Shown piece by piece: positions 1-64,000 of a stretch of DNA of 64,000 nt (the first letter of the stretch is position 1; each line of letters opens with the position of its first letter). Below the pieces are notes generated by a model. That model searched no databases, was not told the DNA's origin, and saw only the letters and a program-made list of their open reading frames with translations. The stretch comes from Hyphomonadaceae bacterium (GTDB taxonomy: Bacteria; Pseudomonadota; Alphaproteobacteria; Caulobacterales; Aquidulcibacteraceae), in the NCBI GenBank assembly GCA_016791425.1, contig JAEUMQ010000013.1, forward strand, positions 1 through 64,000, given 5' to 3'. A program made the position numbers and the translations under genes.

Positions 1-156
1 CGCGACATGATCGATGCGGCCCACGCCATCGCCGCGCGGCTCCTCAAGCGCCTCGTGCGCGGCTTCAACGGCCATCCCCGCATCCTCGCGGGCCCGCCGG
101 CTGTTCGCACGTATCGCTGCGCGACGCCGGCGCCCTCCCCCGCCGACTCCTCCTGA
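1..156 (+). CDS. C-terminal fragment of an unidentified protein
   Basis: The frame is open from base 1 and stops with TGA at 154-156, so at most the last 51 codons are visible. The peptide is basic and amphipathic (it contains AARLLKRLVRGF) and ends in a Pro/Ala/Ser-rich tail. I do not recognise the family. It could be a chance open frame in GC-rich DNA. The regular helix-like pattern and third-position GC bias make a real gene end somewhat more likely. Nothing else that I recognise lies between its stop and the tRNA at 375. Confidence 0.4.
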   Translation, partial: RDMIDAAHAIAARLLKRLVRGFNGHPRILAGPPAVRTYRCATPAPSPADSS

Positions 157-374
157 TCAGACGCTCCCCGGACGCGACGCAGTCGCGATCCGGGGCCAAA
201 GCGCCCTTACCTCGCCCGCCACGGAAGCCCTTCCGTCGGCGCCACTGGCGCTTGCCCCGGTTCCCCGCCACGCCGGAAGCGGGGTCCAAGCGTTCCTCAT
301 TGAAGGCCGGTTCCGGCAATCTTCGCGCCGCGACGAAGGGGCCGGCGTCGCGGTTCCGGCGCGCCAGAAAGCCG

Positions 375-456
375 TGCGGACGGCGGGAGTCGAACCCGCA
401 CGCCTTGCGGCGCAGGAACCTAAATCCTGTGCGTCTGCCAGTTCCGCCACGTCCGC
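375..456 (-). tRNA. tRNA-Leu (anticodon UAG)
   Basis: The reverse strand from 456 gives acceptor arm GCGGACG, a D-arm with GGCAGACGC, an anticodon stem CAGGA/TCCTG around loop TTTAGGT (anticodon TAG), a class II variable arm, a T-arm with GGTTCGACTCC, and the closing CGTCCGC plus discriminator A. The long variable arm and A73 are typical of tRNA-Leu. CCA is not encoded. Confidence 0.95.
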
Positions 457-586
457 CTGCGCCCGCGCATAGCACAGCGCGCCAGACCCGTCCCTCCACA
501 ACTTATACGCGCAATGCGGCCCGCCCCTCTTGCTTTGGTTGCAATCAAGAGTTTCCTAACCCCTCCGCCCGCAACCGGAGGGGATC

Positions 587-946
587 ATGCTGGCAGGCCT
601 TTTTCTGATCGCGGGGCTTCTCCTCGCCGAACCCACCGTCATCGACGGCGACACCCTGCGCGACGGGGCGGAGCGCTATCGCGTGGAGAACCTCGACGCG
701 CCGGAGATCGGGCGTCGCGCCCGCTGCCCCGAGGAGCGCGCCCTTGGCGAAGCGGCGCGGCGCGCGGTCGTGCGGATGGTCGCTGGCGCCGAGCGCGTCG
801 AAGCCATCCCGACCGGACGCCGCGACCGCTATGGCCGCGTCGTCGCGCGCATCGAGCTCGACGGCCGCGATCTCGGCGAAGCGCTCATCGCCCAGCGCCT
901 GGCGCGCCCATGGCGCGGCCGCAGCTCGAACTTCTGCGAAGCGTGA
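587..946 (+). CDS. Secreted thermonuclease-family (SNase-fold) protein
   Basis: This is a 119-residue protein with a short N-terminal hydrophobic segment (residues 1-14) that probably directs export, followed by one staphylococcal-nuclease domain. The catalytic set of micrococcal nuclease can be read off: metal-binding D20, D22 and D37, then R32, E40 and R84 (in VIDGDT, YRVENLDAPE and YGR), matching SNase D19/D21/D40, R35, E43 and R87. Residues C47 and C117 could form a disulfide. The start follows a GGAGGGG ribosome-binding site. The likely role is a calcium-dependent periplasmic or secreted DNase/RNase; the substrate is inferred from the family. Confidence 0.88.
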   Translation: MLAGLFLIAGLLLAEPTVIDGDTLRDGAERYRVENLDAPEIGRRARCPEERALGEAARRAVVRMVAGAERVEAIPTGRRDRYGRVVARIELDGRDLGEALIAQRLARPWRGRSSNFCEA

Positions 947-965
947 AACACGCTCGGGGAAGACC

Positions 966-1715
966 CTAGGTCTTCGTGCCGGCCGGCCGCTCGCCTTGAG
1001 CGGTGCATTGGGCGAACTCCTCGGCCGTCCCATCACGCGCGATCAGGCTGTCCTGGGTGAACCAGACCTGGTGCACGCCGCCATCGGTCAGCGGCATGAA
1101 AACGCCGTTGCCATAACGGGTATCGACCGCCGGCGCCCATTTCTGCAGCGGCTCCGGCAGATCGAGCACATTGATGCCCTTGGTGAAGATCTGGTCCATC
1201 GCGCCCTGGGGATTTTCCGCCGCGCCCACCATCGTCGGCGCATCCTTGGCCTCAGCGAGATCATAGGCGCTGCGCGGCGCGTTGAGTTCGTCCTCGGTCG
1301 TCACATAGCGCCCGGAGATCCGGTCGAGCTCGTATTGCGCGTCGAGCCCGAGCACGTTCGCCCACGGCTGCCATTTGAGCACATAGGCTTCCAGCCGCCA
1401 TTGATCGCCGTGCACTTCGAAATTCTGCACCTTGCCCGTCTGCGGCTCGCACATAGTGACCGAGAAAAGCTGCGGCCCCGTCTGGCGCGCGCTCACCAGC
1501 GCCACCGGGCGCTCATAGGTGAGGCGGCTATAGGTTTGCACGTTGAGCCCCATGAGCCCGACGCCGAGCCCGGCGGCCGCGGCGATGCCGCCCCCGAGCA
1601 CGCTGCGCCCGCCCTTGAAGAGCTTGCCCCCAATGACGTGGCGCACCCCGTTGCCGAGCAGAAATACGCCCAAAGCCGCCACAACGCCCGGAACGACCCA
1701 CCACCAGCCAACCAT
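966..1715 (-). CDS. Membrane-anchored periplasmic protein of unknown function
   Basis: This is a 249-residue protein with two N-terminal hydrophobic segments (about residues 2-24 and 41-60) followed by a soluble domain of about 190 residues that probably lies in the periplasm. The start is the ATG before VGWWWVVPGV, preceded by GGGAGACGAG; longer readings run back into nnr. I do not recognise a catalytic motif. It lies 35 bp after the NAD(P)HX repair gene on the same strand, so the two are probably co-transcribed. Alphaproteobacterial relatives are sometimes labelled cation/multidrug efflux pump, but nothing in this sequence supports transport. Confidence 0.75.
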   Translation of the reverse strand: MVGWWWVVPGVVAALGVFLLGNGVRHVIGGKLFKGGRSVLGGGIAAAAGLGVGLMGLNVQTYSRLTYERPVALVSARQTGPQLFSVTMCEPQTGKVQNFEVHGDQWRLEAYVLKWQPWANVLGLDAQYELDRISGRYVTTEDELNAPRSAYDLAEAKDAPTMVGAAENPQGAMDQIFTKGINVLDLPEPLQKWAPAVDTRYGNGVFMPLTDGGVHQVWFTQDSLIARDGTAEEFAQCTAQGERPAGTKT

Positions 1716-1750
1716 GGCCTCGTCTCCCACTAACACCCTCGGGTGCGTTC

Positions 1751-3226
1751 TTAGCCCAAACCCTGGTCGCGCCAAAGCGCCGCGAGAAGGCCCGGGAGCG
1801 CCTCCGGTAAATCCTCGGCGATGAGCCCGGTTCCAAGATGCTCCCCGGCCCGGCCATGCAGCCATGCCCCCGCGGCGGCCGCCTCGAAGCTGGCCATGCC
1901 CTGCCCGACGAGCCCGGCGATCATGCCGGCCAGCACATCGCCCGAGCCCGCCGTCGCCAGGAACGGAACCCCCGACGTGTTCACGATCGCGCGTCCGTCG
2001 GCGCTGGCGATCACCGTGTCCGGTCCCTTGAGCAGCACGCTCGCGCCGCAAAGCGCCGCGGCCTTGCGCGCCGCATTGATCCGATCCTCGAGCTTGATGT
2101 CCGGAAACACGCGGCGGAATTCGCCAATGTGCGGCGTGATCACGTCGTCGGGACGCAGCGTCTCATAAAGCTCCTTCGGCGCCTCCGCGAACGCGGTCAG
2201 CGCATCGGCGTCGAGCACGAGCTTCGCCTCGGTCTTGGCCAGCGCCTTCACCTTCGCGCGCATCGCTTCATCGACGCCGCCGGCCGGCCCGATGACCGCG
2301 CACGTCGCGTCCTTCCCCGCCGCCGCGATCTCGTCGGCGGAGGAAGCGTTCCTGAGCATGATCGCATTGAGCTGCGCGGCGTGCTCCGCCACCGCGTCTT
2401 TTGGCGCGAGGATGGTCACCAAACCCGCGCCGATCCTGAGCGCTCCGCGCGCCGCCAAGCGCGCCGCGCCCGTCCGCGTTGCCGGTCCGCTGATCACCAG
2501 GACATGCCCGCGCGCATGCTTGTGGGCTTCCAGGTCCGGCCACGGAAAATCCCAGAGCGGCGGCCCGTTTTCCCAGAGCTTCGCGCCGGTCTCCACCAGC
2601 GCCGGCCTCGGCACGCCGATATCGGCGACCACCACTTCCCCGCAGATCGCGCGCCCCGGCAAGAGCACGTGCGCCGGCCGCTTGCGCACGAACGTCACGG
2701 TGAGCGCGGCGCGAAAGCAATGCTCGCCGAGCGGCTTGCCGAGATCGCCGTGCAGCCCGCTCGGCACATCGATCGCCACCACCCGCTGCGGCGTGAGCGC
2801 GAGCAGGTCGGCGAGCTTCGCGGCCTCCCCATCGAGCGCCCGCGACAGCCCCGCCCCGAACAGCGCATCGACATAAAGGTCCGCGTCGGCCTTCTTCGCC
2901 GACAGCCGCCTCGTCTCCCCGTTCCAGCGCGCGGCCATCTCCGCCGCCGCGCCCTTGAGCTTCAAGGGATCGTCGAGCGTCTCCACCCAGACCGGCCAGC
3001 CATTGCGCTTGAGCATGCGCGCGACGACGAAGCCGTCCCCGCCATTGTTCCCCGGCCCGCAGAGCACCGCCACGTTCTGGACAGGATAGCGCGCCAGGAT
3101 CTGCTCGCCGACGGATTCCCCGGCGTTCTCCATGAGCGTAGCGATGGGAACGTCGAGCGCCGCGGCCCGCGCGTCGATCGCCCGCATCTCGGCATTGGTG
3201 ACGATCTCGCGGCCGATCGGACTCAT
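1751..3226 (-). CDS. nnr: Bifunctional NAD(P)H-hydrate epimerase / ADP-dependent dehydratase
   Basis: This enzyme repairs hydrated (damaged) NADH and NADPH: an epimerase domain interconverts R- and S-NAD(P)HX and an ADP-dependent dehydratase restores NAD(P)H. The 491-residue protein has the N-terminal YjeF_N domain with GPGNNGGDGFVVAR (57-70) and IDVPSGLHGDLG, then a ribokinase-like C-terminal domain with DADALTAF, TPHIGEF and GSGDVLAGMI (from about 427). Length and domain order match E. coli YjeF/Nnr. I start at the ATG of MSPIGREIV rather than 23 codons upstream, because the family begins near this point. Confidence 0.95.
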   Translation of the reverse strand: MSPIGREIVTNAEMRAIDARAAALDVPIATLMENAGESVGEQILARYPVQNVAVLCGPGNNGGDGFVVARMLKRNGWPVWVETLDDPLKLKGAAAEMAARWNGETRRLSAKKADADLYVDALFGAGLSRALDGEAAKLADLLALTPQRVVAIDVPSGLHGDLGKPLGEHCFRAALTVTFVRKRPAHVLLPGRAICGEVVVADIGVPRPALVETGAKLWENGPPLWDFPWPDLEAHKHARGHVLVISGPATRTGAARLAARGALRIGAGLVTILAPKDAVAEHAAQLNAIMLRNASSADEIAAAGKDATCAVIGPAGGVDEAMRAKVKALAKTEAKLVLDADALTAFAEAPKELYETLRPDDVITPHIGEFRRVFPDIKLEDRINAARKAAALCGASVLLKGPDTVIASADGRAIVNTSGVPFLATAGSGDVLAGMIAGLVGQGMASFEAAAAGAWLHGRAGEHLGTGLIAEDLPEALPGLLAALWRDQGLG

Positions 3227-3838
<612 letters not shown>

Positions 3839-3984
3839 CCCAGCTTGGACGGGGCGTCGCGGGGCGCGCAATTCGCGCTTCGTTCATCTATTGATCGCGC
3901 CCGACTCTCGCGCAATGTCCACCGCGCAAAACAAAGGGTCGGGCCTCCATTTTGGGCCACTCACACGTGGGAAGGGAAGCGAGC

Positions 3985-5388
3985 ATGTCTGAAGCCGTCA
4001 TGAAGTTGATCAAGGAGCACGAGGTCCAGTTCGTGGATCTGCGCTTCAACGATCTGCGCGGAAAGATGCAGCACGTGACGTTCGACGTCTCGATGGTCGA
4101 CGCCGATCTCTTCACGCAGGGCACGATGTTCGACGGCTCCTCGATCGCCGGCTGGAAGGCGATCAACGAGTCCGACATGGTCATGATGCCCGACCCCGCC
4201 GGCGCCCACATCGACCCGTTCTTCCAGCAGACGACGCTGGCGCTCTTCTGCGACATCCTGGAGCCCGGCACGCTGCAGCCCTACACGCGCTGCCCGCGCG
4301 GCATCGCCAAGCGCGCAGAGACGTTCGTGAAATCCTCCGGCGTGGGCGACACCGCCTATTTCGGCCCGGAAGCGGAATTCTTCGTGTTCGACGACGTCCG
4401 CTGGAACGTCGAGCCGAACAAGGCCGGCTACGAGTTCGACTCCACCGAGCTGCCGATGAACACCGGCCGCGCCTACGAGAACGGCAACATGGGCCATCGC
4501 CCGGGCCCCAAGGGCGGCTATTTCCCGCTGCCGCCGATCGACAGCCTGCAGGACATGCGCGGCGAGATGCTCTCCGTCATGAAGGAGATCGGCCTCGTCG
4601 TTGAGAAGCACCACCACGAAGTGGCGCCCGCGCAGCACGAGCTCGGCCTCAAGTTCTCCACGCTCACCGCGATGGGCGATGCGATGAACCTCTACAAGTA
4701 CGTCATTCAGCAGGTCGCCGCGTCCTACGGCAAGACCGCCACGTTCATGCCGAAGCCCTATTACAAGGACAACGGCTCGGGCATGCACGTGCACCAGTCG
4801 ATCTGGAAGGGCGGTCAGAACACCTTCGCCGGCGATCGCTACGCCGATCTCTCCGAGACCTGCCTCTATTATATCGGCGGCATCATCAAGCACGCGCGCG
4901 CGATCAACGCGTTCACGAACTCGACGACGAACTCGTACAAGCGCCTGGTGCCCGGCTACGAAGCCCCGGTGCTGCTCGCCTATTCCGCGCGCAACCGCTC
5001 CGCTTCGTGCCGCATCCCGCACGGCGTCGGGGCCAAGGCCAAGCGCGTCGAGGTCCGCTTCCCGGATCCGGCGGGCAACATGTACCTCTCCTATTCGGCG
5101 ATGCTGATGGCCGGCCTCGACGGCATCGAGCGCAAGCTCCATCCCGGCGAGCCGCTCGACAAGAACCTCTACGATCTGCCGCCGGAAGAGCTGAAGGACG
5201 TGCCGACCGTCTGCTCGAGCCTGCGTCAGGCGCTCGACAATCTGAACGTCGATCGCGAGTTCCTGAAGAAGGGCAATGTCTTCAGCGATGACGTGATCGA
5301 CGCCTATATCGACTTGAAGAAGGAAGAGCTCGACCGCTTCGAGACCTTCCCGCACCCGGTCGAGTTCGACATGTATTACAAGTGCTGA
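3985..5388 (+). CDS. glnA: Type I glutamine synthetase
   Basis: This dodecameric enzyme makes glutamine from glutamate, ammonia and ATP. The 467-residue protein has the family signatures [29 protein letters not shown] and a C-terminal NLYDLPPEE with the adenylylation tyrosine at about Y396 (E. coli Tyr397), so it is the GSI-beta class regulated by GlnE and PII. I start at the ATG of MSEAVMKLI, preceded by AAGGGAAGCGAG; an in-frame ATG 11 codons earlier lacks a good ribosome-binding site. It is probably co-transcribed with glnB and ends just before a strong terminator. Confidence 0.98.
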
Positions 5389-5412
5389 CGCCAGCGTCGG
5401 CGGCATGAATCG

Positions 5413-5446
5413 ACGGGCGGCGGAGCGATCCGCCGCCCGTTTTTCT
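5413..5446 (+). terminator. Rho-independent terminator after glnA
   Basis: A perfect 12-bp stem (ACGGGCGGCGGA / TCCGCCGCCCGT) with a GCGA loop is followed directly by TTTTTC. It lies 25 bp after the glnA stop. The minus-strand gene at 5465 converges on it, but the opposite strand lacks a T-run. Confidence 0.93.
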
Positions 5447-5464
5447 TCATGCGGCGTGCAGCGT

Positions 5465-5971
5465 TCAGAACTTGCGCACGATCGATGCGCCGACCGTATC
5501 GATCTCGCGGTCGCCGTCATGGCGCGTCCAATCGGCGCGGAGGCCCACCCGCTCGTTCAGGTTTACCTGCGCGCCTGCGCCATACCCGAGCGCATCGTCC
5601 CGATAGGTCTGGCCCGCATGCGCGCCGCGACCGAACTCGTTGACCCGCGAAACCCCCGCGCGGGCGAACACGTCGAAATTTCGGTTCACCGGCGCGCGCG
5701 CGACGCCATAGACGCCGTACTGGCCGTCGAGCTTGCCGGAATCATCGTTGCCGAGGCCGGTCGCGGCCTCCGCCTCGATGCCGATCATCGGCGTCGCCTG
5801 CACGCCGATCCGGCCTTGCACGCCTGTCATGTCGGCGCCGGTCGCGTCGTCGCGCGTATGGGATGCGCCGAGGCCGACATAAGCCTGCCCCGCGCTTTGT
5901 CCGAAAGCCGCGCCCGGCGCGAGAAACGCCAACGCGGCGGCTGCGCCGGCGAGAATGGTTAACTTCGTCAT
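5465..5971 (-). CDS. Small outer-membrane beta-barrel protein
   Basis: The 168-residue product has a classical signal peptide (about residues 1-25, ending LAPGAAFGQS) and alternating-hydrophobicity strands. It ends in the aromatic residue F of SIVRKF, as BAM-assembled barrels do. It resembles eight-stranded OmpA/OprF-like porin-family barrels. The start chosen is the ATG of MTKLTILAG behind GGAGATC; the upstream in-frame extension is not signal-like. It is monocistronic and converges with glnA. Specific cargo or function is unknown. Confidence 0.8.
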   Translation of the reverse strand: MTKLTILAGAAAALAFLAPGAAFGQSAGQAYVGLGASHTRDDATGADMTGVQGRIGVQATPMIGIEAEAATGLGNDDSGKLDGQYGVYGVARAPVNRNFDVFARAGVSRVNEFGRGAHAGQTYRDDALGYGAGAQVNLNERVGLRADWTRHDGDREIDTVGASIVRKF

Positions 5972-6188
5972 TAAGGATCTCCGTCTCGCCCCCGCTGGTG
6001 GAAACGAAGCGTTAGAGGAGATGGACGCGCGCCCGAACTTACCATGGCGCCATGAGCTGCACCCATGCGCGCGCTTGTGGCCCATGCGTCACGCAATGTG
6101 GCCGGATCGCCCCAAGCCTTTCACAAACCTCATGAAAACATGCACAAAGCCAACGCGATCTTAAGCAGGCTCTGGTAGGCCAGCGCCC

Positions 6189-6791
6189 ATGCGCGTCCTC
6201 TTTCTCGCATCCCTCGCCATGCTGCTCGCCGGCTGCGCCTCCAACGCGCGCCCGCAGGCGCCGGCCAACGCGTGCGCGATCTTCGAGCAGCACAAGAGCT
6301 GGTGGCGCGCCGCCAAGCGCGCCGAACGCCACTGGGGAGCGCCCCCCGCGCTGCAGCTCGCGATCATCCGCCAGGAGAGCGGCTTCGATCACGATGCGCG
6401 TCCCGCCCGCGGCAAGTTCCTGTTCGTCTTTCCCGGCGCCCGTCCCTCCTCCGCGCACGGCTACGCCCAGGCGCTGACGCCCACATGGCGCGAGTACGAA
6501 GCCGCACGCGGCGATCCCGGCCTCGACCGCGACGAATTCGCCGACGCCACCGATTTCGTCGCCTGGTATGTCGGCGCATCGCATCGTCAGCTTGGGCTGT
6601 CGTACGATAACGCACGCGGCCACTATCTCGCCTACCACGAAGGACGCGGCGGCTATTCGCGCGGCACCTATCGCGGCAAGCGCACGCTCATGGCTTCCGC
6701 GGCGCGCGTGCAATCCTATCGCGACACGTATCAGCGCCAGCTTGACGGCTGCGCGCGCCGGCTCGACGGCTCCTGGCTGCCGTTCCTCTAG
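6189..6791 (+). CDS. Lipoprotein with lytic transglycosylase (SLT-like) domain
   Basis: The 200-residue protein begins with a lipoprotein signal (lipobox LLAGC, C16), so it should be anchored to a membrane facing the periplasm. The domain carries AIIRQESGF with the likely catalytic Glu63, and then AHGYAQALTPTW and YHEGRGGYSRGTY, typical of soluble-lytic-transglycosylase folds that cleave peptidoglycan glycan strands to anhydro-muropeptides. The stop overlaps the edge of the palindrome at 6791. Enzyme activity is inferred from fold motifs. Confidence 0.85.
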   Translation: MRVLFLASLAMLLAGCASNARPQAPANACAIFEQHKSWWRAAKRAERHWGAPPALQLAIIRQESGFDHDARPARGKFLFVFPGARPSSAHGYAQALTPTWREYEAARGDPGLDRDEFADATDFVAWYVGASHRQLGLSYDNARGHYLAYHEGRGGYSRGTYRGKRTLMASAARVQSYRDTYQRQLDGCARRLDGSWLPFL

Positions 6792-6838
6792 AGCGTGATC
6801 GGAAAGGTGGCGGCCGGTTTTCCGTGAATCACGCTCTA
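6791..6838. repeat. Palindrome between convergent genes
   Basis: Inverted repeat AGAGCGTGAT (6791-6800) / ATCACGCTCT (6829-6838) with an inner CGGAAA/TTTCCG pair. It sits between the convergent transglycosylase gene and dnaE. There is no T-run on either strand, so it is either a factor-dependent terminator or a dispersed REP-like element. A related AGAGCGATTTCCGCTC motif occurs near 38631. Confidence 0.6.
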
Positions 6839-6851
6839 CAACAATAAGTGG

Positions 6852-9800
6852 CTAGATGACGCGTTCGACGCCGCGCGCGGCCTTGAGCGCGGCGCGTGCA
6901 GCCGCGCCGGCCGGATAGACGCCGGGCGGCGCGACCTCGATCTCCCGGCCGTCACTGAGCCGCAGCACGATCGTCACCGCTCGCTCTTCGCCCGGGGCGC
7001 CCGGCGCGAGCGCCTTCAGCGTCTGCGACAGGAGATCGAGCGGCGCGCCCTCCTTCACCACGATGCGCAATTCGCCGCCGCTGCGCGCTTCGGCGGCTTC
7101 CACCGGCTCGAAGGAATCCACCGCGAGCTTGAGGTCCCCGTCCCTCCAGCGCACCCGCGCGCGAAAGACGAAGCCCTTGCCCACTTCCATGCGCTCGCGC
7201 GCTGCGGCGAAATGCTCCGGCATGATGATCGCCTCGTATTCGCCGGTCGGGTCCGAAAGCGTCACCCAGGCGAGCGTGCCGCCTGATTGCGCGGGTTTGG
7301 CCTGGATGCGCCGCACGACAGCCGCCATCGCGAACGTCCTGGGCTCGCGCTCGCCCTCTTCGAGCAGTTCCGCCACGCTCATATAGGCGTCGTTGCCGGC
7401 ATAGAATTCCGACAGCGGATGCCCCGAAAGATAGAAGCCGACGCTCTCGCGCTCGAAATCGAGCCGGTCCTGCGCCGACCACGACGCCGCCTTCGGCAAG
7501 AGCGGCTTCACGTTCGGCTCTTCTGCGCCGAAGAGCGAGGCCTGCGAGCTTTCCCGCTCCTCGGCGGCGCGCTGCGCGATGAGCGAGAGCATTTCGGCAG
7601 CCGCAAGCGCGCGCGCGCGATCGGGCTCGACACTGTCGAACGCGCCGGCCTTGGCGAGGGATTCCAGCTGCCGGCGATTGACCGACTTGGGGTCGAGCCG
7701 CTCGGCGAACTCCACGAGGTTCTTGAACCGCCCGCGCCGCTCGCGTTCGGCGACCACGCTTTCCATCGCCGCCAGACCCACATTGCGCACCGCCCCGAGC
7801 GCATAGCGCACGGCGTATTCATCGTCCGCGGTCTTCTCCACCGTGAAATCGGGACCCGAGGCGTTGATGTCCGGCGGCAGCACGGTCACGCCCGTGCGCC
7901 GCGCGTCCTGATGGAAGGCCGCCAGCTTTTCGCTGTTGGAGAGATCGAGGCTCATCGACGCGGCCAGGAACTCGACCGGATAATGCGCCTTGAGATACGC
8001 CGTCTGGTACGCGACGACGGCATAGGCGGCCGCGTGGCTCTTGTTGAAGCCGTAGCCGGCGAATTCCTCGACGAGGTCGAAGATATACGAGGCCGTGTCT
8101 TCGCTGACGCCGTTCTTCGCCGCGCCTTCGAGGAAACGCGTCTTCTGCTTGCGCATTTCCGCCGGCAGCTTCTTGCCCATCGCCCGCCTGAGCAGGTCCG
8201 CTTCCCCGAGCGAATAGCCCGAGAGCACCTGGGCGATCTGCATCACCTGTTCCTGATAGATGATGACCCCGTAGGTCTCCTTCAGGATCGGCTCGATCAG
8301 CGGATGGTGATAGTTCGGCTGCTCGGTCCCGTGCTTCACGTTGGCGTAATTGTCGATGTTCTTCATCGGCCCGGGCCGATAGAGCGAGATGAGCGCTATG
8401 ATGTCGTCGAGCTTGGTCGGCTTCACCTTGCGCAGCGTATCGCGCATGCCCTGGCCTTCGAGCTGGAACACCCCGAAAGTCAGGCCCGATTGCAGGAGCT
8501 CGTAGCTCTTCGGATCGTCAAACCCGACCTTGGCGAGATCGAGCTCGATGCCGCGCAGCTTGAGGTACTTGATCGCCCGGTCGATGACGGTGAGCGTCTT
8601 CAAACCGAGGAAGTCGAATTTGACGAGGCCGGCCGCCTCCACCCATTTCATGTTGAACTGGGTGGCCGGCAGATCCGAGCGCGGATCGCGATAGAGCGCC
8701 ACCAGCTCCGTGAGCGGACGATCCCCGATCACGACGCCGGCCGCGTGCGTGGAGGCGTTGCGGTAAAGGCCCTCCAGCTCGAGCGCGGTCTTGAGGAGAT
8801 CTTTGATCTCCGGCTCCTTCTCCGCCATCTCGTTGATGCGCGGCTCCATCTCCCTTGCTTTCGCAAGGTCGATGGGATTGGCCGGATTGGCCGGAATGAG
8901 TTTGGCGAGCCGGTCCACCTGTCCGAACGGCAGCTGCATCACCCGCCCGACATCGCGCACCACGGCCCGAGCCTGCAGCGTGCCGAACGTGATGATCTGC
9001 GCGACCCGGTCCGCGCCGTAGCGCTCCTTGACGTACTCGATGACTTCCCCGCGCCGCTCCTGGCAGAAATCGATGTCGAAGTCGGGCATCGACACGCGCT
9101 CTGGATTTAGGAAGCGCTCGAAGAGGAGCCCGAAGCGCAGCGGATCAAGATCGGTGATGGTGAGCGCGTAGGCGACGAGCGAGCCCGCGCCCGATCCGCG
9201 CCCAGGCCCGACCGGAATGCCCTCCTTCTTCGCCCATTTGATGAAGTCGGCCACGATGAGGAAATAGCCGGGAAACTTCATCTGCGTGATGACGCCGACT
9301 TCGAACTTGAGGCGTTCCCAATAGACGCTCTCTTCCGCCGCGAGCCCCTCCGGCCCCAGCGCCTTGAGGCGCTCCTTGAGCCCCGCTTCGGCCTGCGCCT
9401 TCAGCTCCGCTGCTTCGTCGCGCTTGCCGCGCGTGAATTGCGGCAGGATCGGCTTGCGGCCCGTGACGCGGAACGCGCAGCGCCGCGCGATCTCCATCGT
9501 GCTCCCGATCGACTCGGGCAGATCATCGAACAGCGCGGCCATCTCCGCGGCGGTCTTGAAATAATGCTCGCTGCTGACCTTCGGGCGCTCGTCCTCGCCG
9601 AGATAGGAGCTCGCAGCGATACACATGAGCGCATCGTGCGCGCCGTGATCGCTCTTCTTCTTGAAGCGGATGTCGTTGGCCGCCACGAGCGGCAGCCCCA
9701 GCGAATAGGCGATGTCGATGAGGCCTTCTTCCGCTTCGTGCTCGGCCTGCTCGCCATGGCGTCCAAGCTCGACATAAAGCCGGTTCGGGAACGCGCCCGC

Positions 9801-10256
9801 CAACATCTCCGCGATCTCTCGCGCGCGCTCCGGACGCCGCGCGTCGAGCGCCGCGTTGACGAGACCGGCCGCGCCGCCCGTCAGGGCGATGAGCCCCTCG
9901 CAATCTTCAAGCACGCGCCCAAGCGGCACGTGCGGCGTCGCCTGCGCGCTGACATCAAGGTGCGCGGCCGACGCGAGCTTCAGCAGCCGTCCATAGCCCT
10001 CCGCGTTCTGCGCCAGAAGCGCGACGACGCCTTCCAGATCCTCGGTCTTGACCGTGAGCGCGCACCCGATGATCGGCTGCACGCCGGCCTCGGCGGCTGC
10101 CTCGGAAAATTCGAGCGCCCCGTAGAGATTGTTCGAATCGGTGAGCCCCAGCGCTGGCATCCCCTGCGCCGCCGCCAGCTTGGCCAGCTGCTTGGCGTGC
10201 AACATGGATTCCAGCAGCGAATAGGCCGACCGCGCACGAAGATGGATGAAACTCAT
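6852..10256 (-). CDS. dnaE: DNA polymerase III alpha subunit
   Basis: This is the replicative C-family polymerase, 1134 residues, close to E. coli DnaE. Visible parts in order: PHP domain (FIHLRARSAYSLLES onward), palm catalytic motif MPDFDIDF (390-397, Asp392/394), the third-aspartate motif GLVKFDFLGL near 545, the helix-hairpin-helix region, and a C-terminal OB-fold (AWVTLSDPTGEYEAIIMPEHF region). I start at MSFIHLRAR; the ten-codon upstream extension lacks conservation. In the PHP segment the motif read as HSxYS in E. coli is RSAYS here, so one metal-ligand-like histidine is absent. The gene is last in the long minus-strand series. Confidence 0.97.
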   Translation of the reverse strand: MSFIHLRARSAYSLLESMLHAKQLAKLAAAQGMPALGLTDSNNLYGALEFSEAAAEAGVQPIIGCALTVKTEDLEGVVALLAQNAEGYGRLLKLASAAHLDVSAQATPHVPLGRVLEDCEGLIALTGGAAGLVNAALDARRPERAREIAEMLAGAFPNRLYVELGRHGEQAEHEAEEGLIDIAYSLGLPLVAANDIRFKKKSDHGAHDALMCIAASSYLGEDERPKVSSEHYFKTAAEMAALFDDLPESIGSTMEIARRCAFRVTGRKPILPQFTRGKRDEAAELKAQAEAGLKERLKALGPEGLAAEESVYWERLKFEVGVITQMKFPGYFLIVADFIKWAKKEGIPVGPGRGSGAGSLVAYALTITDLDPLRFGLLFERFLNPERVSMPDFDIDFCQERRGEVIEYVKERYGADRVAQIITFGTLQARAVVRDVGRVMQLPFGQVDRLAKLIPANPANPIDLAKAREMEPRINEMAEKEPEIKDLLKTALELEGLYRNASTHAAGVVIGDRPLTELVALYRDPRSDLPATQFNMKWVEAAGLVKFDFLGLKTLTVIDRAIKYLKLRGIELDLAKVGFDDPKSYELLQSGLTFGVFQLEGQGMRDTLRKVKPTKLDDIIALISLYRPGPMKNIDNYANVKHGTEQPNYHHPLIEPILKETYGVIIYQEQVMQIAQVLSGYSLGEADLLRRAMGKKLPAEMRKQKTRFLEGAAKNGVSEDTASYIFDLVEEFAGYGFNKSHAAAYAVVAYQTAYLKAHYPVEFLAASMSLDLSNSEKLAAFHQDARRTGVTVLPPDINASGPDFTVEKTADDEYAVRYALGAVRNVGLAAMESVVAERERRGRFKNLVEFAERLDPKSVNRRQLESLAKAGAFDSVEPDRARALAAAEMLSLIAQRAAEERESSQASLFGAEEPNVKPLLPKAASWSAQDRLDFERESVGFYLSGHPLSEFYAGNDAYMSVAELLEEGEREPRTFAMAAVVRRIQAKPAQSGGTLAWVTLSDPTGEYEAIIMPEHFAAARERMEVGKGFVFRARVRWRDGDLKLAVDSFEPVEAAEARSGGELRIVVKEGAPLDLLSQTLKALAPGAPGEERAVTIVLRLSDGREIEVAPPGVYPAGAAARAALKAARGVERVI

Positions 10257-10304
10257 GGGCCGAGGAAACCGCGATTCTGCTTCCAACAGGTAATGCGCGA
10301 TGGA

Positions 10305-10394
10305 GCGAATAGCGAATGGCGAATAGCGAATAGGGAGTAGGGAGCCGTTCAGCTCGACCTCCCCCTATTCGCTACTCACTATTCGCTATTCGCC
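10305..10394. repeat. Solo heptad palindrome (GCGAATR family), copy 1
   Basis: The left arm is four tandem heptads GCGAATA/GCGAATG (10305-10332) followed by GGGAGTAGGGAG. The right arm (10359-10394) is its inverted partner with four heptads, one degenerate. The loop contains GTTCAGCTCGACC. It fills most of the dnaE-lolD gap. The same heptads bound the four-helix-bundle gene at 36650-37101, and a second solo copy lies at 14646-14722. Confidence 0.9.
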
Positions 10395-10400
10395 GGGCCG

Positions 10401-11084
10401 TCAGGCCCGACGCACCAGCTTCCCGTGATCGATCGCCATCACACGGTCCATGAACCTGGTGAGCGCGAGATTGTGCGTGGCGATGAGCGCCGCGACGCCC
10501 TCCCAGCGAGCGAGATCGAAGAGCGCCTGAAAGACGAGATCGGACGTGTCCGGATCGAGATTGCCGGTGGGCTCGTCGGCGATAAGGATGGTCGGCCCAT
10601 TGGCCAGCGCGCGCGCGATCGCGACGCGCTGCTGCTCGCCGCCGGAGAGCTGCGGCGGCTGGTGATGCATGCGCTCCCTGAGGCCCATCTTCTCCAGGAG
10701 CCGCGCGGCCTCTCCGCGCGCTTCCTTGATCGGCTTGCCGGCGATGAGCTGCGGCAAGGCGACATTGTCCCGCGCATTGAACTCCGGCAGCAGGTGATGG
10801 AACTGATAGACGAAGCCGATGCGTGACCGGCGCAGCGCCGTGCGGCCCTCGTCGTTCTGGGTCCAGGCCGGAGAGCCCTCGATATAGACTTCCCCGCCAC
10901 TCGGGCGCTCCAGCAAGCCCGCCGCATGCAGCAGCGAGGACTTTCCGGATCCGGACGGTCCAACGAGGCCAACGATCTCGCCCGCACGCACGTCGAGATC
11001 GACGTCGTTGAGGACGACGAGCTCCTTGTCCCCCGATGTGAACGAGCGCCGCAAGGAACGGATGGCGAGGACGGGCTCACTCAT
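10401..11084 (-). CDS. lolD: Lipoprotein-releasing ABC transporter ATPase
   Basis: This 227-residue ATPase drives extraction of outer-membrane lipoproteins from the inner membrane. It shows Walker A GPSGSGKS (42-49), signature LSGGEQQR (146-153), Walker B ILIADEP with Glu171, and the H-loop ATHN. The N-terminal [14 protein letters not shown] and the QFHHLLPEF motif after the Q-loop are typical of the LolD/MacB group. It overlaps the end of the permease gene by 8 bp, so the two are translationally coupled. Confidence 0.95.
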
Positions 11085-12345
11085 AGCGGAGCGCCTCCAC
11101 CGGATCGAGCCTTGAGGCGCGCCAAGCCGGCGGCAGCGTGGCGACGAAGCTCATGAAGAGCGCCCAGCCCGTGACCAGCCACACCTCGCCCCATTCGACC
11201 TTCGCAGGGAGGGATTCCAGCGAATAGACCGAACCTGGGAAGAGATCGAAGCCGGTCGTCGCCTGGATGAAATCCTGGATCTCGCCGATATATTCGCAGA
11301 AGAGCAGCCCGAGCACGAGCCCGGCGAGCGTGCCGAGCACGCCGACCGATGCGCCGGCCAGAAGGAAGATCCGCAGCACCGAGCTGCGCGTGGCGCCCAT
11401 CGTGCGCAGGATGGCGATGTCGCGGCTCTTGTTCTTCACCAGCATCACGAGCCCGCTGACGATGTTGAGCGCCGCGATCGCCACGATCATCATCAGGATG
11501 AGGCGCATCACGTTGCGCTCCACCACGAGCGCGCCCACCAGGCCCTCGTTCTGCATGCGCCAGTCGAAGATGGTGATGTCCGGCCCGAGCTTCTGGCGCA
11601 GCTCCACCATGATCGGCAGCGTCGCGTCCGGGTTCTGCAGCCGCATCTCCAGGCGGTCCGCGCCGGGGCCGCGGTTGAACATGATCTGCGCCTGTTCGAG
11701 CGGCATGTAGATGAGCGCGGAATCGTATTCCGCCATCCCGACGCTGAACACGCCGCCCACGATGAAGGCCTTGCGCCGCGGCGAAAGCCCGAACGGCGTG
11801 GCCGCGCCCTCCGGCGACAGGACCGAGACCGCCATCCCCTCCGCGACGCCGAGATTGGCCGCCAGGCGATCGCCGATGATGATCTCAGGCGCCTCCACCC
11901 CCGAGAAGCGCTGCAGCGAGCCCCCTTCCCGGATCGTGGAGGAAACGACGCTCAAAGCCTGCAGATCGACCCGCCGCACCCCGCGCACGAACACTCCCGC
12001 CGAGCGTCCGTCCGCCACCGCCAGCGCCTGCTGGTCGATCACCGGCGAGATGTGCGTGATGCCCGGAATGGTGCGCGCTTCGCGTGCGATGCGGTCGATC
12101 GCCTGCGGCGTCATCCCGCGCGTCTCGACATAGACATGGCCGTTCACCCCGACGATGCGCGAGAGGAGCGTTTCGCGGAAACCGTTCATCACCGACATCG
12201 TGATGATGAGCACCGCCACCGCGAGCATGATCCCAACGAAGGAGATGATCGAGATCATCGCCACCCCGCCATGCTGGCGCTTGGCCCTGAGATAGCGGCC
12301 CGCCAGCATCCGCTCGAAGCGGGAGAAGGGCTGATCCCCTTTCAT
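11077..12345 (-). CDS. Lipoprotein-releasing ABC transporter permease (LolC/E family)
   Basis: The 422-residue permease has the LolC/E layout: the N-terminal PFSRFERMLAGRYLRAKRQ followed by TM1 (VAMISIISFVGIMLAVAVLI), a large periplasmic MacB-like domain, then three C-terminal transmembrane helices including the conserved ILRTMGATRSSVLRIF segment. Only one permease gene is present, as in many alphaproteobacteria, where a single LolC/E-type (LolF-like) protein probably homodimerises with LolD. I start at MKGDQPFSR; upstream in-frame codons run into the palindromic element. Confidence 0.93.
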   Translation of the reverse strand: MKGDQPFSRFERMLAGRYLRAKRQHGGVAMISIISFVGIMLAVAVLIITMSVMNGFRETLLSRIVGVNGHVYVETRGMTPQAIDRIAREARTIPGITHISPVIDQQALAVADGRSAGVFVRGVRRVDLQALSVVSSTIREGGSLQRFSGVEAPEIIIGDRLAANLGVAEGMAVSVLSPEGAATPFGLSPRRKAFIVGGVFSVGMAEYDSALIYMPLEQAQIMFNRGPGADRLEMRLQNPDATLPIMVELRQKLGPDITIFDWRMQNEGLVGALVVERNVMRLILMMIVAIAALNIVSGLVMLVKNKSRDIAILRTMGATRSSVLRIFLLAGASVGVLGTLAGLVLGLLFCEYIGEIQDFIQATTGFDLFPGSVYSLESLPAKVEWGEVWLVTGWALFMSFVATLPPAWRASRLDPVEALRYE

Positions 12346-12367
12346 GTTTGACGGCTGCAGACTTGAT

Positions 12368-12487
12368 GGCCCCCTCCCCCTTGGGGGGAGGGGGTAGGGG
12401 GTGGGGGGCAATCCGAGGAATGCGAAACGCGGAGGCGAGCTGCACGCCCCCCCTCCCTACCCTCCCCCGCAAGGGGGGAGGGGGCGC
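12368..12487. repeat. GC-rich double palindrome, copy 1 (lolC/E-proS gap)
   Basis: The left arm (12368-12410) and right arm (12442-12487) are inverted relatives. Each arm itself folds as CCCCCTCCCCC / GGGGGAGGGGG around TT or GCAA. A spacer of about 31 bp separates them. It lies between two co-directional minus-strand genes. Confidence 0.92.
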
Positions 12488-12532
12488 ACGTACTTGATCC
12501 GTATCCGGATGACATCCCCCGCACGCCGCGCG

Positions 12533-13846
12533 TCATTTCTTGGCGCTCAGCTTCTTGATCGCCGCGTCGAGCGAAAGCTCCTCCTTCGCGCCGGTGCGCC
12601 GCTCCTTCACCTCCACCACGCCCTTCTCCAGGCCCTTCGGCCCCACGATGAGCTGCCAGGGCACGCCGATGAGATCCATGGTGGAGAATTTCGCGCCCGG
12701 GCGCGCGTCCGTGTCGTCATAGAGCGGATCGAGCGCGCCGAGCGCTGCGTACGCCTTTTCGGCCGCCGCATCCGTGGCGCTGTCGCCGGCTTTGAGATTG
12801 ACGATTGCGACGCCGAACGGCGCGACAGGTTCCGGCCAGACGATGCCGGCGTCGTCGTGCGAGGCCTCGATGATCGCGCCCGCGAGCCGCGACACGCCGA
12901 TCCCGTAGGAGCCGCCATGGATCGGCCGCGATTGTCCGTCCGGCCCCGCCACCACCGCATTCATCGGCTTCGAATACTTCTCACCGAAGTAGAAAATGTG
13001 GCCGACTTCGATCCCACGCGCGGAAACCCGCTGGTCTTCCTTGAGCGCCTCGAAGGCGGCCGCGTCATGCATTTCGTCGGTGGCCGCATAAAGCGCAGTG
13101 CGCTCATCCACGATCGCCTGCAGATCATCCCAATCGACGTCCGGCCCCGGCGCGCCCATGTCGAGCAGCGCCCGGTCGCAATAGACCTGGCTCTCGCCGG
13201 TTTCGGCGAGCACGATGAATTCGTGGGAGAGATCGCCGCCGATCGGCCCGGTGTCGGCCCGCATCGGAATGGATTTGAGCCCGAGGCGCGCGAACGTGTT
13301 CAGATAAGCGACGAACATGCGGTTATAGGCCTTGCGCGCGGCCGGCTCATCGACATCGAACGAATAGGCGTCCTTCATCAGGAACTCGCGCCCGCGCATC
13401 ACGCCGAAGCGGGGCCGCGTCTCGTCGCGGAACTTCCATTGGATGTTGTAGAGATTGAGCGGCAGGTCGCGGTAGGATTTCACGTAGGCGCGGAAGATGT
13501 CGGTGACCACTTCCTCCGCAGTCGGACCGAAGAGCATGTCCCGCTCGTGCCGATCGACGATGCGCAGCATCTCCGCGCCGTACGCCTCGTAGCGCTTGCT
13601 TTCTTTCCACAGCTCCGCCGGCTGCATCGTCGGCATCAGGATCTCGATCGCGCCCGAGCGGTTCTGCTCTTCCCGCACGATCTGCTCGATCTTTTTCAGC
13701 ACGCGAAGCCCGAGCGGCAGCCAGGAATAGATGCCGGCCGCGACCTGGCGGATCATCCCGGCGCGCAGCATGAGCCGGTGCGAGACGATCTGGGCCTCCG
13801 CCGGAATGTCCTTCATCACCGGCAGGAAGTAACGGCTGAGACGCAT
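12533..13846 (-). CDS. proS: Prolyl-tRNA synthetase, short (INS-less) alphaproteobacterial form
   Basis: This class II aminoacyl-tRNA synthetase charges tRNA-Pro. At 437 residues it is much shorter than E. coli ProRS (572), because the editing INS domain between motifs 2 and 3 is missing; this is the usual alphaproteobacterial type. Motif 1 ([18 protein letters not shown]), motif 2 ([19 protein letters not shown]) and motif 3 ([11 protein letters not shown]) are clear, followed by the anticodon-binding domain. It is part of the minus-strand housekeeping series. Confidence 0.97.
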
Positions 13847-13928
13847 GGCAGCTCCAAAGCGCGCCCAAAGCGGAGGGCGGCGCGCCTAGATACCGGAAGA
13901 CCCCGTCCCTAGGCCAGCGCCGCCGGCC

Positions 13929-14186
13929 TCAGGGCGCTGGATCGCCGCGGACGGCGAAGAGATCGGCCGTGATCGCCAGGAAGACCCCGAGCCACAGCAC
14001 CGCCGCCAGGCCCGCCGCCCAGAGCGCCTTGAGCCACAGCCTGGGCCTGGCGGGCGCGGCGCGCTCGACGCCCGGGGGCGTCTCCTCGCCGCTCTCGTGC
14101 AGGCTCCGGGCCCCGATCGGCAGGGTCATGAAGAAGGCGATCCACCAGAGGATGATGTAGATCGCCACGCCCATGATGAAGGTCAT
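13929..14186 (-). CDS. DUF1467 family small membrane protein
   Basis: An 85-residue protein with two predicted membrane helices (about residues 5-23 and 57-77) joined by a polar loop; the first contains IYIILWWIAFFMTLPIGA. This matches the DUF1467 family of alphaproteobacteria, usually found next to mce and proS as here. Its ATG overlaps the mce stop by 4 bp (ATGA). Function is unknown. Confidence 0.85.
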   Translation of the reverse strand: MTFIMGVAIYIILWWIAFFMTLPIGARSLHESGEETPPGVERAAPARPRLWLKALWAAGLAAVLWLGVFLAITADLFAVRGDPAP

Positions 14187-14620
14187 GCGTGTGCGATCCC
14201 ATGGTTCTTTGGCGGAGTCTCCATGAGCTCGATGAGCACGCCGGAGCTGTCCTTCGGGTGGATGAAGATGATCGGCGTGCCGTGCGCGCCGATGCGCGGC
14301 TCGTTGAGCACGGTGGCGCCCTTCGCCTTCATCGCGTCGCGCGCGGCGTAGATGTCCGCCACCTCGAAGCACACATGATGCTGTCCGCCTTGCGGATTCT
14401 TCTCCACAAAGCGGCGGATCGGGGAATTCTCCCCCAACGGCTCGATGAGCTCGATCTGCGAATTGGGCAGATTGACAAACGCGAAGCGCACGCCCTGCTC
14501 GGGCATGTCGCGGGTCTCCGTGATGTCGCTGGCCTTGAGCCCGTAGAGATCGATGTAGGGACGCTTGGCCGCTTCGATGGACGGCACCGCGATCCCGATA
14601 TGGTTCAATCGTCCGATCAT
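14183..14620 (-). CDS. mce: Methylmalonyl-CoA epimerase
   Basis: A 145-residue glyoxalase/VOC-fold enzyme that racemises (2R)- and (2S)-methylmalonyl-CoA in propionate and branched-chain amino acid breakdown. Metal ligands are visible as H7 (LNHIGIAV), a histidine of QHHVCFEV (81-82) and Glu131 of LIELMETP. The motif RFAFVNLPNSQIELIEPLGE is characteristic. It is followed by DUF1467 with a 4-bp overlap. The mutase it serves is not in the window. Confidence 0.95.
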   Translation of the reverse strand: MIGRLNHIGIAVPSIEAAKRPYIDLYGLKASDITETRDMPEQGVRFAFVNLPNSQIELIEPLGENSPIRRFVEKNPQGGQHHVCFEVADIYAARDAMKAKGATVLNEPRIGAHGTPIIFIHPKDSSGVLIELMETPPKNHGIAHA

Positions 14621-14645
14621 CAGCTCAGCTCCTGCGTCGCTTCGC

Positions 14646-14722
14646 GAGCGAATAGCGAATGGCGAATAGGGCGCGTTCAGCGCGACCCTCCCTATTCGCT
14701 ATTCACTACTCGCTATTCGCCA
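14646..14722. repeat. Solo heptad palindrome (GCGAATR family), copy 2
   Basis: The left arm holds three GCGAATR heptads (about 14648-14668) and the right arm four inverted heptads up to 14722. The loop GCGTTCAGCGCGACC resembles that of the copy at 10305. It lies in the mce-rnj gap, ending 6 bp before the rnj stop. Confidence 0.9.
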
Positions 14723-14727
14723 CTCCC

Positions 14728-16404
14728 TCATACCCGCATCAGCACCACATCGACCAGCGGCCGCTTGCCCCAAATCCGCTCCGCCGTCTTGCGCACGATC
14801 CGGGCGATGGCCTGCTCGGCGAGATCATCGTCGGCGCGATCGGAATGGTTGAGCCGCCCGAACCCGGTCTCGGCCGCTTCCGCCAGCTCTTCGATCGCGA
14901 GGTCGAGCGCCCGCTCATCCTGCATGGAAAGCCCACGCACCCGCACATCCGGCCCCGACATGATCGAATGCTTCTTCTCGTTGACGACCAGGCCGACGGA
15001 AATGGTTCCTTCCGCGCCGAGCTTGCGGCGCTCCCTGATCGCCTCGTCGTCCGCATCGATGAGCGTGAGCCCGTCCACGAAGAGTCGCCCAGCCGGCGCC
15101 TCATCGATCACCTCCGCGCGCCCGGGCGCGAGCCGGATGATCTCGCCATTGCGCGGCGCCAGCGCTTCGCCGACCTGCAGCGCGCGCGCGAGCTTCACGT
15201 GCTCCAGGAGATGGCGCCGCTCCCCGTGCACCGGGATGGCGATGCGCGGACGCGCCCATTGGTACATCTGCCGGAGCTCGTCGCGGCAGGGATGCCCCGA
15301 GACGTGCACGCTCTCGGCGCCCCCGGAGATGACATTGATCCCCTTATCGACGAGGGCGTTGTAGAGCGCATAGATCGCGATGTCGTTGCCGGGGATGACG
15401 CGCGAAGAAAACACCACCGTGTCCCCCTCGCCGAGCTGCACGAAGCGGTGCGTTCCCGTCGCGATGCGCGTGAGCGCCGCGCGCGGCTCGCCCTGGCTGC
15501 CGGTGCACAGATAGAGGATGCGCTCGTCGGGAACGTCCGCGGCCTCTTCTTCGGAGAGAAACGGGCGGACGTTCTGCAACAGCCCCACGCTTTGCGCCGC
15601 CGCGCTCACCTTATGCATCGAGCGCCCGACGAGGCACACCGCCCGCCCGCACGCTTCCGCCGCATGGATGACGCTTTCCACCCGCGCGACATTGGACGCG
15701 AACGCGGTGACCGCCACGCGGCCCTTCAGGCTCCCGATCAGCTTGACGAGCGCCTCGCGCACGTCAGCTTCGGAGCCCGCATGGCCCTCCTCGAACACAT
15801 TGGTGGAATCGCACACCATGGCGAGAACGCCCTCGTCCGCGATCCGTTTCAGCGCCTTCTCGTCGGTGACCGCGCCGATGAGCGGGTCTGGATCGATCTT
15901 CCAGTCGCCGGTGTGCCAGACGAGCCCGAGCGGCGTGCGGATCGCAAGGCCGTTCGGCTCCGGGATCGAATGCGTGAGCGTGACGAGCTCGAGCTCGAAC
16001 GGACCGAGCGAAAATTTGCCCCCGAGCGGAACCTCGTTCAGAGGCGCCTTGTCGAGAAGGCCGCGCTCCTTGAGCTTTTCGCGCACGAGCGCGGCGGTGA
16101 AGGGCGTTGCGTAGATCGGCGCCTTGAGCCGCGGCCAAAGCCAGCCGATGGCGCCGATATGGTCCTCGTGCGCATGGGTGAGCACGATGCCGAGGATGTC
16201 CTCGCGGCGCTCCTCCAGGAAGGTCGCGTCCGGCAGGATCACTTCAATGCCCGGCGCGTCCGATGCGAACGTGACGCCGATATCGACGATGATCCATTTC
16301 TTGTCCTCGCCCGGCCCGAAGCCATAGGCGTTGAGGTTCATCCCGATCTCGCCCGATCCGCCGAGCGGAAGGAAGACGAGTTCGTTCTCTTCGGAAGCCG
16401 CCAT
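14728..16404 (-). CDS. rnj: Ribonuclease J
   Basis: A 558-residue metallo-beta-lactamase/beta-CASP ribonuclease with 5'-to-3' exo- and endonuclease activity in RNA processing and decay. The two-metal site HAHEDHIG (77-84) is intact, as are GDWKIDPDPLIG, the beta-CASP motif CDSTNVF and the GHPCRDELRQMYQWARP segment with its conserved His. The length agrees with RNase J (about 555 residues). It follows coaX and birA in the minus-strand series, with a palindromic element in the upstream gap. Confidence 0.96.
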   Translation of the reverse strand: MAASEENELVFLPLGGSGEIGMNLNAYGFGPGEDKKWIIVDIGVTFASDAPGIEVILPDATFLEERREDILGIVLTHAHEDHIGAIGWLWPRLKAPIYATPFTAALVREKLKERGLLDKAPLNEVPLGGKFSLGPFELELVTLTHSIPEPNGLAIRTPLGLVWHTGDWKIDPDPLIGAVTDEKALKRIADEGVLAMVCDSTNVFEEGHAGSEADVREALVKLIGSLKGRVAVTAFASNVARVESVIHAAEACGRAVCLVGRSMHKVSAAAQSVGLLQNVRPFLSEEEAADVPDERILYLCTGSQGEPRAALTRIATGTHRFVQLGEGDTVVFSSRVIPGNDIAIYALYNALVDKGINVISGGAESVHVSGHPCRDELRQMYQWARPRIAIPVHGERRHLLEHVKLARALQVGEALAPRNGEIIRLAPGRAEVIDEAPAGRLFVDGLTLIDADDEAIRERRKLGAEGTISVGLVVNEKKHSIMSGPDVRVRGLSMQDERALDLAIEELAEAAETGFGRLNHSDRADDDLAEQAIARIVRKTAERIWGKRPLVDVVLMRV

Positions 16405-16433
16405 CTACAACCCTCCGTGTTCGGAGGATCTGG

Positions 16434-16553
16434 CGCCCCCCTCCCCCTTGCGGGGAGGGGGTAGGGGGTGGGGGGCGGCGAGGAAGGACCGCAACGTCGC
16501 GGCGAGCTGAACGCCCCCCCTCCCTGCCCTCCCCCGCAAGGGGGGAGGGGCCC
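16434..16553. repeat. GC-rich double palindrome, copy 2 (rnj-coaX gap)
   Basis: Arms 16434-16476 and 16511-16553, with the same self-folding arm structure and about 34 bp between arms. It occupies the gap between the coaX stop and the rnj start. Confidence 0.92.
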
Positions 16554-16568
16554 GTAAAGCCGCCAGAC

Positions 16569-17345
16569 TCACAGCTTGCCGCCGTTCCGGCGGAAAACTT
16601 CCACGAGGCCGCGCGAGTTGAGATCGTGGTCGAAAACATCGATCGCAGTGGAGGCGCCTTCGAAGAGCGAGGCGACGCCTCCGGTCGCGACCGATTTCAT
16701 CGGCGCGCCGTATTCGGAGCGGATGCGGCGGATGAGGCCGTCGATGAGCTCGATATAGCCCCAGAAAACCCCCGACTGCATCGCCGTCACCGTGGACTTG
16801 CCGATCACCGGCCCCGGATTGCGGATCTCGACGCGCGGCAGGCGCGCCGCGGCCGTGTGCAGCGCCTGCAGGGAAAGATTGATGCCCGGCGCGATGATGC
16901 CGCCCTCGAAGCCGCCGTCGGCGCCGATGATGTCGAAATTCGTGGCCGTGCCGCCATCGATGATGATCGCCGGGCCGCCATATTCGATATAGGCGCCGAC
17001 CGCGTTCACCAGCCGGTCCGCGCCCGCCTCCGACGGCTTGTCGATGCGCACCTCGATGCCGAGCCTGGTGCCGTCCTCGCCGATCACCATCGGCTCGATG
17101 TGCAGGTAGCGCCGCGAGAGGTTGCGCAGATGAAAGAGCGCCTGCGGCACCACGGTGGAAATGATGCAGGCCGTAAGATCGGTGAGGCCGAGGTTCTGGA
17201 ACGCCATCAGCTGCGCCAGCCAGGGCGCGTATTCGTCCGCCGTGCGGGTTGAATCGGTGGACGCGCGCCATTGGCCGCGCCAGTCCTTGCCGTCGAAGAC
17301 CGCGAACTTGGTGTTGGTGTTGCCGGCGTCGATCGCGAGAAGCAT
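16569..17345 (-). CDS. coaX: Type III pantothenate kinase
   Basis: This enzyme catalyses the first step of coenzyme A synthesis and, unlike CoaA, is not feedback-inhibited by CoA. The 258-residue protein has the ASKHA phosphate motif DAGNTNTKF with catalytic Asp6, [12 protein letters not shown] and [10 protein letters not shown], all standard for the type III family. It begins 1 bp after the birA stop; coaX and birA next to nuoN is a common alphaproteobacterial order. Confidence 0.96.
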
Positions 17346-17346
17346 G

Positions 17347-18123
17347 TCAGGCCGCGCCTTTGGATGAGGAGGCTTGCTGGGGGAAGTGGACGTCGCCGGC
17401 CGCGATCGTGCGCCGGCCCGAAGCGGTCATGATCTCAAGCTCTCCGCGGGCGGACAATCCCGAAACCTCTCCCGCAACAATCTCGTCCCCGAAACGGATC
17501 TCCACGGTGCGCCCCAGCCCGAGCGCGCGCGCCATCCAGGCCTCGCGGAGCGCGCCAAAACCCTCCCCGTCGAGCCGCTGGGCCCAGCCCTCCAGCCGCG
17601 GCCTGATCTCCTGGAGCAGCGCTTCCGGCGCCGGTACCGGGTCGGCAGTGAAGTCGGCGAGGCATGCGGTCGGCTGATCGAGCCCCTTCGGCGCCCCGGC
17701 GACGTTCACGCCGAAACCGAGCGCGAACCAATACCCCCCCAAGCTTCCCGCAGGCGCGGCCGCGCCGCTGTCGAGCATGATCCCGGAGACCTTGGCGCCG
17801 TCGATCATCACGTCGTTCGGCCATTTGAGCTTGGCTTTGGCGCCGCCGAGACGCGCATCGAGCGCCTCGGCGATGGCGAGCCCGGCGGCGAACCCCAAGA
17901 GCGCGATGTCCCCTGGCGGTCGCCCCGAGCGCCCGAGATAGGTCGCGAAGAGATTGCCGGGGATCGTGGCCCAGGCGCGCCCGCGTCGGCCGCGGCCGGC
18001 GCTCTGCCGCCGCGTCAGAAGCCAGACCGGACCGAAATCGCCGAACTCGGCGCGCCGCCTGGCTTCAAGGATCGTGGAATCGATCTCGTCGAAGGTTTCG
18101 AGCGGCGCTGCAGCCTGCAGCAT
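17347..18123 (-). CDS. birA: Biotin-[acetyl-CoA-carboxylase] ligase
   Basis: The 258-residue protein attaches biotin to biotin-carboxyl carrier proteins via biotinyl-AMP. The ATP/biotin loop appears as [11 protein letters not shown] and the core motif as [20 protein letters not shown]. There is no N-terminal winged-helix domain, so it is a ligase only and cannot be a biotin-operon repressor like E. coli BirA. Its ATG overlaps the nuoN stop as TGATG, indicating coupled translation. Confidence 0.94.
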
Positions 18124-19571
18124 CAGAAGCTCGCGGCCACCGCCGCGCGCGCCCAGGTTTCCAGCCAGCCGAGCGCCAGCACCAGGATCGGGAAGGACAG
18201 CGCCGCGCCGATGAGCGCGGTGGTGAGCGTCGTGCCGGACGGCGCCTGAAGCGCCGCCCCCGCCGGCTTGAACCACATCGAGGCGATCACACGGAGATAA
18301 TAGGCCGCCGCCACCACCGCCGCCACGCCCCCGAGCACGGCGAGCCAGACGAGCCCGCCTTCCGCCGCCGCCTTGAACGCCACCCACTTGCCCCAAAAGC
18401 CGGCGAGCGGCGGGATGCCCGCGAGCGAGAAGAGCAGCGCCGTCATCAGCGAGGCCATCAGCACCCGCCGGCTGGCGAGCCCGGCCAGGTCGTCGATGCT
18501 TTCCACGAAGGCGCCGTCGCGGCGCATGGCAAGAATGAGCGCGAAGACGCCGATCGTCGTCGGCAGATAGATCGCCATGTAGACGAGCGCCGCCGCGGCG
18601 CCGTCCGGCGTGCCCGACGCCAAGGGCATGAGCGCAAAGCCCATGTTCGCGATCGAGGAATAGGCCATCAGGCGCTTCATGTTGGTCTGCAGCAGCGCCG
18701 CGACCGAGCCCACCGCCATCGAGAGCGCCGAGAGCGCGACGATGACCTGCTTCCATTGGTCGGCCATGCCGGCGAACGGCTCGTAGAGCACCCGCGCCAG
18801 GAGCGCGAGCGCGGCCATCTTCGGCGCTGCGGAGAAGAGCGCGGTGACCGGCGTCGGCGCGCCTTCATAGACGTCCGGCGTCCACATGTGGAACGGCGCC
18901 GCGCCGATCTTGAACGCGAGCCCGCAGATGAGCAGCACGAGCCCGAAGAGAAGGCCGAAGCCGCCGCCGTCCGTGGCCGCCGCGATCTCGGTGAACCTGA
19001 GCGAGCCGGTGAAGCCGTAGATGTACGAGGCGCCGAAGAGCAGCAGCCCCGACGAGATGGCGCCGAGCACGAAATATTTGAGCCCCGCTTCCGAGCTCTT
19101 CGCGTCGTCGCGCCGCCAGGCCGCCAGCACATAGGACGCCAGGCTCTGCAGCTCGACGCCCACATAGAGCGTGATGAGGTCGTTGGCCGAGGCCATCACG
19201 AAGAGCCCAAGCACCGCGAGCGCAGTCATGATCGGAAACTCGAAGCGCTGCTCCTTGGTCTTCGAGAAATGGTCGAAGCCGAGCAGCAGCGTGGCCGCCG
19301 CGCAGAACGCGATGATGCCCTTCACGAACCCCGCGAAGCTATCGACCACCATCGAACCGTTGAAGAGCGCCACCGCATCGCCAGGCTGGAACTTGAAGGC
19401 CCAGATCCCCGCCGCAACGAAGACGCACGCCCCCACGATGCCCAGGAAGGGCGCGATTCCGTCCTTGAAGACCGCGCCAAGGACCACGCCCGCGAGCGCG
19501 AAGATCGCGACATAGAGCTCCGGCTGGGCCCAGGAGAGATCGCTGATCAGAAGCGAGACTTGCGCGCTCAT
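18123..19571 (-). CDS. nuoN: NADH dehydrogenase subunit N
   Basis: A 482-residue antiporter-like membrane subunit of complex I forming one of the proton channels. About 14 hydrophobic helices are visible, with the family motif [16 protein letters not shown] in the TM5 region and a conserved lysine/proline region in [20 protein letters not shown] start at MSAQVSLLI, whose ATG overlaps the nuoM stop by 4 bp; the ORF continues 49 codons upstream inside nuoM but that part is not NuoN-like. Confidence 0.96.
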
Positions 19572-21079
19572 CCGCCTGCTCCGATCCCGCTTGCTTGGAC
19601 CGCGGCGCGATAAGTCTCCACGAGCTTGTCGGCGTAGGCCGCCGTGAAATCGAGCGCGAGCACGGGCGCCAGGCCGAGCGCGATCGTGGCGACGACGAGC
19701 GGGATGAAGATCACCCATTCGCGCGGATCAAGATCGGTGATGTCCTTGAGCTTGGGGTTCTCAAGCTTCCCGAACGCGACCTTGCGGTAGAGCGTGAGGC
19801 CGTAGACGGGCGCCAGGATCACGCCGATCGTGGCGCCGACCGCAACCCAGATATTGGCCTGGAAGGCGCCCGCGATGGAGAGGATTTCCCCCGGAAAACC
19901 GGAGAGCCCCGGCAGCCCCACATTGCCGAGCGTGAAGAGCATGAAGATCGCCGCATAGACCGGCATGCGATGAACGAGGCCGCCATAGAATGCGATCTCG
20001 CGCGTGTGCATCCGGTCATAGACGACCCCGACGCAGAGGAAGAGCGCGCCGGAAATCACCCCGTGCGAGATCATCTGGAAGATCGCGCCCTGCACGCCCT
20101 GCTCGGTCCCCGTGAAGATGCCGAGCGTCACGAAGCCCATATGCGCCACCGAGGAGTACGCGATGAGCTTCTTGATGTCCGTCTGCCGGAAGGCGACGAG
20201 CGAGGTGTAGATGATCGCGATCACAGAGAGCGCGAACATCATCGGCGTGAAATAGGCCGACGCATCCGGGAACATCGGCAGCGAGAAGCGCAGGAAGCCG
20301 TAGCCGCCCATCTTGAGGAGGATGGCCGCCAGGACGACCGAACCGGCGGTCGGCGCCTCGACGTGCGCGTCCGGCAGCCAGGTGTGCACCGGCCACATCG
20401 GCATCTTCACCGCGAAGGACGCGAAGAAGGCGAGCCAGAGCCAGATCTGCATCTGCTCCCCGAACTCGTACTTCATTAAATCCGGGATGCTCGTCGTGCC
20501 GGCGGTGATGGCCATCACGATGATCGCCACCAGCATCAGGATCGACCCCAGCAGCGTGTAGAGGAAGAACTTGAAGGCCGCGTAGATGCGCCGCTGCCCG
20601 CCCCACACTCCGATGAGGATGAACATCGGAATGAGGCCGCCCTCGAAGAAGATGTAGAAGAGCGCCAGATCGAGCGCGCAGAAGACCCCGAGCATCAGCG
20701 TCTCGAGGATGAGGAAGAGCGTCATGTAGGACGCCACCTGCTTCTCGATCGACGCCGACGCGATGATGCAGAGCGGCATCAGGAAGGTAGTGAGCAGCAT
20801 GAGCGCCATGCCCAGGCCGTCCACGCCCAGATGGTAGTCCACTCCGAGGGCCCAGGGGATGCGCTCCACGAGCTGAAAGTCCGCGCTGCCCCAATCGAAG
20901 CGCCCCAGCGCCAGGAGATTGAGCGCGAAGGTCGCGATCGTGACGATGAGCGTCATCATCCGCACGCCGCGATCAAGCGCGGGATTGTCCCCCGGCGCCG
21001 CCATGCGCGCGAGCAGGATGAGCGCCGCGCCCGCCGCCGGCAGGAACGTGACGAGCGTGAGGATGCCGGGCATGGTCAT
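19568..21079 (-). CDS. nuoM: NADH dehydrogenase subunit M
   Basis: A 503-residue antiporter-like proton-pumping subunit of the membrane arm. Conserved features include Glu in the TM5 region ([17 protein letters not shown]), [19 protein letters not shown] (key Lys and His) and [18 protein letters not shown]. It follows nuoL after 10 bp and overlaps nuoN by 4 bp. Confidence 0.97.
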
Positions 21080-21089
21080 GCCAAAACCT

Positions 21090-23153
21090 TCATGGCCGAG
21101 CCCCGCCGGCCCAGATGGCGTAGGCGCCGAAGGCGGCGGCCGCGATCAGCATCAGGAAGCTGTAATGATAGACGAGCCCGGTCTGCACCCGGCGCATCTG
21201 GCGTGAGAAGAAGCGCGTGGCCGAAGAGACGCCGTCAGGCCCGAGCCCGTCGATGACTTTCTGATCGCCGCCCTTCCAGAAGAGGTCGCCGAGCGCCCGC
21301 GCGCCTTTGACGAAGATGAAATTGTAGATCTCGTCGAAGAACCACTTGTGATAGAGGAAGGCGTGCAGCGGCCCGCCATAGGCGGCGATGCGCGCGCCAA
21401 GCCCGCGGTTCCAGAGATAGAAGAAGACCGCGAACACGAAGCCGATCGCGGTGACGACGAGCGGCGCCCAGATCACCCAGTCCGGATAATGATGGCCGCC
21501 CTCGCCGTGGCCTGCGCCGTGCGGCAGGTGCACCGCGCCGCGCCAGAAATCCTCGGCGTGCGCGCCGATGAAATAGGGCGCGAAGAGGAAACCCGCGAAG
21601 ATCGCGCCCGCCGCCAGCACATAGAGCGGGAAAAGCATGATCTGCGGCGATTCATGCGGCGTGCGCCCATGACCGTGATCATGATCGCCATGACCGTGAT
21701 CGTCATGCGCATCGTGCGACTCTTCCGGCGCGTGATCCTCCGAATGATCCTTGGACGTCGCCATCGCGGCCTTCTGGTCGCCGAGCTTGCCCTCGAAGGT
21801 CATGAACGCGAGCCGCCAGGAATAGAAGCTGGTGAGCAGCGCCGCGATGATCCCCGCCTGGAACGCCCATTCCCCGCCGAAACGGCCCGATTGCGAAGCG
21901 CCATACGCGGCCTCGATCGCGGCGTCCTTCGAATAGAAGCCGGCGAAGCCGAATATGCCCGGTATCCCGAACCCGATGAGAGCCAGCGTGCCGATCGTCA
22001 TCATCGCCCAGGTGATCGGCATGTACTTCCTGAGGCCGCCCATCGCGCGCATGTCCTGCTCGTGGTGCATGCCGTGGATGACCGAGCCCGCGCCAAGGAA
22101 GAGCAGCGCCTTGAAGAAGGCGTGCGTGAAGAGATGGAACATCGCCACGTTGTAGGCGCCGACGCCGGCGGCGAAGAACATGTAGCCGAGCTGCGAGCAG
22201 GTTGAGTACGCGATGACGCGCTTGATGTCGTTCTGCGCGAGGCCGACGGTCGCCGCGAAGAAGGCCGTCGTGGCGCCGATGATGGTCACGAAACCCGCCG
22301 CGTAGGGCGCAAGCTCATAGAGCTCCGAGGCGCGGCACACCATGAACACGCCCGCCGTCACCATGGTCGCGGCGTGGATGAGCGCGGAGACCGGCGTCGG
22401 CCCCTCCATCGCGTCCGGCAGCCAGGTGTGCAGGAAGAATTGCGCGCTCTTGCCCATCGCGCCGATGAAGAGGAGGACGGCGATGGCCTCCACCGCGCGG
22501 ACCTGGAGGTCGCCCTGCAGCAGCATCAGATTGGGATGCGCCGCCGCCGCCGCGAAGACCTCGTCGAACTTGATCGAGCCGTAGCAGAGGAAGCAGGCCA
22601 CGATCCCCAGCGCGAAGCCGAAATCGCCGACCCGGTTCACCACGAAGGCCTTGATCGCCGCGTCGTTCGGGGCCTTGTTCTGGTACCAGAAGCCGATCAG
22701 CAGATAGGACGCGACGCCCACCCCTTCCCAGCCGAAGAAGAGCTGCAGGAAGTCGTTGCTCGTCACCAGCGCGAGCATCGCGAAGGTGAAGAACGAGAGA
22801 TAGGAGAAGAACCGCGCCCGGTGCGGATCGTCGGCCATGTAGCCGATCGAATAGACGTGCACGAGGAACGAGACGACCGTGACCACCACGAGCATGGTCG
22901 CGGAAAGCGCATCGATCCGCACCGACCAGGTGGAGCTGAAGCCGGCCACGTCGATGAAGCGGAAGAGCTCGATCACCCGCTCGGGCGCATGCCCCCACGT
23001 GAAGGTCGCGAACGTGTAGAGCGAGAGCGCGCACGTGAGCGCCATGAGCGCGACCGTCACGGTCATCGCGCCCCTGTCGCCGATGAAGCGTTGCAGCAGC
23101 CCCGCGATCGCGGCGCCGAGCAACGGCGCAAGAACGATAATCGTTTCGATCAT
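21090..23153 (-). CDS. nuoL: NADH dehydrogenase subunit L
   Basis: A 687-residue distal proton-pumping subunit with the long lateral helix at its C-terminus. Motifs include [39 protein letters not shown] and [19 protein letters not shown] His/Asp-rich hydrophilic loop lies at about residues 464-500 (a [15 protein letters not shown] stretch) and a second His-rich patch ([12 protein letters not shown]) about 50 residues later. The start is [10 protein letters not shown]; the upstream in-frame extension is palindromic-repeat DNA. Confidence 0.97.
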
Positions 23154-23178
23154 GCGCGCGCCCTGACAGTGAAGCGCA

Positions 23179-23305
23179 GCCCCTCCCCCCTTGCGGGGGA
23201 GGGGTTGGGGAGGAGGAGCGTGCAAAGCGATGAGCAGGCAGCGCCGCAATGCGCCATCTCAATCGCCCCCCACCCCCTACCCCCTCCCCGCAAGGGGGAG
23301 GGGGA
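23179..23305. repeat. GC-rich double palindrome, copy 3 (nuoL-nuoK gap)
   Basis: Arms 23179-23214 and 23264-23305 with a spacer of about 49 bp. Relative to copies 1, 2 and 4 the element is inverted: the CCCCACCCCCTACCCCCT-type arm is on the right. Confidence 0.9.
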
Positions 23306-23333
23306 CGCATATCCTGCTCCCGCGCGCATCCGT

Positions 23334-23642
23334 TCAGCCCTTCATCAAGTTGATGTCCTCAACCGCGATGCCGCCGCGGTTTCGGAAATAGGCCACCAGG
23401 ATCGCGAGCCCCACGGCCGCCTCCGCCGCCGCAACGGTCAACACCATGAGCGCGAAGATCTGGCCGGAGATGTCGTGCAGGAAAGCGGAGAACGCCACGA
23501 GATTGATGTTCACCGAGAGGAGCACGAGCTCGATCGACATGAGGATGATGATCACGTTCTTGCGGTTCACGAAGATCCCGAAGACGCCGATCGTGAAGAG
23601 CGCCGCTGCGACGATCAGATAATGGACGAGTCCGATCTCCAT
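23334..23642 (-). CDS. nuoK: NADH dehydrogenase subunit K
   Basis: A 102-residue, three-helix membrane subunit of complex I. The two buried glutamates of the family are in MSIELVLL (TM2) and [11 protein letters not shown] (TM3). Its ATG overlaps the nuoJ stop as TGATG. Confidence 0.97.
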
Positions 23643-24259
23643 CAGCCCAATCCCCCTCCAAGGCCCTGCCCTGGCCGCACGTCCTTGAGCTCCACCGCCT
23701 GCGCGCGCGTGCGCCCGACCTGGCGGGCGATGTCCTGCTTGCGGACCCCCTCGCGGTGGCGAAGCGTGAGCACGATCGCCCCGATCATGGCGACGAAGAG
23801 CACGAGCCCCGCGAGCTGGAAGAGGAGCATATAGTCCGTATAGAGAACCCGCCCGATCGCCTCTGCGTTGGTGACCTCGCCCGCCGCATGCGGCGCCCGA
23901 TGCGGCCCAGCCGCCTGCGAGGCCGCGCCGGCGACCAGCGCAAGCTCCACGAAGAGCGCGATCGCCACCAGCGCCCCGACTGGCAGGTAATTGAGGAAGC
24001 CCTGCTTCAGCTCGACGAAATCGACGTCGAGCATCATCACCACGAAGAGGAAGAGCACCGCGACCGCGCCGACATAGACGACGACGAGCAGCATCGCGAG
24101 GAATTCCGCGCCCATCAGCACGAAAAGGCCGGCGCCGGAGAAGAACGTCAAAATGAGGAAGAGCACCGAGTGCACCGGGTTGCGCGCCGAGATCACCGCG
24201 AACGCGGAGACCACGGCGATGGCCGCCAGCACATAGAAGGCGATGGCCGACAGGATCAT
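23642..24259 (-). CDS. nuoJ: NADH dehydrogenase subunit J
   Basis: A 205-residue five-helix membrane subunit next to the quinone-site/E-channel region. The TM3 motif [20 protein letters not shown], with its conserved tyrosine, is clear. The C-terminal tail ([20 protein letters not shown]) is typical. It is the first gene after the interruption of the nuo cluster, so it probably has its own promoter (see 24442-24465). Confidence 0.96.
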
Positions 24260-24603
24260 CGCACACGCTCCGCGCGCGCCGCGGCCCTGCCCAGCCGCGC
24301 CGGGCGCATCAACAGGCCAGGCACGAACGCTCCCATCTCAGACCTTTTGCAAAAGCGCGGCCTTGCTGGAGCCCCCCAAGCGGCGCGCCGACGCGCGCAC
24401 GCCAAAGGCCCCGCCGCGAGGCGCCCCGTGAATCGCGCCCCCTCTTAGCCAGCGCGCGCGTCCAACTCCAGTTTGTTTTCGCAACCGCGGCGCCTGGGTC
24501 CGACATGGGGAGAGACCTTTGCGCCAAGCCGTCCGATTATGGCCGGGCGCCGCGCGCGAAACCGCCTAATCTGTCGCCGCTTTATCCACAGGAGCCGACG
24601 CAA
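24260..24603. other. Divergent intergenic region, nuoJ / PLP decarboxylase
   Basis: A 344-bp stretch with no gene I can support. It separates nuoJ (minus) from the decarboxylase (plus) and must carry signals for both. Apart from the candidate promoter at 24442-24465 and an AGGAG ribosome-binding site at about 24591 for the plus gene, I see no repeat or RNA structure. Open frames here are short and lack coding character. Confidence 0.5.
24442..24465 (-). promoter_or_regulatory. Candidate promoter for nuoJ-N
   Basis: On the minus strand TTGGAC (24465-24460) is followed after 10 bp by GCTAAGAG (24449-24442). This resembles the alphaproteobacterial/Caulobacter housekeeping consensus TTGaCgS-N10-14-GCTANAWC. 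It would leave a leader of about 180 nt before nuoJ. Pattern match only. Confidence 0.25.
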
Positions 24604-26007
24604 ATGGCGCACGATGGTCCCGGCAGCGAAGCCGAAGCGGCGCTGGATGCGGCGTTCCGCCACGCCCGCGCCTATCTGCGGACGCTGCCGGAGCGCCGCG
24701 TCGACGCCGAGCAATCCCCTGCGCGCCTCGCCGCAATCCTCGGCGCCGCGCTATCGGACGACGGCGAACCCGCCGCGGACGTCGTCGGACGCCTGATCGC
24801 CGCCGGCGAGATCGGCGTCACGCCGATGTCGGGCCCGCGCTTCTTCTCCTTTGTGATCGGCGGCGCCCACCCTGCCGGCATCGCAGCCGATTGGCTCGCC
24901 GCGACCTGGGACCAGAATGTCGGGCTCTATGGGCCAACGCCGCTGGCCGCGACCGCAGAGGTGATCGCCTCGCGCTGGGTGCTCGATCTCCTTCGCCTGC
25001 CCGCGAGCACCGCGATCGGCTTCGTCACCGGCGCCACGATGGCCAATTTCACCGGCCTCGCCGCGGCCCGCCATGCGCTCCTGGCGCGCCACGGCTGGGA
25101 CGTGGAGGCCAAGGGCCTCTATGGCGCGCCGGAGATCGAGGTCGTGCTCGGCGCGGACGCGCACTCCACGCTCTTCGCCGGCCTGCGCTATCTCGGCCTC
25201 GGCAGCGAGCGCGTGCATCGCGTGGCGACGGACGCGAACGGCGCCATGTCCGCACAGGGCCTCGCCGAGCGCGTGGCGTCGTTGCACGGCAAGCCGATCC
25301 TCGTCTGCGCGCAGGCCGGCCAGATCAACACCGGCGCCTGCGATCCCTTCGGACCGATCGCGGACGCGTGCGCCGCACACGAAGCGTGGCTGCATATCGA
25401 CGGCGCGTTCGGGCTCTGGGCCCAAGCGAGCGACGCGATGCGCCATCTGACCGCCGGCGTGGAGCGCGCCGATTCCTGGGCCGTCGATGCGCACAAATGG
25501 CTCAACACCCCGTACGATTGCGGCTTCGCGATCGTGCGCGATCCGGCCGCCATCACCGGCGCGGTCTCGATCCATGCGAGCTATCTGCAGGCCTCCGAGG
25601 AAGAGCGGAACCCCTCGCACTTCACGCCCGAACTCTCGCGTCGCGCGCGCGGCTTCGCCGTCTATGCGACGCTCGCCGCGCTCGGCCGGCAGGGCGTGCG
25701 CGAAACGGTGGAGCGCTGCTGCGCGTTGGCGCGCCGCATGCGCGACGCGCTCTGCGCCGAACCCGGCGTCGAGTGCCTCAACGATGTGGCGCTCAACCAG
25801 GCGATCTTCCGCTTCGGCGACGACGACGCGCTGACGCAAGCGGTGGCGGACGCGGTCACGAAGAGCGGCGTCGCCTACCTCCACACCGCACAATGGCGCG
25901 GGAGAACGGTGATGCGTTTCTCGGTGTCGAACTGGTCGACGCGCGAAGCGGATATCGACATGACTGCAGCGGCGGTGCTGAGGGCTTTCCGCGCATTGCG
26001 GCGCTGA
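24604..26007 (+). CDS. PLP-dependent decarboxylase (group II / aromatic-L-amino-acid type)
   Basis: A 467-residue fold-type I PLP enzyme. The Schiff-base lysine lies in VDAHKWLNTPYDCG. Other group II decarboxylase marks are the GFVTGATMANFTGL cofactor-phosphate region, ADAHSTL and HIDGAFGLW (Asp pairing with the pyridine nitrogen). The substrate cannot be read from sequence; aromatic amino acids, glutamate and aspartate are all possible. The start is the ATG 9 bp after AGGAG. It is transcribed against the nuo cluster and ends 33 bp from the nuoI stop, splitting nuoI from nuoJ. Confidence 0.85.
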   Translation: MAHDGPGSEAEAALDAAFRHARAYLRTLPERRVDAEQSPARLAAILGAALSDDGEPAADVVGRLIAAGEIGVTPMSGPRFFSFVIGGAHPAGIAADWLAATWDQNVGLYGPTPLAATAEVIASRWVLDLLRLPASTAIGFVTGATMANFTGLAAARHALLARHGWDVEAKGLYGAPEIEVVLGADAHSTLFAGLRYLGLGSERVHRVATDANGAMSAQGLAERVASLHGKPILVCAQAGQINTGACDPFGPIADACAAHEAWLHIDGAFGLWAQASDAMRHLTAGVERADSWAVDAHKWLNTPYDCGFAIVRDPAAITGAVSIHASYLQASEEERNPSHFTPELSRRARGFAVYATLAALGRQGVRETVERCCALARRMRDALCAEPGVECLNDVALNQAIFRFGDDDALTQAVADAVTKSGVAYLHTAQWRGRTVMRFSVSNWSTREADIDMTAAAVLRAFRALRR

Positions 26008-26040
26008 TCATCTCTCCGGCCAAGCGCTGCGAGAAACGCC

Positions 26041-26532
26041 TTACCGATACGGCGCGTCGAGCTCGAGCGCCTTGGCGATCTCGCGCTCCCAGCGGTCGCC
26101 GTTCGCGAGCAGCCGTTCCTTGTCGTAATAGAGCTCCTCGCGCGTCTCGGTGGCGAACTCGAAGTTCGGCCCCTCGACGATGGCGTCCACCGGGCAGGCC
26201 TCCTGGCACATGCCGCAATAGATGCACTTCACCATGTCGATGTCGTAGCGCGTGGTGCGCCGCGAGCCGTCCGCGCGCGGCTCGGCCTCGATCGTGATCG
26301 CCTGCGCCGGGCAGATCGCCTCGCAGAGCTTGCACGCGATGCAGCGCTCTTCGCCGTTGGCGTAGCGCCGGAGCGCGTGCTCGCCGCGAAAGCGCGGGGA
26401 AAGCGGCCCCTTCTCGAACGGATAATTCACCGTCGCCTTGCGGCGGAAGAAATACTTCATCGCGAGGCCGAACGCCCCGAGGAAGTCGAGCATCAGCGCG
26501 CCGCGGATGGATTGGGCGATACGGGAGATCAT
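26041..26532 (-). CDS. nuoI: NADH dehydrogenase subunit I
   Basis: A 163-residue ferredoxin-like subunit carrying clusters N6a and N6b. Two CxxCxxCxxxCP motifs are intact (C64, C67, C70, C74 and C103, C106, C109, C113). The N-terminal amphipathic helices dock on the membrane arm. The start is [11 protein letters not shown]; the preceding in-frame codons are palindromic-repeat DNA. Confidence 0.97.
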
Positions 26533-26555
26533 GGAATGCTCCGTGGACGGAGAAG

Positions 26556-26682
26556 CTCCCCCCCTCCCCCTTGCGGGAAGGGGGTAGGGGGTGGGGGGCG
26601 TCGAGGGTGGAGCGTGGCGGCGCCGATCGCGCGCCATCCTTCACGCGCCCCCTCCCTACCCTCCCCCGCAAGGGGGGAGGGA
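26556..26682. repeat. GC-rich double palindrome, copy 4 (nuoI-nuoH gap)
   Basis: Arms 26556-26600 and 26645-26682 in the 175-bp gap between nuoH and nuoI. Same orientation as copies 1 and 2; spacer about 44 bp. Confidence 0.9.
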
Positions 26683-26707
26683 CGCAAATCGCGAAGCGCC
26701 GTGCTGC

Positions 26708-27748
26708 TCATCCGCCCGGCCTTCCGTAATAGGCCACGTAGCCGGCGATGAGCGCGACCGCGACGAGCGAGGTCGGCAGGAAGATTTTCCACCCCAGGCG
26801 CATGAGCTGGTCGTAGCGGTAGCGCGGCACGATCGCCTTCACCATCGCGAAGAGGAAGAAGATGAACCAGATCTTGGCGTAGAGGATAAGGAAGCCGAGG
26901 AACCCGTTGTCCACCGGCCCCCAGGGCGCATGCCATCCCCCGAGGAAGAGGATGCTCATCAGCGCGCACATGAGCACGATCGAGAGATATTCCCCGATCA
27001 TGAAGAGGAGGTAGGGCGTGGAGGAATACTCCACCTGGTAGCCCGCCACGAGCTCGCTCTCGGCCTCCGGCAGGTCGAACGGCGGCCGGTTCGTCTCGGC
27101 GAGCGCCGAGATGAAGAAGATCACGAACATCGGGAACATAACGAACACGGTCGGCCACGCGAAGGCGTGCCAGGAGCCAATGCCGTTGCGCTGATGGTCC
27201 ACGATGGTGGTGAGGTTGAGCGAGCCGACCAAGAGCAGCACGGTGATGATCACGAAGCCGATCGAGACTTCGTAGCTCACCATCTGCGCGGCGCTGCGGA
27301 GCGAGCCCAGGAACGGATATTTCGAGTTCGACGCCCACCCGCCCATGATGATGCCGTAGACGCCGAGCGAAGAGATCGCGAAGAGGTAGAGGATGCCGAC
27401 ATTGAGATCGGCGATCACCCAGCCCTTGCCGAAAGGCACGACCGCATAGGCCGCGAACGCGAGCGTGAACGTGATCAGCGGCGCGAGGATGAACACCGTC
27501 TTGTTGGCGCCGGCGGGAATGACGATTTCCTTGAACACGAACTTGAAGAAGTCCGCGAAGCTCTGCAGCAGCCCGAACGGCCCCACGACGTTGGGCCCTT
27601 TGCGCATCTGCACCGCCGCCCAGACCTTGCGGTCGAAAAGCAGGATGAAGGCGAGCGTGAGCAGCAGCATGATCATGATGAGCAGGATCTGCCCGACGCC
27701 CGCCCAGAAGCCCCACACAGGGCCGAATTGTTGAATGAGAGCGGCCAT
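26708..27748 (-). CDS. nuoH: NADH dehydrogenase subunit H
   Basis: A 346-residue, eight-helix membrane subunit that forms part of the quinone chamber. The conserved [15 protein letters not shown] loop and [20 protein letters not shown] (acidic quinone-site loop) are present, as is GYQVEYSS. The start is the ATG of MAALIQQFG. Gaps to nuoG (205 bp) and nuoI (175 bp) are both filled with palindromic elements. Confidence 0.97.
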
Positions 27749-27777
27749 CAGTGAGCTCCAACGGCGCCGGATGAATC

Positions 27778-27934
27778 GCCCCCCTCCCCTTGAGGGGAGG
27801 GGGCAGGGGGCGGGGTGATCCGCGCCATCCAAAGCGCAGCTCTCAATTGCCCAACGCGTGAAAGAGACAACGTCGAGAACGGGAAACGTCGCGGCGCACC
27901 CCACCCCCTGCCCCCTCCCCTCAAGGGGAGGGGC
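27778..27934. repeat. GC-rich double palindrome, copy 5 (nuoH-nuoG gap)
   Basis: Arms 27778-27815 and 27898-27934 with an unusually long spacer of about 82 bp. Arm sequence is divergent (CCCCTCCCCTTGAGGGGAGG type, loops TTGA/TCAA), so this may be a sub-family. Confidence 0.85.
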
Positions 27935-27953
27935 CGCTCAATTCTGCGCGCGC

Positions 27954-30002
27954 TCATTCCGCGGCCACTTTCGCGGCGCTGCGCTCCGCGGCGAGGCGCG
28001 AGCACTCCGCCATCGTCCGGCTCGCGCGCGCGATCGGATTGGTGAGATAGAAATCGGCGATCGGCGAGGCGAAGGGCGCCGAACCGAGTGCGCCGTCGCC
28101 GCCGATCTTCGCGGGATCGAACGCCTCCGCCGCGCCGGGCGCATAGCTCACCGCGCCGAAGCTCGGATGGTCCTGGATCATCTTGGCGCGCAGCGCCGCG
28201 AGATCATCGTAGGGCAGCTTCTTGCCCATCCGCTCGGAGAGCGCGCGCAGGATGGTCCAATCCTCCTTCGCGTCGCCCTTCGGGAACGTGGCGCGCCGGC
28301 CGTATTGCACGCGTCCCTCGGTGTTCACGTAAGTTCCGCTCTTCTCGGTGTAGGCGGCGCCCGGAAGGATGATGTCGGCGCGGTGCGCGCCCTTGTCGCC
28401 GTGGCTGCCGATATAGATGACGATGCCTTTTGCAGGCAGCTCAACTTCATCGACGCCGAGCAGCAGCAGCGTTTCCACGCCGCCCGCGAGCATCGCCTTG
28501 GCGTCCTTGCCGCCCTGGCCGGGAATGAACCCCATATCGAGGCCCCCGACGCGCGCGGCGGCGGTGTGCAGCACGTTGAAGCCGTTCCAGCCCTCGCGCG
28601 TCACAGGAAGCGAGGCCGCGGCGCGCAGGATCGCCGCGCCGTCGTCCCTTGCAAGAGCGCCCTGCCCGACGATGACCATCGGCCGCTTGGCGTTCTTCAG
28701 CACGTCGAGGAAGCCGCCAAGGCTCGACAGCGATTGCGGCCCCGCGCCGAGATGCTCGTAGGGATAAGAAAGATCCGCCCGCGCGCCGATCAATCCGATG
28801 CGCGCATCGTTGCGCAGCCACGCTTTGCGGATGCGCGCATTGAGCACCGGCGCTTCAATGCGCGGATTGGTCCCAACAAGGAGGATCGCGTCCGCTTCAT
28901 CGAGCCCGGCGATCGTCGAATTGAAGAGATAGCCCGCTCGAGCGCCGCCGAGCTTCGCGCCATCGGGCCGGCAATCGATGTTCGGCGACCCAAGCGCCCG
29001 GAAAAGATCGAGCGTCGCCTTCATGCTCTCCGCGCACGCCAGATCGCCGGCGATCGCGCCGATCTTCGCCGGATCGCCGGAAAGCACCATCGCGACATCC
29101 GCGAGCGCCTCGTCCCAGCCCACCGCCTGCAGCTTGCCGTTGCGCTTGAGGTACGGGCGATCGAGCCGCTGGTACTTAAGGCCATCTTCCGCATAGCGCG
29201 TCTTGTCCGAGATCCACTCCTCGTTGATCTCTTCATTGAGCCGCGGCAGCACGCGCAGCACTTCCTCGCCCCTAGCATCGACGCGGATGGCCGAGCCCAG
29301 CGCATCCATGACGTCGATGCTCTCGGTTTTCCGCAATTCCCAGGGCCTGGCGTTGAATGCGTAGGGCTTCGAGGTGAGCGCGCCCACGGGGCAAAGGTCG
29401 ATCACGTTCGCTGACAGCTCGCTGGAGAGCGCCGCTTCAAGATACGTGGTGATCTCCATGTCCTCGCCGCGGCCGGTGGCGCCGATCTCCGGCACGCCGG
29501 CCACTTCGGTGACGAAGCGGACGCAGCGCGTGCACTGGATGCAGCGCGTCATCACCGTCTTCACCAGCGGCCCCATGAACTTCTCTTCGACCGCGCGCTT
29601 GTTCTCGTCGAAGCGCGAGCCGCCGCGCCCATAGGCGATCGATTGGTCCTGCAGGTCGCACTCGCCGCCCTGGTCGCAGATCGGGCAATCGAGCGGATGG
29701 TTGATGAGCAGGAATTCCATCACCCCGTGGCGCGCCTTCGTCGCCATCGGACTCTTGGTGAAGACCATCGGCAGCGTATCGTCCTTGGCCGGACGCTGGT
29801 CCTTCACCTGCTGCGCGCAGGATGCGACCGGCTTGGGCGCGCCCTTCACCTCCACCAGGCACATCCGGCAATTGCCGGCGATGGAGAGCCGCTCATGGTA
29901 GCAGAAGCGGGGTATTTCCGCGCCGGCCGCCTCGCACGCCTGCAGCAGCGTGTAGTCGGGGGGCACGTCCACTTCCGCGCCGTCGATGATGATCTTCGCC
30001 AA
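27954..30002 (-). CDS. nuoG: NADH dehydrogenase subunit G
   Basis: A 682-residue iron-sulfur subunit of the peripheral arm. N-terminal 2Fe-2S ligands C34, C45, C48, C62; His-ligated 4Fe-4S set H102, C106, C109, C115; further 4Fe-4S set C154, C157, C160, C204; then a molybdopterin-oxidoreductase-like domain. The extra N7 cluster motif of E. coli NuoG is not evident. The first codon of MAKIIIDG is TTG, preceded by GGGAG at 5 bp, so a TTG start is proposed. It is separated from nuoF by a 2.3-kb island. Confidence 0.96.
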   Translation of the reverse strand: MAKIIIDGAEVDVPPDYTLLQACEAAGAEIPRFCYHERLSIAGNCRMCLVEVKGAPKPVASCAQQVKDQRPAKDDTLPMVFTKSPMATKARHGVMEFLLINHPLDCPICDQGGECDLQDQSIAYGRGGSRFDENKRAVEEKFMGPLVKTVMTRCIQCTRCVRFVTEVAGVPEIGATGRGEDMEITTYLEAALSSELSANVIDLCPVGALTSKPYAFNARPWELRKTESIDVMDALGSAIRVDARGEEVLRVLPRLNEEINEEWISDKTRYAEDGLKYQRLDRPYLKRNGKLQAVGWDEALADVAMVLSGDPAKIGAIAGDLACAESMKATLDLFRALGSPNIDCRPDGAKLGGARAGYLFNSTIAGLDEADAILLVGTNPRIEAPVLNARIRKAWLRNDARIGLIGARADLSYPYEHLGAGPQSLSSLGGFLDVLKNAKRPMVIVGQGALARDDGAAILRAAASLPVTREGWNGFNVLHTAAARVGGLDMGFIPGQGGKDAKAMLAGGVETLLLLGVDEVELPAKGIVIYIGSHGDKGAHRADIILPGAAYTEKSGTYVNTEGRVQYGRRATFPKGDAKEDWTILRALSERMGKKLPYDDLAALRAKMIQDHPSFGAVSYAPGAAEAFDPAKIGGDGALGSAPFASPIADFYLTNPIARASRTMAECSRLAAERSAAKVAAE

Positions 30003-30128
30003 GGCTCGCTCCCGGGCCGGGTGGTGGCCGATTTGCGGCGCCGCATCAAGGGGGCCCGGTGTCTCGCCCTCCCACCCAAGCGGGAACCCAAGGGCTGTTC
30101 ATGCGCTGGAGCAGAAACGGAGGCGTCC

Positions 30129-30314
30129 ATGCTCAAGTCGGAAAGGCTGACGGGCTATCGGCTGGCCCTCGCGGCGGCGGCGGCCGGCGCCCTTGCGTTC
30201 GCGGCGGCCTGCGCCAATCCCGAGCGGACGGCCGCGCCGCCTGGCCCGTCCTTCGGCCAGGCCGGCGCCGAGAGCTCCCGCGCGCCTGTCCCACCCGCCT
30301 GGGGGCGAGGCTAG
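30129..30314 (+). CDS. Small secreted or lipoprotein-like protein
   Basis: A 61-residue ORF behind a good GGAGG site. It has a basic N-terminus (MLKSERLTGYR), an Ala-rich hydrophobic core and a cysteine at residue 28 (FAAAC), followed by a Pro/Ala/Gly-rich tail. This resembles a small lipoprotein, but the residue at -3 is Ala rather than Leu, so lipidation is uncertain. It is encoded against its neighbours and converges with the YciI gene. No family recognised. Confidence 0.5.
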   Translation: MLKSERLTGYRLALAAAAAGALAFAAACANPERTAAPPGPSFGQAGAESSRAPVPPAWGRG

Positions 30315-30330
30315 CAGAGAGATGAGAAGG

Positions 30331-30639
30331 CTAGAACGTGACCGGCGTCAGCGCCTCGGGCCCGGCCACGGTCGTCCATTCCCGGACACGCCAGCCGGTC
30401 GCGACACCGTTGATGACGTAGGGATCGGCGCGCGCGTAATCCTCCACGATCTGCCGCGACGCGACCTTGAAGACGAGCACGCCGATCGGGGGCCCGCTCT
30501 CGTCCGTGCATGCGCCCGCGAGCGAAATCTCGCCCCGCTCCACCAGCGGCATGGCGTGGGCGAAATGGGCTTTCCGGAAGCCGCCCCGCCGCTCCATGTA
30601 GTCGGGCGCGTAATCGTAGAAGAGGAGGAAGTGCTTCAT
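30331..30639 (-). CDS. YciI-like (DGPF/ferredoxin-fold) protein
   Basis: A 102-residue protein of the YciI superfamily, recognised from the N-terminal KHFLLFYDYAPDYMERR, the central HAMPLVERGEISLAGACTD and the C-terminal DPYVINGVATGWRVREW. The central region carries the His/Asp residues conserved in the family. YciI proteins form dimeric alpha/beta barrels with proposed lyase or dehydrochlorinase-like chemistry; the substrate is unknown. It lies 6 bp after the small membrane gene at 30646 and ends the minus-strand island between nuoF and nuoG. Confidence 0.85.
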   Translation of the reverse strand: MKHFLLFYDYAPDYMERRGGFRKAHFAHAMPLVERGEISLAGACTDESGPPIGVLVFKVASRQIVEDYARADPYVINGVATGWRVREWTTVAGPEALTPVTF

Positions 30640-30645
30640 GCGTTC

Positions 30646-30816
30646 CTACTCGGCCGCATGATGGCTGGGCGGCTTCCCGAAGAGCCGCCGCCACACGACC
30701 GTGAAACCGGCCCAGAACCGCTCTCGGCCCAAGCCCCAAGCGAGAACCAGCGCCGCCAGCAAGACCGTGCGAAGGAGAAGGTCTGCACCTTCCGGAGAGA
30801 TCGCCCAGAAGCTCAT
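30646..30816 (-). CDS. Small membrane protein, 56 residues
   Basis: A short ORF (MSFWAISPEG...SHHAAE) with one hydrophobic helix (about residues 13-30) followed by a basic, tryptophan-containing stretch (ERFWAGFTVVWRRLFGK). Its ATG overlaps the stop of the upstream gene by 4 bp (ATGA), and the YciI gene follows after 6 bp. These junctions support a real, translationally coupled gene. No family recognised. Confidence 0.6.
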   Translation of the reverse strand: MSFWAISPEGADLLLRTVLLAALVLAWGLGRERFWAGFTVVWRRLFGKPPSHHAAE

Positions 30817-31055
30817 GATCGATCCTCTATATCACGAACCAGGAAGCACGCGAACAGATGCAGCCCGCCCGCCAGCAGCCCCAGTCCCATCCTGATCGGC
30901 AACGAAAGCAATTGTGCCGCGACCGGATTGACGAAGTCGCCGACGAAGGCCGTGATCGCCACAGCGATGGCCAGCGCGTTCACTGCGGCCCCGCGGAGCT
31001 TGCGCTGCTCGTTGCGGGCCTCCCGCGCCAACGGCGGCAGCCAAGGCGCGTTCAT
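30813..31055 (-). CDS. Small membrane protein, 80 residues
   Basis: The product has a charged N-terminus (PPLAREARNEQRKLRGAA) and two hydrophobic segments (about residues 23-40 and 50-73), consistent with a two-helix inner-membrane protein. It lies 30 bp after the methyltransferase-like gene and overlaps the 56-residue ORF by 4 bp. Function unknown. Confidence 0.6.
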   Translation of the reverse strand: MNAPWLPPLAREARNEQRKLRGAAVNALAIAVAITAFVGDFVNPVAAQLLSLPIRMGLGLLAGGLHLFACFLVRDIEDRS

Positions 31056-31085
31056 GGGCGACCCCCTCGTCGCCGCAACCTGTCG

Positions 31086-32063
31086 TTAAGTGCGCACAGG
31101 CGCAAGTTCGGCCCGACCGTCGCGCTGAACGGCGAGGAAACGCGGCCCGAAACTGATATTGCGCCCGCTCGCGACCGTCACCAATTCCTCCAGGGGCGCC
31201 GCGCGCACCGATTCTTCCGGCCGCGAAACGTAGAGCTCGGCATAGAGCAGCCCCTCCGCCTCCAGCCCCGACGGATCGAGCTCGCGCTTGCGCAGAAGCT
31301 CCATGGTCTGCCCCGCTTCGGCCTCGTCGCGGAAACGGCGCTGCACGAACACCGCCGATCGCAGCTTCTCCGTCACCAGACCGGCCCGCGCGAGCGCGCC
31401 TGCAATCGGCGCATAATCGAACATCCGGAGCACGAAATTCACCACCCACGGCTTACGCCGCGCGCAGCATCCCAAAACCGCTTCAAACGTCCGCTCGCTG
31501 ACATACCCCACGCACCCGGTGGAGAAGACGATATCCACGCCCGCAAGCGACCGCTCCAGCTCCGACGTCGGCGCCCCCGCCTCGAAATCGAAGGCAACGC
31601 CCTCGTCCGCCAACCCCGCATCGACCGCATACGTCACCGCCGGCGCCGAAACGTCCGCCACGATCAGCCGCTCCGCGCGCGTGCGCGGCCAGGACTGGAA
31701 ATACGCGCGGTCGAACGCGCGCAAGTCAGCGGAACCGAGAGCCATCATCTCCTGCCGTGCATAGCGCCGCCGCAGCATGTCGAACGTCACCGGATGGCGG
31801 AAGAGCGCAGCGTTGATGCCATAGGAGGAACCCAGATCGAGCATCGTGGCCGCGCGGCCCGTCTCCCTCCTGCGAGCGCTCGCAATCTGGCGGATGATCG
31901 GCCTGGCAAGATCCGGGATTGAATAATCGAGCGATCCGAGCACTGCGAAATACGCGCGTGGATCTTCCTTGCGATAGATGTCGTCGAATGAGGCTTTCAC
32001 GTCGTTCGGATCGAAGAAATCGTCGCGCGACGCGCTATCGGTGAGTTGAACCGTATTTTCCAT
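31086..32063 (-). CDS. Class I SAM-dependent methyltransferase-like protein
   Basis: The 325-residue protein has a plausible SAM-binding motif I, TMLDLGSSYGINAAL, followed by Rossmann-like segments (AERLIVADVSAPAV, GVDIVFSTGCVGYV). This suggests a methyltransferase, but no substrate-specific motif is seen. The best start is the ATG of MENTVQL, 8 bp after AGGAGG; two in-frame TTG codons lie just upstream. A 230-bp gap separates it from nuoF, so it may have its own promoter. It interrupts the usual nuoF-nuoG junction. Confidence 0.7.
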   Translation of the reverse strand: MENTVQLTDSASRDDFFDPNDVKASFDDIYRKEDPRAYFAVLGSLDYSIPDLARPIIRQIASARRRETGRAATMLDLGSSYGINAALFRHPVTFDMLRRRYARQEMMALGSADLRAFDRAYFQSWPRTRAERLIVADVSAPAVTYAVDAGLADEGVAFDFEAGAPTSELERSLAGVDIVFSTGCVGYVSERTFEAVLGCCARRKPWVVNFVLRMFDYAPIAGALARAGLVTEKLRSAVFVQRRFRDEAEAGQTMELLRKRELDPSGLEAEGLLYAELYVSRPEESVRAAPLEELVTVASGRNISFGPRFLAVQRDGRAELAPVRT

Positions 32064-32293
32064 CAACAAATCCTCCTGCGGGCGAGCGCATGGTCACGAA
32101 ATCGCATGACGAATGACTCGCACGGGGCGGGCGCGCCCGTGTGTGACGCCCTGGTCCTCCTGGGTGAGATGATTGTTATGTAATGCGATTTGTTCCGCGA
32201 GGCAACCCGCGCGGGGCCGCGCGCCGAACATCGCGCGAACATCTCGCACGCGGATAATAGTTGCCGCTGACGCCAACTTAATTCGCCGCGCCG

Positions 32294-33601
32294 CTACTCC
32301 GCGGCCACCGGCGTGCGCACCTGATGCACGCCCTTCGCCGCACGGTAGCGGTCGATGCGCTGCTCGATCTCGCCCCTAAAGTGGCGAATGAGGCCTTGGA
32401 TCGGCCATGCGGCGGCGTCTCCGAGCGCACAGATCGTGTGCCCTTCCACCTGCCCCGCCACGTCGAGCAGAAGGTCGATCTCGGCATGCTCGGCCTCCCC
32501 GAGCGCCATGCGCTCAAGGACGCGCCACATCCAGCCGGTGCCCTCCCGGCACGGCGTGCACTGTCCACAGCTCTCGTGCTTGTAGAAATACGCGATCCGC
32601 GCGATCGCGCGCACGATGTCGGTGGACTGGTCCATCACGATCACCGCCGCGGTGCCAAGCCCGGACTTGAGCGCCACGAGCGAGTCGAAATCCATGAGCG
32701 CGGTTTCCGCGTGCTCGGCCGTGATGCAGCGCACGGACGATCCCCCGGGGATCACGGCCTTCAGATTGCTCCAGCCGCCGCGCACGCCGCCCGCATGCTC
32801 CTCGATGAGCTGCTTCAGCGGAATGCTCATCGCCTCTTCGATGTTGCAGGGCTTGTTCACGTGCCCGGAGATGCAGAACACCTTGGTGCCGGTGTTGTTG
32901 GCGCGCCCGATGCCGGCGAACCATTTCGCGCCGCGCCGCAGGATGGTCGGCACGACGGCGATGGATTCCACGTTGTTCACTGTCGTGGGGCAGCCATAGA
33001 GCCCGGCATTGGCCGGGAACGGCGGCTTGAGGCGCGGCTGGCCCTTCTTGCCTTCGAGGCTTTCCAGGAGCGCGGTCTCTTCCCCGCAGATATAGGCGCC
33101 CGCGCCGTGGCTGACATGGAGATCGAAATCCCAGCCGTGGATGTTGTTCTTGCCGATCAGCCTGGCTTCGTAGGCTTCCTTGATCGCCGCCTCGAGCACT
33201 TCCCGCTCGGTGACGTATTCGCCGCGGATATAGATGTAGGCCGCGTGCGCCTGCATCGCGAAGGAGGCGATGAGACACCCTTCGATCAAGAGATGCGGAT
33301 CGTGCCGCATCATGTCGCGGTCCTTGCAGGTGCCCGGTTCGCTCTCGTCGGCGTTCACGACGAGATAATGCGGCCGGTCCTTCACTTCCTTCGGCATGAA
33401 CGACCACTTGAGACCGGTCGGGAAGCCCGCGCCGCCGCGGCCGCGCAGGCCTGAATCCTTCGTCTGCTGGATGATCCAGTCGCGCCCGCACGCGATCATG
33501 TCGGCGGTGGCGTTCCACGCGCCGCGCTTCTTCGCCGCTTCGAGCCGCCAATCGTGCAGCCCGTAGAGATTGAGGAAGATGCGATCCTTGTCCGCCAGCA
33601 T
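32294..33601 (-). CDS. nuoF: NADH dehydrogenase subunit F
   Basis: A 435-residue subunit that binds NADH and FMN, with the 4Fe-4S cluster N3. FMN/NADH motifs [10 protein letters not shown] (54-63) and [13 protein letters not shown] are present. The cluster ligands are in [12 protein letters not shown] and [13 protein letters not shown]. Length matches alphaproteobacterial NuoF. It starts 4 bp after the small membrane gene at 33606. Confidence 0.97.
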
Positions 33602-33605
33602 GCGA

Positions 33606-33998
33606 CTAACCTTTAGGACCGCTGTTCGTCGCGGTCATGAAGACACGAATGAAGAACCAAAGCCCGCCGACCGCCGGCGCGATGACCGCGACCGACATCA
33701 GCGGCCGCTGCTCGCCGAACGCCATGTATCCGGCGATGCCGAAGCACGCGAGTCCGGCGGCGAGATAGACCCCGATCGCGCCCTTCGCGAAGACGTTCGC
33801 CGCGCCGACCGAGCGCACGCTCTCCTCTGTCGGAAGCCGGCGCTTCGCCAGGTACGGCGCATCCCCTCCCCCTAACGGGGAGGGGTGAGGGGTGGGGGGC
33901 CTCGAGGATGAAGCGTTCGCGCCGCTTTCTCCTGCATGCCCCCCCTCCCTACCCTCCCCCGCAAGGGGGGAGGGGGCGTTCTTTTCATCAGCGCTCAT
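33606..33998 (-). CDS. Small two-helix membrane protein with an in-frame palindromic insertion
   Basis: A 130-residue ORF with two hydrophobic helices (about residues 71-93 and 99-120). Residues 8-45 are encoded by palindromic element copy 6 and read [12 protein letters not shown] ... [14 protein letters not shown], a Gly/Pro-rich tail expected to be disordered. The ATG overlaps the nuoE stop by 4 bp (ATGA) and nuoF begins 4 bp after its stop, so the reading frame is anchored at both ends. Without the element the protein would be about 92 residues. Role unknown; it is inferred to be complex-I-linked by position only. Confidence 0.7.
33862..33976. repeat. GC-rich double palindrome, copy 6 (inside coding region)
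   Basis: Arms 33862-33900 and 33937-33976, with a 36-bp spacer. It lies wholly inside the small membrane gene at 33606-33998 and keeps its frame open. Confidence 0.9.
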
Positions 33999-34654
33999 GA
34001 TGACGCGGGCGCAGGCTTGTTCGGCAGGCTCACCGGTTGCGCGAGCGAGCCGTCATAGAGCGAAGGATCGGTCAGCGCCTTCGCGCCGCCTTCGGGCGCG
34101 GAGGTCTGGCGCCCGCGCGCCGAGCCGGGGGAAACCTTTTCCCCTTTCGCCAGCTTCTCGATGATCGCGGCGAGATCCTCCGCCGTGAGATCCTCGTGGT
34201 AGCGGTCATTGATCGCCACCACCGGCGCGTTCACGCAGCCGCCGAGGCACTCCACCTCTTCCCAAGAGAAATTGCCATCGACCGTGACGTCGAACTTCTC
34301 CCCGATCCGCTTGTGGCAGACTTTCTTGAGGTCCTCCGCGCCGCGCAGCATGCATGGCGTGGTGCCGCAGACCTGCAGATGATAGCGCCCCGCCGGCTGC
34401 AGGCGCAGCATCGTGTAGAAGGTCGCCACCTCGAGCACGCGGATCTTCGGCATGCCGAGGAGGTCGCCGATCGCGCGGATGGCCGGCTCGCTCACCCAGC
34501 CTTCCTGCTGCTGCACGAGCCACAGGATCGGCAGCACCGCCGAGGCCTTGCGGTCCTCCGGAAACTTGCCGAGCCAGAAGCGGATCTGTTCTTGCGTCGC
34601 GTCGCTGAATGCGAAGCTGGCGGGTTGTTTCTCGGCGAGGCGGCGGGCGGACAT
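33995..34654 (-). CDS. nuoE: NADH dehydrogenase subunit E
   Basis: A 219-residue thioredoxin-fold subunit with 2Fe-2S cluster N1a. The ligands are C96, C101, C136 and C140 (VCGTTPCML and CLGGCVNAP). A Ser/Pro-rich extension of about 50 residues follows the core, ending PNKPAPASS; it is longer than in E. coli. The start is MSARRLAEKQ; upstream in-frame codons overlap the NTF2-like gene. Confidence 0.96.
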   Translation of the reverse strand: MSARRLAEKQPASFAFSDATQEQIRFWLGKFPEDRKASAVLPILWLVQQQEGWVSEPAIRAIGDLLGMPKIRVLEVATFYTMLRLQPAGRYHLQVCGTTPCMLRGAEDLKKVCHKRIGEKFDVTVDGNFSWEEVECLGGCVNAPVVAINDRYHEDLTAEDLAAIIEKLAKGEKVSPGSARGRQTSAPEGGAKALTDPSLYDGSLAQPVSLPNKPAPASS

Positions 34655-34664
34655 GAGCGTCTCT

Positions 34665-35006
34665 CTAGGCGGAACGGGCGAAATCGACGCGGGCGATGCG
34701 CCCGTCGCGTAGCGTGTAGATGGCCGCGACCTCGAAGCGTTCGCCGCCAGGGGCGCGCTCGACGTCCTCGTGATCGATGACCACTCCTTCGCCCACAACG
34801 ATGCGGCTCAGGAGCCGCGCTTTGTTCTTCGGGAACTTCGCGAAGAGGTCCTTGTGGCGCTTGCGCACAGCCTCGATCCCCTCGGCGAGCACCGGCCCGT
34901 TCAAGGTCGCGAGCACGCAATCAGGCGCATAGAACGAACAGAAGCGCTCGAGATCCTGGTCGTTGTACGCCAGGAACTGGCCATGGACGACGGCGCCTGA
35001 ACTCAC
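34665..35006 (-). CDS. NTF2/SnoaL-like protein
   Basis: A 113-residue single-domain protein matching the NTF2/SnoaL cone fold: an N-terminal helix (YNDQDLERFCSFYAPDCVL), VLAEGIEAVRKRHKDLF and a C-terminal strand GRIARVDFARS. Such proteins bind small ligands or catalyse isomerisations. The start codon is GTG and overlaps the upstream stop as GTGA. It lies between nuoD and nuoE, but no complex I role is known for it. Confidence 0.75.
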   Translation of the reverse strand: MSSGAVVHGQFLAYNDQDLERFCSFYAPDCVLATLNGPVLAEGIEAVRKRHKDLFAKFPKNKARLLSRIVVGEGVVIDHEDVERAPGGERFEVAAIYTLRDGRIARVDFARSA

Positions 35007-35413
35007 GCGGGCGATCTCCCCTCGATCTGGTCGAGCCGCGTCAGCTGCTTCTGCGTCTCATCGAGAGTGCGCAGGAGCGAGGCGCGGCGGTAGGCGCGCA
35101 GATACGTCTTGATCACCGGCGCGCGCAAGAGCGCGCCCCGTCGGATGAGGATAAGCAGCAGGAAGGCCGGGAGATACGACAGCGACGAGCTGGCCGAAGG
35201 GCTGTGGTGGTCCGCCATGCCCATCACCGAAAGCCGCAGCGGCAGGATGACGAACGCGATGAGAAGCCCGATGACGAGCCCCTGGATCGCCGCGCCGATC
35301 CGCACGCGGAGCGGATGGTGCTCCACATGCGCCGGCTTGAACATGAAGAAGGACGAGATCACGAACGCCGCCGTGATCGTGAGCGCAACCGCCCCTTCGA
35401 TCCAAAGCATCAT
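35003..35413 (-). CDS. Four-helix membrane protein of unknown function
   Basis: A 136-residue protein with about three to four hydrophobic segments (residues 3-25, 43-64, 78-92) and a basic cytosolic tail (YLRAYRRASLLRTLDETQKQL). It begins 18 bp after nuoD and overlaps the NTF2-like gene by 4 bp, so it is probably co-translated with the nuo genes. No family recognised. Confidence 0.65.
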   Translation of the reverse strand: MMLWIEGAVALTITAAFVISSFFMFKPAHVEHHPLRVRIGAAIQGLVIGLLIAFVILPLRLSVMGMADHHSPSASSSLSYLPAFLLLILIRRGALLRAPVIKTYLRAYRRASLLRTLDETQKQLTRLDQIEGRSPA

Positions 35414-35431
35414 GGCCGCAGCATCATGTGC

Positions 35432-36634
35432 TCACCGGTCGATCTCGCCGAACACGATGTCGAGCGAGCCAAGGATAGCGCTCACATCGGCCAGCATGTG
35501 ACCCTTGTTCATGTAATCCATCGCCGCCAGGTGCGGGAACCCCGGCGCCCGTATCTTGCACCGGTACGGACGGTTCGTGCCGTCCGCGACGAGATAGACG
35601 CCGAACTCGCCCTTCGGCGCCTCGACCGCCGCATAGGCTTCGCCGGGGCCGACGTGAAAGCCTTCGGTGTAGAGCTTGAAGTGATGGATGAGCGCCTCCA
35701 TCGAGGTCTTCATCTCCGCGCGCCTGGGCGGCGCGACCTTCGAATGCTCGGGCATCACCGGGCCCGGCGTCTTCCGCAGGAGCTCGATGCACTGGAGCAT
35801 GATCTTGTTGGACTCCCGCATCTCCTCCATCCGGCAGAGATAGCGGTCGTAGCAATCGCCGTTCTTCCCGACCGGAATCTTGAACGCGAGCTCCGAATAG
35901 ATCTCGTAAGGCTGCGCCCGGCGGAGATCCCACGCCATGCCCGACCCGCGCACCATGACGCCGGAGAAGCCCCAGGCGAGCGCGTCCTGCACCGTCACCA
36001 CCCCGATATCGGCGTTGCGCTGCTTGAAGATGCGGTTGTCGGTGATCAGCGTTTCGATGTCGTCGAGCACCTTTGGGAAGTGCTTGCAGAAGCCTTCGAT
36101 GTCGTCGATCAGCGCCGGCGGCAGGTCCTGGTGCACGCCGCCGGGGCGGAAATAGGCCGCATGCATGCGCGAGCCCGACGCGCGCTCATAGAACACCATG
36201 AGCTTCTCGCGCTCTTCGAAACCCCAGAGCGGCGGGGTGAGCGCGCCCACGTCCATCGCCTGCGTGGTGACGTTGAGGATGTGGTTTAAGAGCCGCCCGA
36301 TCTCGCAGAAGAGCACGCGGATGATGGAAGCGCGTCGCGGAACCTCGATGCCGGCGATCTTCTCGATCGCCAGGCAGAACGCATGCTCCTGGTTCATCGG
36401 CGCGACGTAATCGAGCCGGTCGAAATACGGGATCGCCTGCAGATAGGTCTTGTACTCGATCAGCTTCTCGGTGCCGCGATGCAAGAGGCCGATGTGCGGA
36501 TCGACACGCTCGACGATCTCGCCGTCCAATTCCAGCACGAGCCGGAGCACGCCGTGCGCGGCCGGGTGCTGCGGTCCGAAATTGATCGTGAAGGTGCGCT
36601 TCTCTTCGGGAGCGGCGCCAACGTCGTCAGCCAT
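35432..36634 (-). CDS. nuoD: NADH dehydrogenase subunit D
   Basis: A 400-residue 49-kDa-type subunit lining the quinone site, related to NiFe-hydrogenase large subunits. Family motifs [21 protein letters not shown] (quinone-site His), [16 protein letters not shown] and the C-terminal [13 protein letters not shown] are intact. It is a separate gene from nuoC. The upstream gap contains the heptad array of the four-helix-bundle element. Confidence 0.97.
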
Positions 36635-36649
36635 GGGACGCTCCTGAGC

Positions 36650-37101
36650 GCGAATGGCGAATGGCGAATGGCGAATGGATCATCCCTCGCGCTCCAGCTT
36701 GGCCTGCAATGACCGGATCAGCGACCGCAACCGCTTGCCGAGGGACTCGCAGGGCGCCATCAAAACGCCCAGACGTTCCTCGGAGAGGATTTCCACCTCC
36801 TTCGCCAAATAGAGATGCGTCTCCAGCTCCTTCAACGATCCCTGCGCGACCCGCAATCCCTGCATGAAGGACTTTGTGTGCTCGCGGCCATGCCCCTCGG
36901 CGATGTTGACGGGAACTGAAGCAGCGGCCCGCCGGATTTGCGAAGTCAACCCGTACAGCTCCTCTCGCGGGAACGATTTCGTCTCCCGATAGAGCAGCGC
37001 AGCCAGGGCCACACCGTCTCTCCAGACAGTCAGGTCGCGGTAGGAATTGATCTCGTCCGCCACGTCGATCCCAATTCGCCATTCGCTATTCGCCATTCGC
37101 C
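36650..37101. mobile_element. Putative mobile element: four-helix-bundle gene bounded by inverted heptad arrays
   Basis: The left end (36650-36677) is four perfect GCGAATG heptads. The right end (37074-37101) is four inverted heptads (ATTCGCC/ATTCGCT). The 452-bp unit contains a single gene (36680-37096) and lies between nuoC and nuoD. No transposase is encoded. Two related palindromes without the gene occur at 10305-10394 and 14646-14722. Mobility is inferred from this distribution. Confidence 0.65.
36680..37096 (-). CDS. Four-helix-bundle protein (S23/IVS family)
   Basis: A 138-residue protein with the family pattern [47 protein letters not shown] and [14 protein letters not shown], matching the S23/23S-rRNA intervening-sequence family and the Avd-like four-helix bundles. 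The fold suggests a homopentameric nucleic-acid-binding barrel by analogy; function is unknown. Its first codons (MANSEWRIG) are encoded by the heptad repeat, and the ATG overlaps the nuoC stop by 11 bp. It is not known as a complex I component. Confidence 0.88.
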
Positions 37102-37685
37102 TTTTCGCCGCCAGGCGAAAGCATGCCTTCCCACGGGCTCATGAAATCGAAATTGCGGAACGCCTGCGGCAGCTTCACCGGCTCGTAGACCACGCGTTTC
37201 TGCTCGGGGTCGTAGCGAACTTCCACGTGCCCGGAGAGCGGGAATTCCTTCCTGAGCGGATAGCCCTGGAAGCCGTAATCGGTGAGCAGGCGCCGCAGGT
37301 CCGGATGCCCGGAGAAGAGGATGCCGTACATGTCGAACGCCTCGCGCTCGAACCAGTCCGCCACGGGAAAGACGCCGACGACCGAGGGAACCGGCGTCGC
37401 CTCGTCGGTCTCGATCTTCACCCGCACGCGCTGGTTCAGGCGCATCGACAGCATGTGGTAGACGACGTCGAACCGCTTGCCGCGCTCGGGATAATCCACG
37501 CCGCAGATGTCGATCAGCGTCTGGAAGAGGCACTTCTTGTCGTCGCGCAGGAAACGCAGGATCGCGAGGATGTCGGCCGCTTTCGCTTCGACCGTGAGCT
37601 CGCCGAACGCGATCTGCCATTTGCGCACGCCGTCGCCCATGGAATTGGCGATATGCGCGCCGAGCTCCTTCAAAGCATCGCTCAT
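37086..37685 (-). CDS. nuoC: NADH dehydrogenase subunit C
   Basis: A 199-residue 30-kDa-type subunit of the peripheral arm. The signature region [20 protein letters not shown] and [19 protein letters not shown] are present. The C-terminus after [17 protein letters not shown] reads ANGE-stop and is encoded by the heptad array, so the last residues were supplied by the inserted element. The ATG overlaps the nuoB stop by 4 bp. Confidence 0.96.
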
Positions 37686-38245
37686 CGTTCGATCGAGCCT
37701 TCGCGGCGGATCTTCCGCTGCAACTGAAGGACGCCGTAGACCAGCGCTTCGGCGGTCGGCGGGCAGCCGGGGATGTAAATGTCCACCGGCACGATGCGGT
37801 CGCAGCCGCGCACGACCGCATACGAATAGTGGTAATAGCCCCCGCCGTTCGCGCACGATCCCATCGAGATCACGTAGCGCGGCTCGGGCATCTGGTCGTA
37901 GACCTTCCGCAGCGCCGGGGCCATCTTGTTGGTGAGCGTGCCCGCCACGATCATCACGTCGCTTTGCCGTGGGGACGCGCGCGGCGCGAAGCCGAAGCGC
38001 TCGAGATCATAGCGCGGCATCGAGGCCTGCATCATCTCCACCGCGCAGCACGCAAGGCCGAACGTCATCCACATGAGCGAACCGGTGCGCGCCCAGGTGA
38101 TGAGGTCGTCCGCGGCCGCGACGAAGAAGCCCTTGTCGGCGAGCTCGTTCGAAAGCCCCGTGAAGAACGGGTCGTTCTCGCGCTGCGGATAATCGCCCTT
38201 GAGCGCGATCTGGCCGGACGGCGGAAAGCTGGTCTCTACTCCCAT
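37682..38245 (-). CDS. nuoB: NADH dehydrogenase subunit B
   Basis: A 187-residue (PSST) subunit carrying terminal cluster N2. The ligands C66, C67 ([10 protein letters not shown]), C131 (GSCANGGG) and C161 ([11 protein letters not shown]) are all present. The start at MGVETSFPP overlaps nuoA by 10 bp; a start 7 codons earlier is possible. Confidence 0.97.
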
Positions 38246-38601
38246 TCGAGCGCGCCTTTCGCCCATTCATAGATGAAGCCGACGGTGAGCACGCCGAGGA
38301 ACGCCATCACCGACCAGAAGCCGTAGACGCCCACATCGTCGAGGCTGAGCACGAGCGGAAAGAGGAACGCCACTTCCAGGTCGAAGATGATGAAGAGGAT
38401 CGACACCAGATAGAAGCGCACGTCGAACTTCATCCGCGCATCGTCGAATGCGTTGAACCCGCACTCATACGCCGACACCTTTTCGATGTCGGGGTTCTTC
38501 GGCGCGACCACCCAGGCGGCCAGCATGAAACCGACCCCCATCGCCGCCGCGATCCCGAGGAAGATGACGATGGGGAGGTATTCGGTCAGGTTGAATGTCA
38601 T
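38236..38601 (-). CDS. nuoA: NADH dehydrogenase subunit A
   Basis: A 121-residue three-helix membrane subunit. The loop [24 protein letters not shown] with its accessible cysteine, and [18 protein letters not shown] with conserved acidic residues, are standard. It is the first nuo gene and is divergent from opgH. Confidence 0.97.
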
Positions 38602-38954
38602 ATGTGCGCCTGCGAAGCGGCGCGGACGCTAGAGCGATTTCCGCTCAAGTGGAATCCGGACGAGCGCGAGAAAATCACACCCGACCAAATCCCGGCGCCT
38701 GCGCCGAAGTCGCAGCCTCTAGGCCGATTTTCTCGCGATTGAAACCCCAGCCAAAGCAATGCGGTGCGCGCCGCCGGCTCAATTCCAGAGTCTTTGACTC
38801 AGTTTATTGCTTTGCGATTTTGCCGCGGAGCCATCCCTTTCCTTACCATTGCGTTACCCCGGAGGCGCCCCTTTATTGAGCGCGGCGCCGCGCAGAAGCG
38901 CGTTGCAGTGGCGAGGCGCCGGCTCATAGGCCTCCCTATCTTGGAGCGCCGAGC
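38602..38954. promoter_or_regulatory. Divergent nuoA / opgH regulatory region
   Basis: A 353-bp gap with no supportable gene. It contains an AGAGCGATTTCCGCTC motif near 38631 and a perfect 12-bp inverted repeat CGCGAGAAAATC (38665-38676) / GATTTTCTCGCG (38726-38737) with a 49-bp spacer. Around 38790-38870 the GC content drops (TTTGACTCAGTTTATTGC), which is promoter-like. It must hold signals for the nuo cluster on one side and the glucan synthase on the other. Confidence 0.55.
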
Positions 38955-40901
38955 ATGCCCGCTAGTTTGGCGCCGCTGGGGGACACCTTGCCTTACGACC
39001 GCACCCACGCGCCTGGCCTGCTGCCGGCCGACGCGCCTTTAGGAATGCCCCGTCAGCCCGTTTCGGCGGACGCGCGCCCATACCGAATGCGCTACGGGCC
39101 CCGCGTCGGCCCCAGCATGGCGATCCGCCGCACGATCGTGTTCGGCGCCGCGATCCTGGTGACGATCGCGGCCTTCTCCGCGCCCCTCGACCTCTTCCGC
39201 GGCGACGGCTTCAGCCCGCTCGAGCTCACCGGGCTTGCGCTTTTCTGCCCGCTTTTCATCGGCATATCGCTCTGGTTCTGCAACGCGGTGGTCGGCTTCA
39301 TCCTGGTCGCAAGCGGCGCCCGCGACGATATCGGCGACCTCGCGGGCTGCGCGCCCAACCGCAGCCGCACCGCTCTCCTCGCCCCGATCCGCAACGAGGA
39401 TGTCGCCGCCGTCTATGCGCGCCTGCGCGCCATGGACCGCGACCTCGCCGCCCGCGATTCAAGCGTCGGCTTCGACTTCTTCGTCCTCTCCGACACCAAT
39501 GACGGCGCGATCGCGAGTCAGGAGACGGTGGCGCACGGCATCGCCGCCGCCTCCGCGCACAGCCGCTTTTATTATCGCCGTCGTTTGGACAACACGGGTC
39601 GCAAGGCCGGCAACGTCGCCGATTGGGTCCGCCGTTTCGGCGGCGGCTACGATTTCATGGTCGTGCTCGACGCCGACAGCGTGATGAGCGCCGATGCGCT
39701 CCTGAAGCTGGCCGGCGCCATGGAGGCGCGCCCGGACCTCGGTCTCATCCAGTCAATTCCCACCATTGTCGGCGCCGAGAGCCTGTTCGCGCGCCACATC
39801 CAGTTCGGTATGCGCCTCTATGGCCGCATCGCCGCGGTCGGCATGGCCTGGTGGGCGGGGACCGAGAGCCCGCACTGGGGGCACAACGCCATCGTCCGCG
39901 TCGAGGCCTTCGCGGAGGCCGCCGCGCTGCCCCGCCTGTCCGGGGATCCGCCCTTCGGCGGCGAGATCCTGAGCCATGACGTCGTCGAGGGCTGGTTCAT
40001 GCGCCGCGCCGGCTGGGGCGTCGCGATGGCCCCGACGTTGGCGGGCTCCTACGAGGAAACGCCCCCGACCCTGCAGGACAACGCCCAGCGCGACGCGCGC
40101 TGGTGCCAGGGCAACCTCCAGCACATCGGCCTCTTGAACGCGGGCGGCCTGCATTGGTTGAACCGTCTGCAGCTGCTGATGGCGGTGATGATCTACGCCG
40201 CCGCGCCGCTTTGGCTCGCCTTCCTCACCGTCGGCGTCACGCTGCGCCTGGAACAGGGCCTGCCGAAGGAGGGCGAGCCCTGGTTCTCCGGCGGCGCCGA
40301 GCGCCTGCTCGAACTGCACTGGAGCATCATCCTCACGGTCGTCGTGCTCTTCTCCCCCAAATTGCTTGGCGCCTTCCTCATTCTCGTCGATCCCGCCGAG
40401 CGGCGCGCCTATGGCGGCGCCAACCGCCTCGGCCTCTCGGTGCTGGCCGAGTTGCTGATGTCGGCGTTGATCGCGCCGATGCATATGCTCTCGTCCTGCC
40501 GTGCGATCGCCGCCGCGATCCTCGGCCGCGACGGCGGCTGGGGCGCTCAGCGCCGCCGCGCCGGATCGAACGCCGGCGTCTGGCAGGAAAGCTGGAGCGC
40601 GTATGGCTGGATGAGCTTCTCCGGCCTCTGCCTCGCGCTGATCGCCGCGCCCTATTCCGATCTCGTCTTCTGGATGGCGCCGATCATCATCGGTCTTGTG
40701 CTTGCAGCCCCGCTTGCGGCGGTCACCTCGAGCACGCGCCTGGGCGCCTTCGCGCGCAAGCTCGGCGTCTACAACACGCCTGAGGAAAGCGAACCGCCCG
40801 AAGTGCTGCGCGATGTCGTCACCGATGCGCAATCGCTCCCCGAGCTTCCGTCGCTGGCGCCGGCGCCCGATCTCCTGACGCCGGGCCGCCGCCTCGCGTG
40901 A
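38955..40901 (+). CDS. mdoH: Osmoregulated periplasmic glucan glucosyltransferase (OpgH/MdoH)
   Basis: A 648-residue inner-membrane GT2 glycosyltransferase that polymerises UDP-glucose into periplasmic glucan. Visible features: N-terminal TMs (about 55-80 and 92-120), the GT2 domain starting TALLAPIRNEDVAAVYARL, DxD-type VLDADSVM, ILSHDVVEGWFMRRAGW, the QRDARWCQGNLQH motif (QxxRW) and several C-terminal TMs. A typical opgG partner is not in the window. The start follows GGAGCG. Confidence 0.94.
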   Translation: MPASLAPLGDTLPYDRTHAPGLLPADAPLGMPRQPVSADARPYRMRYGPRVGPSMAIRRTIVFGAAILVTIAAFSAPLDLFRGDGFSPLELTGLALFCPLFIGISLWFCNAVVGFILVASGARDDIGDLAGCAPNRSRTALLAPIRNEDVAAVYARLRAMDRDLAARDSSVGFDFFVLSDTNDGAIASQETVAHGIAAASAHSRFYYRRRLDNTGRKAGNVADWVRRFGGGYDFMVVLDADSVMSADALLKLAGAMEARPDLGLIQSIPTIVGAESLFARHIQFGMRLYGRIAAVGMAWWAGTESPHWGHNAIVRVEAFAEAAALPRLSGDPPFGGEILSHDVVEGWFMRRAGWGVAMAPTLAGSYEETPPTLQDNAQRDARWCQGNLQHIGLLNAGGLHWLNRLQLLMAVMIYAAAPLWLAFLTVGVTLRLEQGLPKEGEPWFSGGAERLLELHWSIILTVVVLFSPKLLGAFLILVDPAERRAYGGANRLGLSVLAELLMSALIAPMHMLSSCRAIAAAILGRDGGWGAQRRRAGSNAGVWQESWSAYGWMSFSGLCLALIAAPYSDLVFWMAPIIIGLVLAAPLAAVTSSTRLGAFARKLGVYNTPEESEPPEVLRDVVTDAQSLPELPSLAPAPDLLTPGRRLA

Positions 40902-41036
40902 GCCTGACGGCGCCGCGCAAAACCCCTTATTTCTACGCATATTTCGCATAATGACGCCGCACGCGCGAAATTAGAGAACGCGCAATTTCTCACCCGTAGA
41001 TCGTGAGCCGTCCATAACAATGATGGGTGGTTTCCG

Positions 41037-41957
41037 ATGAAGTACACGACATGCGCGGCGCTAGCCGCAACCCTCGCGGCCGGCGCCTGCAGCCACGGCC
41101 ATTCGCGCTTTTTCGCCATGAGCGGGGGCGTTGCGACGCCGGCCGCGCAGAACTCCGAATCCATGCCGGCGGAAAATCCGCCCACGGACGGAATTGAAGC
41201 CGCGCCGGAGCCGCAGCGCGCCCCCGACGCCGATCCTTCGAACAATTCGAACGACGATGCGGCGCCGCCTCGTCCCCAAAGCGGCCCCCTGGCGCGCACG
41301 ACGGGCCGGCTCACCCGTGCCGGCGGCCGGGTGTTCTATTCCGGCGGCAACGCCGTCCTCGGCGTCGGCGAGCACGGCGGCGGGATCCTCCGCCGCAAGG
41401 GCGAGCACGCGCGCGATCTCGGCCGCGATCTCGAAGAGGAAGGCATCGCGGGCGTTCCGGTTGTCGGCGGCGCTGCGCAGCACGCCGTCGCCGGCATCGA
41501 CACGGGCCTGAACGGCGCCGCGCAAGTGCGCATCGTCGGCCTGCCTGTTCTCGGCGCGTCCGGTGCGAATTCCGCCTTCGGCGTCGGCGCGCTCTCCGGT
41601 CAGACTGCGACCGGCGCGATCGCCAGCGCGAACCTCTTGAACCCGGGCGCCCAGCAGCCCGCGTCGCTGAACGTGGCGGGCGTGCAGGTCCTCGGACAAT
41701 CCGGAGCCCAAGCGGCGGTCGGCGTGAGCGTTCTGCCGAACGCGCCTGCGCTCAGCTCGGTCGCGACGGTGAATGTCGGCCTGCAGCAGGGCTCGCAACT
41801 CGCCGACGTCTCGCTCGCCGGAACCCAGCTCCTCGGCCAGTCCGGAACCACCGCAGTCGTGCAGGCGGGCGTCCTCAACAGCACGCCGCTCACGCCCGTC
41901 GTCCAAGGCGCCGTCGGCGCCGTCGGCGGCGTCGTGGGAGGCTTGCTCGGCCACTGA
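41037..41957 (+). CDS. Lipoprotein with a 47-residue tandem repeat, partner of a TpsB-like gene
   Basis: A 306-residue protein with a lipoprotein-type signal (LAAGAC, C18) and a Pro/Asn/Asp-rich spacer to about residue 85. A Gly/Ala/Val-rich region follows, built from repeats beginning GVPVVGGAAQ, GLPVLGASGA, GVQVLGQSGA and GTQLLGQSGT. The spacing between the last three is exactly 47 residues; the first unit is shorter (29). The C-terminus is hydrophobic and glycine-rich (GAVGGVVGGLLGH). No TPS secretion domain is seen. It lies 16 bp upstream of the TpsB-like gene, so it is probably its substrate or accessory. No known family. Confidence 0.65.
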   Translation: MKYTTCAALAATLAAGACSHGHSRFFAMSGGVATPAAQNSESMPAENPPTDGIEAAPEPQRAPDADPSNNSNDDAAPPRPQSGPLARTTGRLTRAGGRVFYSGGNAVLGVGEHGGGILRRKGEHARDLGRDLEEEGIAGVPVVGGAAQHAVAGIDTGLNGAAQVRIVGLPVLGASGANSAFGVGALSGQTATGAIASANLLNPGAQQPASLNVAGVQVLGQSGAQAAVGVSVLPNAPALSSVATVNVGLQQGSQLADVSLAGTQLLGQSGTTAVVQAGVLNSTPLTPVVQGAVGAVGGVVGGLLGH

Positions 41958-41973
41958 GAGAAGGAGAACGCGA

Positions 41974-43623
41974 TTGACCATTGAGCGGCGCGATCCGCGC
42001 ATCCTCTGCGCCCTGGCGCTTGTCGCCTTTGGCTCGGAGCCCGCCCTAGCGCAGAACGCGCCGCTTCTCATCGATCGATCGCGCATGGATCGGGCGCCTG
42101 TGCTCCCGGCGCCCGAAACCATGCGGCCGGCGGGTCTGCGCGGCCGCATCGAGATGGACGGGGTCGCCGCGCCGGCGGCCCCGTCGCCTTTCCGCGAAGC
42201 GCGCATCGCCGGCTCGAGCCTGCCGGCGCAGGTTCTCCTCGACGCCTGGCGCGACCGGGTCGGGGTCCCGCTCGACGCCGCGCTCGTCAATGCGATCGCC
42301 GCGCGTCTCCTCGCTGCATACCAGCGCAGCGACGTCGCCTTCTTCAGCATCGTCGCGCCCGATCAGGACCTCGCCGCCGGCGCTTTGGACATCGTCGTCA
42401 TCGAGGGCCACATCGCCGACATCGAGATCCAGAGCGAGACCCCGACCGCCCCCGATCTCGCGCTGGCCCGAAGCTACGCCGCGCACCTGCTCGCAGAACG
42501 GCCGCTCCGCCGCGCAACGCTCGAGCGCACGCTCTCGCTCATCCGCGACATCCCCGGCGAGCGCATCGAAGCGCGCCTCTCGCCCGGCCAGGACCATGGC
42601 GCAGCCAACCTGACCCTGGCCATGGATCGCAATCGCGCCGATGTCGGGGTCACGGTCTCCAATCGCGGCACGCCGCTGCTCGGGCGCACCCAGGCGAACG
42701 CCGACCTTTCGCTCTATGGTCTTTTGCACGGCGGCGACCGCACCGATCTGGCCGTCACCCTGCCGGTCGGCGAAGACCTCTTCAGCTTCGTCTCGGCCGG
42801 CTATTCCACGTTCGTCGGAAGCAACGGCGCGCGCGTTGCCGCGAACATCAGCCATCTGACGACCCAGCCGAAAGGCGCCTCGAGCGAAGGCGAAGCCACC
42901 GCCGGCGGCATCACTTTTTCCTATCCGATCACCCGCTCCTACACGCGCAATCTCTCCGCCAGCCTTGGGCTTGACGCGCTCAACACCCAGAACGCAGTCC
43001 TCGGGCAGCTCGCCGACACCAGCCGAACCCGCGCGCTGCGCGCCAGCCTCGCTTATTCCGATGCGAACGAGCGCCAATCACGAAGTCTCGCGCTCATCGG
43101 CAGCGCCGGGCTCGGCGAGCTCAATGCCTATGTGAACCCGCTCGTCGGCGAAGAATCATTCGCCAAGCTCTCCGTGCAGGGCGCCTGGAGCCGCCTGCTC
43201 ATGCCGCAACTGGCGCTGCGCCTGCGCTTCCAGGGTCAGACGACGGCCGACATCCTGCCAGCTTCGGAGCTCTTCGCGCTCGGCGGCGACGAGTTCGGCC
43301 GCGCCTATCCCTCCGCGATCATCCAGGGCGACGACGCGATCGCCGGCGCGCTGGAGACCGCCTTCCTGGCCGGCGCGCTGCTGCCGCCCTTGCTGGCGGG
43401 CTCGGAAGCCTACGTGTTCCTGGACGGGGGCTCGGTCTGGCTGCACGACCGCCCGCTCCTTCCCGGGGCCGATTTCGATCTTTCCTCGATCGGCGCCGGC
43501 GTGCGCATCGGCTATCGCAACCTGGCTGTGGCGACCCTGGAATTGGCCGGCGGCCTCGACGAGCCTTATCCGGGCGCCGAGGCGGATTGGCGGCTGGTCT
43601 ACCGGATCGAAGGGCGCCGCTAG
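41974..43623 (+). CDS. ShlB/FhaC/HecB-family outer-membrane transporter (TpsB-like)
   Basis: A 549-residue protein with a signal peptide (about residues 1-28, ending ALAQN), a POTRA-like region (FREARIAGSSLPAQVLL through VIEGHIADIEIQ) and a C-terminal beta-barrel of about 350 residues. This is the layout of two-partner secretion transporters. The start is TTG behind AAGGAG; no ATG in this frame lies nearby. The upstream partner is small and lipoprotein-like rather than a large TpsA exoprotein, which is unusual. Confidence 0.85.
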   Translation: MTIERRDPRILCALALVAFGSEPALAQNAPLLIDRSRMDRAPVLPAPETMRPAGLRGRIEMDGVAAPAAPSPFREARIAGSSLPAQVLLDAWRDRVGVPLDAALVNAIAARLLAAYQRSDVAFFSIVAPDQDLAAGALDIVVIEGHIADIEIQSETPTAPDLALARSYAAHLLAERPLRRATLERTLSLIRDIPGERIEARLSPGQDHGAANLTLAMDRNRADVGVTVSNRGTPLLGRTQANADLSLYGLLHGGDRTDLAVTLPVGEDLFSFVSAGYSTFVGSNGARVAANISHLTTQPKGASSEGEATAGGITFSYPITRSYTRNLSASLGLDALNTQNAVLGQLADTSRTRALRASLAYSDANERQSRSLALIGSAGLGELNAYVNPLVGEESFAKLSVQGAWSRLLMPQLALRLRFQGQTTADILPASELFALGGDEFGRAYPSAIIQGDDAIAGALETAFLAGALLPPLLAGSEAYVFLDGGSVWLHDRPLLPGADFDLSSIGAGVRIGYRNLAVATLELAGGLDEPYPGAEADWRLVYRIEGRR

Positions 43624-43673
43624 CGGCCGCGCGCGAACGCGGCGGCGGCAATCAGCTAAGTGTTTGAAAACTC

Positions 43674-43750
43674 TGGCGCGAGTGACGGGGCTCGAACCCG
43701 CGACCTTCGGCGTGACAGGCCGACGCTCTAACCAACTGAGCTACACCCGC
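43674..43750 (-). tRNA. tRNA-Asp (anticodon GUC)
   Basis: The reverse strand from 43750 gives acceptor GCGGGTG, D-arm GCTCAGTTGGTTAGAGC, anticodon loop in GGCCTGTCACGCC (GTC), T-arm CGGGTTCGAGCCCCG, closing CACTCGC, discriminator G and an encoded CCA. Confidence 0.97.
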
Positions 43751-43948
43751 GCAGGGCAGAGCCGGGCAGATAGGGCAAGCCCCCACACTGGTCAAGCAAA
43801 GCCCCGCGAAAGGCCGCTCCGAGGGCCCGACTCGGCCTCCCAGCTGCTATCCCCGCGGGCAAGGGGGTTCCCCCCCGGCGCATTTTTGTATTTCTCTCCG
43901 CCGGTTCACACTGGTACTTAGGCCGGGGGCTGTCAGGGGAGATCTCAC

Positions 43949-45007
43949 ATGAAGGGCATCATTCGCACCCTTCTCATCATCGTCGCCATCATCGTCGTCG
44001 GCGGCGTCGCCGGCTATTTCGTGCTGCCGGCCAAGGCCAGCCGCGCTGAGAGCTTCACGGTGGCCCGTCCGCCCGCGAGCGTCTTCGCACGCATCGCCTC
44101 CACGCCGCCGGGCACGGTGATCGCCGAGGGCGTCACCCAGACGGCCATCACCTCGGCCGAGAACAACGTCGTGGTCGCCGAAGTGGCCTATGCCGACGGC
44201 TCCACGGGCGTGGCGACCTACACCGTCGCGCCGGACGGCGAAGGCTCGCGCGTCGAGCTCAAGCTGGAGCAGAACCTGGGCGCCAATCCGATGGACAAGC
44301 TCGGCGCCCTCACCGGCGGCGAAGTCGGCCCGCTCGTCACCGCCGCGGCGGCCGCGGTCACCACCGACCTCAACGCGCTTCCCGCAGCGGCCTTCACCGG
44401 CCTTGCGTACGAGGTCACCACTGTGACGGCGCGTCCGTTCCTCTACAATCAGAACTGCAGCCCGCAGGACGCTTCCCAGATCAAGGAAGCCGTGGCCCAG
44501 AGCCTCGTCGTCCTGAAGCCGCTGCTGACGCGCTTCAACCTCACCCAGGACGGCCCGCCGATCGCGGTCGAAACCTCGTGGGAGAACAACCAATATTGCT
44601 TCCAGATCGGCTTCGCCTTCACCGGCACGCCGCCGCGCCTCTATGCCGGCGGCACGGTGGGCACGACCCCGGCCGGGCAAGCGATCCGCGTGCATTATTC
44701 CGGCGCGGAAGAGAACGTCATCCCAACCTACGACCAGATGGAGGCGCTGATCGCGTCGGCCCGCCTGACGCAGGGCAAGTCGTTCGAGATCTATTATGAC
44801 GATCCGGCGGCCACCGGCGGCTCGGTGAGCCGCGACATCTTCTACCTCGTGGAAGGCGACGCCACTGCGCTGGCGCGCGTGGCGCCGTCCGCAGGCGCGG
44901 TGCCTGCGGCCGCTTCGGCCCCGCCGGCCGCGCCCGCAGCAGCGCCAGCAGCCCCGGCTGCCGCGCCGGCGGCGACAACGCCGGCCCCGGAGCCCGCGAA
45001 GCAATAA
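43949..45007 (+). CDS. Membrane-anchored SRPBCC/GyrI-like protein
   Basis: A 352-residue protein with one N-terminal membrane helix (about residues 5-27). Next comes an SRPBCC-like segment (ESFTVARPPASVFARIAS, about 35-160) and a GyrI-like small-molecule-binding region (about 165-290, with TYDQMEALIASARLTQGKSFEIYYDDP). A Pro/Ala-rich tail of about 35 residues ends the protein. A ligand-binding envelope role is likely; the ligand is unknown. It starts after GGGGAG and is followed by its own terminator. Confidence 0.75.
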   Translation: MKGIIRTLLIIVAIIVVGGVAGYFVLPAKASRAESFTVARPPASVFARIASTPPGTVIAEGVTQTAITSAENNVVVAEVAYADGSTGVATYTVAPDGEGSRVELKLEQNLGANPMDKLGALTGGEVGPLVTAAAAAVTTDLNALPAAAFTGLAYEVTTVTARPFLYNQNCSPQDASQIKEAVAQSLVVLKPLLTRFNLTQDGPPIAVETSWENNQYCFQIGFAFTGTPPRLYAGGTVGTTPAGQAIRVHYSGAEENVIPTYDQMEALIASARLTQGKSFEIYYDDPAATGGSVSRDIFYLVEGDATALARVAPSAGAVPAAASAPPAAPAAAPAAPAAAPAATTPAPEPAKQ

Positions 45008-45029
45008 GCCGAAACGCATAAGTGAGATC

Positions 45030-45070
45030 GAGGCCGCGGGGAGTGCTCCTCGCGGCCTCTTTCTTTTTTC
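45030..45070 (+). terminator. Rho-independent terminator
   Basis: A hairpin GAGGCCGCG...CGCGGCCTC is extended by GGAG/CTCC around a TG loop and followed by TTTCTTTTTT. It lies 22 bp after the gene ending at 45007 and 33 bp before tRNA-Val. Confidence 0.92.
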
Positions 45071-45102
45071 CGCCCGCGAAGCATGGCATGGCCACGGGCG
45101 AA

Positions 45103-45177
45103 GGGCGGTTAGCTCAGCGGTAGAGCGTCTCGCTTACACCGAGAGGGTCGGCGGTTCGAACCCGTCACCGCCCACCA
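45103..45177 (+). tRNA. tRNA-Val (anticodon UAC)
   Basis: Acceptor GGGCGGT, D-arm AGCTCAGCGGTAGAGC, anticodon stem-loop CTCGCTTACACCGAG (TAC), T-arm GGCGGTTCGAACCCGTC, closing ACCGCCC, discriminator A and an encoded CCA at 45175-45177. Confidence 0.97.
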
Positions 45178-45268
45178 GCCTTCGCTGCTGCGCAGCTTCG
45201 GCCAGGCAAGCCAGACTCCACGTCGAGCAGCGAAGGCTGTCTCGCCGAAGCTCCGAAGGAGCGAAGGC
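45178..45268. repeat. Palindrome abutting tRNA-Val
   Basis: 25-bp arms starting GCCTTCGCTGCTGCG (45178-45202) and GCCGAAGCTCCGAAG (45244-45268) are inverted repeats with 22 of 25 positions matching. Each arm also contains its own small hairpin. A third inverted copy, AGCAGCGAAGGCT, is at 45227-45239. It begins at the base after the tRNA CCA. Confidence 0.75.
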
Positions 45269-45334
45269 GGACACAATCCATTCCTTCCTCTGCGTGATCT
45301 TGCCTCCGCCCTTCTTGCCGGCCGATATCCCGCC

Positions 45335-46108
45335 ATGAGCGAAGCCCTCTTCCGCATCGACGGCGCGCGCGTCTTTCCGAGCCAGGATACGCGCGGCCCT
45401 TGGGACCCCACCACCCAGCATGGCGGGGCGCCGGCCGCGCTCCTCGCCTGGGCGCTCGACGCGCTTCCCGCGCCCGTCCCGATGCGGCTCGCCCGCTTCA
45501 CAATGGACCTCTTCCGCCCCGCGCCCATCGCGCCCCTAGAAATTGCGACCGAGATCGTCCGCGAAGGCCGCAACATCCAGATGTCGGTTGCGCGCCTCAT
45601 CGCCGACGGCAAGGAGGTCGCCCGCGCCACGGCGCTCAAGATCCGCGAAGCCGCATTCGACATTCCCCCCGAGGCGCGCATGCGCAGCCAGTCCTGGCCG
45701 CATCCGGACGAATGCCCGCCTTTCGGCCGCTTCACCCGCGAAGGCCTCGGTACGGTCACCGACATCCGCACGGCGCGCGCGACCGAGGATCCCCGCGACG
45801 GTTGGGCCGCTTGGTTTCGCCTTGCGCCGCCCATGATCGATGGTGCGGACACCACGCCGAACATGCGCGCCGCCATGAGCGCCGATTACATGAACGGCCT
45901 CTCCGCCGTGCTCGATTTCGAGACCTGGATCTTCATCAACGCCGATTTGAGTGTGCACTACGCGCGCACGCCGAGAGGGGAATGGATCCTCGTCGATGCG
46001 CAGAGCTTGATCGGCCCCGAGGGCCGCGGCCTCGCGCACGCAAACCTCTACGACCTCGACGGCCTTTTCGGCCGCGCCGCACAATCGATCATGGTGGCGC
46101 CGCGCTGA
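45335..46108 (+). CDS. Acyl-CoA thioesterase family protein (double hot-dog)
   Basis: A 257-residue TesB-like double hot-dog protein. N-terminal half: STRGPWDPTTQHGG-like region with QHGGAPAALLAWAL and RLARFTMDLFRPAP. C-terminal half: FETWIFINADLSVHYAR and EWILVDAQSLIGPEGRG. It probably hydrolyses acyl-CoA to CoA and free acid; chain-length preference is unknown. Its stop overlaps the next start as TGATG, so the two enzymes are coupled. Confidence 0.88.
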   Translation: MSEALFRIDGARVFPSQDTRGPWDPTTQHGGAPAALLAWALDALPAPVPMRLARFTMDLFRPAPIAPLEIATEIVREGRNIQMSVARLIADGKEVARATALKIREAAFDIPPEARMRSQSWPHPDECPPFGRFTREGLGTVTDIRTARATEDPRDGWAAWFRLAPPMIDGADTTPNMRAAMSADYMNGLSAVLDFETWIFINADLSVHYARTPRGEWILVDAQSLIGPEGRGLAHANLYDLDGLFGRAAQSIMVAPR

Positions 46109-47346
46109 TGCGCATCGTTTCCGCCGACGACGCCGCGCGCGAAATCGCCCGCGTCGGCGGCCGCATCGCCGTGCAGGGCGGCCCCGCCGAGCCCACGCCG
46201 CTCATCGAGGCGTGGCGCCGCGCGCCGGAAACAGCTGCAGGTCTTTCCTTCTGCGGCCTCTTCATCCCGAACTTCAACCGCATCGACTACGCCGCCCTGC
46301 ATGAGCGCTCCGCACTTGAGGTGTTTCTCATGTCGCGCGATTTCCGCGACTCCGCGAAAGCGGGCCGCGTCCGCACACGCCCGCTCGGATATACCGACGC
46401 CTATCGCTTCCTGATGCGCGAACGCATCGACGTCGGCGTCCTCAATCTCGCGCCGGCGCCCGGCCTCTTCCTCTCAGGAAGCGTCAGCGCGGACGTCGCG
46501 CCTGCGGTCTTCTTCAATGCGCGTTTCAAGGTTGCGCTCATCAACGCCGCCGCCCCGCGCATCGACGACGCGGTGCGCACGCCCCTCTTCAACCGCGAGG
46601 CGTTCGATCTGGTGGTGGAATGCGCCGCGCCGTTCCTCGACGCGCCGCCCGAACGCGCCGATCTCGACGCCCTCGCCGCCGAGGTCGCGGCGCTGATCGA
46701 GGACGGCGACGCCATCCAGTTCGGCATCGGCAAGCTCCCCGGCGCACTGCTCGCCCGCCTGACGGATCGCAGGCGCCTGCGCGTCCGCTCGGGCCTCTAT
46801 GTCGACGCCGTGCTCGATCTCCTCGACGCCGGCGCGCTCGATCCTGACGAGCCCATGCGCGGCGGCGTCGCGATCGGGGCGCCGGCGCTCTATGAGCGTC
46901 TCGCCGCCGAGCCGCGCGCGCACTTCGCGCCGATCCCGCGCACGCACGGCCATGCCGATCTCGCCATGATCGACCGCTTCGTCGCAGTGAATTCCGCCCT
47001 CGAAGTGGATCTCTTGGGGCAGGTCAACAGCGAGGTTCTGGACGGCGCCCAGGTGTCCGGCATCGGCGGCGCACTCGACTTCGTGCGCGGCGCCCGCGCC
47101 TCGCGCGGCGGTCGCGCCATCATCGCGCTGCCGGCCGAAGCCGGCGGCCGCACGCGCATCGTGCCGAAGGTCGAGGCCGTCTCCATCCCGCGCGCCGACG
47201 CCGACATCATCGTGACCGAACACGGCGCCGCGCACATCCGCACGCTCGACTTGGACGCGCGCGCCGAAGCCCTGATCGCCATCGCCGCGCCCGCGCATCG
47301 CGCCGCCCTCGCCGAGGCATGGCGCGCGATGCGTCAAAGATTCTAA
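46108..47346 (+). CDS. Acetyl-CoA hydrolase/transferase family protein
   Basis: A 412-residue protein of the CoA-transferase family I (acetyl-CoA hydrolase/4-hydroxybutyrate CoA-transferase type). It contains QFGIGKLPGALL, the catalytic-glutamate region FVAVNSALEVDLLGQVNSE and GIGGALDFVRGARASRGGRAI, all typical. It exchanges or hydrolyses short acyl-CoA. Start at the ATG overlapping the thioesterase stop. The in-frame upstream reading through the thioesterase gene is not real. Confidence 0.88.
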   Translation: MRIVSADDAAREIARVGGRIAVQGGPAEPTPLIEAWRRAPETAAGLSFCGLFIPNFNRIDYAALHERSALEVFLMSRDFRDSAKAGRVRTRPLGYTDAYRFLMRERIDVGVLNLAPAPGLFLSGSVSADVAPAVFFNARFKVALINAAAPRIDDAVRTPLFNREAFDLVVECAAPFLDAPPERADLDALAAEVAALIEDGDAIQFGIGKLPGALLARLTDRRRLRVRSGLYVDAVLDLLDAGALDPDEPMRGGVAIGAPALYERLAAEPRAHFAPIPRTHGHADLAMIDRFVAVNSALEVDLLGQVNSEVLDGAQVSGIGGALDFVRGARASRGGRAIIALPAEAGGRTRIVPKVEAVSIPRADADIIVTEHGAAHIRTLDLDARAEALIAIAAPAHRAALAEAWRAMRQRF

Positions 47347-48128
47347 GTCCTGTCGCTCGACAGCCGCTCCCCGCACACCCGGCAATAGCGCGCGTCCGCC
47401 TCGTGCCGATCCGTGTTGCAGCCACGGCAGCGCACACGCTGCTGATGCTGCGCGAACGCCTTCTGCGCGACCCCGAAGAAGAGGGTGATGCCCGAGAGCA
47501 TGAGCACGATCTTGAACGCCCGCCCCAGCTGCGTATCGAGCGTGATATCGCCATAGCCGGTCGTGGTGAGCGAGGTCACCGCAAAATACATCGCGTCGAT
47601 GAACGTGTGCATCTTCGGATGGCCAGGCGAGAAGAGCGCGTAAGCGACGCCCGACGCCAGGAAGATGAACACCACGAGATTGACGACCGCCTTGGTCAGA
47701 TCCTCGACATAGGTGTCGTCCCAGCGCCCGCCCCCGAGCACGTTCCAGGTCCGCTCCCGATGCACCAGCGCCCAGAGCCTGAGGATGCGCAGGAACCCGA
47801 AATTCTGCACCAGCGGCACGAGGAAGGTCGCCAGCACGACGATATCCGCCCAGGAGCTCGGATACTTGATCCAGCGCCGCAGGCTGCCAAGCGCATAGAT
47901 GCGCGCAGCGACATCGAGCACGAGGAAGGCCGCGATGCCGTAATCGACATAGAGGAACCACGCCTCCTTGCGGATGAAATTCGCCGCAATGAAGAAGCCG
48001 ATGATAAGCACGTCGAGCGTGAAGAGCACGCCCTGGAATTTCAGCGCCGCGCCCTCGACGCCGAAATAGAGGTCCCTCAGCTTCGACCGCAGAGGATGCC
48101 GCGAAGCCGCATCGGCCGCCTCGCTCAT
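47343..48128 (-). CDS. Voltage-gated-type potassium channel with C-terminal zinc ribbon
   Basis: A 261-residue six-helix ion channel. The pore helix and selectivity filter read FAVTSLTTTGYGD, the canonical K+ filter. The S4-like segment FGFLRILRLWALVHRER has few positive charges. After the last helix comes RCRGCNTDRHEADARYCRVCGERL, a CxxC-x10-CxxC zinc ribbon, which is unusual for a channel. The stop overlaps the end of the convergent hydrolase gene by 4 bp. Confidence 0.9.
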   Translation of the reverse strand: MSEAADAASRHPLRSKLRDLYFGVEGAALKFQGVLFTLDVLIIGFFIAANFIRKEAWFLYVDYGIAAFLVLDVAARIYALGSLRRWIKYPSSWADIVVLATFLVPLVQNFGFLRILRLWALVHRERTWNVLGGGRWDDTYVEDLTKAVVNLVVFIFLASGVAYALFSPGHPKMHTFIDAMYFAVTSLTTTGYGDITLDTQLGRAFKIVLMLSGITLFFGVAQKAFAQHQQRVRCRGCNTDRHEADARYCRVCGERLSSDRT

Positions 48129-48580
48129 GCCTGCCGGCTCTGCATCTTCGCCAGGAATTCCTGCGCCGCGGCGTCTTCGGCCGTGCGCTCCTGCGGCAGC
48201 TCCTCGCAGAAGCGCACATAGGAGAGCTTACTCTCCAGGCCGTACTGCTTGATCACCGGCGCCGCCTCGGGATCGTCCAGCGATCCGATCGTCACATAGA
48301 ACCGCGCCTCCGGCAGATCGTACGCGAACGAGAGCGGCGTACCGCATTCCCCGCAGAAACCGCGCCGGGCGAGGTTCGAGCTTGCGAAAAACACAGGCGT
48401 CCCCTTCGTCCAAGCGAAGTCCGCCTTCTTGGCGCCGGCCAGCGCCGCAAAGAGACCGCCCGTTGCGCGCTGACACATGCGGCAATGGCAGACGTGTGAA
48501 TTCTCCGGCGTCACGTAGAGCGCATAGCGCACCGCGCCGCATTGGCATCCGCCCGTCGCGACCGCTTCTCTCATGCTCAT
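48125..48580 (-). CDS. GFA-domain (CENP-V/GFA family) protein
   Basis: A 151-residue zinc protein of the glutathione-dependent formaldehyde-activating fold. Cysteines follow the family pattern: GGCQCGAVRYAL, CHCRMCQRATGG and GFCGECGTPLSF. GFA-fold proteins bind zinc and often handle glutathione adducts, but enzyme activity is not proven for most. It overlaps the channel gene and the ThDP enzyme gene by 4 bp each, so all three are co-translated. Confidence 0.9.
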   Translation of the reverse strand: MSMREAVATGGCQCGAVRYALYVTPENSHVCHCRMCQRATGGLFAALAGAKKADFAWTKGTPVFFASSNLARRGFCGECGTPLSFAYDLPEARFYVTIGSLDDPEAAPVIKQYGLESKLSYVRFCEELPQERTAEDAAAQEFLAKMQSRQA

Positions 48581-50232
48581 CCTTTCCGGATCGCGCTGAT
48601 CGTCCGCCCCGGCGCGATGTCCTCAACGCTCATCTTCACATGGATGAGCGCCGGGGCGCGCTGTCTCGCTTCCGCCAGCGCCGCGGCGAACTCCTCCGTC
48701 TTGTCCACGCTTGCCGCGAACAAGCCGAACGAACGCGCCATCGCGGCGAAATCGGGATTGACGAGCTCGGTCGCATGCACGCGGGCGGGATACTCCCGCT
48801 CCTGATGCGCCCGGATGGTCCCGTACGCGGAATTGTCGAGCACGATCACGATCGGCTTGGCGCCGTGCCGCATCACCGTCGCCATCTCGGCTGCAGCCAT
48901 CATGAAGTCCCCGTCGCCGGCGACGCAGACGACCTCGCGATCTGGATGCTCCAGGCTCGACGCGATCGCGGCCGGATAGCCGTAGCCCATGGCCCCGCTC
49001 GTCGGCGCGACCTGCGTCTTCCATGCGCGATGACGGTGGAAGCGATGCAGCCAGACTGCAAAATTCCCCGCCCCGTTGGTGAAGATCGCGTCGGACCGCA
49101 GCGCTTCATCCATGTGCGCGACCATCGCGGAGGGATTGACCGCGCCGGTCACCGCCACCGGTGCGTTGAAGGCCTCGAAATCCCCGCGCGCTTCGGCCCG
49201 CCACGCCGCCCAGCGGACCGCGACCTTCACATCCTGAAGCGCGCGCGCCGCTTCGCTCACATGCGCCGCCGCCCCGAAGCGGACCGGCCAAACCCGGCCG
49301 ATTTCCTCCGCGCTCGGATGGATATGGATGAGCCGCTGCGCGCTCTCCGCGCGCGTGAAGAGCGTGTAGCCTTGGCTGGGGTTCTCTCCCAGGCGTGCGC
49401 CGATCGCGATAACGAGGTCCGCCTGCTTCACGCGCGCGATCAGCTTCGGATTGGGCGAAAGCCCGAGATCCCCGACATAAAGCGGACTGTCGTTGTCGAT
49501 GAGGTCCTTGCGCCGGAACGAGAGCGCGACCGGCAGATCGTTCGCCGCCGCGAAGGCGCCGATCGCGTCGCGCCCCGCCGCATCCCATCCCGAGCCGCCG
49601 AGAACCAGTAGCGGCCGCTCCGCCGCGGCGAGCGCATCGCGCACCTGGTCCGCTGCGCCGGCCGTCAGCCCCGCGCGCACCGGCTCGATGCGCCCGCCAA
49701 CGCGCGCCTCCACCTCGTCGATGAGCATGTCCTCCGGCAGCGCGATCACCACCGGCCCCATGCGTCCCTGCATCGCGACTGCGAACGCGCGCTCCACGAT
49801 CTCAGGCACGCGCGCGGCGTCATCGATCTCCACCGCCCACTTCGCGAGCGGCCCGAAGAACGCGGCATAGTCCACTTCCTGGAACGCCTCGCGGCCTTTG
49901 TCTCCGCGCGCCACCTGCCCGATGAAGAGGATCATCGGCGTGGAATCCTGGAACGCCGTGTGCACCCCGACGCTCGCCTGCGTAGCGCCGGGGCCGCGCG
50001 TCACGAAACAGATCCCAGGCCGCCCCGTGAGCTTGCCCGTCGCCTCCGCCATGTTGGCCGCCGACGCCTCGTGCCGGCAAACGATCGTGTCGATCGCGGC
50101 CTTGGACGCCTTTGCGTCCCCGAGCGCGTCGAGCACGGCGAGATAGGATTCCCCCGGCACGCAGAAGACGCGCGCCGTCCCTTGCGCCGTCAACACGTCC
50201 ACCAGGAGCTGTGCGCCGGTTCTCTTCGCCAT
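48577..50232 (-). CDS. Thiamine-diphosphate enzyme (acetolactate synthase-like)
   Basis: A 551-residue ThDP-dependent enzyme of the acetolactate-synthase/benzoylformate-decarboxylase superfamily. The cofactor-activating glutamate is in VCRHEASAANMAEA, the FAD-like or structural middle domain spans about 190-330, and the ThDP motif GDGDFMMAAAEMATVMRHGAKPIVIVLDNSAYGT is clear. No regulatory-subunit gene (ilvN) is nearby, so a biosynthetic IlvB role is less likely. Substrate not determined. Confidence 0.9.
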   Translation of the reverse strand: MAKRTGAQLLVDVLTAQGTARVFCVPGESYLAVLDALGDAKASKAAIDTIVCRHEASAANMAEATGKLTGRPGICFVTRGPGATQASVGVHTAFQDSTPMILFIGQVARGDKGREAFQEVDYAAFFGPLAKWAVEIDDAARVPEIVERAFAVAMQGRMGPVVIALPEDMLIDEVEARVGGRIEPVRAGLTAGAADQVRDALAAAERPLLVLGGSGWDAAGRDAIGAFAAANDLPVALSFRRKDLIDNDSPLYVGDLGLSPNPKLIARVKQADLVIAIGARLGENPSQGYTLFTRAESAQRLIHIHPSAEEIGRVWPVRFGAAAHVSEAARALQDVKVAVRWAAWRAEARGDFEAFNAPVAVTGAVNPSAMVAHMDEALRSDAIFTNGAGNFAVWLHRFHRHRAWKTQVAPTSGAMGYGYPAAIASSLEHPDREVVCVAGDGDFMMAAAEMATVMRHGAKPIVIVLDNSAYGTIRAHQEREYPARVHATELVNPDFAAMARSFGLFAASVDKTEEFAAALAEARQRAPALIHVKMSVEDIAPGRTISAIRKG

Positions 50233-50392
50233 CCCAAGCGCTTAGACCCGCCCCCCGGCCAAGATCAAGCGCCCGCGACGCATGCCGCGGACGCTCCCTC
50301 CTGGGAGCCGCCGCCCCGATGACGTCTCGCGAGCGGCGCGTGAAGGTGCTAAATCCGCCGCTCCGGGAAAACAGAAAACCGGGGAGGAAGCG

Positions 50393-50968
50393 ATGAAGGT
50401 TGGGATCCATCCGGCCGTGGACAACGGTGTGAAGAAGGGGTCGAAGAATTTCCAGGGCGGCGCGCTGACGTGCCGATGCGCGGCCGACAAGGTGGTCGTG
50501 CAGGTCGATTCCCAGTGCATGCACAATCATGTGTGCGGCTGCACGAAATGCTGGAAGCCCGCCGGCGCGACGTTCTCGATGGTCGCGGTCGTGCCGCGCG
50601 ACAAGGTGAAGGTCACCGCCAACGCCGAGAAGCTCGCGGTCGTCGATGCGAGCGCCGCGATCCAGCGCAACGCGTGCAAGAGCTGCGGCGTGCACATGTT
50701 CGGCCGCATCGAGAACACCGGCCATCCCTTCCATGGCCTCGATTTCATCCACACGGAGCTCTCGAGCGACGCCGGCTGGGCGGCGCCGGAATTCGCCGCC
50801 TTCGTGTCGTCGATCATCGAATCCGGCGCCGATCCGGCCAACATGGGCGCCGTGCGCCATCGTCTGAAGCAGCTTAAGCTTGAGCCCTATGATTGCCTCT
50901 CGCCGCCCCTGATGGACGCCATCGCGACACATGTTGCGAAGGCGAAGGGCGTGCTCGCCGCCGCCTGA
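50393..50968 (+). CDS. gfa: S-(hydroxymethyl)glutathione synthase (GFA)
   Basis: A 191-residue zinc enzyme that condenses formaldehyde with glutathione. It has the full-length Gfa layout: [27 protein letters not shown] and [16 protein letters not shown], followed by [10 protein letters not shown]. The length matches bona fide Gfa (about 190 residues), unlike the three shorter GFA-fold genes nearby. The start follows GGGGAGGAAG. A perfect 20-bp palindrome follows the stop. Confidence 0.92.
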
Positions 50969-50972
50969 CGGC

Positions 50973-50992
50973 ATGCTCCGGCGCCGGAGCAT
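50973..50992. repeat. 20-bp perfect palindrome
   Basis: The sequence ATGCTCCGGCGCCGGAGCAT is a perfect 20-bp palindrome lying 5 bp after the gfa stop. There is no T-run, so it is a candidate protein-binding site or a loop-less terminator stem. Confidence 0.6.
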
Positions 50993-51113
50993 TGGTACGC
51001 ATGCGGCCCTGGGCGCGCGATGGAACGGCCGTAGCGGCGGCGCGTTCTACGGACTGGGCCCCATCCTCGGGCCGGCCCGCGCGCGCCTCGCGCAAGGGCG
51101 CAGGGAGGATGCC

Positions 51114-51371
51114 ATGAGCTTGGAAACGCTGGTGATCTGGCTCCTGATCGGGGCCGTCGCGGGCTGGCTCGCGGGGCTGATCGTGAAGGGCTACGGCTTC
51201 GGCCTGCTCGGCAACATCGTGGTCGGGATCCTGGGCGCCGTGATCGGCGGCTGGCTCCTGAACGCGCTCGGCGTCTCGATCGGCGCCGGAATCATCGGAA
51301 CCATCCTGGGCGCGGCGATCGGCGCCATCGTGCTCCTTTTGGTGATCAGCGTCTTCCGGCGCGCGACGTAG
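51114..51371 (+). CDS. GlsB/YeaQ/YmgE-family small membrane protein
   Basis: An 85-residue glycine-rich protein with three hydrophobic helices (residues 5-25, 30-50, 56-80). Family marks are WLLIGAVAGWLAGLIVKG, GLLGNIVVGILGAVIGGWL and a terminal FRR. Such transglycosylase-associated or stress-response proteins sit in the inner membrane; molecular function is unknown. The start follows GGGAGG. Confidence 0.88.
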   Translation: MSLETLVIWLLIGAVAGWLAGLIVKGYGFGLLGNIVVGILGAVIGGWLLNALGVSIGAGIIGTILGAAIGAIVLLLVISVFRRAT

Positions 51372-51383
51372 CCGCGCGTCCGC

Positions 51384-51857
51384 CTACTTGCGTTCGATCG
51401 GCGAGCCATCCTTGCGCGTGTACGTGCCGCCGCCGGTATAGCGGGCGCCGCCGAACTTCATGTCGATGTCGGAATAGGCGCCGTGATCGTTCTCGACGCG
51501 CGAGCCGACGATGAGGATAAGCGCATCGGCGTTCGACAGGTTCTTCAGGTGATGGCCGTTTTCCACGCCGGCCGTCCACGCCGCGCTGTCGCCCGCGCGC
51601 AGCACCGTCTCGCCTTCGTCCTCCACGAGCACGACCTCGCCGGAGAGCACATACGCGAACTCGTCCTCCTTGGCGTGCCAGTGCCGCTGCGAGGACCACA
51701 CGCCCGGCTTCAGCGTGAGCAGGTTGACGCCGAATTGCGTCAGCCCGCCCGCGATCCCGAGCGCCTTCCATTCCCGCGCCTTGCACGGCTCGTCATAAGG
51801 CGCCGGATAGCGCGTGCCCTTGCCGAGCGGCGTGTCCTTGGGATCAATCTTCGGCAT
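51384..51857 (-). CDS. Cupin-domain protein
   Basis: A 157-residue single-cupin protein. Metal-site residues lie in RHWHAKEDEFAYVLSGEVVLVED (G-x-HxH-xxxxE-like motif 1), and motif 2 includes GVENGHHLKNLS. Such proteins may be isomerases, dioxygenases or binding proteins; no substrate is inferred. Its start lies 37 bp after the pdhC stop on the same strand. Confidence 0.85.
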   Translation of the reverse strand: MPKIDPKDTPLGKGTRYPAPYDEPCKAREWKALGIAGGLTQFGVNLLTLKPGVWSSQRHWHAKEDEFAYVLSGEVVLVEDEGETVLRAGDSAAWTAGVENGHHLKNLSNADALILIVGSRVENDHGAYSDIDMKFGGARYTGGGTYTRKDGSPIERK

Positions 51858-51871
51858 GACGACTCCTTGAA

Positions 51872-51892
51872 GCGCCGGCGAGACGCCGGCGC
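51872..51892. repeat. Short palindrome between cupin gene and pdhC
   Basis: GCGCCGGC (51872-51879) and GCCGGCGC (51885-51892) flank a GAGAC spacer. No T-run follows, so it is more likely a REP-like unit or mRNA stem than a terminator. Confidence 0.45.
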
Positions 51893-51894
51893 CC

Positions 51895-53250
51895 TTAAAG
51901 CAGCATCGACATCGGGTCTTCAATGAAGCCGCGGAAAGCCTTCAGGAACGCCGCCCCGATTGCGCCATCGACCACGCGGTGATCGCAGGTCAGCGTCACC
52001 GACATGATCGTGGCGATCGCCAGCGCGTCGTTCTTCACGATCGGCCGCTTCTCCCCTGAGCCCACGCTCATGATCATCCCGTGCGGCTCGTTGAGGATCG
52101 AGGAGAACGTCTTGATCCCCAGCATGCCCATGTTCGAGAGCGAGAACGTGCCGCCCTGGTATTCCTCGGGCTTGAGCTTCTTGGTCCGGGCCCGCTCCGC
52201 AAGATCGGCCATCTCCGCGCTGATCTGCGCCAGCCCCTTGGTTTCGGCCGCGCGCACGATCGGCGTGATGAGCCCGCCCGGGATCGCCACCGCCACCGCC
52301 ACATCGGCATGGTGGTGCATCGCGATGCCCTCCGGCGTGTAGCTCGCGTTCGCCGCCGGCGTGCGGATGAGCGCCAGCGCGCACGCCTTGATGATCATGT
52401 CGTTGACCGACACCTTCACGCCCTGATCCGCGAAGCGCTTGTTGATGTCGCCGCGCGCAGCCAAGAGCTTGTCGATCTCCAGATCGATCGTCAGCGGGAA
52501 ATGCGGGATGTCCCGGAAGCTGTCGGTCATCCGCCGCGCGATCGTCTTGCGCATGAGGTCGAGCGGCACGAGGTCGTAGCTCCCGGCCGCCACGCCCATC
52601 TGCTCCAGCGATTTCACCGGCGCCGGCGCCGGCGGCGAGATCGCCAGCGCGCGGCTCTCCGCGGCCGGGGCCGCACGCTCCGTACGCGGAGCGCCTGACG
52701 ACCCCTGCATCGCGCCTTCGATGTCGCGCTTCACGATGCGCCCGTGCGGCCCCGAGCCGGCCAGCCCGGAGAGATCGATCCCCGCCGCCTGCGCCATCCG
52801 CCGCGCCAAAGGCGACGCTGCAAGCCGTTCGGAAGAAGCGACGCGACCCCCTCCCCCTTGCGGGGAGGGGGTAGGGGGTGGGAGGCGTTGAGCGGAAGGC
52901 GCCGGGGCGACCTTCTCTGCACGCCCTCCCTCCGCCGCCTTCGGCGCCGCCTCCCCCGCAGGGGGGGAGGCAGGCGCCTTTGCTTGCTTGGCTGGCGCCG
53001 GCGCTTCGCCTTCGCCCGCGAGCACGGCGATGGGCGTGTTCACCTTCACGCCCTCGCTGCCTTCCGGCACCAGGATCGCGCTCACCACGCCCTCATCGAC
53101 GGCCTCGACTTCCATCGTCGCCTTGTCCGTCTCGATCTCGGCGATGACCTGCCCCGGCTCGACATGATCGCCGACCTTCACGAGCCATTTCGCGAGATTG
53201 CCCTCCTCCATCGTCGGGGACAGCGCAGGCATGGTGATGTTGATGCTCAT
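51895..53250 (-). CDS. pdhC: Pyruvate dehydrogenase E2, dihydrolipoamide acetyltransferase
   Basis: A 451-residue core subunit that transfers acetyl groups from lipoamide to CoA. Lipoyl domain residues 1-77 with lipoylated Lys43 ([11 protein letters not shown]); linker 78-140; peripheral-subunit-binding domain about 142-179 ([19 protein letters not shown]); catalytic domain with [12 protein letters not shown] (His424, Asp428). The linker contains palindromic element copy 7, read as [18 protein letters not shown]. The start is [10 protein letters not shown]. No lpd follows in this window. Confidence 0.96.
52846..52972. repeat. GC-rich double palindrome, copy 7 (inside pdhC linker)
   Basis: Left arm 52846-52886 is canonical; right arm 52920-52972 is longer and carries an extra CCGCCGCCTTCGGCGCCGC segment. 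It lies in the pdhC linker and keeps the frame. It is the most diverged of the three coding copies. Confidence 0.88.
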
Positions 53251-53252
53251 CG

Positions 53253-53714
53253 TCACGAACCTTGAGTAGTGATCTGCACCGGCACGATCTCGGACTTCCA
53301 TTTGTGCACGAACGTCATCCACGCGAGCGCCGCATAGACGAGGCCAGCGGTCGTCCAGAGCGCGAACCGCACGACATCATCGAGCGAGGCGCCGCCGCCG
53401 ATCGCCATCCCCGGCGCCGCATTGGCCAGGACCGCGCGCCCGGCGGCGGACAACCCGTCGGTCTGGTCCAGTTCGCGGAGCCGCGCGATGAGGCCCTGCT
53501 GGGTGAATTGCGCGCCGACCATGACGATCGCGAGCATGCCCATGGTGACGGTGATGAACAGGAACGCCATCAGCCGCGCGATGAACGTCGCTTGCCCGAT
53601 GAAGTAATTGAGCGCCGTCACATAGGCGCCCACCACCGTGAAGAAGACCGACACCCCGGCAAGCAGGATATTGGTGAACTCCACGAGCTGCTCCACCACT
53701 TCCGCTTCGCTCAT
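53253..53714 (-). CDS. Membrane protein of unknown function
   Basis: A 153-residue protein with three to four hydrophobic segments (about residues 12-38, 44-68 and 118-137) and an acidic N-terminus ([13 protein letters not shown]). It overlaps the upstream GFA-fold gene by 4 bp and ends 2 bp before the pdhC start, so it is in the pdh transcription unit. No recognised family. Confidence 0.7.
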
Positions 53715-54118
53715 GATGCAGTCTCCCGCGAGAGATGTTCGAGCTCCGCCGCATGCGCTTCCCAATTGCGCCCGTCGAAGCCGGTCACGTGCGCCTCGAC
53801 CGCGTCGGCGTCGTCGAGGCAGCGCAGATTGACCGACCAGCCGTCGGGATTGGAACGCGGCCGGTAGAAGCTCTTCACGCCGCAGGTCTTGCAGAAGAGG
53901 TGCTGCGCCACGCCGGTATTGAACGCGTAGCGGGTGAGGTTCCCTTCCCCCTGCAGAAGGCGGAAGCGGCTCTCCGGCACGATGAGATGGATGAACCCGA
54001 CTTTGCCGCAGATCGAGCAATTGCACGCCTGCGCCTCTGCCCCGCGGGCGAGCGCGACCTCGAAGCGCACCGCGCCGCAATGGCAGCCGCCCTGGTGCGT
54101 CTGCATCGCGGCGGTCAT
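53711..54118 (-). CDS. GFA-domain protein
   Basis: A 135-residue GFA-fold protein with zinc-binding patterns GGCHCGAVRFEV, ACNCSICGKVGF and FCKTCGVKSFY. It overlaps both neighbours by 4 bp (the upstream GFA-like gene at 54115 and the downstream membrane gene), indicating translational coupling. A bona fide Gfa role is unlikely at this length; the substrate is unknown. Confidence 0.9.
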   Translation of the reverse strand: MTAAMQTHQGGCHCGAVRFEVALARGAEAQACNCSICGKVGFIHLIVPESRFRLLQGEGNLTRYAFNTGVAQHLFCKTCGVKSFYRPRSNPDGWSVNLRCLDDADAVEAHVTGFDGRNWEAHAAELEHLSRETAS

Positions 54119-54531
54119 CGCGCGTTCCCTGCGATCTCGGTCGGCGTCCAGTTGGCGAGCCGGCGCGCACGCTTGGCTTCGGCGCCTTCCGCCTCGTAGC
54201 TCACCGGCGATGGCGCGAGCGTTATGAGCTCGGCCACGGCCATCCCCACGATGTTGAGCGTCGCGCGCTTGCCTTCACGCGTATCGATGCAAGAGGCGAC
54301 ATAGACCCCGCAGCCCGGACAGATGAGCACTTCGGACGCCCGCGATGCAAAGCGGTAGACCCGCGGAGTCGATGCGAACGAGAGCGTGAGCTTGCCCGCC
54401 GGATCGCTGGTCGTGGCCGCCCCGTGCCGGCGGCAAAAGCCGCACTGGCACGCACGCACCGGCGGGGGTGAAAGCTCGGTGCGCAACGCCGCGCGCGCCG
54501 CGCCGCAATGGCACGCGCCTTCATAGATCAT
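54115..54531 (-). CDS. GFA-like protein
   Basis: A 138-residue GFA-like zinc protein: [24 protein letters not shown] and [12 protein letters not shown]. Compared with its neighbour it has a less canonical third motif and an extended C-terminus ([22 protein letters not shown]). It starts 4 bp inside pdhB (overlap 54528-54531), so it is in the same transcription unit. Function unknown. Confidence 0.85.
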
Positions 54532-55967
54532 TTGTAGAGCACCGCCTTCGCCGCCGCGACGATCGCATCGGGCTGCGGCAGGGAGAGGGCTTCCAGGTTG
54601 GCCGCATAGGGCAAGGGCGCATCGGCCTGGTGCACGCGCGTCGGCGGCGCGTCGAGATCGTCGAACGCCTCAAACATCACCCGCGCGCAGACTTCGGCGC
54701 CGACGCCCATCGGCCCCCAGCCTTCCTCCGCCGTCACCAGGCGGTTCGTCTTGCGCACGCTCGCCACGATCGTGGCGGTGTCGAGCGGCCGCAGCGTGCG
54801 AAGGTCGATCACCTCGGCCTCGATGCCTTCCTGCGCCAATTGCTCGGCGGCCTTGAGCGCGTGCCCGACCATCCGCGCATGCGCTGTGATCGTGACGTCC
54901 TTGCCTTCGCGGCGGATGCGCGCCTTGCCGATCGGCAGCACGTAATCGGGCAGGTCCGGCACATCGCCTTCCATGCCGTAGAGCATCTCGTGCTCCAGGA
55001 AGACAACCGGGTTCGGCGAGCGGATCGCGGCTTTCAAGAGCCCCTTCGCATCCGCTGAATCATAGGGCGCGATCACGGTGAGGCCCGGCACGTGCGCGTA
55101 CCAGGAGGAATAATCCTGGCTGTGCTGCGCCGCGACGCGCGCCGCCGCGCCGTTGGGGCCGCGGAACACGATCGGCGCGGAGATCTGCCCGCCCGACATG
55201 TAAAGCGACTTGGCCGCCGAATTGATGATCTGGTCGATCGCCTGCATGGCGAAGTTCCACGTCATGAACTCCACGATGGGCTTCAGGCCCGCCATCGCCG
55301 CCCCGACGCCGAGCCCCGCGAAGCCATGCTCCGTGATCGGCGTATCGACGACGCGCCGCGGCCCGAATTCCTCCAGCAGCCCGCGCGAGACTTTGTACGC
55401 GCCCTGATATTCGGCGACCTCTTCCCCGAGCAGCAGCACCTTCTCGTCGCGCCGCATCTCCTCGGCCATCGCGTCGCGGAGCGCATCGCGCACCGAGAGC
55501 TTCACGAACGTGACGCCGGCCGGAATGTCCGGATCCGTCGCAAGTTGAACGCCCCCTCCCCCTTGCGGGGAGGGGGTAGGGGGTGGGGGGCGTTGCAGCG
55601 AGGTCGAAGGAGCAGCCTTTTCTGCTGCCCCCCCCTCCCTACCCTCCCCCGCAAGGGGGGAGGGGCGCGCTTCCTTCGCCGAAGCAGCGCCGTTGCCGTT
55701 CGGCTTCTTCGGCGCCGGCGCGGCCGCGCCTTCCTCGGTCAGCACGGCGATGGGCGTGTTCACCTTCACGCCCTCCGCGCCTTCCGGCACGAGGATCTCG
55801 CTGACGACGCCCTCATCGACCGCCTCGACCTCCATCGTGGCCTTGTCGGTCTCGATCTCGGCGATCACCTGCCCCGGCTCGATATGGTCGCCGACCTTGA
55901 CGAGCCATTTCGCCAGATTGCCTTCCTCCATCGTGGGCGAAAGCGCGGGCATCAGAATCTGCGTCAT
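54528..55967 (-). CDS. pdhB: Pyruvate dehydrogenase E1 beta subunit with lipoyl domain
   Basis: A 479-residue E1-beta, longer than the standard 330, because it carries an N-terminal lipoyl domain (1-77, Lys42 lipoylated), as in other alphaproteobacteria. The linker 78-150 contains palindromic element copy 8 (residues 101-139). The transketolase-like domain follows ([49 protein letters not shown]) and the C-terminal domain ends AVLYK. It forms the alpha2beta2 E1 with PdhA. Confidence 0.96.
55550..55667. repeat. GC-rich double palindrome, copy 8 (inside pdhB linker)
   Basis: Arms 55550-55591 and 55625-55667, near-canonical, with a 33-bp spacer. In the pdhB frame it encodes [13 protein letters not shown] ... 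[14 protein letters not shown]. Confidence 0.92.
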
Positions 55968-56052
55968 CGACCTGCGAACTCCCGACGGCGGCGCCGTCCA
56001 ACCAACAGAGACGGCCAAGCCGTCAAACGACCACGGACGGCGCCAGCGGCCG

Positions 56053-56448
56053 TCAGATCAAACCCAAAGCCGCGAGCAGCACCATCGCCGTGCCCGCAAT
56101 CCCGATCCCCCAGAAGAGCGGACGGATCATCGGAACCCCGAAGATGTAGAGCACCGCGTGCGCGGCGCGCGCATAGAAGAAGAGCTGCGCCCCGAGCGCG
56201 CTCATGTCGTTCGTTGTTCCCGCGATGCTCGCCACGATCGCGATCGGCGCGAAGATCGTCAGCCCCTCGCGGTGATTGTCCACCACCCGCAGCATCCGCG
56301 CGTGAAACCCGACGGGCGCCGGCAATCCGTCGCGCGAATTGGCGAGCGGCATGAGGCCGACTGAGCGCACTCCCGCGATCGCCTGCACCAGCACCAGCGC
56401 CAGCAGCAAGGCCGCCGCGTAGATCGTCATCGTCAGTTCAACGCCCAT
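56053..56448 (-). CDS. MAPEG-family membrane protein
   Basis: A 131-residue four-helix membrane protein of the MAPEG family (membrane-associated proteins in eicosanoid and glutathione metabolism), recognised by [35 protein letters not shown] and the [23 protein letters not shown] region. Bacterial members may have glutathione-transferase-like activity; the function here is not established. It lies between pdhA and pdhB. Confidence 0.88.
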
Positions 56449-56459
56449 CGCTTCCTCCC

Positions 56460-56750
56460 CTAGCGCGGCCTGAGCACGAGAAAGTTGAGCAGGAGCGCGA
56501 TCATCAGCGCCGCGCTTCCCGCAACCAGCACCCGCCGGCTTTCGATCAGCTTCCGCGCCGCGAGCGGCGGCAGCCGCGCACGGTCAAGATCGAGGTCCGT
56601 GATGAACTTGTGCTGCCGCTTGTCGAACGTCCCTCCCGCCGCCTGCCGCCACGCCGCCACCGCCTCGCGTCGCAGGATCACGGCCCGCACGAACGCGACG
56701 CCTGCGCCCGCATAGATGAGCGCCAGTATGACGAGTTCGGCCTCGATCAT
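56460..56750 (-). CDS. Small membrane protein, 96 residues
   Basis: The protein has two hydrophobic helices (residues 5-25 and 73-92) separated by a charged loop (QAAGGTFDKRQHKFITDLDLDRARL). Its ATG overlaps the pdhA stop as TGATG, so it is translationally coupled to pdhA. No family recognised. Confidence 0.7.
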   Translation of the reverse strand: MIEAELVILALIYAGAGVAFVRAVILRREAVAAWRQAAGGTFDKRQHKFITDLDLDRARLPPLAARKLIESRRVLVAGSAALMIALLLNFLVLRPR

Positions 56751-57763
56751 CAGGCGGCGGCCCCCTCCCTTGCAAAGTCTTCCGAGGTGATGTCGGTGAA
56801 GAGCTCGCTCACCGGCGGCTCCGGGCTCTCCTGCGCGAACTGCGCCGCTTCCTGCACGACGCCGCGAATCTCGCGGTCGATCTCCTTCAGCTCCTCGTCG
56901 CTGGCGAAACCCTTCTCGGTGATCATCGCCTTCACATGCTCGATCGGGTCGCGCTCATTGCGGACCGCATCGACCTCCTCGCGCGTCCGGTACTTCGCCG
57001 GATCCGACATCGAGTGCCCGCGATAACGATATGTCTTCATCTCGAGCAGCACCGGCCCCTGCCCGCTGCGCGCGCGCGCCGCGGCCCGCCGTCCCGCCTC
57101 GCGCACGGCCAGCACGTCCATGCCGTCGACTTCTTCGCCCGGAATGTTGAACGAGGCGCCGCGCCGATGCAGGTGCGTCTCCGAGCTCGAGCGCTGCACG
57201 CTCGTGCCCATCGCGTACTGGTTGTTTTCCACGATGTAGACGACCGGCAGCTTCCACAAGCTCGCCATGTTAAAGCTCTCGTAGACCTGCCCCTGGTTGG
57301 CCGCCCCGTCGCCGAAATAGGTGAGGCACACCTTGCCGTCGGCGCGATACTTGTTGGCGAACGCGATGCCGGTGCCGAGCGAGACTTGCGCGCCGACGAT
57401 GCCGTGCCCGCCGTAGAACGCCGCTTCGCGGCTGAACATGTGCATCGAACCGCCCTTGCCCTTGGACGATCCCCCGATGCGGCCGGTGAGCTCGGCCATG
57501 ATCTCCTTCGGATCCATCCCGCACGCGAGCATATGCCCGTGGTCGCGATAGCCGGTGATCACCTGATCGCCCTTGCGGATCGCGGCCTGCATGCCGACGA
57601 CCACCGCCTCCTGGCCGATATAGAGGTGGCAGAAGCCCCCGATGAGCCCCATGCCGTAGAGCTGGCCCGCGCGCTCCTCGAAGCGCCGGATGAGCAACAT
57701 GTCGCGGTAGAATCCAAGAAGCTCCGCCTTGGAGGCGGCGTCGCTGGAATAAGAGATGGCCAT
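56750..57763 (-). CDS. pdhA: Pyruvate dehydrogenase E1 alpha subunit
   Basis: A 337-residue E1-alpha that binds thiamine diphosphate and decarboxylates pyruvate. The ThDP motif runs from GDGAANQGQVYESFNMASLW to VENNQYAMGT. GYRDHGHMLACGMDP and GGSSKGKGGSMHMF (phosphorylation-loop region) are also present. The start is MAISYSSDAAS. It opens the pdh block: pdhA, two small membrane genes, pdhB, two GFA genes, a membrane gene, pdhC. Confidence 0.97.
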   Translation of the reverse strand: MAISYSSDAASKAELLGFYRDMLLIRRFEERAGQLYGMGLIGGFCHLYIGQEAVVVGMQAAIRKGDQVITGYRDHGHMLACGMDPKEIMAELTGRIGGSSKGKGGSMHMFSREAAFYGGHGIVGAQVSLGTGIAFANKYRADGKVCLTYFGDGAANQGQVYESFNMASLWKLPVVYIVENNQYAMGTSVQRSSSETHLHRRGASFNIPGEEVDGMDVLAVREAGRRAAARARSGQGPVLLEMKTYRYRGHSMSDPAKYRTREEVDAVRNERDPIEHVKAMITEKGFASDEELKEIDREIRGVVQEAAQFAQESPEPPVSELFTDITSEDFAREGAAA

Positions 57764-57919
57764 TGGGTCCTGCCGAAGTTCAGGCGCTGGAAACTAGAAG
57801 CAACCGCTTCGTCGGTAAACGCCCATAGCGGGAGATCAGCACCCCGATTTCGCTATTGTGCGGCGCAACATGCGAGCACGGACGCGCGTGGGCGCCCAAT
57901 CCTTGTTCCTGGCCGGATG

Positions 57920-58219
57920 CTAGCCCCGCGGCTCCACCGCGAACACCAGCTCTCCCGGCGCCCCGCGCGCCAGGAGCGCGCGCGCCTTCTCATCGAGATA
58001 ATCGATGTCGAGACTCTCGGGCTTCAGCCGCGCCGTGCGCAAGCTGAGTTGAGCCCGTTCCGCGGTCAGCGCATCGCGCTCGGCGATGAGCGCGCGCTCC
58101 TGGCGTTGCAGTTCCACGAACGCGACAAGTCCATGCCGGCCGGTCACAGCGTGAACGGCCAGATAGACGATGATTGCGCCCAGGATGAACCCGAGCGCGA
58201 TCGTGCGCGCCTTACCCAT
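57920..58219 (-). CDS. ftsB: Septum formation initiator FtsB/DivIC-like
   Basis: A 99-residue bitopic protein with one membrane helix (about residues 7-26) followed by a coiled coil (VELQRQERALIAERDALTAERAQL) and the DIDYLDEKARALL motif common in FtsB/DivIC. It joins the FtsQLB divisome complex. The position between eno and pdhA is the normal alphaproteobacterial order, although four or more extra genes now separate it from eno. Confidence 0.88.
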   Translation of the reverse strand: MGKARTIALGFILGAIIVYLAVHAVTGRHGLVAFVELQRQERALIAERDALTAERAQLSLRTARLKPESLDIDYLDEKARALLARGAPGELVFAVEPRG

Positions 58220-58402
58220 ACCCCAACCTTCGAATCGTGTAGGCGCGCCACATGGACTCGGGAAGGTTAAGGAATCGTTTCGATTCATAACGAAAAAACC
58301 GTGTGAATCCGGCCCTATCGCACGCCATGCCCGATGCAGCTCAAGCCCTGGCGCCTCACTCGAAATTCTGGCCCAATGTCTAGCGTCACGCGGGAGCAAG
58401 GC

Positions 58403-58837
58403 ATGGATGTCGAGATTTCCCGGATCGCAGGCGCGAGCCTCGCCGAGAACGGCCGCGACGCCGCCATCGAGTTCGTTTCGCGCACGGGCGAGCACGTCAG
58501 CCTCATCCTCGATCCGCAGGATCAGGAAGAGCTGCTGAAGCTCATCGAGGCTTTGCGCGCACGCACCGAAGCCCGCGACGAGGCAAGCGCCATCGCGCCC
58601 GAAGCAGCTCCCTCCAACGGCGCGACGCTCAGCGCATGGTCGGCCGCCTACCAGAACGTCCAGTCCGTTGAGATCGGCGTCGATGCGTCCCTGACGACGC
58701 TGCTCATCGATTTCGACCGCGACGATCGCCGCGTCGGGGTGGCGCTGCCCGTGGATATGGCGCGCAAGGTCGGCATGGAAATTCGTCAGACGGCGAATAA
58801 GGCCCTTGCCGCCGCCGCCGGTCAGCGCGCCTCCTGA
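58403..58837 (+). CDS. Unknown cytosolic protein, 144 residues
   Basis: A small acidic protein with an N-terminal segment MDVEISRIAGASLAENGRDA, a stretch FVSRTGEHVSLILDPQDQEELLKLIEAL, and a C-terminal region RVGVALPVDMARKVGMEIRQT. No signal or membrane helix. I choose the ATG after GGGAGCAAGGC; in-frame starts at 58334 and 58376 are also possible. No family recognised. Confidence 0.65.
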   Translation: MDVEISRIAGASLAENGRDAAIEFVSRTGEHVSLILDPQDQEELLKLIEALRARTEARDEASAIAPEAAPSNGATLSAWSAAYQNVQSVEIGVDASLTTLLIDFDRDDRRVGVALPVDMARKVGMEIRQTANKALAAAAGQRAS

Positions 58838-58840
58838 CGG

Positions 58841-59767
58841 CTATGCCTCGGGCCGCCGCGCGCCCAGCAGCAGCCATTGCCCGGCGAGAATGAGCCCCAC
58901 CCCGCCGAGCGCCAGCGCGCTCCAGCTCTTGTCCTCGAACAGCGCCGACATCCCCATCGCGATCGGCGGCGTCAGCGCCGAGATGTAGGACGCGAGCGTG
59001 AACCCGCGCCGCCGCGCCAGCATGAAGTAGAAGAGAAAGGCCGCCACCGAGCCTGCAAGCGAGAGATAGATGAGCGAGCCGACATAGCCCGGCGTCGGCG
59101 TGAAGGCCCAGCTCCGCCCCGTGATGAGCGCGAACGCCGCGAGCGCCAGCGTCCCGTAGAGCATCGCCCACGCCGTCGAGGCCGCCACCGGAATGGCCGC
59201 ATAGACCTTGCGGTGCGCGAACGCGTTGCCGAGCGCGGCGCCGATCATGCCCACCAGCGCCAGCCCGACGCCCACGCCGGCCTCCGCGCCGAACTGCGCG
59301 TGCCGGATCTCGCCCCAGGACAGCACCGCCACGCCGCTGATCCCGAGCGCGGCCGCGAGCCACGCGGCCGGCGCCGCGCGCTCCCCGAACGCGACGCGGA
59401 AGAGCACCAGATTGATGAACGCCATGGCCGCGAAGATCACCGCCGCCACCGCCGACGCGATGCGCTCCTCCGCCCAATACACGAACACGTAATTGACCGA
59501 GAAGATGCACACGCCGACGCCGACGACGGCCAGATGCTCCCGCCCGCTCAGCCAGAGGCGCTCGCGCCGCACTGCAAGCCAGGCGAAGAGCACCGCTGCG
59601 GCAAGCCCGAACCGGTAGACCACCGACGCCACCGCATCGACCGCCCCCAGCTGCAGCGTGATCGCGTACCAGGTCGTGCCCCACACGATCGTGCAGAACA
59701 CCAACGCGGCGATGTCGAAGAGCGCGAGCTTTCCCCCTTGCACGTCAGTCTCCACCGGCGCGAGCAC
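58841..59767 (-). CDS. DMT-superfamily (EamA) transporter
   Basis: A 308-residue protein with ten predicted helices in two EamA repeats (VFCTIVWGTTWYAITLQLGA near the N-terminus; GSLIYLSLAGSVAAFLFYFML in the second half). It is probably an inner-membrane exporter of amino acids or metabolites; substrate not evident. The start codon is GTG at 59767. Confidence 0.85.
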   Translation of the reverse strand: MLAPVETDVQGGKLALFDIAALVFCTIVWGTTWYAITLQLGAVDAVASVVYRFGLAAAVLFAWLAVRRERLWLSGREHLAVVGVGVCIFSVNYVFVYWAEERIASAVAAVIFAAMAFINLVLFRVAFGERAAPAAWLAAALGISGVAVLSWGEIRHAQFGAEAGVGVGLALVGMIGAALGNAFAHRKVYAAIPVAASTAWAMLYGTLALAAFALITGRSWAFTPTPGYVGSLIYLSLAGSVAAFLFYFMLARRRGFTLASYISALTPPIAMGMSALFEDKSWSALALGGVGLILAGQWLLLGARRPEA

Positions 59768-59944
59768 GCTCGCCGCCGTCCCCTCACAATCGCCAGAACA
59801 ATCGCCTGGAGCCGTCCCCGCAACGCGTCTTTCCCAGCCGCGTTCCGCCTAGATAGGGCGTCCCCCGCGCCGCCCCAACAGGCTTGACGCGGCCCGGCTT
59901 GTCCGATTCATCGCGACGTCGCCCCAACCCAAGGACGCGTCCAG

Positions 59945-61207
59945 ATGTCGATGTTCCGCGCCCTGAGCGTCCAGGTCGTGCTTGCCCTCATCGCCGGCCT
60001 CGCGGTCGGCGCCTGGATCGAGCTGCAGGACCGCCACTGGCTCTCCGAAGCCGCGCGCTGGGCGCAGGCGGCGGGCGCGCTCTGGCTCAACGCGCTGCGC
60101 ATGACGGTCGTCCCGCTCGTGTTCGCGCTGCTCGTGAAGGGCGTCGCTTCCTTCGCCGACGCGGCCTCTACGGGGCGCCTCGCGACGCGCGCGGTTCTTC
60201 TGTTCACGCTCCTCATCTTCGCCGCGGCGATCTACGCGGTCGCGGCTTCCTATGGCCTTATGGCGCTTTGGCCCGTGGACCAGGCCGCCGGCGCCGCCTT
60301 CATCGCAGGCGCCAGGACGCAAGGGGCCGAGCCCGTCCCGCCGCCCGACTTCGTGCAATGGATCCAGTCGCTCGCGCCCGCCAACGTGATCAGCGCGGCC
60401 GCGCAGGACCAGGTCCTGCCGCTTGTGGTCTTCGCGGTCTTCTTCGGCTTCGCCGCCACCCGCCTTGCCCCTTCGCTACGCGATCCGCTCGTCACGTTCT
60501 TCGACGCCGTCGGCGAAGCGATGATCGTCATCGTGCGTTGGGTGCTGCTGGCCGCGCCGGTAGGCGTCTTCGCACTGTCGCTCGGCGTCGGCGCCAATGC
60601 AGGCCTCGGCGCGGCCGGCGTGCTCCTGCACTACATCATCTTCGTTTCGCTCGTCACGATCGGCATCACGCTCGCCTGCTATCCGCTGGCGACGCTCTGG
60701 GCGCGGCTTTCCTTCGCCAAATACGCCGCCAACGCGGCGCCGGCGCAGGTCGTGGCCTTCTCCACGCAATCTTCGCTCGCCTCCTTGCCGGCGATGCTGG
60801 AGAGCAGCGCCGCCATGGGCGTGCCCGAGCGCGTGCGCGATCTGGTCCTGCCCCTCGCTGTGGCCGTCTTCCGCTTCACCAGCCCCGTCGCCAATCTCGC
60901 CGTGTGCTTCTTCATCGCCAAGCTCTACGGCATCGAGTCTGGCCCATTGCACATCGTGAGCGCGATCTTCGTCGCCTTCGCCGTCAGCGTCGCATCCGTC
61001 GGCTTGCCGGGTCAGGTGTCGTTCTTCGCTTCGGTGGCGCCGATCTGCATCGCGCTCGGCCTGCCGACCGATCTCCTGCCCATCCTTCTCGCGGTCGAGG
61101 TCGTGCCCGACATCTTCCGCACGATCGGCAATGTGAGCGGCGATCTCGTCGCTGCGGCGATATTGCGGCGCGATGGAGGCAAGGACGCCATGCCCGCGGA
61201 CGCCTAA
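59945..61207 (+). CDS. Dicarboxylate/amino acid:cation symporter (DAACS family)
   Basis: A 420-residue glutamate-transporter-fold symporter. The HP1 motif reads STQSSLASLPA (SSSAATLP in GltPh), the TM7 NMDGT-type motif appears as AVAVFRFTSPVANLA, and HP2 is VGLPGQVSF. The first motif of this kind usually contains NMDGT; here it is degenerate, so ion coupling or substrate may differ. Likely a C4-dicarboxylate or acidic amino acid importer. Confidence 0.85.
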   Translation: MSMFRALSVQVVLALIAGLAVGAWIELQDRHWLSEAARWAQAAGALWLNALRMTVVPLVFALLVKGVASFADAASTGRLATRAVLLFTLLIFAAAIYAVAASYGLMALWPVDQAAGAAFIAGARTQGAEPVPPPDFVQWIQSLAPANVISAAAQDQVLPLVVFAVFFGFAATRLAPSLRDPLVTFFDAVGEAMIVIVRWVLLAAPVGVFALSLGVGANAGLGAAGVLLHYIIFVSLVTIGITLACYPLATLWARLSFAKYAANAAPAQVVAFSTQSSLASLPAMLESSAAMGVPERVRDLVLPLAVAVFRFTSPVANLAVCFFIAKLYGIESGPLHIVSAIFVAFAVSVASVGLPGQVSFFASVAPICIALGLPTDLLPILLAVEVVPDIFRTIGNVSGDLVAAAILRRDGGKDAMPADA

Positions 61208-61264
61208 CAAACAGGCGGAGCCTGATCTCTCCTCATGCGTTGGCCTCGCATTGGAGAGTTTCAC

Positions 61265-61663
61265 ATGATCAGCAACAAGCTTCTCGTCACCGCCATGGCG
61301 GCTGCCATGTTCGCCGCGCCGCTCGCCATCGCTCCGTCCGCACAAGCCGATCCGCGCGACCGCTATGACGGCCGCTACGATCGCGACGGCCGTTATGACC
61401 GCGACGGGCATTATGATCGCCAAGGCCGCTATGATCGCGACCGCGGCGCCTATCGCGACGAGCGCCGTTATCGCCACGCGCGCTGGCATCGCGGCCAGCG
61501 ACTGGGCCAATACCAGCGCTATTACGCGCGCGTCGATCACCGCGCCTACCGCCTGCGCGCGCCGCCGCGCGGCTACCATTACGTCCGCGACGATCGCGGC
61601 GACATCATCCTCGCGGCGATCGCCACCGGCCTGATCGTTTCGGTGATCGCCAACAGCCATTGA
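61265..61663 (+). CDS. RcnB-family periplasmic protein
   Basis: A 132-residue secreted protein with a signal peptide (about 1-28, ending APSAQA), a tandem Tyr/Asp/Arg/Gly-rich region of the type RYDRDGRYDRDGHYDRQGR, and the RcnB-family C-terminus RAPPRGYHYVRDDRGDIILAAIATGLI. E. coli RcnB is a periplasmic modulator of Ni/Co efflux; this function is not established for the many homologues. The repeat is expected to be disordered and metal-binding. Confidence 0.8.
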   Translation: MISNKLLVTAMAAAMFAAPLAIAPSAQADPRDRYDGRYDRDGRYDRDGHYDRQGRYDRDRGAYRDERRYRHARWHRGQRLGQYQRYYARVDHRAYRLRAPPRGYHYVRDDRGDIILAAIATGLIVSVIANSH

Positions 61664-61724
61664 CCAGACGGCGGGAGCGCAGGAGGAGCGCGGAAGCGCG
61701 CCCTCATTGCGAAATCCCGAAGCG

Positions 61725-61758
61725 CCGCCCTCTCGCCGACGCGAGAGGGCGGTTCCTT
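61725..61758 (+). terminator. Intrinsic terminator between convergent genes
   Basis: A perfect 12-bp stem CCGCCCTCTCGC / GCGAGAGGGCGG (61725-61736, 61741-61752) with a CGAC loop is followed by TTCCTT. It lies 61 bp after the RcnB-like gene. The U-tract is imperfect. Confidence 0.65.
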
Positions 61759-62014
61759 ATGGGCTGCCCGATTGCGCCGCATCGCGGAAATAGGGCTCCA
61801 CCTTGCCCTTGAGCTTCATGGTCATGTCGCGGCCGCGGCGGTCCTTCGTGCGCCCGACGCTGACCCTCACCCAGCCCTCGCTCACGCAATACTCATCGAC
61901 ATTGGACTTCTCCACGCCGTTGAAGCGCACGCCGATGTCCCGCGCGAGTATCTCGGCGTTGTAATAGGGGCTTTCCGGTTGGACCGAGAGCCGGTCCGGC
62001 AAGGTGTCGCTCAT
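61757..62014 (-). CDS. DUF3297 family protein
   Basis: An 85-residue cytosolic protein matching DUF3297: LPDRLSVQPESPYYNAEIL, GVRFNGVEKSNVDEYCVSEGW, VSVGRTKDRRGRDMTMKLKG. The family is widespread in Proteobacteria with no known function. The start is the ATG of MSDTLPD. It is followed on the same strand by the kinase-like gene. Confidence 0.88.
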   Translation of the reverse strand: MSDTLPDRLSVQPESPYYNAEILARDIGVRFNGVEKSNVDEYCVSEGWVRVSVGRTKDRRGRDMTMKLKGKVEPYFRDAAQSGSP

Positions 62015-62025
62015 GACGCGACCTT

Positions 62026-63039
62026 CTAGTTCAACGGCGCCAGCGGCGTCCACTGCGGCAGCGGCGCGAGCTTGGTCGGGAACGTGAGCCGCAGCGCCGC
62101 CGCGCCCTCCGCGCCCGACACGACGAGATTGCCCCTGAGCTGCTCTGCGATGGCGCCGACCACGCGCGCGTCCCCGAACCAGTCGGCGCGCCCGCCCTCC
62201 TCGCTCACCTGGAAGACGCCTTCCTCGCCAAGCCGCAGCACCTCGATCTTGATCACGCCCGGCTCGTTGCGCCCGGCTCGCGCGTTGATGCATTCAAGCA
62301 GCGCGATGCCCAGCGCCGTCGCCTGCTCCAGCGGCGCCAGCACCTTCTCGCCTTCGACCACGACCGTCAGGGGAGGGCGATTGCGCGCTGCGAGCGCCGC
62401 GTCCGCGAGGCGCACCGCGAACGCCTGGAAGTCGATCTTCGCGTCCTCCTCGTGCGCGAACGCGCGGTGCATGCGCGAGATGAGCATCGTGCGCGAGGCC
62501 GCGTTCATGAGCGCACGCGCGTGCATTTCGCGCGTCTCTTCGCTGGCGTTGATCTGCAGCAGCGCCGAGACGAGCTGCAGATGGTCGCTCACCCGGCCGG
62601 CATGCTCGCGAAAGAGATCGGCCTGCGCCTGCGTGAGCGTGTCGATCCGCCGATATTCCTGCGTCAGCGTGTCGAGCCGGCGTCGCACCCGCGCCAGAAC
62701 GAAGACCAGCACCGCCGACGAGAGCAGGAAGAAGAAGATCCCCAGATAGACCGGCGTCGCGCCTGGATTGGGCAACGCAAAGAGGAAGAAAGCGCAAGCG
62801 CCGGCCAGCAGCATCGCGAAGAACCCGACGCGCCCTCCGAATAGGTAGGTCGCTAGGATCACGGCCGGATAATAGAGGTGGTAGAAGACCCCGCCCTCGA
62901 GGATCGGATCGAGCGCGAACCGCAGGCCCACGGTCGCCGCCACCAGTCCGGCAGCCGCCGCATAAGGCGCCCACCAGCGCTTGGCGAGCGCCTGCTCCGC
63001 CAAGGGCCGCAATGTCTGCGTCGTTTCCAGAAGCCGCAC
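62026..63039 (-). CDS. Degenerate sensor-kinase-like membrane protein
   Basis: A 337-residue protein with four N-terminal helices resembling the DUF4118 sensor region (YHLYYPAVILATYLFGGRVG). It continues into a HisKA_2-like segment and a HATPase-like C-terminus. The phosphoacceptor motif typical of HisKA_2 (HHRVKNNLQ) reads HAGRVSDHLQ here, with Gly at the acceptor position. The N-box region reads ECINARAGRNE and the G1 region EEGGRAD. These losses suggest a pseudokinase. The start codon is GTG behind GAGGTGAG. Confidence 0.75.
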   Translation of the reverse strand: MRLLETTQTLRPLAEQALAKRWWAPYAAAAGLVAATVGLRFALDPILEGGVFYHLYYPAVILATYLFGGRVGFFAMLLAGACAFFLFALPNPGATPVYLGIFFFLLSSAVLVFVLARVRRRLDTLTQEYRRIDTLTQAQADLFREHAGRVSDHLQLVSALLQINASEETREMHARALMNAASRTMLISRMHRAFAHEEDAKIDFQAFAVRLADAALAARNRPPLTVVVEGEKVLAPLEQATALGIALLECINARAGRNEPGVIKIEVLRLGEEGVFQVSEEGGRADWFGDARVVGAIAEQLRGNLVVSGAEGAAALRLTFPTKLAPLPQWTPLAPLN

Positions 63040-63136
63040 GGCTAGAACTCACCTCGCCAGCGCAACGCTACTCGCCGCCGAGCCCAACGCAAGCGAGAGC
63101 CCCATTGCGCCTGGCCCCGACGTCCCGCCCTACCGG

Positions 63137-64000
<864 letters not shown>

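What the first reader, a model, noticed from the sequence alone, without database searches (positions are those of the whole stretch)
41037..43623. TpsB-like transporter paired with a small 47-residue-repeat lipoprotein
The transporter has a signal, POTRA-like part and barrel, as in two-partner secretion. Its upstream neighbour is only 306 residues, has a lipobox cysteine and lacks a TPS domain. It carries repeats beginning GLPVLGASGA, GVQVLGQSGA and GTQLLGQSGT at exactly 47-residue intervals (a shorter first unit begins GVPVVGG). I do not know a described system with this architecture; it may be a surface-display or adhesion pair.
Basis: partly seen in the sequence, partly recalled or inferred. 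Interest (0 to 1): 0.68.

Follow-up and report, generated by a model that had tools for sequence, protein, structure and literature searches.

The report
Repeat lipoprotein with its own barrel
A small predicted lipid-anchored repeat protein is encoded next to its own outer-membrane barrel, and this two-gene pair recurs across many alphaproteobacteria, usually with a collagen-like stalk, which suggests a so far undescribed route for putting lipoproteins on the cell surface.

Summary
P0001 (306 aa) has a lipoprotein-type signal, no TPS domain, and repeats at residues 168, 215 and 262 (spacing 47). P0002 is a ShlB/TpsB barrel, read from TTG 41974.

The pair is not a one-off. The barrel belongs to a well-supported clade (29/29 rows, 100/100) whose members lie beside a lipoprotein of one family, in Hyphomonas, Henriciella, Marinicaulis, Parvularculaceae, Sphingopyxis, Sphingomonas, Sphingobium and Plastoroseomonas. 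Most of these lipoproteins carry a collagen-like stalk; P0001 has a Pro/Asn-rich linker instead. A repeat-unit profile built without P0001 matches it at 7e-13.

Sister barrels pair with true TpsA or lie divergent from FecR plus CHASE2-GGDEF-EAL genes. A Sphingobium/Novosphingobium branch adds a 2OG-Fe(II) oxygenase, perhaps a hydroxylase of a (GPT)n stalk.

Most likely the barrel displays the lipoprotein on the surface, working like Slam but built from a TpsB. Lipidation, display, topology and adhesion are untested; both structure predictions failed. No earlier description was found in the held papers.

The parts
41037..41957 (+). Lipoprotein gene (P0001, 306 aa)
   Evidence: ORF; family membership by repeat-unit HMM at 7.2e-13 and by position next to the barrel
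41037..41087 (+). Predicted lipoprotein signal peptide, residues 1-17
   Evidence: Sequence; Ala17-Cys18 invariant in 21 members; AlphaFold gives a helix at residues 2-15
41088..41090 (+). Cys18, predicted lipidated; the +2 residue is Ser, not Asp, so outer-membrane sorting is expected (E. coli rule, general knowledge)
   Evidence: inference
41091..41450 (+). Spacer, residues 19-138: motif SHGHSRFFAMSGG, Pro/Asn/Asp-rich linker, then TGRLTRAGGRVFYSGGN. It stands where relatives carry Gly-X-Y collagen-like or Gly-rich stalks
   Evidence: Alignment A3; longest Gly-X-Y run 2, against 6-20 in relatives read with their N-terminus
41451..41537 (+). Short first unit, residues 139-167 (GVPVVGG...)
41538..41678 (+). 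Repeat unit 1, residues 168-214
   Evidence: unit HMM i-E 2.3e-6
41679..41819 (+). Repeat unit 2, residues 215-261
   Evidence: unit HMM i-E 7.5e-8
41820..41954 (+). Repeat unit 3 (weaker) and the Gly/Val C-terminus GAVGAVGGVVGGLLGH, residues 262-306; a GGLLGG-like end recurs in many family members
   Evidence: unit HMM i-E 0.022
41963..41966 (+). Probable ribosome-binding site GGAG of the barrel gene
   Evidence: Sequence; inference
41974..43623 (+). ShlB/TpsB-type outer-membrane transporter gene (P0002, 549 aa, TTG start)
   Evidence: a profile of close relatives matches CdiB at 2.1e-22 and FhaC at 2.8e-7
41974..42051 (+). Predicted cleavable signal peptide of the barrel (..FGSEPALAQ)
   Evidence: Sequence; inference
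42214..42408 (+). POTRA_2-like domain, residues 81-145
   Evidence: Pfam PF08479, E 1.1e-4, 22.4 bits against a cut-off of 24
42628..43506 (+). ShlB barrel region, residues 219-511
   Evidence: Pfam PF03865, 58.8 bits against a cut-off of 22.7; genome search

Best explanation
The two genes form a dedicated surface-lipoprotein export pair. The lipoprotein is exported by Sec, lipidated at Cys18 and sorted to the outer membrane. The TpsB-type barrel, through its POTRA domains, recognises it and threads it across the outer membrane; the long flexible spacer acts as a stalk or as a thread through the pore. The 47-residue repeat region is displayed outside, held at its N-terminus by lipid, probably as an adhesive or matrix protein. 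Shown: the conserved pairing, the lipoprotein-type signal, the barrel family, the separate barrel clade, the absence of a TpsA. Inferred: lipidation, outer-membrane sorting, that the lipoprotein is the cargo, its final topology, its adhesive function.
For: Barrels next to this lipoprotein form one clade (29/29 rows, 100/100; one change of label, 0 of 500 shuffles as low). Linkage holds both ways: where sequence is available the lipoprotein lies beside the barrel, and all 18 of 398 order genomes with the lipoprotein core also have this barrel; in G237 the contig with the lipoproteins ends in the barrel's 5' part. P0001 is a true member: unit HMM built without it gives 44.1 bits, E 7.2e-13, best of 1000 shuffles 7.9 bits. 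No TPS-domain protein in the window's genome, nor in 17 of 20 other genomes with the pair; the 3 that have one also carry further ShlB genes. The lipoprotein behaves like cargo: three tandem lipoproteins for one barrel in G237, two in Novosphingobium RL4, and stalk length and repeat number vary widely. The relatives of solved structure, CdiB and FhaC, are protein exporters.
Against: No experiment shows export. Known TpsB proteins recognise a TPS domain (PMC5422565), which this partner lacks, and an N-terminal lipid anchor is unusual for a TpsB substrate. The lipobox of P0001 is loose (AGAC). P0001 is divergent: the core alignment A5 does not find it and it has no collagen-like stalk. Structure prediction gave no confident fold (pLDDT 42 and 35).
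Confidence: 0.64

Rival explanations
1. The lipoprotein is not cargo but a stable subunit or plug of the barrel, as LptE is for LptD. The barrel then exports something else, such as a protein encoded elsewhere or a glycan.
For: Strict gene pairing is also what a two-subunit complex would give. Some annotators call related barrels 'sugar transporter'.
Against: Three lipoproteins to one barrel in G237 and two in Novosphingobium RL4. Hypervariable low-complexity stalks and variable repeat number do not look like a plug. No third gene conserved across the whole clade was seen beside the pair.
Confidence: 0.17
2. The lipoprotein stays in the periplasm, tethered to the outer membrane, as a spacer or envelope-structural protein; the neighbourhood to the barrel reflects co-regulation only.
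For: Lipidation by itself puts it on the periplasmic face; low-complexity stretches also occur in periplasmic tethers (general knowledge).
Against: Linkage to one dedicated barrel clade from the window's order to Sphingomonadales and Acetobacteraceae.
Confidence: 0.1
3. An ordinary two-partner secretion system with a shortened TpsA: the lipoprotein descends from a TpsA that lost or eroded its TPS domain.
For: The barrel belongs to the TpsB superfamily, and other barrels in the same order pair with true TpsA.
Against: No TPS-domain match in P0001 or in the 20 other lipoproteins of A3 at E up to 0.1. They carry a lipoprotein-type signal. The linked barrels are an old separate clade, so this is not a recent decay.
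Confidence: 0.08

Closest known systems
Two-partner secretion (type Vb): FhaC/FHA, CdiB/CdiA, ShlB/ShlA
   Same: The transporter is of the same family (Pfam ShlB, POTRA, profile matches to CdiB and FhaC) and is encoded next to a putative exported partner.
   Different: The partner is about 300 aa, has a lipoprotein-type signal and lacks a TPS domain. The barrels form a separate clade.
Slam surface-lipoprotein translocon (DUF560/PF04575) with TbpB and similar lipoproteins
   Same: A dedicated outer-membrane barrel gene beside a lipoprotein gene. Surface display was shown for Slam (PMC5449769, PMC9090332) and is proposed here.
   Different: Slam has a TPR N-domain and a 14-strand DUF560 barrel (PMC5449769); P0002 has POTRA plus a ShlB barrel and no PF04575 match.
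Bacterial collagen-like surface proteins (Scl1/Scl2, Legionella Lcl, Burkholderia Bucl8)
   Same: Many relatives of P0001 carry Gly-X-Y stretches that match Pfam Collagen (11 of 21) and the Scl/Lcl models.
   Different: P0001 itself has no such stretch. No dedicated TpsB barrel was found described for collagen-like proteins; Bucl8 is an efflux-pump component (PMC7682875).
PlpD and other Omp85 proteins that carry their own cargo
   Same: An Omp85-type barrel moving a non-TPS domain to the surface (PMC4104836).
   Different: In PlpD the cargo is a patatin domain fused to the barrel; here it is a separate lipoprotein.

Membership tests
TpsB (ShlB/FhaC/CdiB) transporter | ShlB-type barrel | tested here: met
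   PF03865 at 58.8 bits against a cut-off of 22.7; profile of close relatives matches CdiB at 2.1e-22
TpsB (ShlB/FhaC/CdiB) transporter | Two ShlB-type POTRA domains before the barrel | tested here: inconclusive
   One POTRA_2 in P0002 at 22.4 bits, cut-off 24; over the cut-off in relatives L221 and L218. A second POTRA was not shown separately.
Two-partner secretion system (type Vb) | Partner is a TpsA with an N-terminal TPS domain (PF05860) | tested here: not met
   No match in P0001, none in the window's genome, 8 genomes positive in the same search
Two-partner secretion system (type Vb) | The partner is transported through the TpsB barrel | not testable with these tools
   Needs an export assay
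Slam translocon | TPR N-domain plus DUF560 (PF04575) barrel | tested here: not met
   P0002 matches ShlB and Omp85, not PF04575. The PF04575 search of the own genome was empty but had no positive control.
Bacterial collagen-like protein | Uninterrupted Gly-X-Y tract | tested here: not met
   P0001 longest run 2; relatives read with their N-terminus 6-20. Pfam Collagen in 11 of 21 members, not in P0001.
Outer-membrane lipoprotein | Signal peptide with lipobox Cys, no Asp at +2 | tested here: inconclusive
   Cys invariant in 21 members, +2 Ser; the -3 position is Ala in P0001; no lipoprotein predictor was available
The lipoprotein family described here | Shared repeat unit of about 45 residues and, next door, a ShlB barrel of the linked clade | tested here: met

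The most novel reading that the evidence does not exclude
A distinct outer-membrane export class in which a TpsB-clade barrel recognises and surface-displays lipid-anchored, often collagen-stalked repeat proteins that have no TPS domain; in Sphingobium and Novosphingobium it includes a dedicated 2OG-Fe(II) dioxygenase that hydroxylates the (Gly-Pro-Thr)n stalk.
Probability: 0.42. Interest if true: 0.8.

Novelty: new variant of a known kind. Interest (0 to 1): 0.62.

Why it matters
If true, the TpsB family is not limited to TPS-domain cargo, and bacteria have another dedicated route, besides Slam, to put lipoproteins on the outside. It also gives a recurrent Gram-negative setting for collagen-like proteins, with a candidate modifying enzyme in one branch. 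The system is only two genes, so what a TpsB barrel recognises when no TPS domain is present can be tested directly.

Tried and rejected
A P0001 search over 60 family genomes gave only two weak matches; the one read in full is a hydrophobic membrane protein with a low-complexity match, dismissed. AlphaFold of P0001 and of the Sphingopyxis relative was too poor for a fold search, so none was made. A PDB search with the lipoprotein core gave only IF-2 matches at E 0.37 or worse, dismissed. NCBIfam SslE and PylB matches to P0001 at E 0.01-0.05 are far below cut-off, dismissed. PHROGs: nothing. The own-genome searches for PF05860 and PF04575 had no positive control; the first was repeated with controls, the second is not used as proof of absence. 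The gap in barrel-HMM score between linked and other barrels (over 390 against under 300 bits) is partly circular, because the HMM was made from linked barrels; the trees are the independent test. Whole-protein lipoprotein models were too weak on P0001, and were replaced by the repeat-unit model.

Full report
What is in the window. The lipoprotein gene (41037-41957, +) and the barrel gene (41974-43623, +) lie 16 bp apart, after an mdoH-like glucosyltransferase gene (38955-40901; NCBIfam 702 bits) and before tRNA-Asp (43674-43750). P0001 has a lipoprotein-type N-terminus with Cys18, a Pro/Asn-rich spacer and repeats at residues 168, 215 and 262, with a short unit at 139. The lag-47 signal is modest by plain identity (p about 0.01) and strong between adjacent units by substitution score (Z 7.2 and 5.1). 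P0002 is a ShlB/TpsB-type protein.

P0002 is the only ShlB in its genome. No TPS-domain protein is found there; because the first search had no positive control, it was repeated over 26 genomes, 8 of which rang, while the window's genome did not. Of the 21 genomes with the lipoprotein pair in that search, counting the window's own, 18 have no TPS domain; the 3 that have one (G151, G245, G277) also carry further ShlB genes. In the reverse direction, a profile of the lipoprotein core was searched in 398 genomes of the order: 18 have it, and all 18 have a barrel of this group. G237 looked like an exception, being split over two contigs, but the contig with the lipoproteins ends in the barrel's own 5' part.

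The family. The closest barrels by sequence (27-41% identity) were fetched with their surroundings. The gene immediately upstream on the same strand encodes a protein of roughly 300-430 aa with a lipoprotein-type signal, a motif like C[ESN]SxGxxRxAxVG, a Gly-X-Y or Gly-rich stretch, a conserved segment (GDAGALAVGGLVGPxGVAGTGLLANTGD in many), a repeat segment (PLIGASILSPGQQNGSLLTVGVGSGGQLVTL and the like) and often a GGLLGG-like C-terminus. A scan of genomes with names gave the same arrangement in Hyphomonas, Henriciella, Marinicaulis, Parvularculaceae, Sphingopyxis, Sphingomonas kyeonggiensis and Plastoroseomonas arctica. In this group the loci where the profile sees no lipoprotein are ones where the contig ends close by (L065, L109, L121) or the divergent ones whose lipoprotein was recognised by reading (L069, L072, L133).

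Is P0001 itself a member? Whole-protein models were weak (4e-5 to 7e-4 in a set with decoys). Pairwise scores against L069, L072 and L122 stand 5 to 8 standard deviations above shuffles. The decisive test is a profile of the repeat unit made from 20 units of other members and none of P0001: it scores P0001 at 44.1 bits (E 7.2e-13), with the best of 1000 shuffles at 7.9 bits and the next window ORF at 5.3. Its three matches fall on the three 47-residue units.

Phylogeny. In a tree of 67 barrels, the 29 with the lipoprotein form one clade (100/100) that includes P0002, whose sister is G237. Barrels divergent from FecR and CHASE2-GGDEF-EAL genes form a second clade (21 rows, 100/97). Barrels next to a TPS-domain protein fall outside both. 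Partner type therefore follows barrel descent. A second, quicker tree with the Sphingobium/Novosphingobium branch added keeps all lipoprotein-linked barrels together (99). A class-wide sample found no further members of this clade among the 29 best loci read, so the pair is patchy: concentrated in the window's order and in sphingomonads, with one Acetobacteraceae case.

The oxygenase branch. On Sphingobium and Novosphingobium replicons, all 8 distinct loci read of one branch have a 2OG-Fe(II) oxygenase gene (PF13640, 53.5 bits) directly after the barrel. In 7 of the 8, a collagen-like lipoprotein rich in Gly-Pro-Thr, with the same repeat unit, lies further downstream, 0.3 to 4 kb away; in the eighth (Novosphingobium PP1Y, L228) none was seen within 12 kb. 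A stalk-hydroxylating role for the oxygenase is a suggestion only.

Likely mechanism. The barrel family exports proteins (FhaC, CdiB). The neighbour looks like its cargo rather than a fixed subunit, because one barrel can stand beside three lipoproteins and because stalk and repeat number vary so widely. Since the cargo is predicted to be lipid-anchored at its N-terminus, it would stay attached to the outer membrane with the repeat region outside. Whether the lipid remains in the inner leaflet with the stalk through the pore, or is flipped outwards, cannot be decided here. Structure prediction did not help.

Known systems. Searches of the held library found no description of a TpsB barrel paired with a lipoprotein or a collagen-like protein. 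Most subscription papers are not held, so this is not proof of novelty. The TPS review describes recognition through the TPS domain (PMC5422565). The passages read of the Omp85/TpsB survey name no lipoprotein-cargo group (PMC4104836). Slam is the closest functional parallel but is a different protein (PMC5449769).

Gain in this lineage. In the same-genus genomes examined, the nuoA neighbourhood holds other genes. In G012, nuoA, a relative of the window's 43949-45007 protein, and tRNA-Asp lie together without mdoH, lipoprotein or barrel. The protein search finds no P0001 relative in the three other genomes of the genus. A horizontal or lineage-specific gain is likely, but loss in the others is not excluded.

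Noticed in passing
L024, L026, L028-L032, L084, L087-L094, L096, L098, L101 (for example L031:5975-11315): A second non-TPS class of ShlB barrels: a clade of 21 lying divergent from a FecR-domain protein with a long low-complexity (often Asn/Gly-rich) tail and a CHASE2-GGDEF-EAL protein. The FecR protein may be the cargo, and the CHASE2 protein a c-di-GMP regulator.
   Followed up: partly
L219:5675-8158, L221:5609-7971, L224:7649-12045, L225:7616-9944, L226, L227, L231: Barrel, 2OG-Fe(II) oxygenase and (Gly-Pro-Thr)n collagen-like lipoprotein together on Sphingobium and Novosphingobium replicons; a candidate dedicated collagen hydroxylase.
   Followed up: partly
L190:335-4334: Three tandem paralogous lipoproteins before one barrel in genome G237, whose barrel is the closest relative of the window's.
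   Followed up: yes
window 36680-37096 (-): An ORF resembling small four-helix-bundle proteins ([10 protein letters not shown]...VNIAEG) lies between the nuoD-like and nuoC-like genes; a similar ORF lies beside nuoA in L214:238-618.
   Followed up: no
window 43674-43750 and L031 around 5880: Two ShlB barrels of different clades (lipoprotein type here, FecR type in G057) lie beside what looks like the same tRNA-Asp gene; it may be a site of gene gain.
   Followed up: partly
L072:2433-3965: The lipoprotein reading frame in G211 has an Arg/Trp-rich stretch and similar sequence continues in another frame, so it may hold a frameshift or an assembly error.
   Followed up: no
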